A stretch of DNA of 64,000 bases, taken from contig OX485806.1 in NCBI GenBank assembly GCA_950295325.1, positions 42,034,001 through 42,098,000 of the forward strand, in the 5' to 3' direction. The notes beneath the pieces are model-generated. The model did no database searches. It was not told where the DNA came from and saw only the letters and a list, made by a program, of their open reading frames with translations. This stretch comes from Polytrichum commune (lineage: Eukaryota > Streptophyta > Polytrichopsida > Polytrichales > Polytrichaceae). A program made the translations under genes and the position numbers. Shown here piece after piece: positions 1-64,000 of the stretch (the first letter of the stretch is position 1; every line of letters starts with the position of its first letter).

Positions 1-63
1 CGCTAATTTGCATGCCCTCCCTTCTCTTAAATAGATAAGAACGTCTTTCCAAGAGGCACCAAC

Positions 64-360
64 TTACTTTCCCGAGCCTCCTCGAAGCTCTTGATAAGAG
101 TTTGCGGGCGATGTCGGAATAGCATCCGGGTGCCCCGTCTCCTTAACTAACTCGCCGATGCTCCGCTCCAGGTCATCTATACGCGACCCCATTTCATCGA
201 TTTTCAGGATGATAGAGTCCGACATGGTCTGGAACCGACATTGCATTTGCTGCAGTAGGTTCTGCACGAAGGCAGTCAGGTCGGCAGTTTTCTGCGTCGT
301 GGCTTCTGCACCCTCTTGTCCCTGCTGCGGCGCCTGCCCATGCCTGCTTGTGTCCATCAT
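64..360 (-). CDS. HSBP: Heat-shock-factor-binding protein (HSBP)
   Basis: A 98-residue uninterrupted frame. Its centre carries the signature of HSBP, a small coiled-coil protein that binds the trimerised oligomerisation domain of heat-shock factors and damps the heat-shock response (known of the family). Visible motifs are TADLTAFVQNLLQQMQ (about residues 25-40), RFQTMSDSII, and the heptad stretch KIDEMGSRIDDLERSI (about 53-68). The N-terminus is Gln/Gly/Glu-rich and the C-terminus short and Ser/Pro-rich, as is usual. Length fits the family (about 80-100 residues). The start is the first of two Met codons at the N-terminus. The frame has no intron inside the conserved core, so a retrocopy is possible, but no decay is visible. 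It is the only convincingly intact host gene here and lies 63 bases from the window edge. Function is inferred from family identity. Confidence 0.85.
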   Translation of the reverse strand: MMDTSRHGQAPQQGQEGAEATTQKTADLTAFVQNLLQQMQCRFQTMSDSIILKIDEMGSRIDDLERSIGELVKETGHPDAIPTSPANSYQELRGGSGK

Positions 361-1634
361 GCAAAAGAGGATGTCTTCGGTTGAACGATGTCGCTGTGTG
401 TGGAATCTGGAAGCCTTGCTTGCTGTAGATCACCCCTATTGCGAAACCCCTTTTCAATAAACAGACCCCAACATAATTATTTTGAGCACAGATTCTTCAG
501 ACCGTCAAAGCGAAAACACTCTACTTAAGGATAACCTGCACAACTAACTTCTAAGCGCCCTGCACTACAGAAACCTCCAATACTATGTGTATGCACTACA
601 ATCGAAGCCTGCGCAGATAATTCAAAAACACAGCCTTCAGACTCCCGGGATTGTCGACTTCGTAATCGGAGTCCAACACTATGACCTCAGCTTCAACCTC
701 AATTTCAATCACAGGATCAGCTGCCACCATTAAAAATGACTACGAATGTTTCCACAGGCGACAGAGGGACCAAAGAATTGTATCCTCGGGAAACGGAAGG
801 TAATGACTATTCCGCTTAGCTAATTCCACTACATATTAATCCAAACACCAGTGAACTCAAGTATAATATTAGAAATATTCCGTCATGTGCGAAGTTTACT
901 ACGCCATCCATTGCATCTCCTCTCACTCTCACACCTATGCACTTTGCATCCAACGATCACGACAAAGCACACATCCACAGCTACTTACACAGAAAGGATG
1001 CTCTTTTACAGAAACAGTGACCTAATCAATGCGTTGTGCTTCGTGTAGGCGAAGCAGGCCGCCGAAGCACATGCGACTCCGTAAACGACGCGTGGACGAC
1101 GCCGAAACGTCTGAAACTTCCCAGCGAAGCGCTCCGCTTCGCATACAGCTACCGAAGAAGCTCTTCAACCCCACCACGGAACGGACGCCGAGCCTTAGGA
1201 CTACATGCTATATCTATTTAGGACAGGTTTACACGTCGGACCATGGAAGAGGGTCCTTTTCAAGTTTTCAATGGTCCGACTTCTTTAAAAATCAGTTTTG
1301 AAAGCCTTGGCTCCTCATGTACTAGCCACACCAAGACGGCGGCTGGCCCAGCCAGCCTGTCCCATACGGTGGGCCTTGGAAAACTAGGCGGCCAACCAAG
1401 TCGGGCCTGGACCTCGGCTAGCTAGCTACATACCAACTCCCCCTCCTCCCCCCGCACCCATCTCGGTAGTGTGATAGTTGCCCCAACATCTAGCGACGGC
1501 GTTGGCTGGGCGGGTTTTTTTTGACATTTTTTACAGTTTTTATATAATAAAATATTACATAAATAAATATACATCTTAGATGTATATTAGATGAAGATAG
1601 ATATTAGAGTCATGTTACATAGATATAAGGTTTA
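361..1634. other. Upstream flank of HSBP; no gene seen
   Basis: No recognisable protein or RNA gene. The part nearest HSBP would hold its promoter on the minus strand, but no core element is clear enough to place. About 1,030-1,450 is noticeably richer in C, G and CpG than the surroundings and contains short frames without known domains. Confidence 0.4.
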
Positions 1635-2152
1635 GGGCATCTGTAGTGGATCTAGGTAAAGCTCACTGCAAACCAAAACCTATCTTTTGACTGACCTAAA
1701 ATTAGAAACTGAAATTACCATCATTAGAAGCACACCTAAATAAACGTGAGATATTTCTCAAGAAAAAAGAATTGTAAAAATTTGACGAAGGTGAAATCCC
1801 TCATTGAAAACACCACATTTTCAAAATTTAGAGGGAGTGCACCAAATCTTGCTTAAAAATGGAAAGATCCTCCCACACTCCCTCTAAATGTCAAAAATTT
1901 GGAGGGAGTGTGGGAGGATCTTTCCATTTTTAAGCAAGATTTGGTGCACTCCCTCTAAATTTTGAAAATGTGGTGTTTTCAATGAGGGATTTCACCTACG
2001 TCAAATTTTTACAATTCTTTTTTTCTTGAGAAATATCTCACGTTTATTTAGGTGTGCTTCTAATGATGGTAATTTCAGTTTCTAATTTTAGGTCAGTCAA
2101 AAGATAGGTTTTGGTTTGCAGTGAGTTTTACCTAGATCCACTACAGATGCCC
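1635..2152. mobile_element. Hairpin (fold-back) MITE, Tourist/Harbinger-like
   Basis: Two near-perfect inverted arms of about 250 bp meet around 1,893 with a loop of roughly ten bases. The ends read GGGCATCTGTAGTGGATC... and its complement. It is flanked by TTA on both sides (1,632-1,634 and 2,153-2,155), the 3-bp target duplication typical of PIF/Harbinger elements. It encodes nothing and would have needed a transposase in trans. The arms remain almost identical, so the insertion is fairly young, and its transcript would fold into a long hairpin. Confidence 0.87.
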
Positions 2153-2155
2153 TTA

Positions 2156-3726
2156 GGGTATAAAGATATTGAGAGTAAGTGTTCATCACTTTATATAAAA
2201 AAACAATATCTTATTGAGCCAAAAAACAAGGTGCAATCCGACCATGCTCATGCATGTTATTAATATACACCAAAAATGCTAAACTAATGTCACATTAATA
2301 TGGATTATCTCTTCTAAATGATTCCATCATTAATTTAAACTCTTCGAACCCTCTTAGCCATCCTATCCTTAGCCTCGATTAGTGTTTGGTTCATCCTCTA
2401 CCTTCATTCATGTTTGTACAAGAAAATTCATTTTAATGATTTTCAGACTTAATTGTATCTTAGCTTTTAATTTGGCATCCTCTTTTGCTCCATACAATAA
2501 ACCAAAGTTTGTGAGTACGTCTACCATATACTGGGATGCATTATCAATCTCTTTTTTTCTCCAATTCGTTGACCACTCACATGTTCGTCTTGTGTAGCAA
2601 TCATGGTTGGAGGATCATTTGTCGCAGCAAGTATCGGTTCTTCTTACTATTCCAACTCTTCATCGAATCATTCTGTAGAGTTCAAATTGACAATTATTGA
2701 CGTATAAATGGACTTGGCACATTGAATTGGTCCCCATTATCCACGCCTCTCGGTATCCTTGTAGTTTAAGGTGCATTTACCCATATATTGTCACAAAATT
2801 CATAAAAGTACCAAACCTAAGATGTACCTGCGTATGTTGCTCTCCTTCTATTTTTTTTCTCTATGATAGTGATTTTTTAAGTGAATCAATTTTTCATTTC
2901 ACTTGTTACGTTGAATACATGAATGTGAAGCCACTTAGCACTTATCTGCTCCATTATATCCTTCCACATTCTATGAGTGAAATTTAGGAAATTCCTGTCG
3001 ACCATGTATAGTTCTTCGTACTTCTCTAGCAAAACTATTATTATATTGTGTGGCCATTGAGCAAACGCCGAAGCAGAAGGGAGGTTGGAGCCTCCACCAT
3101 TTTTTCCTCCTCCACATCTGCCACCGTGGCCTGGACTCCTCTCTTCTATATTTTCCATGGTTGTGTACAAATAACAATACAAGAACAACGTATAGTCAAT
3201 GAATTATGCAATAAAACTAAGAAGGCAAAAAAAAAATTTCACACAATGTTAAATACTATAGGGCGAGAAAAATACATGACTAGGTGTAAACCGAATGTGG
3301 ACCAAGAGGAATGACCATGGACCAAACAATGAAGGTGCTGAATTTTTTTAATATACGCACAAAAATGGCAATTTCAAAAAAAATAATATTGACCATTATT
3401 TTGGCTTCAATAGTTTTCTCTTGGCCTCATTTCTCATTTTTACGTTGAATTCCAGCAAGCATGGTGGCAATAAAAGAGAAGATTATACATGTTTTTGTAC
3501 ATGCTTGTGAAACATGTTGTGAACATTCAAGCATTGATTTTGCAAGGAGAGTTGGAGAAGCTTGTAATTTTGAATTTGGTTTATAAAAACATGGGGCATA
3601 GAGAGAGAAACATATGCACTTAAGAACAAATGTCCAAAGTTGTGGATTAGTTGTTGTTGGGATCATGGACAAAAAGAGAATTTAGAAAAAAAATCAAATG
3701 AAATATAATACTTTCATATTTTTATA
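2156..3726. other. AT-rich intergenic DNA; no gene seen
   Basis: Only short frames without recognisable domains. No RNA gene or clear element boundary was found. Confidence 0.4.
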
Positions 3727-4428
3727 TGAGAGGTTGGGCCCGTATTTGAAGAAAGAGGATGTTCAATTTAGAGGTATTGTATCAGTGCAACACTATGTGG
3801 CGATGGACTCCAAAATATAGGAGATTTGTATGAAGTATATAAGAGCACATTGTCAAAAATAGTGAGGGAATCTTTTAGGGTTGTTAGGAAGCATTTACAA
3901 CATGTTTTTGGACAAACTCCGAATGAATCACAGTTTAGGCTTTTAGCAATAAAGTTTGAACAACTACATGGTATATCGTATGTTATAAGGACAATAGATG
4001 GTTCGTATATTCTTTTTTTAGCTTTGGTAATTGGTGGAGAGAATCATCTCACTCAAGAAGTGAGATGATTATTGGAGTGGAGGGAATTATTGGACCAATT
4101 GTATATTTTAAAATTATGAATTTGAATGGACAAGACATCTACACGATTGGGTTGTTTTCCAGGTGACGAGAATCAGACGGGCATGTATAAAAACAAAATT
4201 CCAACATTATAAACTCATAGAAGACGCCGCATATCTAGTGTGGCCTTGAAGAATATGCCAGATATTATAGCAACATGCAGAGTCTTGCATAATTTATGCA
4301 TTGTAAATAATGAAGAGATTGAAGAGGATTGGATTATAAAAGTAGAAAATAAACTAGCCAAAAGAATTAGTGAAGGAGAATTACAAGAATGCAATGAACT
4401 ACATGGAGAAAAAAGGAGAATTGCTTAA
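3727..4428 (+). pseudogene. PIF/Harbinger transposase (DDE_4 nuclease) remnant
   Basis: Broken translations match the PIF/Harbinger (ALP1-like) transposase. An N-terminal helical stretch begins near RLGPYLKKEDVQF at about 3,731. A segment at 3,826-4,068 contains IVRESFRVVRKHL, FEQLHGISYVIRTIDGSYI and LVIGGENH; the Asp of IDGSYI corresponds to the first catalytic Asp of this family. A C-terminal segment at 4,240-4,428 contains LKNMPDIIATCRVLHNLCIVNNE. The central nuclease region between about 4,070 and 4,240 is mostly lost and frames are interrupted, so no active enzyme is made. It is the same superfamily whose MITE sits 1.6 kb away. Terminal repeats were not found. Confidence 0.75.
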
Positions 4429-5414
4429 GTGAAAAGAAAAATTATGGCCAGGGAAGTTGTTCAGATTGTAGATAAAATAAATGATACAAAGATAGATTTA
4501 TTCTTATTAAAAATAAATAAAAATAAAAATGACATTCTAAAATAACCTCGGGGGGTTCACTGGCAAAAATCGTAGAACAACGTGCGATAAAAAATAGGGT
4601 CCAATATATTCATCGTAGATAAATTTTGCAAAAAATGTACATGTAAAATAAGGGATTTTAAAATAATGAAACATGTTTACATGTAAAATACCATCACATA
4701 TAATATTTTCAGGATTTTTACATGTAAAATACCATCACCTTATAATATTTTCTGCAAGGTAAATAACCCCCCCCCCCCCCGCCAATAAATAGGTCCCAAA
4801 CGCACATGTATGCAAAATATAAGAGGGAGTGAACCCCCGAGAAAATAACTCACAGTGATGCACAACTTACTTGTAAAAAATTTATGGTAGTACAAAATAT
4901 GAAATAAATTTGATATACTAAATATTTATACTGAGATTGATACTGAGACTGATATAATAGAGAAATAATTAGAATTTATGTAAGAAAACGGTAGAATTTA
5001 TGTCCATGTTCTTCAAGAAATTAATAGATTCTTAGAATGATGCAAAAAAACTTTGGAATTGTTGATAACATGTTCTAAAAAAATTTAATTTGCTCTTCAA
5101 TTTTTTTCTCTCATCTTGTGATGCCATTATTGTTGGCATAAAAATGATTTTTTTTACATGATATAGGCATTAATGAAATCACAACTTTTGGAAATGATTT
5201 AGTCAAACTAATTAAAATATGTTTATGCACACATGCTCTTTTACCATGCCATTCATTTATTTCTTGAAACCATTTACATTCTTATTTTAAATCTGATTCA
5301 GAAATTTCATTTGTTTTTTTGTTGAAATGTAAATAAGGTGTAAACCAATAATTATAGTGTAAATTAATAACTATAATATAAATTTAAAACTAAATAATGT
5401 ACATTAAATAAACA
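4429..5414. other. AT-rich intergenic DNA with a C14 run
   Basis: No gene seen. A run of fourteen C lies at 4,767-4,780, and a short phrase around ACATGTAAAATACCATCAC is repeated near 4,679 and 4,719. Confidence 0.4.
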
Positions 5415-5640
5415 AGGTTAAATGAAATAGATGGCTAGTGGTGTTTTAAAAGTAACTAATGTGGGTTCAAACCTTACACGTACGCAAGTCGGAATAGGTA
5501 GGATATAAATCCCGAAGCTCCCGCGGAAGCGGACAACCTCATTTTGGGAAAAGGGTGGCATAGGTGCTATACAACTAAGCAAGGCCTTCTACAACCTCAT
5601 TATACGACCCATATATGCCCTCATACATCCGCATTTAACC
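5415..5640 (+). mobile_element. Possible tRNA-derived SINE
   Basis: A sequence resembling an RNA polymerase III A box, TGGCTAGTGGTG at 5,432-5,443, is followed about 20 bases on by a good B box, GGTTCAAACC at 5,464-5,473. The promoter layout is that of a tRNA-derived SINE and no tRNA cloverleaf forms. Ends and target duplications are not clear, so this is a suggestion only. Confidence 0.3.
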
Positions 5641-5884
5641 TTATTTAATATTATTTTTGTATCAAAAATTTACTAATGTTAACAATGTCTACCTTGTTTT
5701 TTTTGCCATATTAACAAATTCTTCATCCATCTTGCTTTAAATAGAAATGAAGGGATGCACCTTAAAGTCCCTCCACTTTGTCCTTATCTTCTTTATTTAT
5801 TTATTTATTGGATTTGCCAACCTTAATACAATTACCCTTCTTCAATTTTTCTTTTAAAATTTGCATTTTCTTTCTCAAAAATAA

Positions 5885-5885
<1 letters not shown>

Positions 5886-5921
<36 letters not shown>
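5886..5921. repeat. (GTT)12 microsatellite
   Basis: Twelve uninterrupted GTT units. The poly-Val and poly-Thr frames across it are artefacts of the repeat. Confidence 0.95.
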
Positions 5922-7319
5922 AGAGCTATTGTTGTTGATATTATTATTGTTATTGTTTCAAATCTTGAGAATATACCAGCTCTAAGATGCTTCTCTATTT
6001 GTCGACCTCGCAAAAAATTATATATTGGCGGACAAAGAAATGTACTAGAAGGAGAGGGGAGCAAATTAGGCCATATAACATTTCAATAATCAATGATTGG
6101 TTTCTTCTGAAAATTGCAGACATGTCTTCCATCCATTGTGTATCATGTGGCCACTGTCTTTGTGACTCTATACATGTATTTTTATCTATAGTATATTCAT
6201 GTATTGTTGAAAAAGAAATTCACACACTATGACACAAACTATGTCACAACAAGTTTAGAGGACAATTGAGAGCTTGCTTATTACAACAACCTTATATAAA
6301 ACTTTTGGTTAATTTAACATTTTATTATTTTATTATATACTAAAATTTAGTTATTAATATGTTAATGTTGTACACTATTTTATTATTTTATATTGTTTGA
6401 TTTAATAATCTATTTGTTTTTTAAAATTTTAGTTAATTTACAATTGTACTATTTTTTGGGATTTAGACGTTATATCGGTTTTTTGAATATTAATGATTTT
6501 TGTATTGAAGGGCAACTGCCATATTATGCACACCTCCCAAAAAAATCATTAAAATTTTATTTAAACGGCATTTCTTTGCCATAGGCCCTTGCCTTTTTCT
6601 ACCAGACCACCCTTCTTACCTTTCTCACTACAAAACCCGTTGGACCATGTTATTAGGCCTTAAAATTATATTTTAGAGACAATGTCCTCCATGGTCCCTT
6701 TGCCATATTTTCCTTAGTGTAAACCGAAGTGGTCATGGGATGGGTTCAACAACCAATCAATGCTTTTACAATGCCATGGTCCGACTTCTTGGTCCTTAGT
6801 GTAAACCGACCCTTATTACATGTATTCTTATTTAATTTTGTCCCATTTGGGCATGTTTACATGTTGCGCATCAAACGCAAACACAAAGGGTTGCTAAATT
6901 GGGTAACATTATGTTAAAGGGTAATAGTCTCAATATAGTTCCCACCCTAAACAATTTATGAAGTGGGACTTGTGATCGAATTTCATATCTTACAATACAC
7001 TTGGTTTTACATTAAAATAATTGCAGGTAAAAGTCTATTTAGTCAAATGTTGTGAGGTATTGATAGTTGATTCTTTTATAAAATACTGAAAAAATGAGCT
7101 ACAATAAACCCACGTTATTCTAGCCCGGGAAAGCTTTCAAGGGCCCACCAACGGTATAAGAGAAAGAAGAAACGCTGACCCTTGATAGGATCAGCGTGAT
7201 TGAAATGCCCGTTCGACCCACCCTTGATATTATGTCCAGCACCAACGGTATAACAATGATTGGGCTTGATGAGTAGGTCAAGGTTTAGGGCTAAACCTGA
7301 CATTGTTTCGTTGTTATAA
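5922..7319. other. AT-rich intergenic DNA; no gene seen
   Basis: No coding or RNA gene recognised. A short phrase, CCTTAGTGTAAACCGA, occurs twice (about 6,712 and 6,793), and a related phrase near 3,283, perhaps traces of a small dispersed repeat. Confidence 0.35.
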
Positions 7320-7687
7320 TCAACTAGTTGGAAAATGGAATATTTAGGATGATGGAAATTGCAAGGATGGATATTCAAGGCTAAAGAACATGGATGAAAA
7401 GAAATCAATGGATGAAAAATGAGAAAAATGTTATTTATATGAAATAAAAGGGGTCATATAGTAAAACAATCTATGCATATAGATAATTAAACTTCAAACT
7501 ACATTTAGTAAAACTTTATATTTTAATAAATATTTATTGGATATTATAAAAATATATATTTTTGGGGGGGAAGGATAACACATGTATTATATTTTGTGTG
7601 TGTCTCCAAGTTGGGAGGTGAGCATTTAGATTGAAAATTATTATATTATAAATAATTTAACATGCTTGAATATAGAGCTACATTACA
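7320..7687 (+). repeat. 5' LTR of decayed Gypsy element
   Basis: About 370 bp, alignable by eye along its length with 12,170-12,532, sharing for example AGGATGATGGAA, TTGCAAGGATGGAT and TGTGTGTNTCCAAGTTGG. It ends TTACA, three bases before a primer-binding site. The two LTRs have diverged strongly, so the element is old. Confidence 0.75.
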
Positions 7688-7691
7688 ATTT

Positions 7692-7699
7692 TGGTATCA
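7692..7699 (+). other. Primer-binding site (tRNA-iMet type)
   Basis: TGGTATCA, the start of the common plant sequence TGGTATCAGAGC complementary to initiator tRNA-Met, placed just after the 5' LTR. The last four bases have decayed. Confidence 0.7.
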
Positions 7700-8228
7700 T
7701 AACGTTATGTTTTGTTGAGTTGCATTGTGATGCATTCCCCTTGTGATTTTTAAGTGTCATTGTAATTTGCTTCTAGCACCATGATTTTCTTTGATAGCGC
7801 TACATCAACAAACAATCAAAGAAATGGGGTTCCCAAATGTTGTCTCAGTTTAATCTTGACGCAATCTCCCAAGCCGTTGCCATGGCTATGGAGAAAAATA
7901 TATATGTAATCGTGAGAAATTGTAATAAATTCACCATCTCCTATTTCTTCTTTTTCCTCTGTCACTCCTCATGTCCTTCTAAGTAGGCAAAAATCATCCT
8001 AGACATGAAGAAAATAGAAAGATGAAAGAAAGAATCAAAGAAAGAAAAAAATGACAAAGACAAAAAAAATTAAAATTAAAGAAAACAAATAGAGGGAAGA
8101 AAATAAGGATAAAAACAATTTCTTGCACAATTTCCATAAGAGTGTACAACCACCATCCTTTTTATTTTGATGAAATTTACCTTAAGCTTGAGACATTTTA
8201 TCATTCTTAGGAACGGTAGAATTTTTTT

Positions 8229-11200
8229 TTGATGGAGAGTTTTCAAAAAAGAAGAATAATGAACATGGTTTATTTCTTGTTGAGAAACCAAAACAATCTT
8301 TGGTGGACTTGGGTTAAAACCAATAAAAATGATGGCAACAAAGGTCCAATTGAAACGTGGTCTAAATTCAAGAAGTTGATCATAGATTATTTTTTACCAT
8401 GTTATCACATTTCAAGCATGTGAGAATGCTTGAAGAACTTAAGACATAGTGTATTGTCAGTTCAAGAGCACAAATATGGGTTTGACATGTTGGTCGAATA
8501 TTTCCCAAATTTGTCTGACGAATACAAAAACATTTCCTTTGTTACGAGTTTATTGAGTTCAATCAATATGATGTCAAGGTTTTGAAGCCTACATGCTCTT
8601 ATAAAACATATAGCATAGACTTAACATTTCGCCTAAGATTGTTGACTTACCCAAGAAGGAGAAATTAGTGTTTTTCCCATTGGATGTTTCTTGTAGAAAT
8701 CATAACAACATGAAGAAAAAAACTTGAAAATAGGAAGACGTCCCAAAGATTTTCACGCTTGGAAGGACAAAACAATGCCCAACCGAGCAAGAAACTCAGC
8801 TACAAATACCAAACACAATATCAAAATAGTTGTTTGTCTTATAATTGTTACAAACCATGTCATTTTGTTAAGGATTGTTTGCCAACAACTAGCAAATGTC
8901 CTAAACAATTAGCAACATTGGTTGTGGGGGCAAAAACACCAATCATGTCCAAAGGCAAAGAGGTGGTTTGTATGTTTCTTACAATTTGTGAGGAATGGGT
9001 AGCTAGTGAACCTACAATGCTTTAGGTTTAAGGTACCATTGGCAAGTGGTTAATTTCTATGTTGATTAATTTATGGTCAACCTATAATTTGATGTTGTCA
9101 AAGTTTGATAGAAGTCAAGAATGCCAATCACCAAGTAAAACCTTGTGAGGTTTTTTTACTTAATGGTGAATGGAGCCCAATTGCATGTCAATCATTGGAA
9201 ATTTTAGTGGTATTGCAAGGAACACATACCATTGCACATTTTAAAATATGAATAAGGAGTCAATACACTATTATATTAGGATTTTTTACAAGCATGGAGA
9301 AGTTTGTGGTAGGGTTTGCAACTGGAAAGCAATAAAAATTAAAAATAACCTAGCTCAACCTAAGGTACCTTTGATTTGTACGACACAAATAGAAACATGT
9401 TTAAGAAAAAAACAAAAGGTCTTTGCAATTGATATTTGTAAGATTTTAGACAAATTTGAACCAAAATGCAAAGAACCCATAGCTATTGAGGACTATATTG
9501 CAAATAACAAAGATATTTTTCTTTATTATTTGCCAAGGTACCCTTTGAAAGGCAAGTAAATCATGTTATCAAATTGATATTTGGTGTGATACCAATAGTT
9601 AAGGTACCCTATAGACATTCATCTAAGGAGAATTTTTAATTGGAAACTTAACTATTTTTTTTTAAATGTATATTAAGCCTAACAAATTTCCATTTAATGT
9701 TGTGGTATTATTCCAGGGAAAAAAAACCAAAGTTTTAGACTCTATGTAGATTATAGACGTTTAAATAAATGTGCTATTGGAAATAAATATTAACTATCTA
9801 TATTAAATGCATTGGTAGGTCAATTGAGTGGGGCTAAGAAGTTTTGAAAATCGATTTGAGTTAATTAGAGCAAAGAGTGTGACATTGGAAAAATGGCCTT
9901 TCATAGTCATTATGGTCATTATGAATATTTGGTAATGCCTATAAGACTTGCTATTGCACCTATCATATTTATGAATCATATGAATATTATATGCAAAGAG
10001 TATCAAGGAGCCTTCATCCTTGTTTTTATGGATGACGTATTGGTGTTTTCCATAAATGAAGAAGAATATCAAAAACATCTTGAGAAAGTTCTCAAAGTTT
10101 TGTCAAGACATAAATTGAATGCTAAGGGAAGAAAATGCCAATTTTCTATACCCATATTGAATACCTTGGACATGTATTGTTTGATGTAGGTGTCTCAATT
10201 GATCCTAGAAAAATCTAGACTTGTGATTAGTTGGCTTGTGCCAAAGGATAAGATCGAGGTTAGAAATGTTTTTTGTAGGTTTGGCTACTTACATGTGGAA
10301 ATATGTGAGGAATTTTGCCTAGATTGTAGCCTCCATGATGAATTTGATGAATGGAAAATTTAAAATTATCATTTGGACTTTTGATCGTCATGCAAACTTT
10401 GAGACTTTGAAGAAAATTTGACAAAAATCCTAGTCTTGAAAATTATGGATCCCTTGAAAGGCGGGTTAGTCCTATGTGAATGTATGCTAGTGATATGGTC
10501 ATAGGTGCTATACCAATGCAAAAAACATGGTAATTTCTTAGGAATGCATAAAATAACAAAGTAGAGTTGAATTATATAGCTCATGATAATTGTTGGTGAT
10601 AAATCATGGCCTGAAACTATCTATTAGGTAGTGAGGTTAAGGTTGTGATTGATCATCAATTCTTACGGTGTTTGACCAATCAAGCTACTTTACATCAAAA
10701 TAAAATTTGTTGGATGGAATTGATGCAAAAATTTGATTTTGAAATCTAATATGTCAAGAGAAAAAAAATGTGGTGGTTTATTTTTTGTTACATAGACCAT
10801 CTATAAATATGATATATTTATTTTTTTTAAACCACCAAGCCATTTTATATGGATGATGTGTTCACCCCTATTTTCTTTTCAAGAAAATTTAAGAGAATCT
10901 AGCCAATAAAAAATTTGATAAATTTCCTATCTATAGTTATAACTCTGGGATTTGTATTCTAGACATGAGTTTTCATAAGAAAAACATCATTCATGATTGT
11001 CACGATATTCTTATCTTGGGTCATTTGGGGTTTCATAAAACACATAGGGCAATGAAAAATATTAATTATGGGATGGGTTGAAAAAAAAATGAAAGATTAT
11101 ATGGAGACATGTTTGTTGTGTGAAACAAACAAAACATAACATGTTAAATATCAAAGGTTGCTTCAACCATTTGTAGTTTCTATAGGAAATGACAAACTAT

Positions 11201-12147
11201 TTCCATGGATTTCATTGCATGTCTTCTTAGGACCCAAAACAACTTTGATAACATTTTTGTGATCATTGATAGACTGCCTATCGTGGTTTAATTCATACCT
11301 ACTATGAGAATTATAACAATTTAAGAAAAACCGAGTTTGTTGAATTTTTTGTGAATTATGGAGTATCGCAAGAGATGATTTTTGATTGAGATTGAAAAAT
11401 TGTGAAAAAAAATTGGAAGTATTTGTTCAAATTGTGTGATAGCAAAATATGTTTGAGTTTATTACATCATTTGGAAACATATAAACAAACTAAAATAATC
11501 AATAAAAACCTTGAGGACATGCTCATAATGTATGTTGAAAAAAAAACAAAGGTTGTATTTGATACAATTTGCTTATACCCAATGGGATCATAAGGATGAA
11601 TCCATTTTATCCTTTGGATGATCAAGAATGTCAAACCCCAATCTCTTTAGTAGCTCTTAGCTCCAAAATAATTCAAGAAATGCATAGCGTATTGGAAAGT
11701 GCCAAACAATGTATGTAAGGTGCACAAAAACGATCCATGTTTTATGCCAATTTGAAAAACATTGAGAAAAATTGACGTTGGCTAGAAGGTATTCTTGAAA
11801 GTCACACCTAAACGTTTGGAACTCTCAAGAGAATTGGTCATGTGGCATATGCATTAGACATGCCTAAGGAGTGAAAATTTCATAATGTTTTCTATGTAAG
11901 TTTGTTAAGAAGGTATGTGTCTGATCCCCACAATACACTTCCAAATTTACCTCAAGTAGCTCATGAGGGTGAGATGTTGGTTGCACCTAAAAAAACTTTG
12001 AAGGTAGATTTGCAACACTTTAAGAATAGGTCATTCAAGAGATTTTCCATGAGGTGGAAAAACCATCATGACAATGAACATCATGGGAATTGGAAAATGA
12101 ATTCAAAGAAACTTACCCAAATTATGTCATGGAAGATAATGGCTTAA
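8229..12147 (+). pseudogene. Decayed Ty3/Gypsy gag-pol
   Basis: Dispersed, frameshifted pieces in the expected Gypsy order. Gag fragments lie at 8,229-8,423 and about 8,720-9,025, the latter with a degenerate zinc knuckle (SYNCYKPCHFVKDC, first Cys lost). Reverse transcriptase begins near 9,740 (LYVDYRRLNKC) and continues at 9,893-10,190, where the catalytic motif reads FMDD in place of the usual YxDD. RNase H traces lie at about 10,610-10,760 (VVIDHQFLRCLTNQ), integrase traces at 10,980-11,600, and the C-terminal part with LPNLPQVAHEGE at about 11,880-12,140. The gag-PR-RT-RH-INT order places it in Ty3/Gypsy, probably a chromovirus. No frame is long enough to work. Confidence 0.75.
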
Positions 12148-12164
12148 AAAGGAGAGGGGAGGAG
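12146..12164 (+). other. Polypurine tract of Gypsy element
   Basis: A run of 19 purines directly before the 3' LTR; it would prime plus-strand synthesis in an active copy. Confidence 0.7.
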
Positions 12165-12169
12165 TATAA

Positions 12170-12532
12170 TGGACCAATTGGAAATGAAATATTGAGGATG
12201 ATGGAATTTGCAAGGATGGATGTCCAAGGCTAACGAGCGTGTATGAAAACAAATTGATGGATGAGAAGTGACATATGTATCCTCATATAGAAAATAGAGA
12301 TTTATGCAATGAAATGATCCATGCATGTAGATAAGGAAGTTTCATTCTACATTTGATAAGACTTCAAGAATATCTTTTAGGTATTGTAGATAGATAGTTA
12401 TAAGGCTCAAGGGAATGTGAACATATGTAGTATGTTTTTGTGTGTGTTTTCCAAGTTGGAAGATGAGCCTATAGATTGGAGATTTTGATATTGTGAAAAT
12501 TTTAATGTGTTTGAATATAGAGGCATGTTACA
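12170..12532 (+). repeat. 3' LTR of decayed Gypsy element
   Basis: Begins TGG after the polypurine tract and ends TTACA. It pairs with the LTR at 7,320-7,687. No clear target duplication survives. Confidence 0.75.
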
Positions 12533-14926
12533 ATTCCAAAGGCTATATTGATAAAAATTGAACGTGCTCATAAAGGCAAAGATTATGCAATCGCTTTTGG
12601 CCCTAGACAATGGTACTTAAGGATGAATGTAGCGGGTGCGTAAGAAAAATATCATTGGATGAAAGATTGTTATATAATTTTATTTTATTTATTTTTATCC
12701 ATAATCTCTCCCTCAATGAATGTATGCAAATGAATGTGATCACTAGATAACCAATGTGGATATAACTAAATGAACTTTGGATAACTAGAAATTCATCTTA
12801 AAAACTACATGGAGCTCTGTAGATCCCAAGTTAATTTCCACTCTATAGATAAAACATGGGGAGACTTATAACCTAGGTCAAAGTACTTCAATAAATTTGA
12901 TTTTCAAGTATATAGATAATTATATAGCACCCACTATGATTTAGTATTAAATCTTTACATTATATATCAAATTATTCAAGTTGTGAAGAACTTTGACCAA
13001 TATAAATGAATATATGTGGTCATAATAATATATCCATGCTTAATTATATTTTGAATTACATCATGCAATAGCTTTATCCAATTCATGAAAGCAAATAATA
13101 ATCTATGCATTTCAAAATTGAGATGATAGATTATGCTTACCTTATCACCAAGTCTCAAAGTCATTAATTGGTAAATTAAGGAAAATTACTAATAGGCAAC
13201 ACTGTTGACTTCGAAAATATATAATTACAACAAGGAAAATCATAAAAACCATAAATTATTGCTAAATTATTGTATCAATATTTTCATATTTGAAAATAAC
13301 CTTAATTTCAAAATCCAAGTTCCTAATCATAGCAAACCAAATTAAAATAAGATAAAATCAAAAACAAAATCAAAATCATTTAGAATGAAGATGCAAACCA
13401 TGTGAGGTGAAACTAATGTGCCTGAAGGTAATTTAAGTTTATATAGGTAGAGACAAGGTCATATATTGGTGGTGTTGGGCAACGAGCCTCAACAATGAAG
13501 AAAAATAACCAACCGTTAATTCTAGATGAACCTTTTGAATTTAAGAAAAACCACATTAAATAGGATATCTAATATTTGATCCACTAAATAAAAATGCATA
13601 TACTAAATATCAACAATCCTATAAAATTAAGTAACATTAAATGTAAATTCAAACATTAAATATCAAATATGGTAATGTGTGGAAGTTACATGTTTGAGTT
13701 TTAGTAAAGATATGAAAAGAAAAATAACAACGATAAATGGAGAATTCCAACATATCTTCTAGTATTCCACCTTACAATATTTTAGCATTCCAACATAGCA
13801 ACAAATACAATTAGGAGGGAAATACAATTCAACAATATAGCAATGGATTAAATTCAACATTCCATTTGAACATGTGAGAGCCATCAAATATTCTAGGCAT
13901 TCAACATGTAAAATTCAACATTCCAACATTTAAGCTTTAAAATATAAAACTAGAATGTGAAAGCCATGTGCAATAAAAAACATTACATTTATGTTAATAA
14001 AATAAACATCCAATTATTTGTTTGAAGGTAATAGAAAATATCCTTAAAAAATTTGCTCATATTTTTAAAATCATTTACATTTATATTACATTGAAAAAAT
14101 TATTATATTACAAATCTCTTGAAGATGTGGGAAAAAGTGGTGGACACTCGAAGTGTCATCAGTTGCCAAAGACATACCTAATCTCATCATGGTTTTTCTA
14201 GCATATGATAAATTATTACAATGTACCTCCCAGTTGACAACTTCAACCGAATCTACAACCAATTGCAAAAGACCTTTGGTCCGGGTTTGTGAGTTTCCTA
14301 AACCATTAACCACCTGTCTGAAGTTTATTTTGCCAAGTCTTTGTTACAATGAGGTCAATTTTATTGGCCTCACATCTTCTAGTCCATGCATCATTGATTT
14401 TGGAAATAATAAAATATCGGTCGTTTGATACAAATTTGTCAAACATGGCGGCAAATACATTAAGTTGGTTTGTTATGCTTCCAAAACAACTCCAAATCTC
14501 GGGGTCATATTATATCCCATGCAATTATATACCCAAATCACCTCAGAATGATTATGAACATTGGATTATAATTCCTTAGGTTCAGCAAAATATTTTGCAA
14601 ATAGATTTGGGTCCATCGAACCCTTAGGACCGGTTTCTATAAGATACCCTTGGAATGCTATCATATAAACCACAAATAAGATAGTTGCCACTAGGATTTG
14701 TAAAAATCAACATTGGTGCTTCGACCATTAATTGTCGTCCCCTGGAGATTTAAATGACCATTGTTATGGAATCTTTTCTCGACAACATTTCAGCATGGGA
14801 CACTTTACTATAACCCTAAACCCTAAGGTTCTCCCATTATCCATGTTTACAAAAAATGAATTTCATTGATTTTTCCTATTATATTTTTATTAAATGTACC
14901 ATTCAAAAAATCCCTATGTAGCACAC
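12533..14926. other. AT-rich intergenic DNA; no gene seen
   Basis: Only short frames. About 13,600-13,960 is rich in loosely repeated phrases such as AACATTCCA/ATTCAACA. A two-unit telobox-like CCCTAAACCCTAA lies near 14,816. No RNA gene found. Confidence 0.4.
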
Positions 14927-16200
14927 CTAAATAAAATATGATGTGCATTTCAATTTTCTGTTTTTTTTGGACTGCAAATTGTTGTAAGAGTTACCTTGGT
15001 TGTGACCTTGATTTGGTCGCCTCCATTGGTTGGTTGGGTGGTTTCCACTACAATTGGCACATGTCACCCCCAATTCTATCCAACAAATGCCACGACCTAT
15101 TGGGGGCAACTCACTATTGCATGGAGAGCAAGGAATGCCTCGTGAGGGTTGATGGGTTGGACCTAATGAATGATGGTTTTGAGAATGACCTTGAGGAAGG
15201 ACCATTGGCATGGGGTTCTTTTGGGTTTGGCAAAATTGGTCACTATGGCCATATTGGTTGTAACTCCTGCACCAAATGTTTGATGGATAATTCTTTGTCT
15301 CATTATAAGGTCCTACATGTGGGCTTGCGACTTGGTATTGATGGCCATGGTCAAGTGCTCCATCATGGTCTCAAGAGTCTTCATAACATCCTCATTGAGA
15401 TCCGCATTGGCTTTGGTGACCATTTTCTCCAGTACGGCCACCTCACCGATGGTAAATGGATCATGATAGGGTGTGGGAAGTATTTCCAAGGGCGATGGCT
15501 TGTGAATCTAATGGCGCAGCTTGATGATATATTGGGGCACCTCTTTGGCCGTGAAAGGCATCCTTCAACATGGGATTGTCCCATCTTAGAGGTACATATT
15601 ATGCGAGAATAAATGGAGGGACCATGGCAATCGTGCGGTTCCACATATGTTCATTTCTTTGTCTACGGTTTCTACATGTCGCGCCGTTGTCTTAGCTTTA
15701 GCCAAGGTGACGGGGTTTGAGTTCAATATCTCTCACATGGTATGGTGCTTAATAAACCCTTGGATGAAGTAATAGCGGATGGCATCATCCAACAGGTGGT
15801 CTCCTACAAATTGTGTAATAATTGTTTCAGATTTATAGATGTAAGAAGAAAAATCCTTGGTTGGGCCTTGGCGTATACCGGTAAGTGCAACTAATATATA
15901 TTTTTGACCCGTCTCAAGTTGAAATTGGCGAAAGAAGGTCGCTTGGAGTGTGGGCCAATCGGCAAAGGTGTTGGGTGCATGTGAGTGATACCACTCGTAT
16001 GCCGGCCCCTCTAACGTGATGGAAAACCACACTAAATGATATGTGCCCTCATGGATGACATTCGTGACCAATATCTCGATATAGTGCCCGATGTGGTTCG
16101 AAGGGTCTTGGTGGGGGAAACCCAAAATGTTTGGAAGGTGAGTTGGCATCATACAAGGTGCCAAGTTAGGTGGGATGACTAGTGGTAACCCTCAAGGTGC
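14927..16200 (-). pseudogene. Gypsy Gag remnant
   Basis: The clearest part is a 143-residue frame at 15,733-16,164 matching the capsid-like Retrotrans_gag domain: GHYIEILVTNVIHEGT, FSITLEGPAYEWYHS, FADWPTLQATFFRQF, and IRQGPTKDFSSYI. Further downstream on the same strand (about 14,960-15,100) is a CANCSGNHPTNQW segment, a decayed zinc knuckle with Trp in place of the last Cys. No protease or polymerase follows, so the element is truncated. A 224-residue plus-strand frame over 14,938-15,612 is its antisense shadow. Confidence 0.65.
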
Positions 16201-17711
16201 CATCATGACATCCATTTGGGTTGCCACGTGTGATGGACTAGCGGGTGGATTGGGTGGCAACTTAATGGGATTTGGTTTTGTTTGTTTTGTTATTTCAACT
16301 CTAATTTGACTTCTAGGGGTATTGGTCGGAGAATTCATTTGCAAATAGTTTAATTTAGCGGATCAAGTTGTGACCATTTGGAAATCATGTGTTTTTTTTA
16401 CCTAGTCTTTGTCTATTTGTATTGGTGACCATGTGAATGATTAACACCCTAAGTAATTGACAATAGAGTATAAGAATGAGTTTTTTCAAGGGTTAGAAGG
16501 AAATTAGGTTGTAAAAAATCACCTTTACAACTTTTAATCATTCTACATCCTTTGGAAACACTTTTTTTCCTTCACATCCATTACATAATATTTTAATCGT
16601 ATAGAAAAAATGTCTTTGTTTACTTGGATGTGGTACACGGCCCAAGGATGGAATACTTCAAAACCTTGTGTCGGTTATTAAATTGGCGGAATCACCCATC
16701 GACCTTAGTTAATACATAAGTGGCTTGTAGCAAAACATGAGATTAAAATTCATTTTTGTTTATAGTTTCATTTGGTTAATTATACATGGCGGACCACAAA
16801 ATACATGATGGACGGGATTCAAGGCAACTTGTATGTCCAACTTATTGTTTTTAACCTACTGGGTGTTGGGGCATCATTGCCAACACTTTAGGGGCAAACG
16901 ACAAAATCAATTGTGCTAGTCATTAATCCGCTCTCATTGCCATAAAACAGTTTTAAAAATTTGACTAACAACTACCACATATACACAAAGGTCTTATCAA
17001 AATATTATGATTTGGAGATCATCCATGGCATTCAATTAGGATTCTTATCCTTGATTGAACCACAATAAAAGGTAGACATGCTTAAGGATGTATTTTTAAG
17101 CAATAAGCCTAGCCGCGTTTTTTCCTTAGGGCATGTACCTAAAATTTAAAATTTAAAATCAAAAAACACCTTATTTAGAGGTCCATTTCTTTAGCTCCAA
17201 ACTCTAACTCCAAGCTCTAAGGTCATGCAACAATTTCAAAAGTAGCCGCTCTTGGCGGACGCACAAAAAATGTGGTGATAATTGCTACTCCAAGCCAAGT
17301 AACAACACACAAGATTGGCCAGATGGATAATTCCTATAGTGCTTCCAAACAATGACATTTTAAATCTTATAATTACCTAATTGCATTTCATTAATCTGCG
17401 CATGACCTTTCTCCGTGCGTCACATTCATGCATGCGTCATCTTCATCCATGGATACATTCACTTGTGCATAATATTCATTTGTACATTGCATTCATTTGT
17501 GCAATTATATTCATCGGGATGAACCTCCCAAACCATTGTAGAACATAAACATGACATTTGTTGACATTTGTTTTTTTGGCACAATTGCAAGGGGAGAGTT
17601 GGAGGCAAATTTATAGCAAGGTTGTATAATTTGGATGTTTTTTTGCAATGAGATAGACACAATTTTTTTTCTTTTGAGTATTGGAGATTTTAAAATATGG
17701 ATCACGTTTTA
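16201..17711. other. Intergenic DNA; no gene seen
   Basis: No recognisable coding sequence, although it lies between two retroelement remnants and is probably unrecognised repeat. Short CATTCAT-rich phrases are seen near 17,420-17,510. Confidence 0.35.
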
Positions 17712-20700
17712 GAGCTCACCTTGGGTTTCATCACCGCATGCCTCATGCACGAGGTGTCCTAGAGGAACAAGAACGAGTCTCAAGGACATGATGTGGCCAT
17801 GGTGTCCCGCCAACCTCAAGCGTTTGACAACAATAAAAGGCCCACCGACAACTCAAAGTGCTACAATTGTGGTAAATTGAACCACATTGTTTATTATTGT
17901 CGAAGCAAACGCAAGGTGAATGCAGATATTGCAAGGTTGAACAAGGATTTTGCATTTGTTGTGAGACATGAAGCATCTACAAGCCCCGCCATTAGGTGGA
18001 TCGTTGATTCGGGGGCCTCCCAACACATGACGCCGCATAAGCATTTTTTTGACACATACGAACCCTTTTCGGGTCGCAAAATGTTTATGGGTGATTACAA
18101 CATGGTGAAAACCGTAGGCAAAGGCTCTATACTAGTGGAAACACGTGTGAAAGGTCATGTGCAGAGCATTAGAATGCATGATGTGCTCTACATGCCCAAC
18201 TTGCATTCGAACTTGCTTTCCATGAGCAAATTTATTTCAAGGAGTTTAAAGGTGCATTTCAACTCGTTGGGATGTGTGGTGAGGGCAAAAAATGGTGAGA
18301 TGTTGCCTGTTGTTTCATTAGAGTCCAATTTGTACCAATGAACACGAATGTGATGAATAGGGCCAAAACGAGTTCATTGGCACGTTTTTTTGGAAATTCA
18401 CATTCTTTGGAGTTTTGGCACAAGAGGTTGGGACATCTTAACGTGAATAGCGTAAAAATGCTTCAAAACATGGTTAGCAGGATGGACGTGGGAGTAGTGC
18501 AAGACGACGTGCATTCGTGAGAACGGTGCAAGGCGATCAATTTTGACTGACGGAGGAATATACGTCACGAAAATCTTGGAGCTTGTGCATTCCAACATAT
18601 GCAAGCTTATGAAAATGATGTCCATTAGAGATACAAGGTATTTTCTCACCTTCATTGACAATTTCTTGCACAAATTTTGGATGTATTTCCTTAAGGCCAA
18701 AAACAAGGTGTTGGTAAGGTTCAAAGTATGAAAAACCTTGGTGGAGAGGCAACCAAAGTACGTTGTGAAGGGTTTTATGATGAATTATGATGGATAATAA
18801 TGGGGAGCTTGTTTCAAAGGCTTTTGATTTTTTTAGCATACACGGTATTGCATGGCAAACCTCATCACCTTACACGCCACAACAAAGCGGGGTGGCAGTG
18901 CAAGCCAATTGAACCATCGTGAAGATGACACTGTCCATGACTCATGTCCAACACCTCGGCCATGAATTTTGGGTGGAGGTGACGTGTAATGCGGTGTACA
19001 TACGCAATTGGTGTCCAATAAAGGCCATGGAAGGAATGACGCCGGGTAAGCGTGGAGCAAGAGGATGTCGCACATCTTCCACATGCGCGTGTTTGGTTGT
19101 GTGGTTAAAGTTGGATTAAAGTTAGATTAAAATTGGAACAAAGTTGGACGTGAAGGGTGTTAAGTGTTTGTTCCTTGGATATTGCGAAGGCACAAAGGTG
19201 TATCAGCTCATTTACTTGGAGATGACGAAAATCATCAAAAATCCGGACATGGTGTTTTTTGAAGACAAAACACATTTGGAGGACTGTCCAAGTGGGAGAG
19301 TTGATAATACACTTGTGGTCAAAGTGGATGTATCCCCCAAATCAAAAGTGGAGGAGTTGGGGCGAATGGCAATGTTTCGGAGCCCAACAAGAAATTCGAC
19401 AACAAAGAGGAAGCGGAGGCCAACATTCCGGCCACATAATTCATTCTTAGTGGGAGGCCTCAAAACTTGACTACAGTAAGAAAAATGCAACCAAATCACA
19501 TCCAACATCGCAATATGACAATGAAACCATGGGCATTTATAGATATCCAGACACGGCACGCAAACTATTGGGGAATGGTGGAGAAACCACATTCCGCCAC
19601 AACGACGTAGAACATGCAAACATGGCAATCATTGAGGAACCTAGCAACTTAAAAGATGCAATTGAATTGAGTGATGCAAGCAAATGAGAGTTGGTTGTGC
19701 AAGAGGAGTACGAATATCTTATAGCCAACAACATGTCGGAGTTAATTTCATTGCCAAAGGGCCATAAGGCCATGAAATGCAAATGGGTTTTTCGCACGAA
19801 GAAGGATGCCAATTGCATAGTAGTACGTTTCAATGCAAGGTCGGTGGCCAAGGGGTGCTCGCAAGTGGAAGGTGTGAATTTTGGCAAAATATTTGCACCC
19901 GTGGCCAAATTCAACACCATTAGAGTCATACTCGCATTCAAGGCCACCATGGACTTAGAGATTCATCAAATGGACATCAAGACGACAGTCTTGAAAAGAA
20001 AAATGAACAAGGAAATCTACATGGAGCAACTAGAGGAGTTTGAGCAAAAAGGCCAATAACACCTCGTATGCAAGTTGAAGAAATCGCTCTACGGATTGAA
20101 GCAATCCAGAAGAGCATGGTATGAGTGCATATACATATTCTTTGTAAATGAAAACTTTACAAAGAACCTTGTGGACCACTCGTTGCATGTTCTACAAACT
20201 TGTGACTACATTGTGATTGTAATCATATATGTAGATGACCTCATCATTTTGGCAAACAATGTGGACATGATCAATGAATTGAAATCTAGCCTCAAGTGCA
20301 AATTTGAAATAAATGACCTTGGCGAGTTGCATTTCTTCCTTGGAGTTCATTTTGAGAAGGATAAGAGAACTTGCACCATTATCATGCATCAATGAAGCTA
20401 CATTGAAACCATTTTGGAATAATTTGGCATAGGTGATTGCAAATCCATTGAAATGTCGCTCGATGAGAAAACCTCATTGCCAAAGCTTTTGGAAGAGGAA
20501 CACAAGGAGCATTTGTACAAAATAAAAAATCCCGTATAAAAAAACGGTGCGGTTGTTGATGTACACGATGGTGGCTACAAAACCGGACCTTGCATTTGCG
20601 ATAAGCGTGGTAAGCCAGTTTATGTCGACACCGGGTCCAATGCATTGGATGGTGGTTAAGCGAATCATGTGATACTTGAAAGGCGCCTTAGATATGAGGT

Positions 20701-21120
20701 TGCGTATTAGTGGCAAACATATCAATATCAAAGGTTATTCCGATGCAAATTGGACAGGGGATGTGAAAAACCATAGGTCTACATCTGGATATGTTTTATT
20801 TGTTGGAGAGGTGGCTATATTATTGAATAGCAAACAACAACAAACGATGGCACAATCTACAATGGAGGCGGAATACATGGCAATAAACCGATACACAAGG
20901 GAGGTTATTTGGCTTAGGCAACTAATGGAGGACGTAAGTTGTGTACAAGAGGAGACAATGACCATCATGTGCGACAACCAAGGTTCTATGGCACTGGCCA
21001 ATAACCCCAACAACCATGATAGGTCAAAACATATCAATGTGCAACATCATTTTATTAAAAAAAAATTGAAAACAAAGTTGTAGAGTTGGAATATTGTCCA
21101 ACACAATATATGATAGCCGA
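17712..21120 (+). pseudogene. Decayed Ty1/Copia gag-pol
   Basis: Copia order is clear: protease, integrase, reverse transcriptase, RNase H. The Gag tail and zinc knuckle CYNCGKLNHIVYYC lie at about 17,860-17,900. The protease is at 17,990-18,340 with an intact WIVDSGASQHMT active site. The GAG-pre-integrase segment FWHKRLGHLNVNSVKML is at 18,338-18,520, and integrase core traces at 18,540-19,120. Reverse transcriptase begins at 19,691 (KCKWVFRTKKDA, VAPVAKFNTIRV, HQMDIKTTVL) and continues at 20,075 (KKSLYGLKQSRRAWYE) with a good IYVDDLIIL catalytic motif at about 20,227. RNase H at 20,676-21,083 shows GYSDANWTGD, STSGYVLF and AQSTMEAEYMA. At least seven stops or frameshifts break it. LTRs were not found; the 5' part of gag is missing. 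Confidence 0.85.
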
Positions 21121-21937
21121 TAAATAGAAAAATTTAAATCCTCAACAATCGACTAATGAACCATAAACTAATGAACCAGAAGCTAATGAACCAGCAACTA
21201 AGTAGCAGAAACTTAAGGAGTAGAACTAAGATACGTATCTCCAACAAAGACTAAGGTAACCAGATCCCAATACAACATAAACTAATGAACTCAAATCCGA
21301 ATGCATTTTTAATCAATAGGAATTATTTATTCAACTAATAATAGGCTTTATAGACCCTTTTGTTCAACATCCATCTTTCAATCTCCTAAGAACATTACGC
21401 ACCTACCTACATGAAGAGGGACGAGAAAAAAAAACGCACTAGAAGGAATCCTGTCCAAATCAACCCTGCAGGGTAGCAGGAATTTCACTGTAAAAGGGCA
21501 CCGGTATGGGTGGGTAGTAGTTTGTCGGTGCAGTCTTGATGGCCTAGTTAAAAGCCGGGAGATGCACCCAATAATCCTTTTTTAACCCCTTGGGTCTTCT
21601 GTGGGTGACGATCACCATCCTACGGGTGACACATACCCTTTGCCCATTCCACCACAATGGGTGGGGTGGAGTGGGGTTTGGATGACATTAGTTCGGTGCC
21701 CTCTTGGTGACGTGCGCTGGAATTGGGTGCTTTGTGGTGCGCACCATCTACCCGAATCGGTGAACATACCAAGATGGCCACCGTTGTGGGTGCACATATG
21801 CCATTCACCTATCATGTGTTGACACGACCCACATTAGAGTATATGGAGGGTATGACAAGTTACCCATTCATGGGTTTAGCATACCGGTCACCAAACTAAC
21901 CGACTGAGGGTGGACATATTGGGTGGCATGGTGCACT
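21121..21937. other. Non-coding, GGGTG-rich flank
   Basis: No gene seen. The phrase ACTAATGAACC is repeated several times at 21,150-21,290. The stretch from about 21,480 is rich in GGGTG/CACCC and resembles 22,650-22,860 in composition, suggesting that the fold-back element inserted into one older repeat. Confidence 0.35.
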
Positions 21938-22642
21938 AACACAATATTCAATATTTTGAGAGAGTGGGATCCTATCAAAATAATATTGGCCATTTATCAA
22001 CCTAAAAGTCATGTTAGGTTGATAAATACTGAATTATACTTCAGACGTGTAGTTTCCATTAAAATGAGAGTATACTAAGCTGGGAAATCGATTCATTTAG
22101 GTTGAGTCGACCTAAATGAGGACAATATTTTGTCAATTTGGGTTGAGTCGACCTAAATGAGGACATTATGTTGTCAATTTAGGTTGAGTCGACCTAAATG
22201 AGAACAATATTTTATCAATTTAGGTTGAGTCGACCTAAATGAGGACAATTATGTTGTCAATTTAGGTTGAGTTGACCTAAATGAGGACAATTATGTTGTC
22301 AATTTAGGTTGAGTCGACCTAAATGAGGACAATATTTTGTTAATTTAGGTTGAATCGACCTAAATGAGGACAATTATGTTGTCAATTTAGGTTGAGTCGA
22401 CCTAAATGAGGACAATATTTTGTCAATTTAGGTTGAGTCGACCTAAATGAGTCGATTTCCCAGCTTAACATACTCTCATTTTAATGGAAATTACGGTGGA
22501 ATTTATGGCGGAGAATCAAATGTTTTTTTTTTAATTTGTACTCTACAACTTTCCAGTGGTTTTCATTTCATTCTTTGATAAATAATTTTCTTTATGTACT
22601 CTCAATTCACTGGAAAACTCTCATTTTAATGAATATTGTGTT
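21938..22642. mobile_element. Fold-back element with palindromic repeat array
   Basis: Outer inverted repeats AACACAATATTCA (21,938-21,950) and TGAATATTGTGTT (22,630-22,642) are flanked on each side by CACT. Inside is a second, longer inverted pair: 22,053-22,104 (from TTTCCATTAAAATGAGAG) and its complement at 22,447-22,490. Between them are nine tandem units of about 42 bp. No protein is encoded. The outer ends and the possible 4-bp target duplication do not match a superfamily I can name. Confidence 0.7.
22094..22455. repeat. Nine tandem palindromic units (about 42 bp)
   Basis: Units centred on TTTAGGTTGAGTCGACCTAAA, itself nearly self-complementary, alternating with GAGGACAATATTTTGTCAAT or GAGGACAATTATGTTGTCAA spacers that are also partly self-complementary. 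Unit starts fall near 22,094, 22,137, 22,177, 22,219, 22,259, 22,301, 22,343, 22,385 and 22,426. Confidence 0.9.
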
Positions 22643-23379
22643 CACTAGGATAAACTGGGTTGGGTGTCGAGTCCGGTATAGGGTACATATGGAGGTGGCA
22701 TTCGGGTAGATACTCACCCACATGGTCACCACTGCCGGTTTCGCTTCTAATTGTCCTATCCAAGCATGCCACGTTGGTCGACAAGTGACCAAATAGGTGC
22801 CATTGTTACCCGTTAGTGGGTGGCATTCAATGGGTGACGGTGGTATGAGCCCAAAATGAGTGCTCATATTGGTTTTAGGTTTAGAATTGCATTTGGAGTG
22901 TTATTGAAACAATTAAAAGCATAAAAATAGTGAGGCTTGGTGTGGTTTATGTTTTAGGCTTTAAGCCTACTTTGTGTGGTTAATTAGAAGCTTAGTAATA
23001 TTAGGGAGTGTGGTGGTCAAATGAGTAATGTTTGATGAGGCAAGAGGAAGGTCCTTGGATTTAAATGTTTGAATTAAAACATGCTCTTGTTGGTTTAGAG
23101 GGTGAGGATTTAGTGGATAGGATAAGGTCCTACTAAGTAGGAGAATGTTAAAGGGGTTTGTGGTCTTGGGTGCCCTCTCCTCTCTTCATTCTCTTCTTTC
23201 TTCATTCTCTTCTCTTCCTCTCCTCTCTCTCTCTCTCTCTCTCTCTCCCCCTCCTCTCTAGGATTTAGAGCTCTTAGAAGTAGAAGGATAGTGGAATTAT
23301 TAGAATTAGGTAAGGGGATTAGTTATGGAACTTATGGTGTTAAGAGGTTGAACTTATGGTTAGGGAACTACTGGAATTT
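22643..23379. other. Non-coding DNA with a TC microsatellite
   Basis: No gene seen. About 25 bases of TC dinucleotides lie at 23,223-23,247 in a longer pyrimidine-rich stretch (about 23,170-23,262). Confidence 0.4.
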
Positions 23380-23660
23380 CACTAGGAAGCTGTTGGATTG
23401 CAGTCGGGAGTTGCTGGGCTGCAGTGGGAGCTACTGATTTTACACTAAGAATTGTTGGGCTGCAGTGGGAGCCACTGATTTTACACTTAGTGAACTGCTG
23501 GGCTGCAGTGGGAGCTACTGATTTTACACTGGGAAGCTGCTGGATTGCAGTCGGGAGCTGCTGGGCTGCAGTGGGAGCTACTGAATTTACACCTTGGGAG
23601 CTACGGAAATTACGCTTAGGGAGTCGCTGGATTTACATTTAGGGAGCTGCCGGAGTTATG
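23380..23660 (+). repeat. Tandem repeat of about 57 bp with shorter subunits
   Basis: Degenerate copies of GGGCTGCAGTGGGAGCTACTG followed by ATTTTACACT are repeated about five times, with partial copies (GGATTGCAGTCGGGAGCTGCT) between. The 72-residue frame across it is a repeat artefact. Confidence 0.85.
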
Positions 23661-24002
23661 GTTCGGAGGGGTACATGAGGATTAAGTTCACATTATATGG
23701 TGGTTGGTTAATTAGTAAAGGGATAGGGAGACTAAACTAGAAACTTAACTCCTTAAGAAATTAAGGAGGGAGGAGATCCCTAACATGCAAAAGGGTGACA
23801 TAAGGGAACAAACTTTTGGTAAGGATTGGAGTGTTGAGTTTTGAATCAGTGTAGGAAGCGAGGCTACTAGAGAAGAGTATTTTTTAATACTTGTACTCGT
23901 ATTATGGAATAAATTGATGTGTAAAAGTTGATGGGGAGTGAAATGGATTTTTATGAATTTGGTAAGAGGTAGGATGTAAGCATGAATGTGATGCCCATAC
24001 CC

Positions 24003-24363
24003 TCACCCGGAGTAGGACGCTTAAGGGTGGGTGGGTGTTGGGTTAGCGTTGGGTGGGTGTTGGGTTGGCGTTGGGGTGGCATTGGGTGGGTGTTGGGGTA
24101 GTGTTGGGGTGGCGTTGGGTGGGGTGTTGGGTTAGCGTTGGGGTAGCGTTGGGTGGGTGTTGGGTTGGCGTTGGGGTGGCATTGGGTGGGTGTTGGGGTA
24201 GCGTTGGGGTGGCGTTGGGTGGGGTGTTGGGTTAGCGTTGGGGTAACGTTGGGGTAGCGTTGGGTGGGTGTTGGGTGGGCATTCTCGGTGGACGGGTTAC
24301 GGTGGGGTGAGTGTTGGGCGGGCATCTTAGGCGATGGGTTGGTGTTGAGTGGGTGTTGGGTGG
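24003..24363 (+). repeat. GGGTGTTGGGTTGGCGTT minisatellite (segment M)
   Basis: Variants of a 12-18 bp G/T-rich unit, ending in a less repetitive part (about 24,278-24,363) that is clearly homologous to 34,402-34,500 on the other side of the methyltransferase retroelement. M is therefore either part of that element's LTR or a local repeat the element inserted into. Confidence 0.8.
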
Positions 24364-24365
24364 GC

Positions 24366-24697
24366 TGTCACGGTGTGCGGCGTCGGCGGCCGCATCTTAT
24401 CCGTTGGGCTTCATCCATTTAGAGTTGGATGGATGAACCTTAGTTTTGGAAAGTGAGGCTCCTAAGTGAGGAACCTCCTCATTGGCTTGGCATTCTTGCC
24501 AAGTCAAGTCTTGTGAGTTAGTGTGTGGAGAAAGCTTGTGTGAGGTGTAGATTGCATGATTTTGCAATAAATCTTGAGTTCTTCTTTCCCTACTTACACT
24601 CTTGGATTCTTCCTTGGTGGAGTGAGAGATAGCTTGACTAGTTGTGTGCATTTGAAGAGAGATTTAGAGCTATTATGAGTGTTCTACTCTCTTCCTT
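24366..24697 (+). repeat. 5' LTR segment B
   Basis: Starts TGTCACGG and matches 33,931-34,262. Homology stops at CTCTTCCTT, where the two copies part. It is preceded directly by minisatellite M, not by segment A that precedes B at the 3' end. Confidence 0.8.
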
Positions 24698-25200
24698 TTC
24701 ACTTGGCAAGAATGCTTCATTTTTTTATGTTTTCTACTTCATTCTTGAGATGTAACGCGCAAGTGAGGGCGTGAAGACAAGGAGTGACGCAGTTGTGAAG
24801 TTCTGGAGCGAGAACACGCGGATTTGCGAAGCAACATGAAAAATGCTTGCTTGTGAAGGTCACTTCAAGGTGAATTGTGGTGAGAAAATCTCTAAATACT
24901 ACACGGAATTCTTTGTTATGAGTTGCCCACAAGCGTGAATTTATGAAGTGGAAGGTGGAGGAGCATTCTTCATCCTTCAAAGGGATCAAATTTTTAACAA
25001 AAAAAAAAAAAAAATTTAAGAGGAGAAGAAGAATGGCCAAGAGTCGGAGCTCCTGGCCGCCCTTCTGCTCTGGTGCGGCGTCAATCGGCGTCAATCGGCA
25101 TCCAACTAGCGGCTAGCGGTGGCCGCTACCCATTCCGCTGCCCAACCTGCTGCCCGGACGTCCGGGTATCGGGGACACTGTTGGGGATAACTCTGGAGGA

Positions 25201-25371
25201 CCTGGCTGCCTTCTTGGCAGCCGGGTACCGGGGAGTCTTTTTGGGCCGGGTATCGAGGAGACTTTTGGGCATAAGTGGTTGATGTCCTGGCTGCAAGGAC
25301 GACAGCCAGGAAAGCGGGAGTATTTTTGGGCATAACCAGTTGAGAACCTGGCTGCCAGGGAGGCAGCCAGG
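25201..25371 (+). repeat. Triplicated hairpin in the element's leader
   Basis: Three stem-loops of the form CCTGGCTGCC-(5-6 nt)-GGCAGCCAGG at 25,201-25,224, 25,285-25,310 and 25,347-25,371, the last two followed by a shared phrase like GGGAGTATTTTTGGGCATAACC. They lie in the untranslated leader between LTR and gag. Base changes inside the arms are partly compensated, which suggests, but does not prove, an RNA structure. The leader (24,698-26,305) otherwise holds a 16-base A run near 25,000 and no convincing gene. Confidence 0.75.
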
Positions 25372-26305
25372 AAGTCGGGACATTTTTGGGCATTAACCGA
25401 TTGAGACCCTAATGTTTGTAAGTCCAACCGCTTACTTGTTGACATTCTCCGAGTTCCGGTTATTAAATTGAGATATATTATACAAATGCCGCTAAAAAGA
25501 TATGTAGTTTTCTAGCAAACTTGAACTACAACCGGTTAATTGTAAAAGCCAACCGGTTCATTTTAAATTAGTTTTCGGTCCTTCCCAAGCATAGTTTAAA
25601 TATGACATTGTGGTGAGCTTAGTTAAGTTTAGTTTAATTTAGCTTAGCTTAGCTTTTCTTGTGTCATAGTGGATAGCAAGAGGGTTGTTCAAGCTTGTTT
25701 AGGGCTTCCCCACTATTATAATTTATTTAGGAATAGATTGTTGAGGGATTCTCGAGGGGTAGAGCATATTGTGTTAAGAAACACATATTCTAGGGACTTC
25801 AGGGAGGAGAGGATTTCATGTTGTAGTGCTAGATGAGAGATGTGCTTGTACAATTTCTTTTCTTAAGCAACAGGAGCTCCATATTTTGACCACCAACCGC
25901 AGGCGGGTGCCGGTTGGTCGCGGTCGCTTTCAATTTTTGTTTAAGTGTTGTTTTGGGGAAGAGGATCTAGTGCTGTTATTGCATTGTTCCTTGCATTTTG
26001 TTGTGGTACCTTCCCCCTATGGTGGGCTTGTTGTGTTGGAGTATTCCAACATTGCCCCAATTTGTTTGTTCTATATTGTGATAGGGTATTGTGGGGATGA
26101 GGTTGGATTAATGACCGACGAGACCCTTGTGTGTGCACCAAGTGGGCAGTGCTTGTTTTCCTTATGGTGAGGCTGGGTTGATGACTAGCAGACCATAAGT
26201 TTGGTGGTTTTGCAGGTGCAAGTTGTTTTTCACATTTTATTCCTTTATCTTGAAACCACATCAGTTTGGCTTGTTGGCTCCAGTAACCGAACCCATTGCG
26301 GGTTT

Positions 26306-28276
26306 ATGGTTACAACGCGGAGCCAACATTATCGTTCTCCGTCCCCAACATCCTCACAAGGTCAATCCTCAGACCTTTTGGATGTTGAACCAGTGGTAGC
26401 ACCCGACGAGGCTTTTAAGCCTATTTCGGCGTGGGGGACTGCCACTCGGTTTCACGTCCATTGGGTGGGATCCTTTGACGAGATGGAGGAGGAGACCCGA
26501 GGCGGCATCCGAGACCGATTTTCTGGTCGAGCAGGGACTATTTCCTTGCAAGATTGGAAAATTCGGTTCAGGACATGGATGCGGGAGAAGCGTCAACGGA
26601 ATACCAATTTCAACGATTGGTATGCGTTCGAGCTTCTTTCCCAACATTTGGAGCATGAGGCACTCCAGACTAATGAACAGTGGACGGAGGCTCATTGGAT
26701 GGAACTGCGCCAGGTTGAGTGATATTGGGAGACTCGGGTTGAGTTAGTATCCGCATTGAAGGAAGGCACAGCTTCCAGTTTGATGGCCGTTCCGGAGGTT
26801 AAGACGGAGGTACACGAGGGAGTATACGTGGTGGATGTGGAGGGAGCTTCTCCTATCAATCCCACGGCTCAGGGGCAAGCTCCCGCAACGGCGAGTACGT
26901 CGAGCCCCGTTCTTCCACTATTTCGGTATGCCCAGGCTACCCAGGCGGCTTTAGCCTCTTTAGGGGCTCCGCCAGATTTTGAGCCGTTGCAGGCTTTTGA
27001 GCTGCATCTACAGGAGGAATATGGAGGTTTCTGTAGGGATCAGATGCAACGCATACAAGACTTCAGACGGGAGATGGACGATACACCTCGTATTATGTAT
27101 ACGAGGTTGGCGAGGCTTGCCAGGGGATCTGGAGGTGTGTTCGCGGAAAGTCAGTTGGTGAAGGTGTTTTTGTCAAAGATTGACAAACGCCTCCTTGACT
27201 TGGCGTTGCCCAGGATCATCATGGAGTTTGGTGGTCAGGCGACACTCGCAGAGGCATTCGCCGTGGTAGAGCAGTGTGATCGTGCATTATGTCAGCACGA
27301 TGCCATTGACTTGGTGTCCTTACTAGTGGATTCTAGCAAGCCCCGGAGAGCTCCAGTTACGACTGCAAGATTGGCAGAGGCAGAGGCAGAGGCAGACAAC
27401 ATTTACCATTGTTGGTCTTGTGGGCAAGCATGCCACGCTAAGAAGGATTGTCCTTCGAAGCAAAGGCAAGCCCAGACTGTCGGTACTCCGAAGCGGAAAC
27501 CATTTGTTCCCGCTCAGGGTTTTGCGAAGAAGGCGGGTAATCAATTACCCAAACAGTTGAAGTGTTCTCATTGCGGGCGGAACAATCACGCGGTGGAGAA
27601 CTGTTTTGCTCTCCATCCAAAGAAACGTCCTACTTCCGAATGGGGAAAGGCCATGGAGGCGAAGATTGGTGCCTTGGAGGAGAGGCTCAAGAGTTTGGCG
27701 TCATCCGGCCAAATTTTGGACTCACCATCTACCTCCGGAACTAAGGCTAGTTCCTCCACTCCAGATTATTATATGTTCGAAGCTTCAGGACAGGTGGTGA
27801 GTTCTGCAGCTGTGACACGTGCTCAAACCGTGTCACGAGCCACGCCTTCGACCACAGGAGAGTCTGTGGACAGCTTACGAGCTCGGCACAATGGTCCCGC
27901 GGATCAGATTGGTCAGGCACGCCTTCCATTGTCTTTTGGATTGGCTAATGCTGCCCAATCTGTTAGTGGTCGTAATTCGAGCTTGGAGGCTTCGAATTCG
28001 ACGACCGACGTCGTACACACTTTGGCATCCAAAGTGTTGCATACACCTTTGTTTACAACGATGGATTGGTCGTCATCCGATATCCAACCAGCTAAGGTTT
28101 TTCACCTAGCAGGTAGGATATTGGAGGGGAAGGCAACCCCGTCTTCTCTTACTGTGGCTCAAGCAACCGCATACCTTCCTACCACGGAGGATCCTGAGGA
28201 AGCCGCCAAACGGCGAGCGAAGCTTGCGGAGGAGGCCATTGCGTCTTTTGACGCACACACCTTGGATGGCCAGTAA
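26306..28276 (+). pseudogene. Gag of the methyltransferase retroelement
   Basis: Structural protein that would package element RNA. I chose the ATG at 26,306 because the frame then starts MVTTRSQ, a common start of Gypsy polyproteins; the frame is open further upstream. A charged N-terminal domain (WKIRFRTWMREKRQRN...) is cut by a TGA at 26,720-26,722; the same frame resumes at once. The capsid-like domain spans about 26,930-27,300 (LQAFELHLQEEYGGF, MYTRLARLARGSGG, AESQLVKVFLSKIDKRLL). Two intact CCHC knuckles follow: CWSCGQACHAKKDC from 27,410 and CSHCGRNNHAVENC from 27,563. A Ser/Thr-rich tail leads to a TAA at 28,274, after which the protease continues in the same frame. The TAA could be the true gag end or a mutation. 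Confidence 0.85.
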
Positions 28277-28760
28277 CCAACCACATTTTATCATTCGCCA
28301 GCCTCCGCAGGCGCAACTTATCTATCCGATGTAGCTGCTCGACCTGCTCGCGAGCGTCGAGGCATTCGACCGGGCGTTGTACGGATGGTGAATGATATCG
28401 GCATTTTAATGGTCAGTCGGGCTGGGGGCAACCCTATTCGAGTTGCTCCCCAATGTGTGATGATGGATTCATGAGCACAACCTGTTATGATCGGCAAGAA
28501 GCTTGCGCAGGAATTGTGGTTGACGGCCGACGACTTGGCACCTTGTCCATTTACCATTGTCACATCTATTGGCCACGTGGAGCGGACCACTGGTTATACT
28601 CGGGAGCAGCTACAGCTTAGCTTCCGAGTGAAGCTTGGAGATTCACCCGCACCTCTTCTTCTCAGGTGTGCGGTGACGGATGCGACCAACTATGACATTT
28701 TAGTTGGTCAGCAAACACTTTATCCCCTCGGTTTTGGTTTGGACAACTGGACAGAGGAGG
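28277..28760 (+). pseudogene. Retropepsin-like aspartic protease
   Basis: The frame continues from gag. The active site is visible as MMDS followed by a TGA stop (28,472-28,474) and then AQPVMIGKKLA: the expected Asp-Ser-Gly-Ala has Gly replaced by a stop (GGA to TGA would do it). Downstream come a beta-rich body and the YDILVGQQTLYPLG segment that matches the second half of retroviral-type proteases. The enzyme would process the polyprotein. It is broken here exactly in its catalytic triplet. Confidence 0.8.
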
Positions 28761-29110
28761 CTTGGATTCGACTAGGTTGGTCAGCTGGAGACGGCCGTAA
28801 GGAACTTATTCTTGTGGCCTTTGCCGCGGCCGCCACCATCGAACCATTATCCATGGTTTTTGGGTGCAATGCTATTGTGGATACATTGCCTTATGGATCC
28901 GCATTATTGGAGGACTCATTGGCATTCATGGGGGATGTTGAAGACCCACGAGAGATGGCACCTAGACGTGCCTTGGTGCACCATCCTAAGGACCCTCTAC
29001 CTCCGTGGCATGATTCCTCCGGCTTGTTCCAAAAATGTGAGGACATTGTCCTCTCCCTTGGTTCTACCACACCTTTCATTCCGGATGGTTCATCCACGTT
29101 GGCACGTCCC

Positions 29111-30105
29111 ATTTTGTGGCGGCCGCCAGACACTGGAATTACTTTAGTGGAGTTGTTTGGGGGCATCGGCACGGGATTAGCAGCCGTATTGGAGGCTGGC
29201 CTTACACTCACACGGTATGTCTATGTGGACAACTCTCAAGTGTCCATCCGTGTGGCTCGTCACCATCTTCACCAATTAATGGTGTTGTACCCTCAGCAGT
29301 TGCCTTCAACTGCCATTCATGGGTGTTTTTCACGTCTCCCTCGTGATGTCACACTCATCAGTGATGCCGACTTACGACACTTGGGTCCAGTGGATATGGT
29401 GATTGCAGGATGGCCATGCCAGGGCCATTCACGTGCTGGAACAGGCGGAGGACTAGAGGATCCCAAGTCTAGTCTATTTTGGGACCTCATTCGTCTCATG
29501 CAGTGGTGGTATTCCCACCAATCTTCCCCTCCAGCATATATTTTTGAGAATGTACCTATGCTGGGAGACTCTCGGGTCAAGGTGTTGGAAGGCGATCATT
29601 ATGTTCGTCAACACCTTGGAGATCCCATTTTTGTAGATGCTGCGAGCATTGGTTCTTATGCCCACCGGCCTCGGTGGATTTGGACCAACCTCACACCATC
29701 ATCTACATTAGCTGCAGCATTTTCTGCAGTGCCTCCACCTTTTGATCAAAAGGTGGACAACATCTTGGATCCAAACCGGACTTCTTTGCCGGTTGTTCGA
29801 GATGATTTACCCCCGTTAGCATTGGTCAACAAAGTGGGGGCACCACGGCTAGCTTTCCCACATTTATGACGTTTCCACAGTCATTTTCTTTCCGCGATCG
29901 GGGGCCAGGTATGGTGTGGGATGCTCACACCAAAACCCACACCGAACCATTGGCAGATGAACGGGAGCGTGCAATGGGATTTTGCACTGGCACCACCGCA
30001 GCTCCTGGCCTTTCTGAAAGCCAACAACGCTTCATGTTGGGTTAAGCCATGGATCTTCATACTATGGTGTGGACTGTTGGTTTATGTCTTTCATGGCAAT
30101 GGCAT
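29111..30105 (+). pseudogene. Cytosine-5 DNA methyltransferase domain within pol
   Basis: Between protease and reverse transcriptase lies a C5-methyltransferase with motifs in canonical order. Motif I (S-adenosylmethionine binding) is LVELFGGIGTGLAAVLEAG from 29,144; motif II-like YVYVDNS is at about 29,216. Motif IV is IAGWPCQGHSRAG from 29,402, with catalytic Cys at 29,417. Motif VI is FENV from 29,543, and motif VIII is AHRPRWIWTNL from 29,660, closest to the DNMT3/DRM style. After a one-base frameshift near 29,860, motifs IX-X follow: EPLADERERAMGF from 29,944 and QQRFMLG-stop-AMDLHTMVW around the TAA at 30,043. All key residues of motifs I, IV, VI and VIII survive. The order I to X argues against plant DRM, whose motifs are rearranged. 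It would methylate cytosine in DNA, possibly element cDNA or the target locus (inference). Confidence 0.9.
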
Positions 30106-30117
30106 TGTGGTGACTAG

Positions 30118-30426
30118 TGGTTGTCTCTGGGGGCAGAGAACTCTGGTCAGGGGGCACAGCAGTCCACACCCATGGAGGAGGGAATTCACGCCATGGTTGG
30201 AGAAGCCGAACGAATTTCTCAATTCGAGCAGCATGTGATGGAGGAGCTTCGAGCTCAACATTTTTACACTGCTTCGGCTTCTTCGCCTCCGGTGGTGGCT
30301 TCATCATCACATATTGGTGGTGATGAAGAAATGCCAGACTCTAGTGCTAGCATTGAGACTGGGGGCATGGTTAACGCTCCCTCCTCTCATTAGCAATTAG
30401 AGTCTGTGCCAGCATCAGGTAGTTCT
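30118..30426 (+). pseudogene. Linker between methyltransferase and RT
   Basis: In the same frame as the polymerase: a helical Glu-rich stretch (AERISQFEQHVMEELRAQ, about 30,205-30,258) and a Ser-rich acidic stretch (GGDEEMPDSSAS), broken by stops at 30,115 and 30,391. No known domain; it probably serves as a spacer. Confidence 0.6.
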
Positions 30427-31920
30427 CCCTTGGTGGAGAGGGAGACTACAGAGTTTGATGATTGGCCATTGGAATTAGGCCCTCATCTCACTGGTGCCGA
30501 GGCACGGAAAGTACGAGCATTTATTCGCTCGTACCGTAGGTGTTTTGCTTTTAGCCTTCAGGATCTTGAAGGTTATAAAGGAAAACCCATCCACATTCAG
30601 TTGGAAGACGACCATCCCATTTTTCGGAGACCTTACAGGCTCAGTGTTTCTGAATGGATTGGCGTTCAGGCTCGTTGCCAAGAGCTTTTGGCAGCAGGGC
30701 TAATCAAACTTTCCAACGGGGAGTATGCTTGTGCTACGGTTATGCCATTGAAGAAGGATATCTTTGGCAATTGGACGGAGAAGCGGATGTGTGGGGATTA
30801 TCGTCCAGTTAATCGGAAGACCAAGTCGGATCGGTATCCCATGCCAATCCCGGAGGAGTTGTTCGATGCCATCGGATTTTCTCGGGTCTTTAGCACCTTG
30901 GACTTGAGGTCCAGATATCACCAACTCCCATTACTTACGGGAGATCGGGTGAAAACCGCATTTTGGGGAGTTGATCGTGATGGGAAGGATCAACTATACC
31001 ATTGGAAGTTTCTTCCATTTGGCCTCAAGAATGCGCCTGCTGAGTTTCAGAGAGTGATGGACCAAGTTCTCTTTGGCTTGCCTTTTGCTCGGTGTTACAT
31101 TGATGATGTGATCATTTTTAGTAAAACACCATAGGAGCATGTAAAGCATCTTCAAGCCGTTTTTGAGCGATTACGGCAGTGGGGATTGCGCTTGCACCAT
31201 GGCAAGTGCAAGTTTATCCATGACCGACTAGCATATTTGGGTCATATGATTGTTCCAGGAGGTTTTGGGGTACAACAAGCTAAGGTGGACGCCTTGCAGA
31301 AGATTTCGGCACTGGTTGATGTGCCAAGACTTTGTGCTTTCTTGGGCTTGGCGAATTACTATCGGCGATTCGTCAAGAACTTTAGCTTGATCACCAAGCC
31401 TCTCACCATTCTCACGAGCAAAGACCAACCGTGGACTTGGGGTTGTGAGCAACAACAGGCGTTTGAGACATTGAAGCAGAAACTGGGTACGGCTCCAGTG
31501 CTTCGACGTCCAGATGTCTCCAAATCTTTCCAGTTGCATACGGATTGGAGTTCATTGGGTTTGGGAGCAGTTCTCACTCAGAAAGATGATTTTGGCCGGG
31601 AGTATGTTGTTGCTTACGCTTCGCGAAGCAATAACACGACGGAGGCTAATTATTCATCATACAAGGGAGAAGCATTGGTGGCGGTATGGGCTATTGCCCA
31701 TTTTCGGCCGTATCTTTATGGTCAGCACTTTACTTTAGTGACTGACAATCAGCCGTTACGGTGGCTCATGGAGTCGGATAAGCTTACTGGCAAGCTTGCC
31801 AGGTGGGCTTTATTGCTCCAAGAGTATGACTTTGAGGTGGTACACCGTGCTGGGATTACCAACATGGATGCAGATGGACTCTCACGCAATCCAAGTCCTT
31901 CGGATGAGGATTTGACCGGG
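30427..31920 (+). pseudogene. Reverse transcriptase and RNase H (Ty3/Gypsy)
   Basis: RT runs from about 30,580 to 31,300. Fingers/palm show RMCGDYRPVNRKTKSDRYP, VFSTLDLRSRYHQLPL (first catalytic Asp), FLPFGLKNAPAEFQRVMD, and the active site YIDDVIIFSK with YIDD at 31,096-31,107. A TAG at 31,132 follows, and the frame then continues unchanged through the thumb/connection (LGHMIVPGG, CAFLGLANYYRRFVKNF). RNase H follows at 31,530-31,900 with HTDWSSLGLGAVLTQ, EALVAVWAI, LVTDNQPLRWL and HRAGITNMDADGLSR, so its acidic residues are present. The RT-RNase H-integrase order and sequence style fix the element as Ty3/Gypsy. Apart from the stop, this part is well preserved. Confidence 0.92.
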
Positions 31921-32079
31921 GCCAGGTGGCATGGAGATTGTGATCGAGAGGCGGTTCCAGGTTGGCACGCGACTGCCTACCTCACTTTATTTTCTGGTGC
32001 ATATGTTGAGATGCCGATACAGGGCTCGGATGATGAGACTGATCGGCCTCAAGCTATTGCGGATATATGGGAGGATCTT

Positions 32080-33345
32080 CCCGTATTGCATAAGCTTCAA
32101 CAGAGTACATTTTCTTTGTCTATTTCGGCAATGGAAAGGGATAGGATTGGACATCGAATAACAAGGTTCCGTTGGGAGAACGGTTTGTTATTTCGATTGT
32201 GGCCAAATGGGACAAGGCGTATTGTTCCTAGGCCGGATCAGAGGGCCTCCTTGGTGCGACAAGTGCACGAGGAACTTGGCCATTTTGGCATACGCAGGAC
32301 ACATTCGATGTTGCGTGGCCAATATTGGTGGACTGGCATGTATCAGCAGGTGGTTGCCTATGTCGGGAGGTGTGAAGTTTGTGACCGGGTCAAGTCTAGC
32401 TTTAACACCTTATCACCTCAGTTACAGCCCTTACCTACCATGGGATTGGGCTAACGTTGGTCACTGGACTTTGCAGGTCCGTTGGTGGTTACACCACGTG
32501 GAGCAAAGTATGTTTTGGTGATGGTGGAGCATTTTAGTAAGTGGATTGAGCTTGTTGCTCTACCCCAAAACTCTGCAGAGTTGGCCGCGACCGCCTTTTT
32601 GGATCGTGTGTTAGCACGTTTTGGAGCACCAGCTGAGGTGTTGACGGACCAAGGGAGGGAGTTCCTTGGTGCTTTTGAGGAGTTGTGCACTAAGGCTCTT
32701 ATAGATCACCGCACCACCTCTCGGGATCATCTGGAGGCAGATGGCTTGGCTGAACGGGTTGTTCAGACAACCAAGCGTGGCTTGAGGAAGTATGGATTAC
32801 TTCGGGGAAGCCACCGGGATTGGGACCTTATGTTGCCGTGGATTGCTATGGGCTATCGATTTAGTAGGCATGCCTCTTTGGCATCCTACAGCCCGTATCA
32901 ATTATTGTATGGACGTGAGCCTATACTCCCAAGTTTTATTCGGGAAAAGCTAGCTCCTGTTGTGGACTTAGATGACCCAAACATTTGGGCAGAGTGTTTG
33001 CAGGAGCGGGCTCAATTCTTCCAGAGAGCCATGCCAATGGCCATGGAGAATTTGTCCATTGCTCAGCACCGTGACACATTGCGTTATGCACGCATTCGTA
33101 GTGGTGCTTACCGACTTCAGTTGCGGAGATTTCGGCAAGGGGATTATGTTTATCTTCAACGTGAGGCGCCTACGACATTGGATGTCAGGGCAGGGCGCAC
33201 TATCCTTCGAGTGAAGGAGGTGTTGCCGAATGGTTTGTTGTTGTTGGAAGGCAAGGATGGCAGGGAATGTCGCGAGCATTCCAAAAACTGTGCCCCATGT
33301 CATCTACCCATTGAGGGTACAATTCATCATGAACTGGCCGTCGTG
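32080..33345 (+). pseudogene. Retroelement integrase
   Basis: An N-terminal HHCC zinc domain has His at 32,266 and 32,281 and Cys at 32,371 and 32,380 (HEELGHFG ... CEVCDR). The core domain has Asp at 32,467 (LDFAGPL), Asp at 32,647 (LTDQGREF) and Glu at 32,752 (DGLAERVVQ), spaced as D-D-35-E. A TAA stop at 32,452, five codons before the first catalytic Asp, interrupts the frame. The C-terminal part contains LRRFRQGDYVYLQRE and TILRVKEVLPNGLLLLEGKDGR, the SH3-like GPY/F-type region. No chromodomain follows; a PHD finger takes that position. Confidence 0.9.
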
Positions 33346-33537
33346 CCAGAGGGTCTTCCATGTTTTGTGTGTGGAGAGAAGAAAGGAGCAACTACTATGC
33401 TCTTGTGTGATCAATGTTAACGTGGTTGGCACATGGCATGTTTGAGGCCACCCTTGACTTCTCTACCATCTGGACAGTGGAGTTGTCCTTGCTGTCGAGG
33501 ATTTTCGGTACTTGGTGCTCCCACCAATCGTACTTAA
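33346..33537 (+). pseudogene. PHD finger at the C-terminus of pol
   Basis: In frame after the integrase: PCFVCGEKKGATTMLLCDQC, a TAA at 33,418, then RGWHMACLRPP and GQWSCPCCRG. Cys and His spacing is C-x2-C-x11-C-x2-C-x4-H-x2-C-x14-C-x2-C, with the stop codon occupying one residue between the fourth Cys and the His. This is the C4HC3 pattern of PHD fingers, including the conserved Trp two residues before the seventh Cys. PHD fingers bind histone H3 tails (known), so this module could direct integration to particular chromatin, as chromodomains do in chromoviruses (inference). The frame ends with TAA-TGA at 33,535. A further short frame (about 33,593-33,710) may belong to an older tail. Confidence 0.88.
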
Positions 33538-33812
33538 TGATCATGTGTGGTTTTCATCATCTTGTGCCTGTCCAAATGGATAATGAGGAGTTATGGCTGA
33601 GAGACGCAATCGACATGAGGCGGTGAAATTAATTTTGTGGAATCTGATGGCCAACCATCAGAGGCGATTAAGGATGGGGCTTACATTGCACCCAGCCTAC
33701 AGTTCCTTAGAATGACTTTTACCACACTAGTTGGTTGCAGAGCAATCCTTCATTATCCATACCCTTCGATTGCACTTGGTCCTAGCTGCTTGGCGGGACT
33801 CCATAGTCAGCT

Positions 33813-33822
33813 AAGGGGGGCA
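33813..33822 (+). other. Polypurine tract before the 3' LTR region
   Basis: AAGGGGGGCA directly before TGTCGCGATG. Position and form are those of a plus-strand primer next to an LTR beginning TG. Confidence 0.6.
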
Positions 33823-33929
33823 TGTCGCGATGTGGTGTTCATGTGTGACTTTGCTATGTTTTAGTGTTGTTTGTTAGTGGTGGTTGGTACTCGAGCTGCA
33901 GTGATACACGATCGGTATTTACACGACAG
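33816..33929 (+). repeat. Segment A (first copy)
   Basis: A 114-bp stretch that starts GGGGGCATGTCGCGATG and ends CACGACAG, repeated almost exactly at 34,267-34,380. The two copies flank segment B. Confidence 0.9.
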
Positions 33930-33930
33930 C

Positions 33931-34262
33931 TGTCACGGTGTGCGGTGTCGGCGGCCGCATCTTATCCGTTGGGCTTCATCCATTTAGAATTGGATGGATG
34001 AACCTTAGTTTTGGAAAGTGAGGCTCCTAAGTGAGGAGCCTCCTCCTTGGCTTGGCATTCTTGCCAAGTCAAGTCTTGTGAGTTAGTGTGTGGAGAAAGC
34101 TTGTGTGAGGTGTAGATTGCATGATTTTGCAATAAATCTTGAGTTCTTCTTCCCCTACTTATACTCTTGGATTCTCCCTTGGTGGAGTGAGAGATAGCTT
34201 GACTAGTTGTGTGCATTTGAAGAGAGATTTAGAGCTATTATGAGTGTTCTACTCTCTTCCTT
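33931..34262 (+). repeat. 3' LTR segment B
   Basis: Second copy of the 332-bp segment found at 24,366-24,697. Here it is sandwiched between the two A copies. Confidence 0.85.
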
Positions 34263-34266
34263 CTCT

Positions 34267-34380
34267 GGGGGCATGTCGAGATGTGGTGTTCATGTGTGAC
34301 TTTGCTATGTTTTAGTGTTGTTTGTTAGTGGTGGTTGGTACTCGAGCTGTAGTGACACACGATCGGTATTTACACGACAG
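34267..34380 (+). repeat. Segment A (second copy)
   Basis: Begins GGGGGCATGTCGAGATG and ends CACGACAG, followed at once by minisatellite-type sequence M' (34,381-34,520) homologous to 24,278-24,363. Confidence 0.9.
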
Positions 34381-34520
34381 GGCGTTGGATTCATGTTGGG
34401 TGGGCGTTCTCGGTGGACGGGTTAGGGTTGGATGAGTGTTGGGCGGGCATCCTTGGCGATGGGTTAGTGTTGAGTTGGTGTCAGGTGGGTGTTGGGTTCG
34501 TGGTGGGTGGGTGCTGAAAT

Positions 34521-35112
34521 AATTATGTGGTCAAATTTTAGGGACTACTCACTACACAATTGGATTTGCAACTTTTGTAGTTATATTGAACAAGTATCCG
34601 ATGACAAATGTCAGTTGCTTGTATGGTTGTAGTGAATAGGCGATTTCATATTTTGGATGGACGACTGACAAAGACACTTTACATCTCGATTCCATTTTGA
34701 AAACTTGAAATGACAATTTTCCTGATACAACGCAATTGTTGACTGCACGAGATGATGGTTTCTAAGGCCCCAAGCCATTCCAACGGAGAGAATTGTTGCA
34801 AGCAGAGTTGGAGCGGGAATCAACAACACACAACCAAATATAACATCATTAAATATATTACCACACAGAACCCCAATTCACTCGTCACATAAAACCCAAA
34901 CCAATATGTCCGTACAAATTAGGAGTATTGGAGAGAAAGCAACATCAAACAATCCGAGATGCAACATGCAACTGCATGCACTACAATCCCATGCCTGTAT
35001 TACCCAGTGTTGCAATGTCCATCACCTTCATAAATGGAACAGAAGTAATCCAGTAGTGACCTAATTTATAATGTATGCACACCTAATAAATCCAAAAATG
35101 GAGCACAAACCT
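34521..35112. other. Non-coding flank; no gene seen
   Basis: No domain recognised. It lies between the retroelement and the SIZ1/MA3 fragment and is probably intron or flank of the latter. Confidence 0.35.
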
Positions 35113-36005
35113 GTCCATGGCCATAGTAATTAGCTTCTTGACAAAGGCAGCGTGATAGTCAGGGGTTGCAAGGCCCTCCAAACTCCGTACCACTTCACTT
35201 ATATCATGTGGCAAGAAATACTCTTGGATGATGGTTGTCGCCTTGGCCTTGAAAGCTCATTTCTTGTGATTCAACAGAGCTAGCAAGCTCTGATGTAACA
35301 GCTCTGGAAAGCGGAGCACTTACCCATCCCTCCTCAACAACCCTGCATAATCAAACAAATATTCTTCATAAGCCACAACCTCTTAATTAGAGGATCAAGA
35401 GTTAAAATTCATGAAATACAGTTACATGGGATGACTTCCAATGTACTCAAAAGACATCGAAATCAAAATTAAATTGAACTGCAGATATTACTCCGTGAAA
35501 ACAATCAAGGGTAAGTAACTTGCCATAACATCAAATCCAAAGAGAACGGCAAACTGTGCCACTTGAATTATCACCTTAACATAAGTAAATAGAACAAATC
35601 TGGCTATGAAGGACTCTAATTTCTCCTTTGCTTGAGGAAGATCAAGTGCTAAGTCGTAAAAGGAATCAGAAATCCTTTTAAAACCTTTGCACATTTTGCT
35701 TCAAGTGATTAGCCCCTCCTTTGCACTCTCTTGTAAGAGAGCCCAAATCTTTGCTTCAGCTGCTTCCTCTGCTTCATACCCAATCTCAAGGGACCTTTCC
35801 CTTCCGATAGGCCCTCTTCCAATTTTACTGTAACATGCAATGTTTTCTGTTGCATTGGTTTCTGTGGACTAACTAGAGGTATTTTAGCACTGCTTGGCAA
35901 CCGCCATTGCTCTCGATACCTGGCCTCCCCTTCTAACTTGGGTCGCCATGATCCATCTGCTTTTAGCTCCACTTCAGTAATATCTTCTGAAAGATTTTTC
36001 ACCTA
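35113..36005 (-). pseudogene. Chimeric SIZ1-like / MA3-domain gene fragment
   Basis: The first exon (36,005 down to about 35,596; acceptor TTGGATAG before it) begins with a segment like the SUMO E3 ligase SIZ1 just after its SP-RING: EDITEVELKADGSWRPK and VKLEEGLSEG..GPLRLGM. Near 35,770 the reading switches frame into an MA3 domain like that of plant MRF/PDCD4 translation regulators: EEAAEAKIWALLQESAKEGL, MCKGFKRISDSFYDLALDL. A TGA (35,701-35,703) interrupts it. The next exon (35,344 to 35,113; acceptor ATTATGCAG, donor AG-GTTTGT) holds the following MA3 repeat (ATTIIQEYFLPHDISEVVRSL, YHAAFVKKLITMAMDR) after a one-base frameshift. Two unrelated genes are fused without an intron between them, so this is a captured chimera and not a gene. 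Confidence 0.7.
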
Positions 36006-37567
36006 TCCAATAAAAGGAAGGGGACATGGCAGTATAAAGGTAAGCAACTCAATTAGCTCAAATTCAGTTTTTTTGAATGAGAAGAGAAGGTAAAACATCG
36101 GTCAGTGAACTCACAAATCCAAATGTGAAAGTGTAAAATCCATTGCCATTCCACAGTACATACAAGAAGAATCAAGAACTTGAATCCTCCAAGGGCTAAC
36201 ATATGATGTATAGGCAGAACCAACTCAACACTACAGTCTAACTTGCATAATTTACAGGATAAACTGTAAGCACTTGCAAATCAACCACTCCCTGCCCTCA
36301 AGCACACAAAACCTTCACGACACTTAACCCAAAAAACTTCAATCCCTCGGAGAGATAGAAGAAACATAGCCCCTAAACTCACATTGTGGGTACATTGAAG
36401 AAATTACAAAAAGCATACAAAACCTTCACAATTGTCTAAACCTAGAAGACATGTAAGCTTTCACAATAACCAATCCATACAGAGCCTAGGAAGATTCAAA
36501 TCCCTCGGAGTTGGGCTGGCTATTAAGAACAAGGTCAATGTGCTTCAGGCCTACTCAATAAGTTGCATTTCCAAGTTGATGTTGCTCATGTTGCTTTCTC
36601 TCTCTCACTCTCTCTCTCTCGGGTGCATCTGGCTGGGATGCTGCTCCATGTGATGATAATGACGCCTCTGCAACTTGACACCTAACTCCTTCTTTTTTTC
36701 CCCTGGAGGTGGAAATTGAATGCAACTAGGCTCCCTGTTCCCACTGAGAAGCCAATCACTCCATACTCAAGAACAAAAACCCTCATGATGTGCCTTCACT
36801 GGCACTTATTTTCATTGTTGTTCAACATGAAATTGAGCACAATCACCTACTAAATTGGAGCATTGCTCGGAAACTGAAAATACTGCAATGACTTGGGTTG
36901 CATGAATGTGTGACCTTAGTACTAAACACAAATCTTGAGGTGGATATTGTATACATCCACAAGCTATATGTGCAGGGCACCTCACACTTCACAACTGGTC
37001 ACATATTAACTCACAGGATGCGCTTTGCTGGAAAGATTGTTGTAGACTGAAATGGGTTGGTTGAGCCTCTCCTATTGTATACACAATTACATACAACGAC
37101 AATATAAATAACCAGAGTACAAGCAAGTTCGAGATTCCAGGAAGACCAATGATCTCCAATTGCTATCACAAGTCCAAATTTGTCATGTAGCATGTTGTAA
37201 AAGACAACAAGTTGATGTAGGCCTGTGTAGCAAAGTGCTGGAGCTGATGAGAATACACGCAACTTTGAAAACCCAATTACTAAATACCCACAGCCAACAC
37301 CCAGTTATAACAATATAGCCAGTAGAAATAGAGATGGTGTGATGAGGAAAAACCCACCAGAGGCAGGTCAAAATGCACAAACTTCACCCAAAGGTATTCT
37401 TAGCACAAATACAATCCGATAATTTGAAAGGCGAGTTGACCTTTACCCTCAGAACTTGCTTCTAGAAGCCCTGCATCAACACATCCAACAATAAAGCCTC
37501 AGAAACATCCTCAGAAATGCAATGCAGTGCATTATCAACCTATCTGAAGACAAGGCCACACCACAAG
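36006..37567. other. Non-coding DNA; no gene seen
   Basis: No protein family or RNA gene recognised. A short CT-rich run lies at about 36,594-36,620. Confidence 0.4.
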
Positions 37568-37943
37568 TGTCGCAACCCTTGCTAGCCCCCCTTGACCATC
37601 TTGCCAATTTTCATTCCTAGCAAAGGTTACGAGCGCTAACCCTTCCCATTCCGCCATGCTAATGGGGTTAGTTCCTCTCACCCCGAACCTTATAGTTCAT
37701 AGGAGGGAACCAACCCTCCTACTTTGCTTTTGGGACTCACCCCTTAATCCGTAACCCATTTCTTCGATGTGGACTTCCATCCATGGAAGTCCACTCCTAT
37801 GTTGATCATCGCGTTGCCGGAGCAACACTACAACAACCCGAAGCATACTAGGCAACTATGGCCTCACATTGGACCAATGCCCATGGAGGCCGTGCCGTTT
37901 GGCCTCGGGGGGTGAGGCCACACCACCTCACCCATATAAGCCT
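37568..37943 (-). repeat. LTR copy related to that at 54,953
   Basis: Read on the plus strand it begins TGTCGCAACCCTTGCTAGCC and matches 54,953-55,326 over its full length with few differences (CATTTCTTCGATGTGGACTT, GGCCTCACATTGGACCAATG). Both copies stop matching at AAGCCT. No internal retroelement sequence adjoins it, so it is a solo LTR or LTR fragment. Orientation is taken from the 54.9-kb copy, whose PBS shows that the LTR reads on the minus strand. Confidence 0.75.
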
Positions 37944-39388
37944 CTAGCATTCTAAGTGCCCCCCCCCCCTCGTCTCTAAGGGCCCCTAAAAATGGGGCCT
38001 CCGCCTCTGCCACGTACCTGCCCGCCCTGCCCCACTTTTGTTGCCCACCCGCCTGCCCTGCCCCATGGAGAGTAGAGTTTCCAAGTCCAACCAGGGACAT
38101 GTTAATGTCTTCCGGGATTTCTTTATTAATTTGAGATTTTTTTTAAACTTGAAAAAATGATAGGTAATTTTCTTAAAGTCTTGAATTTCAACCGGTTATT
38201 TTTCAAACTCAATCAAATCATTTTAAAACCATATGTTGCTCACATTCACCTCACCTTCAAGGTCCAAAAGCCAATATATATGTCTACTTTCACTTTCACT
38301 TTCACTTAGTAAATAAGCATTTTATTGGAATTCTATTTTCATAATGCATTGTTCATTAGATTCTTAACCCTTGATTGGTTTAGGGTTACGAGAGGATTAC
38401 GAAGACGATTTTTGAGACCAAGAGTAAGTTGGCATCATCAAAAGAGTTTCTTCCTCGGAGTCTTCTCCCTGCCATAGAGAACCAAGAATTCTTTTGAATT
38501 CGCTCGGATTTACAACACAGGCGTTGGAATGAGGTAAAATTTGCCTAGATTTGGCATATCAATCATCCATCACAACTACGACAAGTACAAGGTAGAACAA
38601 ATCATCTTATGCGGAAAATCATCTTAAACATGAGCCTGAAGAATCAGGACAGTTTTATCGAATGTAATTTGCATTAACATCATTAGAGATGGAGGGAAAG
38701 AAGGGTTGCGTAAGACCCAAAAAGAGCTGGACAAAAGAATGCAGTGTTGATGCGTGAGACTTTTGACTTGAGTCAACCCTCGACCATCACTCGCATACAA
38801 ATACCACAATCACCTGAGCCACATGCTCTGCCAAATCAAAATGCAGCGTCACAACCAGGTGAGAAAATCTCCACATCATAAACCTCTAAATCCACATTAC
38901 TGATGTCACATTGAATCAATGTGTACCAGACATTGGGTGGCAATTTTAATCTTTTGATTCTATATTTGATAGTTGCAAGACCCAAAAAGTTGAATCGTGA
39001 GACAATATTGAATAGATCATTAGGTAAATGTTGACTTAGCCCTACACAAAAATCAGTCCTCTAGAAGGGTGGGTATGTACCAACAACTTTGACGTAGCAT
39101 TAAATGCAGGTCACTTGCAGTTTTGTGATGTTTGTATCTCCCATTGGTGGTGTATTTCTAAGATACTATAATCCTACAACGAATTACTGCTCTTGGATTT
39201 GTGGTTTATCTAGATTTTCAATGTGCAAAGTTAAGACGTATGAGTATTTCCCATTCTACAGCTTAATATTCATTGCAGTTGAAATGAGACTTCTTAGACA
39301 GTTCTCGAATTTCACTTTACTTAATTATGGTAGATAAAGGAGTGAGTTTGATCTGTTGCTCTTTCATGATATGATTCTCAAATGACAG
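37944..39388. other. Non-coding DNA with local repeats
   Basis: No gene seen. 37,975-38,066 is an inverted copy of 41,085-41,155, and 38,425-38,505 is a direct copy of 40,938-41,042. A GGCTTTAAAG-like unit is not seen; a short triplicated CTTTCA occurs near 38,290. Confidence 0.4.
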
Positions 39389-39485
39389 GTTTGGATGCGT
39401 CATCTGGACCGCATGCTTGGTATTTTGCGACAGAAATGGCTTCAACAACTACAGGTGTCCCAAGCGGACTACTATCCACCACCAG
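39389..39485 (+). CDS. Possible orphan exon, family not recognised
   Basis: Bounded by a good acceptor (ATGACAG) and donor (CACCAG-GTCC). It reads WMRHLDRMLGILRQKWLQQL then QADYYPPPG, an amphipathic helix followed by a Pro-rich turn, unlike random sequence. Similar splice-bounded Gln/Pro-rich pieces may follow at 39,757-39,816 and from 39,937 (GQPMHPSGK). I do not recognise the protein. It could be another captured gene fragment. Confidence 0.25.
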
Positions 39486-42400
39486 GTCCATATTCATGTC
39501 TCATATTCTTTTGTAGGTTGCAAACTGTGGGCAGTGGACCTCAAGCCCACTAAGTTGTCTTGTGAGTATCAGGCAGTAGATAGAATCCTTTTCCTTGTAT
39601 AATTTCCATTCATTGAGACCGAAAATTGAGCAGCTTGGATGCTGAAGCATCACATTGTATTAGGGTCCCCACAAAGTGGCTACTTACTTTTTTTAGGATG
39701 CATATTATGGGGTTCTGCATCCTTGTGTTAGTAACACTGATTTATGTTTGTGCAGTGTGGGCGGGCAACAACCTCCACCATCTGCGTTGTAGCACAACAG
39801 GGGCTCATTTCTCAATCGTGAGTGCCATAATCTGTCTCTTATGTAACTGTAATGTCCCAGAGATCATGGGTCCTCTTGACGTGTTTTCATTATCTGTTCA
39901 GGTGAAGTGAAGTGAGGTTTTGATGTGGGTTGCAGGGACAGCCAATGCATCCTTCAGGAAAGGTCCGTCATTGTCCACATCATTTTTGATTATGCATGCG
40001 GAAGTCTACCAAAATGAATGTTTCTCCTCCGAACCTATCAAGGTCAGAAAGGAAACATGCAAGCACAAAACTAAAGCATATAGCCTACTTTCGTGTTATC
40101 AGATAACCCTGGTATCTTCACAAATATCGCTTCCTCCAGGTACAACAAGATAGCTTCAATTCAGTAAAAACAACACAGACCTTCGTGACATTGCAAGATG
40201 TGAAATTACAGACTGGACTTGTCGGGAGAAACGTAATTTGCACACGAATACAATAAGATAGAATGAGGTGCAAGGGGATGATGATGAGGGATTCAGAAAC
40301 CTTGGAATTTGGTTCCTAGCATTGTTGCTGTGGAAATCGGGAGCAGGAGCCACACGGCCAAGACGACGAACAGGTACTGCTGCAGCTCGGATGATGCTTC
40401 CGGTGCACTTAAGATTGCACCCCATGCTTCCCATGCAATATGCATGTGTGAAGGTCCACCCGATTGCGCTGCTCCCTGATTCCAATTGGCACTTCTCCTC
40501 GATTAGAGACAACCCAAAATAATCAGGAGTTATGTGTCTATGAAGACCTCTAACCTCTCTACCTCCGAAAGAGATCCTTAATATACTATACTCGGTGAAG
40601 AATGATAGGGTGATAAACAACAACAATAGGGGCTCTTAGATTGGACCTCCTTCATTCCCCTCTGCCAAATGGTTAGAAACTCTTTGCAAACCCCTTCTTC
40701 TATTTTGATGTCTTTCCTTTTGTAGACGAATCTCGTACCTTCTCACCAAAGTGTTTCTAACTTCGTGTGGGCGATCCAATCCTGTCCGATTCAAATACAC
40801 ATAACAATTTTCTTGATACTTAAACCTTAAACCCCAAACGTGGAGAGCCGACTGCTCCTCATAGATGAACTCATTGAGTTTGAGAATTAGCCAGTTGAAG
40901 TTCAAGGCTTCAGGAAAATGATCTCTCATTTCAGAAGAATCCAAGTTGGCATCATCAAAGGAGTCTCTTCCTTCGAAGCTTGAATTGTTTCTTTCAGAAT
41001 TCTCCCTGCCATAGCCAACCAAGAATTCGTTTGCATTCGCTCGCCGCTCATGAGCGGGGAGCCACCTCCCGGGTAGAGTAGGGCGGGCAGGCAAAAGCGG
41101 GGCAGGGTGGGCAAGTTCGGGGGCAGAGGCGGAGGCCCCATTTTGAGGGGCCCTTAGTGGCAACGCGGGGCCCCTACCCCACCGTCAAGAGACCTTTTGT
41201 CTCTCTACCAAGAGTTGGGGCCAAGTAGACATTTCCCTTAGCTTCTGGGCCTAGAAGCCCCTAGCAGCTTCAGACCATCATAACTTCCTCGTATGATGTC
41301 TGATGCTAACACGCAACCACTCCATCTTCATTTACGCTTCACGTAGATGCCAATGGACTCCTCACTTGCCCCATTCAGGCAAGTATTGAGGAAGTTATGC
41401 CTGTTTGAACCTTGGCAGTCCTGGGAATCACTCCCAGGCACTACTGTACCTAGGCGCTGTCCCGAGACAGCGCCCCACTCAAATTGCCATAACTCCTAGT
41501 CTCCTAGCTCACACCTCCGATAGAGGTCTTCTTGGACATTATGGATTCTACACGCCATAAGCTACGCATAGCTCATGGCCCTACCCTCGTGCCTCCTAGT
41601 CTGCGTGGGTGGGAGGCGTTCCCAACGCCCGGGGCCCTCACCCACACTAGGATCACTTGGCCCTCTCACCAACGGCGCCACAAGTCCTAGGTGTCACTCC
41701 AGGGTCCCCTTTGTGCCCATGGTGTTTTGGGCACTCCTCATGGAGACGTGCGCGACACTCACCCCCACCAAACGGAGTCGATGCCCTCATCGACTATACT
41801 CATAGTCGACACACCAATCTTCAAGTTGCCATCCTCTATGGTGCGGCATTGTGTTTACCTTAGGGCGTGACCCCCACAATGCATTTTCAAATTTGGCATA
41901 GTCCCAGAGGTGTCGTTCCTAGGTGGTCCGTTAGCGACCTTGGATCTCTCCTCCAAGGACCTAACCTACACTAGACCCACCTACTTTGGGGCTCACTTGG
42001 GTTGCCCCTCCTTTGGGGCCTCCCCTGTTAGGCTCCACTAGCCTAACATGACACATCTAGGCGAGACCTCAACACTTCCACTAAGTTGTCTCGGTTGCAA
42101 CTCCGAGATGGCTTTCCATTGTTAAGCCACGCTTCGATCGCACGGGGGTGATGCCAAGTCCCGCCCGACTCGGTTCCCACTTTGCTCTTTCGAGACATGG
42201 GTTCATGACTCCCATGTGCCAACTTTCGTTAGCTCGCGGGTAGCACTTTTATGAGCACGCGCCATCACCTTGCCCCCGCCCGGACAAGCCCACGACTAAG
42301 AAGTTTTTTGGTTTTATTCAAGGCCCCCCCAAGCCATGACCCCCAATTACTTGGCTTACCCAACCTAGTTTGGCATGTCTATTCCCCCTTTTCCACTAAC

Positions 42401-42852
42401 CAAACACAAGTACAAGACTAGGACCTTATCTCATATTTTTCTCTTTGCACCATTAAAGTTGGACTTTATTGCCTCAAAGCAAAGAACAAGTACATGTTGT
42501 GGAGCAATTAGCCTCGAAGCTAAGTGTGCTACTAGCGTCTTTCCCCCACTAAAGGAGATTGATGTCCTCATCAATGCCTATGCTTCATTTTATTGGAATG
42601 TCTAGCCTTAGTTTCCTTCAAAGTGCTTCACCAATTCCTTGCCGTTCATCATGTCTCTTGCCGCTACTCAAGCGGCTTCTTTATCATGGTATCCTCACCA
42701 TTCCACCAAAAACTCCTTTGTAATTTTTTCTTTTCTTTTCACATGGGCTTCCTACACTTGAGGATGCCCTCTAACCTCATGTTCCAAATGACCTCCACAA
42801 GCTCGGGAGGTGGCCTAATCAGTTGCTTGTGATCGGGCCACACGGTGTCGTC
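39486..42852. other. Non-coding DNA; probable repeat and LTR-derived sequence
   Basis: No gene recognised. Frames of 156 and 175 codons on the minus strand (40,156-40,626; 40,636-41,163) show no known domain; the second overlaps a low-complexity GC-rich repeat. From about 41,160 the plus strand becomes C-rich and lies directly beyond the end of a minus-strand Gypsy integrase, where its 3' UTR and LTR would be expected. A perfect hairpin, GGCGCTGTC-CCGA-GACAGCGCC, is at 41,453-41,474. Confidence 0.35.
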
Positions 42853-44075
42853 CTAAAATGACTTTCGTAATGAGACATGAAATGTCGGATGCACTTTGAT
42901 CTCGGGCAGTAATACCAACTTATACATGTCCTTGAACACTTGTTCCACAATGGGAAATGAAGCTCCCATTTTGGACATGGCCTTTAAAGTGAGGCCTTCG
43001 GGCAAGGTGAAGTTGTACACATTCAACAACACCTTTTGGCCCACCTCATTCTCCACTTTGCGTCTTCCGGCATTGATTTGCTCTTCGTAGCGCTTTTGGG
43101 CTTTCTCCACCAACAACTTGGTCATGTCCAAGACTTGTTCCCGCTTCTTGGCCAAGTCCTTACCATCTTGGTTGAACTCTAGTGTTGAATGTGCCCCCTC
43201 GAGAGTTAGGTTAGTAGGTTGGAGCACATCCACTCCATAAGCCACCACGAAAAACAACCCTTTGGTAGCCAAGTGCGTAGCAACATTACAACTAAACTCC
43301 GCTCGACCTACATAGTCCGCCCAATCTCCTTGGTCGGCCCCCACCAAGTTCTTCAAGTATTGCTTCAAGACTCCCTTCACACGCTTCGTTTTCCCATCCA
43401 TTTGGGAATGTAAGGCCGTGCTAAGCCTTGGTTTCAATACGACCTCCTTAGAGAAATGCATTGAAAATGCACTTGTGAACTTTGGATCTTGATCCCACAC
43501 AATTACTCTTGGCAACCCGTGGTGCCTCCACCATCCTTTGAGAAAAGACTATGCGGTCTCCAACGCGGTCGCGATTCTCACAATCGGCATCATGTGTGCC
43601 AACTTGGCAAACCGCTCTACCATCAACAAGATGGCATCATTCCCATGTGACTCCAGCAAACTTGTGATCAAATCCATGCACATATTATGCCATGGCCCCG
43701 ACGGGATAGGCAACGGTTGCAAGAAGCCGCCTTGCTTTTGGTAAGAGGCTCGGTTCACTTGGCACTTCATCCAAGCCTTCACAAAGTGGGTTATCTCCTC
43801 CTTGATGCACCGCCAATGATACCTCCATGACACCATTCTATGGCGGTTTTTTCTTTTTCCTCTATGGCCAGCAATAGGACTATCATATTCCTCCTTCAAA
43901 ACCGATAGCCTCAACTTGCCTTATGGCACATACACCCAACGTTGCTTACACTTGAACAATCCGTCCACCAACTTAACCTCTTTGAGCACCTTGCTCTTGT
44001 GAAGCTCACCTAAAAGCTTTTGTGCATCGGGGTAGTTAATTACCCCTCCCGTATCTTGCATCACAAGTTGCCTTT
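42853..44075 (-). pseudogene. Gypsy integrase, downstream half of a split element
   Basis: Minus-strand pieces of one decayed Gypsy pol. The zinc-binding region and start of the core are at 43,549-43,914 (ITHFVKAWMKCQVNRASYQKQG, GPWHNMCMDLITSLLES, first catalytic Asp in MDL). The rest of the core and C-terminal domain are at 42,853-43,515: VIVWDQDPKFTSAFS has the second Asp; the usual catalytic Glu in the QTDGQTE region is replaced, as it reads SQMDGKTKRV. The C-terminus contains VGQKVLLNVYNF and LPEIKVHPTFHVSLRK, the stretch preceding a chromodomain in chromoviruses. A frameshift near 43,520-43,545 separates the two. Upstream the element is cut at 44,071 by a nested insertion and resumes at 48,061. 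Confidence 0.8.
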
Positions 44076-44581
44076 TGTGGGAGCCCAAAAATCCACGGAA
44101 GTCCGGATTGGCTTCCGAACCGGATTAATACCCGGATAATACCCTGAGATTGTTATTAAAGTAGGGTTTCCTAGGGTATGTTAGTTGTTTCAAGAAATAA
44201 GGTTCTAGGCATCCGCCTTACGCGTTAAAATGGTTAGAACGGATACTTTGGCCGGACCGGAAATTAACCAGGGAAGACCGTTTAGGAACGGTCCGGTCCG
44301 GAGTGTCCGAACCAGGAGACAGTTACAATGGACTCCGAATGGAACGGGGGAACAATTACGGAACCATACCCATTAGGAGAGAGAGAGAGAGAGAGAGTAC
44401 TTAAGAGAATTTTTCTTCTTCTCCAAGCCATTTGCGCGAGCGGCATTGTTGAGAGAACGAGTGGTGAGTTGTTTTTTCGAGTCACCAGCAGTTGGTTTGC
44501 TGGGATTCCGTAGTGATTAGCGAGTAGAATTCCGGAGGAGAGAATCCGAGTATTGTTGAGGGTTTGAGGCCACGTAGCAAA

Positions 44582-46582
44582 ATGCTGGAAGCGCGAGAGG
44601 AAGATGAGAGGGAGTAGGTCCCGATTCTAGTGAAAAATGTATCGCCTGCCATCTCAAAGAAAGAATTTGAGTTGAAGGAGCTCATAGAGGATCTTAGCCG
44701 GATGGGTTGCGAGGGGCTACTCGCCAAACCCTGGAATCTCCGGGCAGAGGCCACCTTGCGCGAATTCTTATTCGAGAGAGGCAATCAGCGGTTTAGGACG
44801 ATTAGGTTGGATCCGGAAAAATTGACGGCAGAGGTATGGGCTGGGGTTTACGGATTTCTGTGAGGAAAGGGCGAGGGCTGGACTAGCCGCCGGGATAGTT
44901 TCCATGTAGGAAAATTCCGAACGGAGCCTGATCCAAAAGACGGATTCCAATCCGGGAATTGCCGAAACCCTAGAGAGCGGAGGGTAATAGAATTCATCCT
45001 CCCCATCCTTAGTCCGGAAAAACCCAAGTGGCTTAGCATAACCATGGTCAACACCCTGTTCGGAGCGATGTCCGGGATCCGGCCCATCTATTGGGGTAGG
45101 TTAATTCATGAGTATGTGGAGAAATCTCTCCCCCACATTGGCCGGAAACCCTCCTACCTCTCTCCCTACATCCTCCATCTCTTCCAGCACCACGACTGCG
45201 TCAATGAAGCGGAAGAGGATATGCTGACGATAGCGGAAGGCGAGGTGGTGTACAAGCTAGGTCCGGAAGTCGAGGTTGCGGAAACTGGAACAGAAGATTC
45301 GAGTGACACCGCGGTTTCGGAACCACCTCCCGCTTCACCCCCTCCGAAAGTCCGGAAACCAGCCTCACCACCACCACGACAGGAAGCCGGAACCAGTCGG
45401 GAAGTTCCCTAGAGAGACATCGACCTATTGACGTTTGAGTTTCCGGAAGCCCCCTTCAAGCGCGTCCGGGACGAGTTGACGGAACTCCAGAACCAATATT
45501 TCCGGATAGAACATATCACTCGTGGGGTGAACCAGGTCTTAGACAACTGTGGACCCGGAAATATCCTCCGGGAGTTGGCCAAGCGGACGGACCGGAAGCA
45601 GGTAGAGACCCTGGAGACGGAGAAGGCGCAACTCGCAGCGCAGGTGGCCGCTATGACACAAGAGCTCACCCAAAACAGCGAGGAGATCCGAAAGTACCAG
45701 GCGAAACAAGCTGTAGTCCTAAGCCGGGTCCGGGAATTAGTGGGCCATCTGGGAGAAGTCGTCAACAAGGCGCACCTCTATGACCAATTAATGGAGTCAG
45801 CGGATCCGTCTTCCGCCCGACAAACGCTCCAGATCCTGGTGAAGTATTCCCACTTGATGAAGGATCTGCTCAAGGAGATCCATAAGCTTCTGCCTCCGAG
45901 GGGTACCCCCAGACGGATGCTCTATCTGGGTCCACCCGAATCTCCAACGGGCATGCAGTATGAGGTTATAGGGGAGGTTGAGCTAGTTCCGGCCTCTCAG
46001 GCGGGTGCAGGGCCCAGCCAGCCAGCAGGATCTTCCAGGACACCGGAATCCGGAAGATTTCCGGATTGGGAGAAGAATCCTGTTCCGGAATGGACCCACT
46101 CATCCCCGGTTCGACGGAAGAACACAGAACGGTCAGCCAGATCCGGACGTGGGCAATCATCGAATCCGGATCGGAGCAGGATATCAGAGCGGTCCAAAAC
46201 ACCGGAGAGGGCCAGAACTCCGGAAAGGATGAGGACACCGAATCGGACGAAGACTCCGGATCGGGGTAGGGCACCAATGTCGCAGGTCTCGCCAGCTCCC
46301 GCTCCGGATTGTATGATAGTGGAGCAGTGGGCGCCCCCACCCTCACACGTGATGTCAGCTAAGGATCCCCGGACGACTTCAGTTTCTTGTGGCCGAAACA
46401 GGGAGCGGACCACCGGAAGTAACCCTTCACCCGTCCAGAGCTCCCGGAAGGAGAAGAAGGCTTCCCGAACAACGCGGTCCGGATCGGGTGACAGATCAAG
46501 AATGGATCCGTCCGCTGCATGCAATTCCGAGGAAGAAATTGCCCCCTCCCCAAACATGAGGAGGGTATTAACGAGGCTGTAG
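44582..46582 (+). pseudogene. Gag-like protein of the nested insertion
   Basis: One reading frame of 666 codons with three internal stops (TAG 44,615; TGA 44,861; TAG 45,410) and no frameshift. It resembles proteins often annotated in plants as putative plant transposon proteins: EFELKELIEDLSRMGCEGL, WNLRAEATLREFLFERG, PKWLSITMVNTLFGAMSGI, YLSPYILHLFQHHDCVNEAE. After a Pro-rich linker there is a coiled coil (about 45,600-45,760; LETEKAQLAAQVAAM...) and a helical segment (LMKDLLKEIHKLLPPRG). The C-terminal third is basic and low-complexity with a repeated TPxR unit at 46,196-46,266. No protease or polymerase follows. The start is the first Met in frame after the TATA-less upstream region and is uncertain. 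Role (nucleic-acid-binding coat protein) is inferred. Confidence 0.6.
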
Positions 46583-46903
46583 GAACGCCAGTTTTTGACT
46601 TCCGGAGGAGGCTCTTCTGCCATCAGTGGGCCCGCGAATCACTCCAAGGACGGGACGACTTCGAATAAGCATCGTACCACTTAATGTAGACGTAGGCATG
46701 CGGCTGTAGGTAGATCAGAATTAGGCAGGCATGGTTTAAAATACTTTTGACTTTTGAAAAAACTGTAAATTCAAATTTTTTGTCAGCACAAAAAGCGGAT
46801 CGAGATCTGGAAATTCCGCAATGGGCGAGTTTCCGGATTTCTAGCTGCTAGGGTTTTCTGGGTGGCCAACTGGGCCGCCACCCGTAGTTAGGGATTACAG
46901 TCT

Positions 46904-46980
46904 CTATTTAAGGCTAAATAAGGAGCTGGAGAAGGGTTCTCTTCTCCGTTGTTGTATTTTGTCGCTCCCCACTCAATAAA
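46904..46980 (+). promoter_or_regulatory. TATA-like box and polyadenylation signal
   Basis: CTATTTAAGG at 46,904-46,913 and AATAAA at 46,975-46,980, each the best of its kind in the insertion. The spacing suits the short R region of a plant LTR, placing U3 upstream (with the gag-like frame in it) and U5 downstream. Confidence 0.45.
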
Positions 46981-47052
46981 GCTCTAGTTCTCAATCTATT
47001 TTGATTTGTTTGGTGCACAGACTGTTAGGAGAATGTTGCAGCTCTAGAGGGA

Positions 47053-47620
47053 ATGAATGAGTAGGAAGTACGGATAGGACAAAGGAGAGGAAACCCGGAT
47101 CGGATCCGACTGCAGTACTATGGATCTTTTCTGAGTGTAGTGGGAAGGAAACCTCATTATTATGGATGTCTGGGTAACGTCTACGTGAGATAGCCGTCGT
47201 TAGGGCTGGATAATATTTGGGAGGAATCCGGATTTACGCTATTCGACCTTCTGAAGAGGTCTCACGGCCCTTGGGCAGAGCAATCCGGAAAGTGGTATAG
47301 ATCGTCCAGTCATCTCAGACTTAGTAGAGCCTAAGTTTGATGTAGCCAGATCGGTCTGTCGGAAGGAGGAGAGAAACCAGAACGGTTAGGGTTCCGGTCC
47401 GAAGGTCATTTCCGGCGTGTAGTGGGAAGGAAACCTCATTATTCCGGATGTCTGGGTAACGTCCATGTGAGATAGCTGTCGTTAGGATTGGGTAAAGTTC
47501 AAGGAAGTGCCGGACTTACGCCATCCGACCTTCTGAAGAGGTCTCACAGTCCTTGGGCGGGGCAATCCGAAAAGTGGCACGGAGCACCCAGTTATCCCGG
47601 ATTAACAGATCTCCGGACGA
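47053..47620 (+). repeat. Tandem duplication, unit about 282 bp
   Basis: Two copies sharing GTGTAGTGGGAAGGAAACCT (starts 47,135 and 47,417), GGATGTCTGGGTAACGTC and GACCTTCTGAAGAGGTCTCA. They lie in the putative U5 region. Unit limits are approximate. Confidence 0.85.
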
Positions 47621-48060
47621 ATCTTGACCTTTCTGTCATTGTAGTTCCGGGGCACCATCCGGATTCTCTGTGTGACCTGCCAGGAAAGATTAGGCCGATC
47701 CGGACTGGTTGTGAGAGAAATCCGAATTCTGACCATACAGGGACTTCTTCACCAGATGAACCAAATCATCATTGGAGGTAGGATATAGATAGGTGGGTAT
47801 TGAGAAAAAAGGCACGTAGGAGTAAGACTTAATTATAGAGGTTCAATCTGGAAGGCAAGTCCCGGAACAAGGACTTCCAAAAGAACATCCGGATCCGGAA
47901 AGCCGATCCGGTCCGTGGTCGATTTTCAAGCAAGAAAAAAGGGTCCTTGACATCCTACACTTCACAGAATCCCTGGATGATACTCGAATCATCCGAATAA
48001 ATCGGATTAAGCATCGAAAAACGCCTATCCGAAAACTTTTGGTATTCGTCTGCTCCCACA

Positions 48061-49880
48061 CCTTTGCCGACACACATTAGCTACAACGTTTGTATGGTTC
48101 TCATTGCTTGGAACTCTTCCCGTCTACTTAGCGCATCCGGCACCACATTTCCACGGTCCGGATTGTAGATCAAATCCACCTTCATAAACGCCAAACTATC
48201 ATGTCCCCGCAATGACTTGGCGCTCACTTGCGCTTGTATATCAAAATATTTTAGGATACATTGTCCGTGTAGACCTTTGCTTTATGCGACCCCAAATAAT
48301 GTCGCCATATATTCAAGCAATGTACGACGGCAAAGAAGTTCTTTGTCATGAGTTGGTTGTCTTCTTTGACAACCATCGAACTTCATGCTCCCATATACAA
48401 TGGTCATCCATCTCACATCAACTATCCGCCGTTGGCAAAGTCACTCTCCCCCGTATGCACCTCCAAAGGTTTGTCAAACTCCAAGAACTTGAGCACGGAC
48501 AAAGAAGAAAACTTGATCTTAAGTTCTCCAAAGACTTGGTCACAAGGCTCATCCCATTCTTGGGATAGCCATTTCCTTCACAAGTCGAACAACCATCGAG
48601 CTTCGTGCTCCCATATGTAATGGCCATCCATCTTACATCAACATCCGCCAATGATAAAATCACTCGCCCCCATATACACCTCAAATGTTTGTCAAACTCC
48701 GCGAACTTGAGCACGGGTGGCGAAGATAACTTGGTCTTAAGCTCCCCAAAGACTTGGTGACAAACATCATCCCACTCTTGGGATATCCATGTTTCACAAG
48801 TCGGACAACCATCGAGCTTCATGCTCTCATATGCAATGGCCATCCATCTTGCATCAACATCCGCCAATGGTAAAGTCACTCGCCCCCGTATGCACCTCAA
48901 AAGGTTTGTCAAACTCCACGAACTTGAGCACGGGCGACGAAGAGAACTTGCTCTTAAGTTCCTCCAAGATTTGGTGGCAAAGCTCATCCCACTCTTGGGA
49001 TAACCATTTCTTGCACAAGCCGGATAAGGTTTGATAACCGTTGAACTTAATGCTTTCATATGCAATGGTCAACCATCTTGGATCAACATCCGCCAATGGT
49101 TAAATCCTTCGCCTCCATGTACACCTCAAAATGCTTGTAAAAACCCAAGAACTTGACCACATCTTGTGAAGATAACTTACTTTTAAGCTCCCCAAAGGTT
49201 TGGTATCAATGATCATTCCACTATTGGGATCGCCATTTTTTTTTAAGAAGTTGAATAAGGTCCTAGCAACCTTAAAAAAATCTCGAATGAAGCGGTGGTA
49301 GTAGTTGGCTAGGCCAACCAATGACCTAAGTTCATTTTAAATCAAGGGCCACTTTCCCTCTTGGATTGCCTTGATATTCTTCATGTCCGCCCACGAACTT
49401 CATTTGTCACCACATACCTCAAGAACTCAATCTCTCGTTGAGCAAAGTTGCTTTCTAACCCTTGGTGGTAACATTTTGAGCAACACATTGGTGAATATAT
49501 CTTTGTATCTCACCAACATCCCATAAATGTGGTGTGGGGGGGCCCCATCTTTCCTAGCCTCCCTATGCGTTCCTTGGAGTTGCTCCAATTGAACCATGAC
49601 CATTATGTTTACCATTTTTCATTTGGTCCATTAAGACTAATTTCAACTTGGGTTCTCCCACCATAGGAGTCCTTGTCAAATTGAACTTCATCTCTTTGTC
49701 ATTATGACACATCATAATGCACCGCAAATACACCGGCTTGCGCTTCACATCTATCATGTGAGTTTCAAAGAAGATGACCTTTACAATGACATGCACCTTA
49801 TTTATTTCACATAGTGTGAAATCTTTACAAAAATCCAATGTCCCACATTGAAAGGTTACATGCATGTGAGGCCAAACCAT
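48061..49880 (-). pseudogene. Gypsy protease/RT/RNase H, upstream half of the split element
   Basis: Continues the element of 42,853-44,075 after removal of the nested insertion. Minus-strand pieces: a protease-to-RT spacer at about 49,563-49,880, the RT N-terminus near 49,500 (YKDIFTNVLLKMLPP), and the RT thumb/connection at 49,230-49,321 (GLANYYHRFIRDFFKVA). RNase H starts FDKPFEVHTGASDFTIGG. The RT palm is deleted between about 49,430 and 49,321. The connection/RNase H start is then repeated several times (next entry). Nothing here can be active. Confidence 0.7.
48432..49233 (-). repeat. Tandem repeat (about 218 bp) of the RT/RNase H junction
   Basis: About 3.6 copies, starting near 48,432, 48,650, 48,868 and 49,098 on the plus strand, each holding AAACTCC(A/G)(A/C)GAACTTGAGCAC and CATCCCA(C/T)TCTTGGGAT. 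Each encodes on the minus strand the same piece, PVLKFxEFDKxxxxHTGxSDxT-like. Copies differ by roughly 10-15 percent by eye, so the amplification is old. Confidence 0.88.
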
Positions 49881-51540
49881 CCACCCTTATGCGTCCTAGT
49901 CCAGGTGATGGTGATGGCATGACCCTCACATACTCTTCTCACACCTCTGTACTCCACCATTCAACCTTGTCCATGTAATAAAACCCTTTATTGCACTTAT
50001 AATCCCTGGAGCATTTAGGAGTGCCCTTCCTCCCTAGATGCTTTGTCCTTCGTCAACCCCTCTAAAATCCCACACCACTCCTAAATTTGTCAAAAACCTA
50101 CCTCAATACTTTGATTGACTAGTCCTAGATTACTTCTACATTCACTCTAGCATGTGGTGAGAGGAAGATGTCCTTACATCCTCTACCTTCCCCTAAAACC
50201 ACCCAGCTCTACCCTTTAACTAAATCCTAAAATGTTTCTACTCCTTTTGCCTACTAACTAACTCCACTCCCCGGTCCCCATGGCCCTGATGAAGCCTCTG
50301 AACCCTTTGCCCTCACTTCAGTATGGACCCTCAGTCTCAAATTCCATGTTGTTTGGCCGGGCTCCTGGGCCCGTCATCACTCGTCACTGCCCATCCTCGT
50401 CCCCCTGGCTCCCTTCGGCCGAGGTTACTCACGGTGCCGTTTCCCGAGGCAGCTTGTGGCCACTCCTCCCTACACTCAGCTGCATCCCTTGAGATCGGCT
50501 ATGCTCTATCCAACCCATGTATACTCCCTGATTCGGTGGCACCCTTGCCCCATTCTGTGCACCTCCCCTCGGTCTTTGGCCGCATTTCGAAGCACCCAGT
50601 TGGTTATTCTTTCGCCTACGATTATTCCTAATGAGGGTCGCATTCTCATCCTTCTCAATCTACCCTGTCTGAAGTGATCACACCACATTCCTCCACCCCT
50701 CGGTCCTTCACTCACCCTTCAACCATTAGTATTCTGCCTTGAATCGATCATTCCAGGTTGATGTGAGCCCAGATTCGTACCTCAACCCTCCTTGGTTGCG
50801 GCCAACTTATACATTCCTCAGCATTCCTAGTCTTTCGTTTGGATTCCACCAACTGCATCTGTGCCCGGGTAGGCTGTCTCTCTCGGTCAATTCTCTACCG
50901 CAATCCCCTTGGGAATCCTCGAACCTTGCAATCCCAGAGAGGGCGAGCCAGTTGCCGCCTCCATTCTCCTCGACCTCCTTTCGCACACTCTGCTTTGCAA
51001 TCCCCCACAGACCCCTGTCTGCTAGCCTTTCCGCATTTTTCTGATCTTGCCTCGGGGTTTATCTTCAATGGCTGGACCCCCCCTAAAACAAATAGTTGGG
51101 GTCCCCTTTTGAGCACATTAAACCCTTAGCCCAGCCCCCTCCTTAAGTACTACCCCTCTCCTTCCTTTAATGATCCCACCAAGAGCCTATAATGGGCACC
51201 CCCCTTGCCTAAGCCAGTTAATAACATTTCCACACCCGAGGTCTAAGGTCCTAAAACCTTCAATCGTCACTCTAACTATTCCAATATTCTTACTCTATTC
51301 TACTTGAATCAATTCCTCGTCTTTCTTCCATACTAATGCTATGACTAATAGTTAAACTTAATCCCAATCAAAACTGCAACTTGCACTTTTTTTATCTTTT
51401 TGAGAGTTCAAATAAAATTCCGGTCCTACACTTTAGCGGCTTCTAGTCCTAACACACATGTGGACACATCTATTTGGGCTCACATAATTGGCGACCATCT
51501 GGGATTGATCCGGAATGTCTTGCTTGAAGGCAAGTGGCCG
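49881..51540. other. Pyrimidine-rich non-coding DNA; possible plus-strand LTR
   Basis: No gene recognised. The stretch ends near 51,488 with GGGCTCACATAATTGGCGACCA; TTGGCGACCATCTGGG resembles the LTR/PBS junction of plant Gypsy elements, so 50.2-51.48 kb may be an LTR of another element truncated by its neighbour. The frames inside have no recognisable domain. Confidence 0.3.
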
Positions 51541-54500
51541 TCAGGCCCTGTACTCCTTGCAACGACTGCCCGCCGTCCTTGATGGAAAGCTCTTCCCGTT
51601 CAAGGTTTCCAATTGAAGAGAGTTGTTAGGAAACACCTCTCGAACAAGATAAGTCCCGAGCCAACATGCATCAAATTTACCCGGGAAGTCAAGCTTCCTA
51701 GCATCCTGAATCATCACCATCATACCTGGCAGTAGTGCCCTCTTCTTGTGTCGCTTGTCAAAGGTGATCTTCCATCGGCGTTGGATGGCCTCGATGTGTT
51801 GAGCTGACCTTCTCCTTCTCTCATCAAGCTCCTCCAATGTAGTTAGCCTATTCCTCAAGGATTGGCTATCCGTGAGACGAGATTGCACTGCCACTCGCAA
51901 AAACTCGACCTCAAATTTGATGGGTAAGGTCGCTTCTAACCCATACACCAAGGAAAATGGAGTTGCCTGTGTCGTTACCTTGAAGGTTGTTCGATAAGCC
52001 CACAATACCGCTGTTAACTTGACGTCCCAATCCTTCTTCGAATCAAGTACCGTCTTGCGAAGGATGCTCACCAATATCCCGGTAACACGCTTCGTTTGAC
52101 CATTAATCTGCACATGATAAGGAGTAGTTTTCCTATGGTCTATCTTAAATCTAGCTATTAACTCTTGAAACATCTCGTTCAAGAAGTGGGTGCCTCTATC
52201 GCTAACCAAAATCTTGGGACAACCGAACCTCGAGATGATGTTTTCATACATGAATGTGGCGGCATGGGCGGCCGTATTGGTCTTCACCGCCTTTGCTTCC
52301 GTCCACTTAATCAAGTACTCGGTAGCAACTATAATATAAGCCATATCTTTAGAAGAATGGGGATGAACCTCACCAACATAATCAATGTCCCATTTCTCAA
52401 AGGGAACTAAAGATAAGGATATGTGAAGAGGCATCTCCATGCGGAGGTCATTCCTCGCATACCTTTGACAAGCATCACATTTCTTTAGCATCCTTGAACA
52501 AGTCCGGCCAAAAGTAACATGCTCTAAGTATTTTTTGTCCAGTGAGCAATCCTAAGAAATGTCCACCACATGCACTATCATGACAAACTGCCAATATCGA
52601 GGAGGCATCGACCTCCGACACACACCGTCGTAAGATCCCATCCAGTCCCCTCCTCAATAGTCTATGGTATATGACTGTGTAATGCCGACTATTCACTATA
52701 ACCCTTCCCCTCTCCTCCTTTGTCCTATCGCCAGTCAATTGTTGAGTCGTGAGAAATTCCACGATGCCCGAGTACCAATCCGCCGTAGCCGTAACTAAGA
52801 AAAGGTTGTCGTGTCTCAAGTTGTCATCCACCGAACTGTCGCCCGCCTCATCAGACAATCTTGACAAATGATTGGCTTGGAGGTGCACACGTCCCGGTTT
52901 ATATTCAACCGTATAGTCGAACTCCTCCAAAAGTAGCACACATCTAGCCAACCTACCACTCAGCTCTGCCTTGTTGACCAATAACTTGATCGCCATGTCA
53001 TTGACAAAGAAAACTATTGGATTAGACATAAGATAATGGCAAAAAAATTTGACCGAGAAGACCATGGCCAAATACTCCCGCTCTGTGGTAGAATAATTTC
53101 TTTCGGCCGGTGTCAACTGTCGACTCGCATAAGCCACAGGTTGATCATTTTCTTTTCCTCCCGTCGCCTGACATAATGCATTACATGCAGCTACTTAGCT
53201 AGCATCACAAAAAATATGGAAAGGTTTCCCCCAGTCCGGTGGCACCAACACCGGATAGGTGCTCAATTTATCTCTTAATTCCTCGAATGCCCTTTGGCAA
53301 GCCTCTGTCCATTCAAACCTACAATCTTTTTTAAGCAACTGAGTAATGGAGACCGCTATCTTAGAAAAATTAGAAATCAACTCCTTATACCAACCCACAT
53401 ACCCTAATAACTTGGCTATACCCTTTGCATTTGTGGGAGTAGACAACTCGTCAATCACCGTTATCTTATCAAGATCTGGCTCTCTACCCTTTTCACTTAC
53501 CACATAACCCAATAGGATTCCCTTATACACACCCAAAAACGTCTTATCCGGATTCAACGCTAGCCTCATCTGTCTACACCTCACCAAAACCTCTCGAATA
53601 CACCCTATATGCTCACTCGAATTTGACTGAGTGCTAAATTGTCAATGTAGAATGTCATAGATTTGTATAGCAAGTCGGTGAAGATGTACATGACAAGTCT
53701 CTGAAACATGGCCAAACGTGCCCCATGAAGTAGTAAAAGCCATCTTGTGAATATCCTGCAATACTATGGCCATTTAGTTATAACCCGCATAACCATTCAT
53801 GAACGTATAGCGAACATGCCCTCCTACCTCCTCTAAAAGGAAAGTGATGAATGGTAAAGGAAAATGATCATTTTGTATGGAAGCATTTAATTTCTTATAA
53901 TATACATACACCCTCAACTTTCCATTCCTCTTCTTCACCAAGACCATCGGAGAGATCCAATCCGTAATCTTCACCGGCTTAATAAACCCGGCCTTCAACA
54001 ACCTCTCTAATTCCGCCTTAACCAACAATTGTAATCGTGGGTTCATCCTTATCTCATTTTGCCTAATTGGCCTAGCATCCGGAATCAAAGGAATGCGATG
54101 CTCCACCATCTCTCTAGGAATCCCTTTGAGCTCCTTATACGACCAAGCAAAGGTGTCACTAAATTCATCCACCAAATCGCTATATTCCTTGACCTCCTTC
54201 TCGTTCAACTTAGATCCCATCTTCATTTGTCTAACCCTCCCATTCTTTGTTGTCACATTCACATATTTCAAATCCGTTTCCAACACATGAGTTTGTTCAT
54301 CTTTGTTCCTATACCAATCTGGAGGAACCTTAGGATAATCCTTGACATCATGTTCCACCATTATGCCCGTTGATGTAATCTTGAAGTGCAGTGGCTCCTC
54401 CAATTTCTCCGCTTCCATAATAGCCTCCTCGTCTTCAGTCCCATCCACATGTACTAAACTAACATAATTCTCCTCCACACCATTCACCCAAGGTGTCAAT

Positions 54501-54820
54501 CCCCCTAAAATCCACTCCTCCTCGGTGAGTACCTCACATGGTTCCAATAAGGAATATTCTTTTCCTCTATAACTAATAACCTCATCGTTCAAATATGTAT
54601 GGTGAGACGTCACCATTACATCAAATTCCAATTCCGGATAATCCTTCAACCCAACATTCCTACCTTCCAAGCTTTTGGGTGTATTCGGTTTTTTAGCCCC
54701 CAAATACATTTCGAGGTTTGCGGGAGCCCTTTCAAAGGACTCCTCCATTTTTCTTAGCGATCCACCATCATGCCCACCATTGTCATTAGAACCAATGGTG
54801 TGGTCAAACTCCATTTGCAC
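51541..54820 (-). pseudogene. Ty3/Gypsy pol (protease spacer, RT, RNase H, integrase)
   Basis: Minus-strand order is normal. 54,820-53,774 holds the pre-RT region and RT N-terminus (FSDTFAWSYKELKGIP, EHRIPLIPDARPIRQ, ELERLLKAGFIKPVK, WISPMVLVKKRNGKLR). 53,587-53,195 holds the RT C-terminus (GILLGYVVSEKG, LLGYVGWYKELISNFS). Between them the catalytic motif reads YIDN (53,638-53,649) in place of YIDD. 53,137-52,475 is RNase H (AYASRQLTPAERNYSTTERE, VEYKPGRVHLQANHLSRLS). 52,491-51,541 is integrase: HHCC end CDACQRYA, WDIDYVGEVHPHS, LVSDRGTHFLN, and NGQTKRV where the Glu is lost. Style is Athila/Tat-like. Its 3' LTR is not seen left of 51,541. Confidence 0.85.
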
Positions 54821-54938
54821 ATGATCTTTGCTCCAATTTGAGCCTCATAACCTATTGGAAACCCCGGGCTCATCATCATGACCCGCATTTTTGATAGCCA
54901 TGTCTCCCTCAAAGTTCTAGCTCAAATATTGGAACCCT

Positions 54939-54950
54939 GCTCTGATACCA
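54939..54950 (-). other. Primer-binding site, tRNA-iMet
   Basis: On the minus strand TGGTATCAGAGC, a full 12-base match to the standard plant site, two bases after the end of the LTR. It fixes the orientation and 5' end of the minus-strand Gypsy element. Confidence 0.9.
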
Positions 54951-54952
54951 CG

Positions 54953-55326
54953 TGTCACAACCCTTGCTAGCCCCCCTTGACCATCTTGCCAATTTTCATT
55001 CCTAGCAAAGGTTACGAGCGCTAACCCATGCATTCCACCATGCTTATGGTTAGCTCCTCTCACCCCGGACCTTATAGTTCATAGGGGGGAACCAACCATC
55101 CTACTTTGCTTTCTGGACTCACCCCTTAATCCGTAACCCATTTCTTTGATGTGGACTTCCATCTATGGAAGTCCACTTCTATGTTTATCATCGCGTTGCC
55201 GGAGCAACACTATAACAACCCGAAGCATACTAGGCAACTATGGCCTCACATTGGGCCAATGCCCATGGAGGCCGTGCCGTTCGGCCTCGGGTGGGTGAAG
55301 CCACACCACCTCACCCATATAAGCCT
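54953..55326 (-). repeat. 5' LTR of the minus-strand Gypsy element
   Basis: Ends in TTGTGACA on the minus strand, next to the PBS. It matches 37,568-37,943. On the minus strand a TATA-like CTTATATGGG lies at the far end, where homology between copies also stops, so the outer part of the LTR may be missing. Confidence 0.8.
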
Positions 55327-56638
55327 GCAAACCACAATAGAAATCGTCCCTCTATGAAGAGGCCACAATTTGTGAGTGATGGCCATTCACCGCTGCAACA
55401 CAACCAAGTTGGACATGGGAAGCAAATTGTATGCAAGAAACTCAATGACCTCTATCGCCTCTCCTTTTCGGTGTTCATCTGCCATGGCATCATCCCATTG
55501 CAAAAGACTCACATGAGGAAACTGACATTTCACAAACTAGAACCAGGTACAACTTCAAATTTGATGCATTAGAAATATCCTTGTCAGCATCGAGGTATAA
55601 ATTTACAACACTTACCAATACATGTAACCAAGATTCACAAATGAGAATCAAGAGAGATAGAGTGCCCAAAGCTTTAAAGTTACATACTCATTCCAAAGCA
55701 ATCAAAAAGAAATAAATCGCAACTCAAATGGAGCAGTAAACAAATTCAGATTCCATGACATCCCCACTGACTTCATTATCACTTCCAAACTATGGATCCT
55801 TGTAATAGGTTTTGGCTACCGATCTCCATAGTTAACATGAAGATTCAAGCAAATTGTTTTGTAGCATGTACACTCAGTCCTTAATTTCATTGACACAAGC
55901 TGGAAACCAAGAGAGGTAAGACATAACCCTGAAGTAGGAAAACACAAAAGTCAAAAGGCATCGTAGAGGCATTGCAATACCAGACATGTTGCAATACCCA
56001 CAAACACTGAACCAAATGCTGGAAAGAAACCACTGACTTTGGAGCTTCGAATCTCCCTCTCTTAAGATGGTAACCATTTTGGATAGAGCCTAAGGTAATC
56101 TTTTGGTTTTAATTGATGATTAGGAATATAAATGCCTCAACTCATGGGCTATTCAATCATATAATGATGATTGACCTATAAACACCAAATACAGTAAAGC
56201 ATACTCACATGGGAATTTTTAGTGGGCAGATAAAAAGATAGTGATGGATTTGTTTCAAAATGGCAAGAATTTTGAAGTTCAAATCCATCAATTGTACCTG
56301 GGCAATTCAAACAATAGAATGCCCTCAGCAAGTTCATCACTATATTCGTTAATTAGAGACTTTGGAAAGTCTCAAAACAAATGCAAATGGTTTAGTTCAA
56401 TTTCTTATTGTGATGACATTTATTTGTGCCAAGTTGGTTAATGCCGCCCATGCAAGTCACATTGATTTTTTTAATTTTTTTTCTTGTTCTTTATTTGAAA
56501 ACCACACCCTTAAATAGTCTCAAAATCATGAAAAAATCTCCGATTACCAAATATAGTGATGTTCAGCTTGAAATGTATTAAATTAGTACCGCAAATGCAG
56601 TGCCACAAGGGAAACATAGGTTGAAAAGAGTAACCTAC
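55327..56638. other. Non-coding DNA; no gene seen
   Basis: A 110-codon plus-strand frame (55,240-55,572) crosses the LTR border and shows no known domain. A 38-bp sequence at 55,324-55,361 recurs exactly at 59,996-60,033. Confidence 0.4.
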
Positions 56639-57255
56639 TTGATAGTATGGCCAATTTTCTTTAATTCTACACCAGGGCCGCAAATGGAAATTGCTTTATC
56701 AAGAGCTTCCCTAGTCACCTGTACATGTCACAATAAGAACAATAACCTTAAGCAATAAGAGCATGAATATTTTTGACCATTTGAATAGAAGACAAAATAT
56801 ACACTCCATCCTCTCATGATGAAATAACAATACTCTTCCTGCAAACATTACACCAGTGCAGCTACGAGGATCAGAGTTGCATATATATCCCTGAGAAAAT
56901 AAATACAATTGGAATGGAAGTTACATCATTACTGGTTGAACCCCATCCACTTGTTAAGACTTTGACAATCTTGCAAACCTTGTAATAGTCACTTCATGCC
57001 CACCTCCAACCCCCAAAAGGAAAAAAGGTAGAACAATTAATTGCATTCACCTTAAATTTGTATTAGGAACTAGAATCTGCTCTCCAAATCAAAAAACAGT
57101 GTGGAGTGACAAACATTCCAATAGGCATCAAAACAGAGCAAGTAAAAGCAGATGTATGAAAATAATCCAACAGAAGAGTTTAAAGAGGTCATAAAAACAC
57201 TTATCCACCTCAACTAATTGTTTGGCATCATCATCCACAGTCCCACAATAGAAAC
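56639..57255 (-). pseudogene. Methionine aminopeptidase (type I) gene fragment
   Basis: Two splice-bounded exons in order on the minus strand. 57,255-57,209 (acceptor ATACTAG, donor GAG-GTGGAT) reads FYCGTVDDDAKQLVE; 56,718-56,639 (acceptor TGTACAG, donor CAA-GTAGGT) reads VTREALDKAISICGPGVELKKIGHTIK in part. Joined phase fits the segment of type I methionine aminopeptidases that follows the metal-binding Asp motif and leads to the catalytic His motif. The Gly-Asp-Thr metal-ligand stretch itself is changed or absent. Neighbouring exons were not found, so this is a fragment. The full enzyme would remove N-terminal Met in cytosol or organelles. Confidence 0.55.
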
Positions 57256-58442
57256 CTAGTATACTATTATGCGATTTGGTGTGATTCCAAGAACAGACAC
57301 CAAAAAGACATGTGATTAAAAGGATTGGACTATGCAAAATATGTAACTTAACCATTTTAGGCTTGAAAGCCAACATAATAGGGGAGGGGCCCTACATGAC
57401 CACTTGATGAGCACAATAATCTTCACTTTGAGAATGAATAACATATTCATATGAGCTCTGAAAATGATGAGGAAAGTGGCTACAACCATGATTTGGATTC
57501 GCTGACCATGTTGTAGTGTGTGTTGTACATTTGGGGAAGTGGGCTACTTGGAAAAAGTAACCATTCAAGACCCATCTGCTTTATGCGGAATCATATTTTC
57601 TTCTTGGTCTCTCTCCCGTGCACAGAATAAAAAGCATGACAAGCATCGTCTTACAAATAATCATGTGACATGCAAGGAATAATCAACGAGAATGAACCAA
57701 GTGAGAGGATATTGTTGTCACCTTTGACTGCAGTCCACACGTCTTTGAGCACCTCCAATTTTCGGGGAGCCTACAATTTAATGTAGAGTGATTAGGTAGC
57801 TAGGAGTTTAAATGCGGCTCTCTCAAAAAGTGGTGCTACTATAATGGGGGTGATCTCCCAGTTTTATAGTCAGGGTGCGGTGGTGTTCATCACGTGGATT
57901 GGAAGCCAAGTCAAATTAAATGTCAGACACAGGTCCGACATGGTGAGGGAGCAATCTAGAAGACGAAGAAATGGGGTTCCAGGTTTCGACAAAGTTACCA
58001 CGTTTGGATTGCAATGAAAGTCTCAATTTCAGATCAAGTGGTTAGCAATCCAACAAATTTAATCAATCTGAGTCAAATGTAAGGTATGCGTGCAACCTTA
58101 TTGTGGGCACTTCCAACTCCATGGACAATTTCTTGCACCAATTTGGGAATCATCCCTTTTGGTTAGCAATTGTGAATCATGAAGATGGTCACTCCAAGCC
58201 CAAGAATAACTCAATTATAGAAATAGCAATCAAGGAAAACATACCCAAGAATGAATGCTCTGCCAATGCTCTTCAAACGGTCATTGAGGAAGTAGACACA
58301 AGCACCAAGCGTAAACAACTACGTACCTGAGGACAAAAGTAGTCATCAGTGTTGATGTATTCATATTGCTTATTTTCAAAAAAACACAAAAACTGTAGTA
58401 TTTGCACCTATACTTGAAGGAGATGTTTAGATGATTGTAGAC
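57256..58442. other. Non-coding DNA between gene fragments
   Basis: No domain recognised in the short frames here, including the 75-codon plus-strand frame at 58,103. Confidence 0.35.
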
Positions 58443-59005
58443 CTGGAAGGTTGGCCCTCCCTCTGCAGGATTGAACACACTCCACACTCCAATGACTGTG
58501 GTGCTAGGAACCTCAACCATGTTGGTCATACTTCTCATCCACGCAGGAGACTCCTCCACCTTCTTCTTCAAGTTGCTCTTCAGGTTGATTTTTGATTTCC
58601 TCCGATCTCGGAAACTCTCCATGATAGTTTTGTCATATGCTGCCTCAATAGACTCTCGGCTTTTCTCATGGCTACTATACTTCATTTTGCTCGAACAAAG
58701 ACCACCCCCATAAACCATGTCTTAATTGAAAGGCATTCAATTAGATTTCTGCTTCGTAACATCCCACATAAAAATAACAAATCCCTGTAAGAAGAGTGGA
58801 GGTGGAAAATAATTCACTGTAATCATGAGATAATCTGTAATCAATCTAGCTGGAGAGGTAATTGCGGGCTTCTCGAAACTCTTCCGCGGAAGCATCTCTG
58901 CTGACCACCAACCGCTTGAAGGGATCCCGCACATTGAGTCTCGGAAATACGGGTTGAGCTATTACAATCCAAAAGTTGGCCTCTCTGCAGGCACCTCCAA
59001 AATCT
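58443..59005 (-). pseudogene. CPP1: CPP1/CJD1-type chloroplast protein (DUF3353) fragment
   Basis: Two exons. 59,005-58,855 (acceptor TATGACAG) carries the J-like segment FPRLNVRDPFKRLVVSRDAS and EEFREARNYL. 58,679-58,443 (donor CAG-GTCTAC) carries HEKSRESIEAAYDKTIMESF, SKINLKSNLKKKVEESPAW, and MTNMVEVPSTTVIGVWSVFN. This family (chaperone-like protein of POR1 and relatives) has a J-like domain followed by membrane helices in plastid envelope or thylakoid. Compared with the family as I remember it, about nine residues are missing in frame between TTVIG and VWSV, in the first membrane helix. A clear donor after the first exon is also absent. The N-terminal transit peptide and later helices are not seen. 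Most likely a decayed captured fragment. Confidence 0.7.
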
Positions 59006-60348
59006 CTGTCATAAGCCTGGTACAGTATGTCAGAATGCACACAAAATTGCAGGTTTGTCTATGTGTTGTCACATGGAAATCACTCAGCTTTATATTATAT
59101 CTGCAACATGAAATTCAACATTTGGAAAGTTAGAAGTTTCCAGTATGTGTAAGAACATGGAATAAACAAAATAGATTGGAGCAAAAATGATTCCTAAAAT
59201 AATAACAATATATTTTATTGCCAAGTTCATGTGCCCAATATGAACGCCTCGTACATGTTTATACTTGTGCATCTACTTATTCTGCTTATTCAAAATATTA
59301 AAATCGCATTATTTATTCTGACATTTTCTCGTATGGGCCACACCGTCATCCCGTGTTTCACATTTAAAAGTGTTTAAAGAATTTAAAGAACATGACATAC
59401 AAACCGAATAACACCCACGTACCTTAGCTCAGATCCCTCTAAGCACCCAAACTCGCCAAAATGTCGGAAATAAGTGCATCTACCTTATGAAGAAAGATTC
59501 CACATAACATGCAGTGTGTTGCTAGCAAGTCCCACAGCTGTAACAACCCACCTGTCAGATACCGGCCATATTACTTCCTCACCTGTCAATTACAAAATAT
59601 TGGCAATGCCAATTTGCGTGCTGAATATGCTAATTGTAGTCACCAGGCCCATGCGAGGCAAACCACTGCATGAGGTCATGATTTAGTGGGCAAACTACAA
59701 TGCTATTATACAATTCTTCACTAGGTTCAGACTTTGCACTGCAGAGATTTAAAAGTGAAAACAAAAGGAACCAATCATCTGGAGATTGACAAGAGAGTAT
59801 GTGTTTCACAATCTTCACCAAGTTTCATAGTTTTCTCTATAATGTGCTTTGTGCAACTTGGACTGGTAAATCCTCTAGATACCCACAGCTTGTGGGTTAA
59901 GAGATGTCACCAACAGGAGTAAATGCAAGTTTTTTGTAACTCCAAATCTCAATATTACCCGAGCTCATAATAATTTGCTCACTAACTTATTGTATCCTGC
60001 AAACCACAATAGAAATCGTCCCTCTATGAAGAGCCACTTGAATTCCAATATCTCTAGACAATACCACTCCAATCAATGGCTGGTAGACTTGATTAGAATT
60101 GAATCAAATAACTAGAGATCTGCAGCACCTCAGATTCATCTTACAAATTTGTGTTGTTTTCTACAAATCGACACAATATGCAAGTCAGAGACAGGCAACT
60201 GATAATCTAGCATCTTTCCAAGCCAAATGAATCCCAACTGTTTGATTCCCACTGATTACTGCGAAAACGGCCTGCTCTTCCCCAAAGAATGTACTTTTAA
60301 CAAGAAAATAATGCAATGTACTAACTTCCAAGATTCAAGCTAGCCTTA

Positions 60349-60691
60349 TCAAGTAGCATCATCATCATTATTGTTTTGTACAGAAGCACCAGGCTGCATA
60401 AAAGTTGAGAATGACTTCCACAGCCGCGATTGAAATGAGCTTCCTTCTGCATTAGTGGCATCTTTGGAGATCAATTCCACAGGGACAACAGCAGACAAGG
60501 CAAGTTTCTTCAATCTTACTGTTCCCAGAATTTGCTCTGGAAGTTTTTCCTCTGCCTATCCTTCAATAAGGAAAGCCATGTCAACAGTGAGGGAAGTAAC
60601 GTAGCCGATGGCAACATGCACAATTGCATTGGCTACAATTGAGGAACCGATATCCACATCAACCTCAAGGAAGTTGGTTCCTTGTGAGTAC
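60349..60691 (-). pseudogene. EDR2-like DUF1336 C-terminal exon
   Basis: Acceptor AAATGCAG, then YSQGTNFLEVDVDIGSSIVAN, a segment typical of the C-terminal DUF1336 domain of EDR2-like lipid-binding proteins (which also carry PH and START domains). It continues GYVTSLTVDMAFLIEG, a TAG stop (60,556-60,558), then EEKLPEQILGTVRL and a Ser-rich tail ending at TGA 60,349. The reading frame beyond the TAG still makes a normal family C-terminus, so the stop is a recent lesion or the exon belongs to a pseudogene. No START or PH exons were found upstream in the expected position; HEN2 sequence is there. Confidence 0.7.
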
Positions 60692-62258
60692 CTGCATTTA
60701 TGAGGTGTGGATAAGTCAGAATAATCAAGATAATTCCACACAGGTGCACCATCCATAATCAACTTGGCTTATTATAGAAAAATAGCAAAGTAAATTTATA
60801 CAAATCCATGACAAAAAGGGAGGAATCTGTATTGAAGAAGTAACACAGTTTCCAGAATTAGGTTGATCCTTGCGTTGTTTCCAAACATGTGAAAAGAGAG
60901 CTGGACTACACATCTCGTAGATGTAGCACGCACTAGTCCAAAATGTTGAACAGATTCCAAATGAACAATATCTAGATTAGGTTGATTTCACCACATACAT
61001 TCACTATTTAATACGACCTTTATCAAAAGTATAGATAAGAGATGAAGCATATAATTAGAGGTCCACATCAAAAATCAGAGCGAGAATGAATATGAATGAA
61101 GTGATACTATTATGTCATTGATTATTCAGGTTAAGCCAAATTTTTGTCAAAGCACTCTAAGGCTTCAAAATCCATGAGCCTCATTTCAAGCATTAGGCTC
61201 CAAAACTAGCATTTGCATGTTCTAATTTCTTAGGTTTGACTACCTTTAAAAACATATTTGAGTACCTTCAAAAATAGTTCTTATTCCACATGTTGAGAGT
61301 GTGACATGATTACATGAATGAAAGTAAAGTAGCCTTATTATGTTTTCAACACATAATCCCTAATTTCATGACTTCACCAGATAGGTCTTCATAATGCATT
61401 CAGGAAATTCTGAACTTTCCATTCCCCCTCACCTTCAAATGGTATGTATCTATGAAATTATTGTGTAAACAACACTAAAAGATATCAGTAATCATGTAAC
61501 AAAAGACTTAGAAAAAGGAGAGATAACCAGCCCAGAGATTAAAAAAATTTGCAAACTCCATTCAGGCTCTTTAGTGCTAAAGCAGAGGAAAGAGCAATGA
61601 TCAAAGTCTGTACGAACCAACTGCAGCAATAATTGAATGCTCCATATAAGAGTCAGCTTTCTTAACAGACCTTTCATTCCAAAAGTTGAAGTGTGATCCT
61701 TCCTTGCTTTCAGTGTTTATGGGATTTAGATATGAGAAATGTTCCAAGAGTTTAAGCATTTGGATAAGAGCACCAAAGTTGTGATGACTACACCCGATCA
61801 TAGCAACATTTTATAAGCATTGTTCAACGTTGTGACAATGATCTGAAACTTGTCACTGAAGAACAGTGCAACAGACTCAAAATGAGAATTTGAGAATCCA
61901 CCTGCAAGCAAGGGATCTTCCAAGAATGCAGATTGCCTGCTCTCCAACAGCCGTCTTGACAATCCATGGCTGTCTTGACAATCCAACTAGCTCAAGTGCA
62001 AAGTTGGCTATGCGATCAACTTAGCGAAGGCATATAATCCTTATAATAAATGTATGGGTGTAATCTTAAGTGCTACTAGCTACTTGAAATTAAAATCAAA
62101 TCTATGAACAAGGCTTTCCGAAGTACAAGGTATCAAGCTAATTGCTCTGTTAAAAGATTCATGTGAGGTGCATGCCATCCTACTGTTTACATCAGCACTT
62201 CAGCTGGGACTTAAGAAAATAAAGTGGCCATGGAATGGAAAGAACGAAGAAGACGTAC
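60692..62258. other. Non-coding DNA between gene fragments
   Basis: No domain recognised on either strand. The HEN2 C-terminal exons expected here are absent. Confidence 0.4.
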
Positions 62259-64000
62259 CTCAGCAATTTGGCGTGCTGTATCCTGCAGCTGACAGAGGGG
62301 CCATGCAAGTTCATTCTGCAAGCGTATCTGTTCATTTGACTTCTCAACTGGGAGAAAGCAGCTAGCAATAGCCACAACTTGGTGATGATCTATGTCATTG
62401 AACAATCCTGTTCCATTCAATAACATTGCCAAATTAATTCAATGAAACACACCAATATTCTCCTCCACCAAACCTGTTCACACTGGCCAAGATCAATAAG
62501 GCAGAAAATAGTACCATTAAACATAAGCTCGGTCACAAGGAGTTCATCAGCAGTGTCAATAAGGCATGCAGCACGACCCTTCGGTTGCACCACACCATCA
62601 GCATTGATATGACCGAGTCGTTTCAGGACCCTTGACCGATTTCGCAACTCTTCCCTGAATTTGTGGAGTTGTCCAGGATAATTTATTACCACATCAGACA
62701 AGCACTTGGAGGCTCTAAACAAAGTACCCACAACTAACAGGGTTGAGGAGAGAGATGATGGACGTGAAACCACTCAAAAGCAAATAAATCATACATCTAC
62801 GATTTTTTAAATGTACTAATTAAGAAGTACATAGCATAGGATGCAAAATATGATTTAGTCACAAAAGTTCTACTACATTACCAAAGTCTTAGCAGCTCTG
62901 CTAAAGTGTAAGACATGAATCGTTGGACAAAAGAGATAATAAGCTTATACCTGAGAATCTCGCATCCGTAGCTTAGGGGCATCCACCTCTACCATCAACT
63001 CAGCCTTCCTCTGAAAAGCCGCAAAGCAATCTACCTCCTTCTCGGACTGCATAATTGCAACTTCATCAGTGTCATCATCACAACTATCTACAAGCCTTAA
63101 AAACCCCAGGTTCATGAGTGCCTACAAAGAGGTGAGCTTCAAAATTTCAGCATGGACAGCCCAGGACATTCATTGCAACCCTAAACCCTAAACCCTACAC
63201 CTAGAAGTGTTGTACTGAATTTTCATATTTCGCACTCAAAAGGAAAACGAGTCAGAATTCTGTTGATAGATATTAATCTGCAACTAGGAATGGGTCACTA
63301 ATTCCAATTCTCCTTTCAAATGACCTCTGATTTTAAGGCATATTACAAGGTTCTTGACCAGATTTCAATGAGAAGTCCCCCCTGGCATTCCAATTAGTGG
63401 TTTGTTCATATTTGTGCAGCACCAACAGAAGAAATACCATGGGAACTCTCCAACCAAATGTTCATTACAATCAGGACTTCCTCAAATTCAAAAAAAAAAA
63501 TTGTCAACAAAAGAAACATGGCACAAACCTGGAAAAGAGGATGGGCAAAAAGCTTATTTTCTTTTGCCGCTATATCCTTCATTATGTTCAGAAAGTCCTC
63601 ATCATCAATACCCATATCCTGCAACACAGCCCCACAAATAGAGTTGACCAGCTGTAAACCACTATGCAATTTGTGTTTTTGCAGATAGAGCGAGAGATGG
63701 TAGTGCTTGCTTCCTTCTTGGAGGACCTGGAAAACAACTTGTTGTAAAGAAATAAAGACCCAATACCACTCAATTATTTAAGAGCCTAAATGGACAAAGA
63801 GCACAAGAGTACAGAATTGTCTCCTGATTCCTCACTTTCGTAGTTGCAGAAAAAGATCTTGAAGAAATACCTCAATTGGATCAAGCTTTGAGAAACCATC
63901 AGGAAACCGCCGCTCAAGTTCTTGCACTGCCATTTGTACACTTTGTCGTGCCTCTGGTGGCTGCAAGTCATGTGGTGCTGCTACTCGTAATGCACTTATA
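62259..64000 (-). pseudogene. HEN2: HEN2/MTR4-type exosome RNA helicase, internal exons
   Basis: Exons read on the minus strand, entering from the right edge: 64,000-63,872 (ELERRFPDGFSKLDPIE); 63,618-63,529 (DMGIDDEDFLNIMKDIAAKE, LFAHPLFQ); 63,121-62,951 (CFAAFQRKAELMVEV, KLRMRDSQ); about 62,668-62,515 (LRNRSRVLKRLGHINADGVV, KGRAACLIDTADELLVTEL); 62,407-62,259 (LFNDIDHHQVVAIASCF, SNEQIRLQNELA, LQDTARQIAE). They match the region between arch and C-terminal domain of plant HEN2, the nuclear-exosome DExH helicase; the KGRAACLIDT wording favours HEN2 over MTR4. Most introns have GT-AG ends, but the fourth exon lacks an AG at the expected acceptor (CAA before CTCCAC). The next exon toward the C-terminus was not found, so the copy seems truncated. 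If more exons lie beyond the window, it could be a damaged gene. Confidence 0.75.
63177..63199 (+). repeat. Short CCCTAAA telobox run
   Basis: Three consecutive units within an intron of the HEN2 fragment. Too short to be an interstitial telomere; it is the Arabidopsis-type repeat and supports plant origin. Confidence 0.8.

Follow-up and report, generated by a model that had tools for sequence, protein, structure and literature searches.

DNA methyltransferases (MTs) have been described inside retroelements, so far from algae. KnitGypsy-Dnmt3 of Klebsormidium nitens carries a Dnmt3-type MT in a Gypsy polyprotein, and this domain is under purifying selection (PMC5890265). Its repeats are given as "the same as that of a DIRS retrotransposon" together with Gypsy domains. 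Tyrosine-recombinase elements typically have split direct repeats, which are otherwise their hallmark, with KnitGypsy-Dnmt3 as the stated exception (PMC5890265). The SymbioDIRS-Dnmt3 elements of dinoflagellates place a Dnmt3-type MT in Pol between A-coding-B-A-B repeats and use a tyrosine recombinase (PMC5890265). When expressed in yeast, SymbioDIRS-Dnmt3 MTs carried out de novo CG methylation; the KnitGypsy-Dnmt3 MT produced no methylation, a result its authors call inconclusive (PMC5890265). Elsewhere, DNMT3 in LTR elements (called Copia) and DIRS elements of streptophytes and dinoflagellates receives a passing mention (PMC12344493), and one published opinion includes an argument resting on the absence of transposon DNA methylases in land plants (PMC6338049).

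We analyzed a window of 64,000 nucleotides from the moss Polytrichum commune (contig OX485806.1, 42,034,001 to 42,098,000). An earlier note, made from the letters alone, had described a cytosine-5 MT embedded in a land-plant Ty3/Gypsy polyprotein and knew of no well-described land-plant case. The embedding and the moss host hold, but the element is not an ordinary LTR element, as it has split direct repeats, and the view of precedent was incomplete, as an element of the same kind was described from Klebsormidium in 2018. Judged by the published description, the moss element is the same kind as KnitGypsy-Dnmt3: both have a Dnmt3 MT without the DRM rearrangement, a Gypsy polyprotein, purifying selection and DIRS-like repeats. 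The moss element differs in its land-plant host and in having the MT ahead of a conserved leaky UAG, and an integrase PHD finger, 4-bp target duplications and a self-priming site were found in it. The main text of PMC5890265 contains no occurrence of "target site", "PHD", "readthrough", "self-priming" or "primer binding".

All element features given below lie on the forward strand, and the target duplications are unstranded. MT motifs I-VIII occupy 29111..29865 and match PF00145 (5.4e-12). Among solved relatives of 29111-29866, DNMT3A and DNMT3B score best (human DNMT3A, 4.4e-11), and bacterial HhaI reaches merely 4.6e-4. Motifs IX-X and a C-terminal tail (29866..30393; DERERAMGF...LG.AMDL) follow in a different frame that contains stops in the window copy. 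Every motif named in the earlier note (I, IV, VI, VIII and IX-X) is present. Since WPCQG begins at residue 101 of the frame starting at 29111, the codon of the catalytic Cys starts at 29,417, in agreement with the position given there.

The ranking is the same when a 24-row alignment of MT relatives is compared with solved structures (DNMT3, ~2e-20; HaeIII, 4.5e-8; DRM, 5.9e-8). We compared an AlphaFold model (pLDDT 77.5) of P0017, an environmental relative, with the PDB using Foldseek, and all of the 50 matches listed belong to the DNMT3 family, with TM-scores to the target of at most 0.83. By sequence and fold, DNMT3 is the closest family among solved structures. P0017 itself was deposited in a metagenome bin of Candidatus Obscuribacterales, where it is probably a eukaryotic contaminant. 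The motifs of the element MT run in the canonical order, I to X, and lack the rearrangement that puts VI-X ahead of I-V in DRM enzymes. When the moss genome was searched with a fragment of human DNMT3A, 150 of 299 candidates were scored and 148 matches resulted. One match was conspicuous and proved to be a DRM exon, and the remainder largely coincide with the repeat places where the element MT matches. The one host methyltransferase gene recognized in this genome is a rearranged DRM. Because its order differs from the canonical order of the element MT, we reject a DRM origin; the element MT is not a copied DRM. A scan of viral contigs with the MT alignment returned three pattern matches and no relative.

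The moss assembly that we searched comprises 407.8 Mb in 64 contigs, and nearly all of this length lies in seven contigs of 42-78 Mb. Its contig C8 (146,561 bases) carries plastid matK, for which the nearest named relative is Dawsonia at 89%, followed by Oedipodium (75%) and Tetraphis (72%), and one further sequence reaches 97%; this marks the host as a moss and very likely as one of the Polytrichaceae, to which Dawsonia belongs. The MT protein yielded at least 150 scored matches from 529 candidates, and PF00145 at least 123 from 353. These fall into two subfamilies, with 71-94% and near 62% identity to the window MT. Around the best MT matches we collected 30 loci, including that of the window. 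Protease-side sequence lies upstream of the MT in 29/30 loci and RT lies downstream in 28/30, which bears out the placement of the MT between protease and RT and answers the suggestion to look for further insertions flanked in this way. A search for intact copies had also been suggested, and open copies exist: for 22 of the 150 scored MT matches the frame is 1,340 codons long or longer and the match contains no stop. Catalytic motifs are widely kept among 37 distinct loci (WPCQG in 34, FENV in 35, HRPRW in 35 and ELFGG in 33). The earlier note had held that its reading would fail if other copies of the element lacked the domain and this one had insertion junctions, or if the domain were a host fragment found at this locus only. 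A lack of the domain in other copies was looked for and did not occur, and the MT is present in multiple copies in the same position.

The MT is part of a Ty3/Gypsy coding region. The gag region (26189..28276) contains two CCHC knuckles, identified by eye, and an in-frame stop; Pfam gave no match in the window gag region. An aspartic protease region with approximate limits (28400..28850) is interrupted in the window copy. In the related locus L011 the protease DSG motif is intact, and that locus matches Asp_protease_2 weakly (0.0041, below the cut-off). The gag frames (26189 and 26723) and the protease-MT frame (28475-29869) are the same frame, as had been claimed. Downstream of the MT lie RT (30394..31251; PF00078, 9.5e-16; in-frame stop at 31132), RNase H (31438..31827; PF17917, 3.9e-35; PF17919, 1.6e-33) and a DDE integrase with an H2C2 zinc domain (32233..33330, right limit approximate; PF17921, 8.4e-18; PF00665, 1.6e-14; in-frame stop at 32452). 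The closest solved structure to the L011 RT is Ty3 RT (1.5e-42). This domain order of protease, RT, RNase H and integrase, with a Ty3-like RT, places the element in Ty3/Gypsy (Metaviridae).

The earlier note placed one frameshift between MT and RT. This is true of the window copy, where RT begins at 30394, but it does not extend to the family. L011 carries MT and RT in one frame with a single UAG between them: the last residues of gag-protease-MT are ...NAPSSH, and beyond the stop the frame continues unshifted into RT. The frameshift is therefore damage to the window copy, and a programmed frameshift is rejected. The stop itself is conserved. In the window it reads UAG-CAA-UUA (30391..30399), a leaky-stop context of the tobacco mosaic virus type, and all 29 alignable loci of the 30 have TAG-CAR-YYA (TAG-CAATTA in 27 and TAG-CAGTTA in 2). 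At three second-subfamily loci, TAG-CAATCA is in frame in one; the motif is there but out of frame in the other two. All these variants conform to UAG-CAR-YYA, which is important for the readthrough extension of tobacco mosaic virus (PMC4132726). Conservation of the motif despite variation in its letters argues for a function. Because the MT precedes the leaky stop, as Gag does, it would be made in excess over the polymerase.

We calculated dN/dS pooled over open copies of the first subfamily, using pairs with dS above 0.02 and dropping locus L007, which overlaps L036. The ratio was 0.23 for the MT (24 copies; 252/276 pairs used), 0.15 for RT (20 copies; 177/190 pairs) and 0.33, with a median of 0.42, for the protease side (25 copies; 276/300 pairs). 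Between subfamilies the MT ratio was 0.12, at saturated synonymous sites. MT identity between subfamilies is ~62%, versus 85-90% for pieces of RT. Since the MT evolves faster than RT and has diverged more between subfamilies, its role is perhaps looser or under another pressure. The MT is a standing part of a multi-copy, selectively constrained retroelement family in this moss. In the window copy, in-frame stops interrupt gag, MT motif X, RT, integrase and the PHD finger and also occur at the protease, and the frame changes near 29866. The best explanation is that the family was recently active and that the window copy is a decayed relic.

The ends of the element have an A...B-A-B layout in place of a pair of flanking long terminal repeats. 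Repeat A1 (24366..24700) forms the 5' end, beginning TGTCAC, and is 97.6% identical over 337 bp to A2 (33931..34265). A polypurine tract, AAGGGGGG (33813..33820), precedes B1 (33823..33928), and a G-rich purine tract lies ahead of B1 in the 30 loci. B1 is 97% identical over 114 bp to B2 (34274..34379), which ends in CGACA at the 3' end of the element, so that the termini are TG...CA. Between B1 and A2, the two ends CGACA and TGTCAC are joined through a GC dinucleotide (33929..33930). A regex search over the 30 loci found this junction in 26, with GC in 24 and AC in 2. The window copy is flanked by GGGC on the left (24362..24365) and on the right (34380..34383). Its insertion site is a GGGT-rich minisatellite (24028-24365 and 34380-34530).

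These boundaries recur across the genome. A 565-base query spanning B1-A2-B2 was matched from base 1 to base 564 or 565 in 40/40 scored of 1,062 candidates, and in 30/30 loci, window included, the 3' end stops at the same base of CGACA and is followed by differing DNA. At the 5' end, 39 of 40 scored genome matches align from the T of TGTCAC. Both ends were read in ten copies (the window and nine others); an eleventh was dropped, its 5' end not being TGTCAC. Eight of these ten have perfect 4-bp target duplications, and two match at 3/4 bases. A second-subfamily copy has the same A...B-A-B order and a GAAG duplication, with two gaps and zero substitutions between its A repeats and identical B repeats. 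The 4-bp duplication agrees with the DDE integrase as the insertion enzyme, and both are features of Ty3/Gypsy elements. DIRS, PAT and Ngaro elements have a tyrosine recombinase; the moss element has a DDE integrase instead, which also distinguishes it from SymbioDIRS-Dnmt3.

Hand comparison placed a listed MT within ~15 kb upstream of 33 of the 40 scored B1-A2-B2 ends. We opened two of the other seven ends. One has an MT split by an insertion. The other, L088 (C4:58301201-58307600), has an A1-type 5' end and retains RT to B1; most of gag, protease and MT is gone. In 28/30 loci, B1 and B2 differ by a mean of 0.021 within copies versus 0.049 between copies, and in 17 of these 28 the copy's own B2 is at least as near as any other. 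Such closeness is expected if both repeats are renewed from one template in each round.

A putative primer-binding site lies directly after A1 (24702..24715). It is the exact complement of a putative self-primer inside A1, GCATTCTTGCCAAG (24490..24503), and shuffled sequences gave 0 complementary matches. In the one second-subfamily copy read, the A segment and the site after A1 are both changed at two positions and pairing is kept. These compensatory changes between subfamilies support self-priming, which has been proposed for Tf1/Sushi and Tcn1 elements (PMC6317226). Chromoviruses of the Tcn1/Tf1 type resemble the moss element in self-priming and in belonging to Ty3/Gypsy, but they have a chromodomain rather than a PHD finger, ordinary LTRs and no MT named in that survey of plants (PMC6317226). 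Apart from the five usual domains, aRH and two types of chromodomain are named in this large survey, and neither "methyltransferase" nor "PHD" occurs in its main text. Because their repeats are split, elements like this one may escape LTR-based annotation.

We read a PHD finger at the integrase C-terminus (33361..33495), with a stop inside it in the window copy. At the integrase end of locus L052, Pfam identifies it as PF00628 (4.2e-11), and the closest solved PHD fingers are those of CHD4, PHF12, KMT2D and KAT6A. A strict PHD pattern is found in 19/30 loci, some with internal stops, and the finger is also present in a second-subfamily copy. Chromoviruses carry a chromodomain at the integrase C-terminus; the moss element has the PHD finger there instead, which sets it apart from them. 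Our literature search found no report of a PHD-bearing Gypsy element; passages that came up concern Ginger1 transposases and a reference to CR1-like LINEs. Ginger1 DNA transposons share a Gypsy-type integrase core, and in one of the listed families, Ginger1-9_HM, a PHD lies at the C-terminus (PMC2836005). They differ in being DNA transposons, in having the PHD together with Ulp1 and, as described there, in having no RT or MT.

Outside the moss, a first protein search with the MT found 54 relatives, mostly environmental plus three from Closterium, the latter with ~40% identity to the window over half of the query. A profile search found 18 proteins, all from Closterium. Both searches scored only the candidates sharing most words, so the lack of a taxon among the matches, as with Klebsormidium, means little. 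Among the Closterium proteins, some unite a zinc knuckle with protease and MT, and some extend as far as RT. P0175, P0176 and P0182 share the gag-protease-MT(-RT) order, and their MTs group with the moss family. They differ in that no stop separates MT from RT within a single annotated protein, although gene models may hide one, and in reading ECQ in place of PCQ at motif IV, as the environmental P0032 also does. We found no paper on these Closterium proteins. A midpoint-rooted tree separates 25 element MTs, moss and Closterium among them, from DNMT3A and two DRMs (100/99). An RT tree of 11 rows has weak support (83/85) and poor outgroups, and we do not take it as proof of one origin. The environmental P0054 has its MT after RNase H, a second architecture and perhaps a separate acquisition.

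From the observed anatomy, conservation, constraint and insertion signature, we propose a replication cycle in which stoichiometry, packaging, methylation and benefit to the element are put forward conditionally. Most ribosomes would halt at UAG and release Gag-protease-MT, and a minority would read through into the polymerase. The MT would then be packed into the particle at Gag amounts. Synthesis of cDNA would be primed by the RNA's own A segment, paired with the site after A1, and B1-A2, containing both joined ends, would regenerate both termini. Insertion of the linear DNA would fall to the DDE integrase, whose PHD finger would read histone H3 at the target. The MT would most likely methylate cytosines, in CG by analogy with DNMT3 and SymbioDIRS-Dnmt3, either on newly made double-stranded cDNA or where the copy has just inserted, and the copy would thereby enter chromatin already marked. 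Such marking may either hide the element or restrain it. We consider this account, with a Gag-level MT in the particle of a self-primed split-repeat element inserted by a DDE-PHD integrase, to be probable. Of the roles that the MT could have, we infer self-methylation of cDNA to be the likeliest. Substitution patterns were compared among 27 of the 30 loci. C/T differences were 0.123 at CG, 0.095 at CHG and 0.078 at CHH sites, and transversions were 0.044 at CG versus 0.028 and 0.032 at CHG and CHH. Because CG transversions are raised too, the modest CG excess of C/T differences gives no pointer to self-methylation; it is at most a hint that the copies were methylated by someone.

Other explanations of the MT and of the element's structure have to be weighed against this cycle. 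The MT might act on host chromatin, either preparing or marking insertion sites with the PHD finger or spreading methylation over the host genome. The PHD finger at the integrase C-terminus and a canonical DNMT3-like MT suit this idea, as animal DNMT3 relatives act on nucleosomal DNA. However, the MT is encoded ahead of the leaky stop together with Gag, which is more in keeping with a component of the particle than with a nuclear enzyme produced alongside integrase, and the 30 loci have flanks unlike one another. We regard a host-chromatin role as unlikely. We give somewhat less credence to a non-catalytic or RNA-directed role, such as nucleic-acid binding in the particle. Such a role would accommodate the faster evolution of the MT than RT, the ECQ motif of Closterium and the inconclusive inactivity of the KnitGypsy MT in yeast (PMC5890265), but the moss catalytic motifs are kept, including WPCQG, HRPRW and ELFGG in 34, 35 and 33 of the 37 distinct loci.

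Two further explanations concern the element itself, and both are very improbable. An ordinary LTR retrotransposon, in which the B copy behind A2 arose accidentally, by nesting or in tandem, would share the TG...CA ends, the DDE integrase and the 4-bp duplications. Against this, flank rather than B lies ahead of A1 in the 10 copies with both ends, the B-A-B 3' end occurs in 40/40 scored matches, and the second subfamily repeats the A...B-A-B order. On these grounds an ordinary pair of 337-bp LTRs is rejected for these copies. The other explanation, chance capture of a host gene fragment at the window locus, is the least credible of all. The broken state of the window copy would allow it, but many copies hold the MT in the same position under purifying selection, 33 of the 40 scored 3' ends have the MT upstream, relatives exist in Closterium and environmental data, and the recognized host methyltransferase is a rearranged DRM unlike the canonical-order MT. 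The further copies refute a capture unique to this locus.

We return to the proposed cycle of in-particle methylation and its wider form. The moss family may represent a self-marking streptophyte lineage that is proliferating in a land plant and combines a Gag-level writer with an integrase histone reader, split repeats, DDE insertion and in-particle cDNA methylation. We hold this larger claim tentatively and give it less than an even chance. As far as we have searched the literature, what is new is the land-plant host, the high copy number with open frames among the copies, the covarying priming site, the leaky stop, the PHD finger and the target duplications, which show that an element with split repeats was inserted in the integrase manner. 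In a moss with many open copies, it becomes possible to test in a land plant why a transposon would carry an enzyme that silences transposons, and the element offers a test case for whether selfish DNA can mark itself epigenetically. The position of the leaky stop, behind the MT, yields a concrete prediction of the dose of the enzyme and of where it acts.

Several other features were observed in the window. A near-perfect inverted repeat of ~520 bases lies at 1634-2153 and is 97.5% identical to its own complement. A Copia-type remnant with a zinc knuckle and Pol_BBD is found at 17763-18341. Other Gypsy-type pieces occupy 51541-54844 on the minus strand, with an integrase core by Pfam and RT-like text by eye; no MT was seen there in the listed frames. 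A tandem array with a 41-42 base unit spans 22083-22497.
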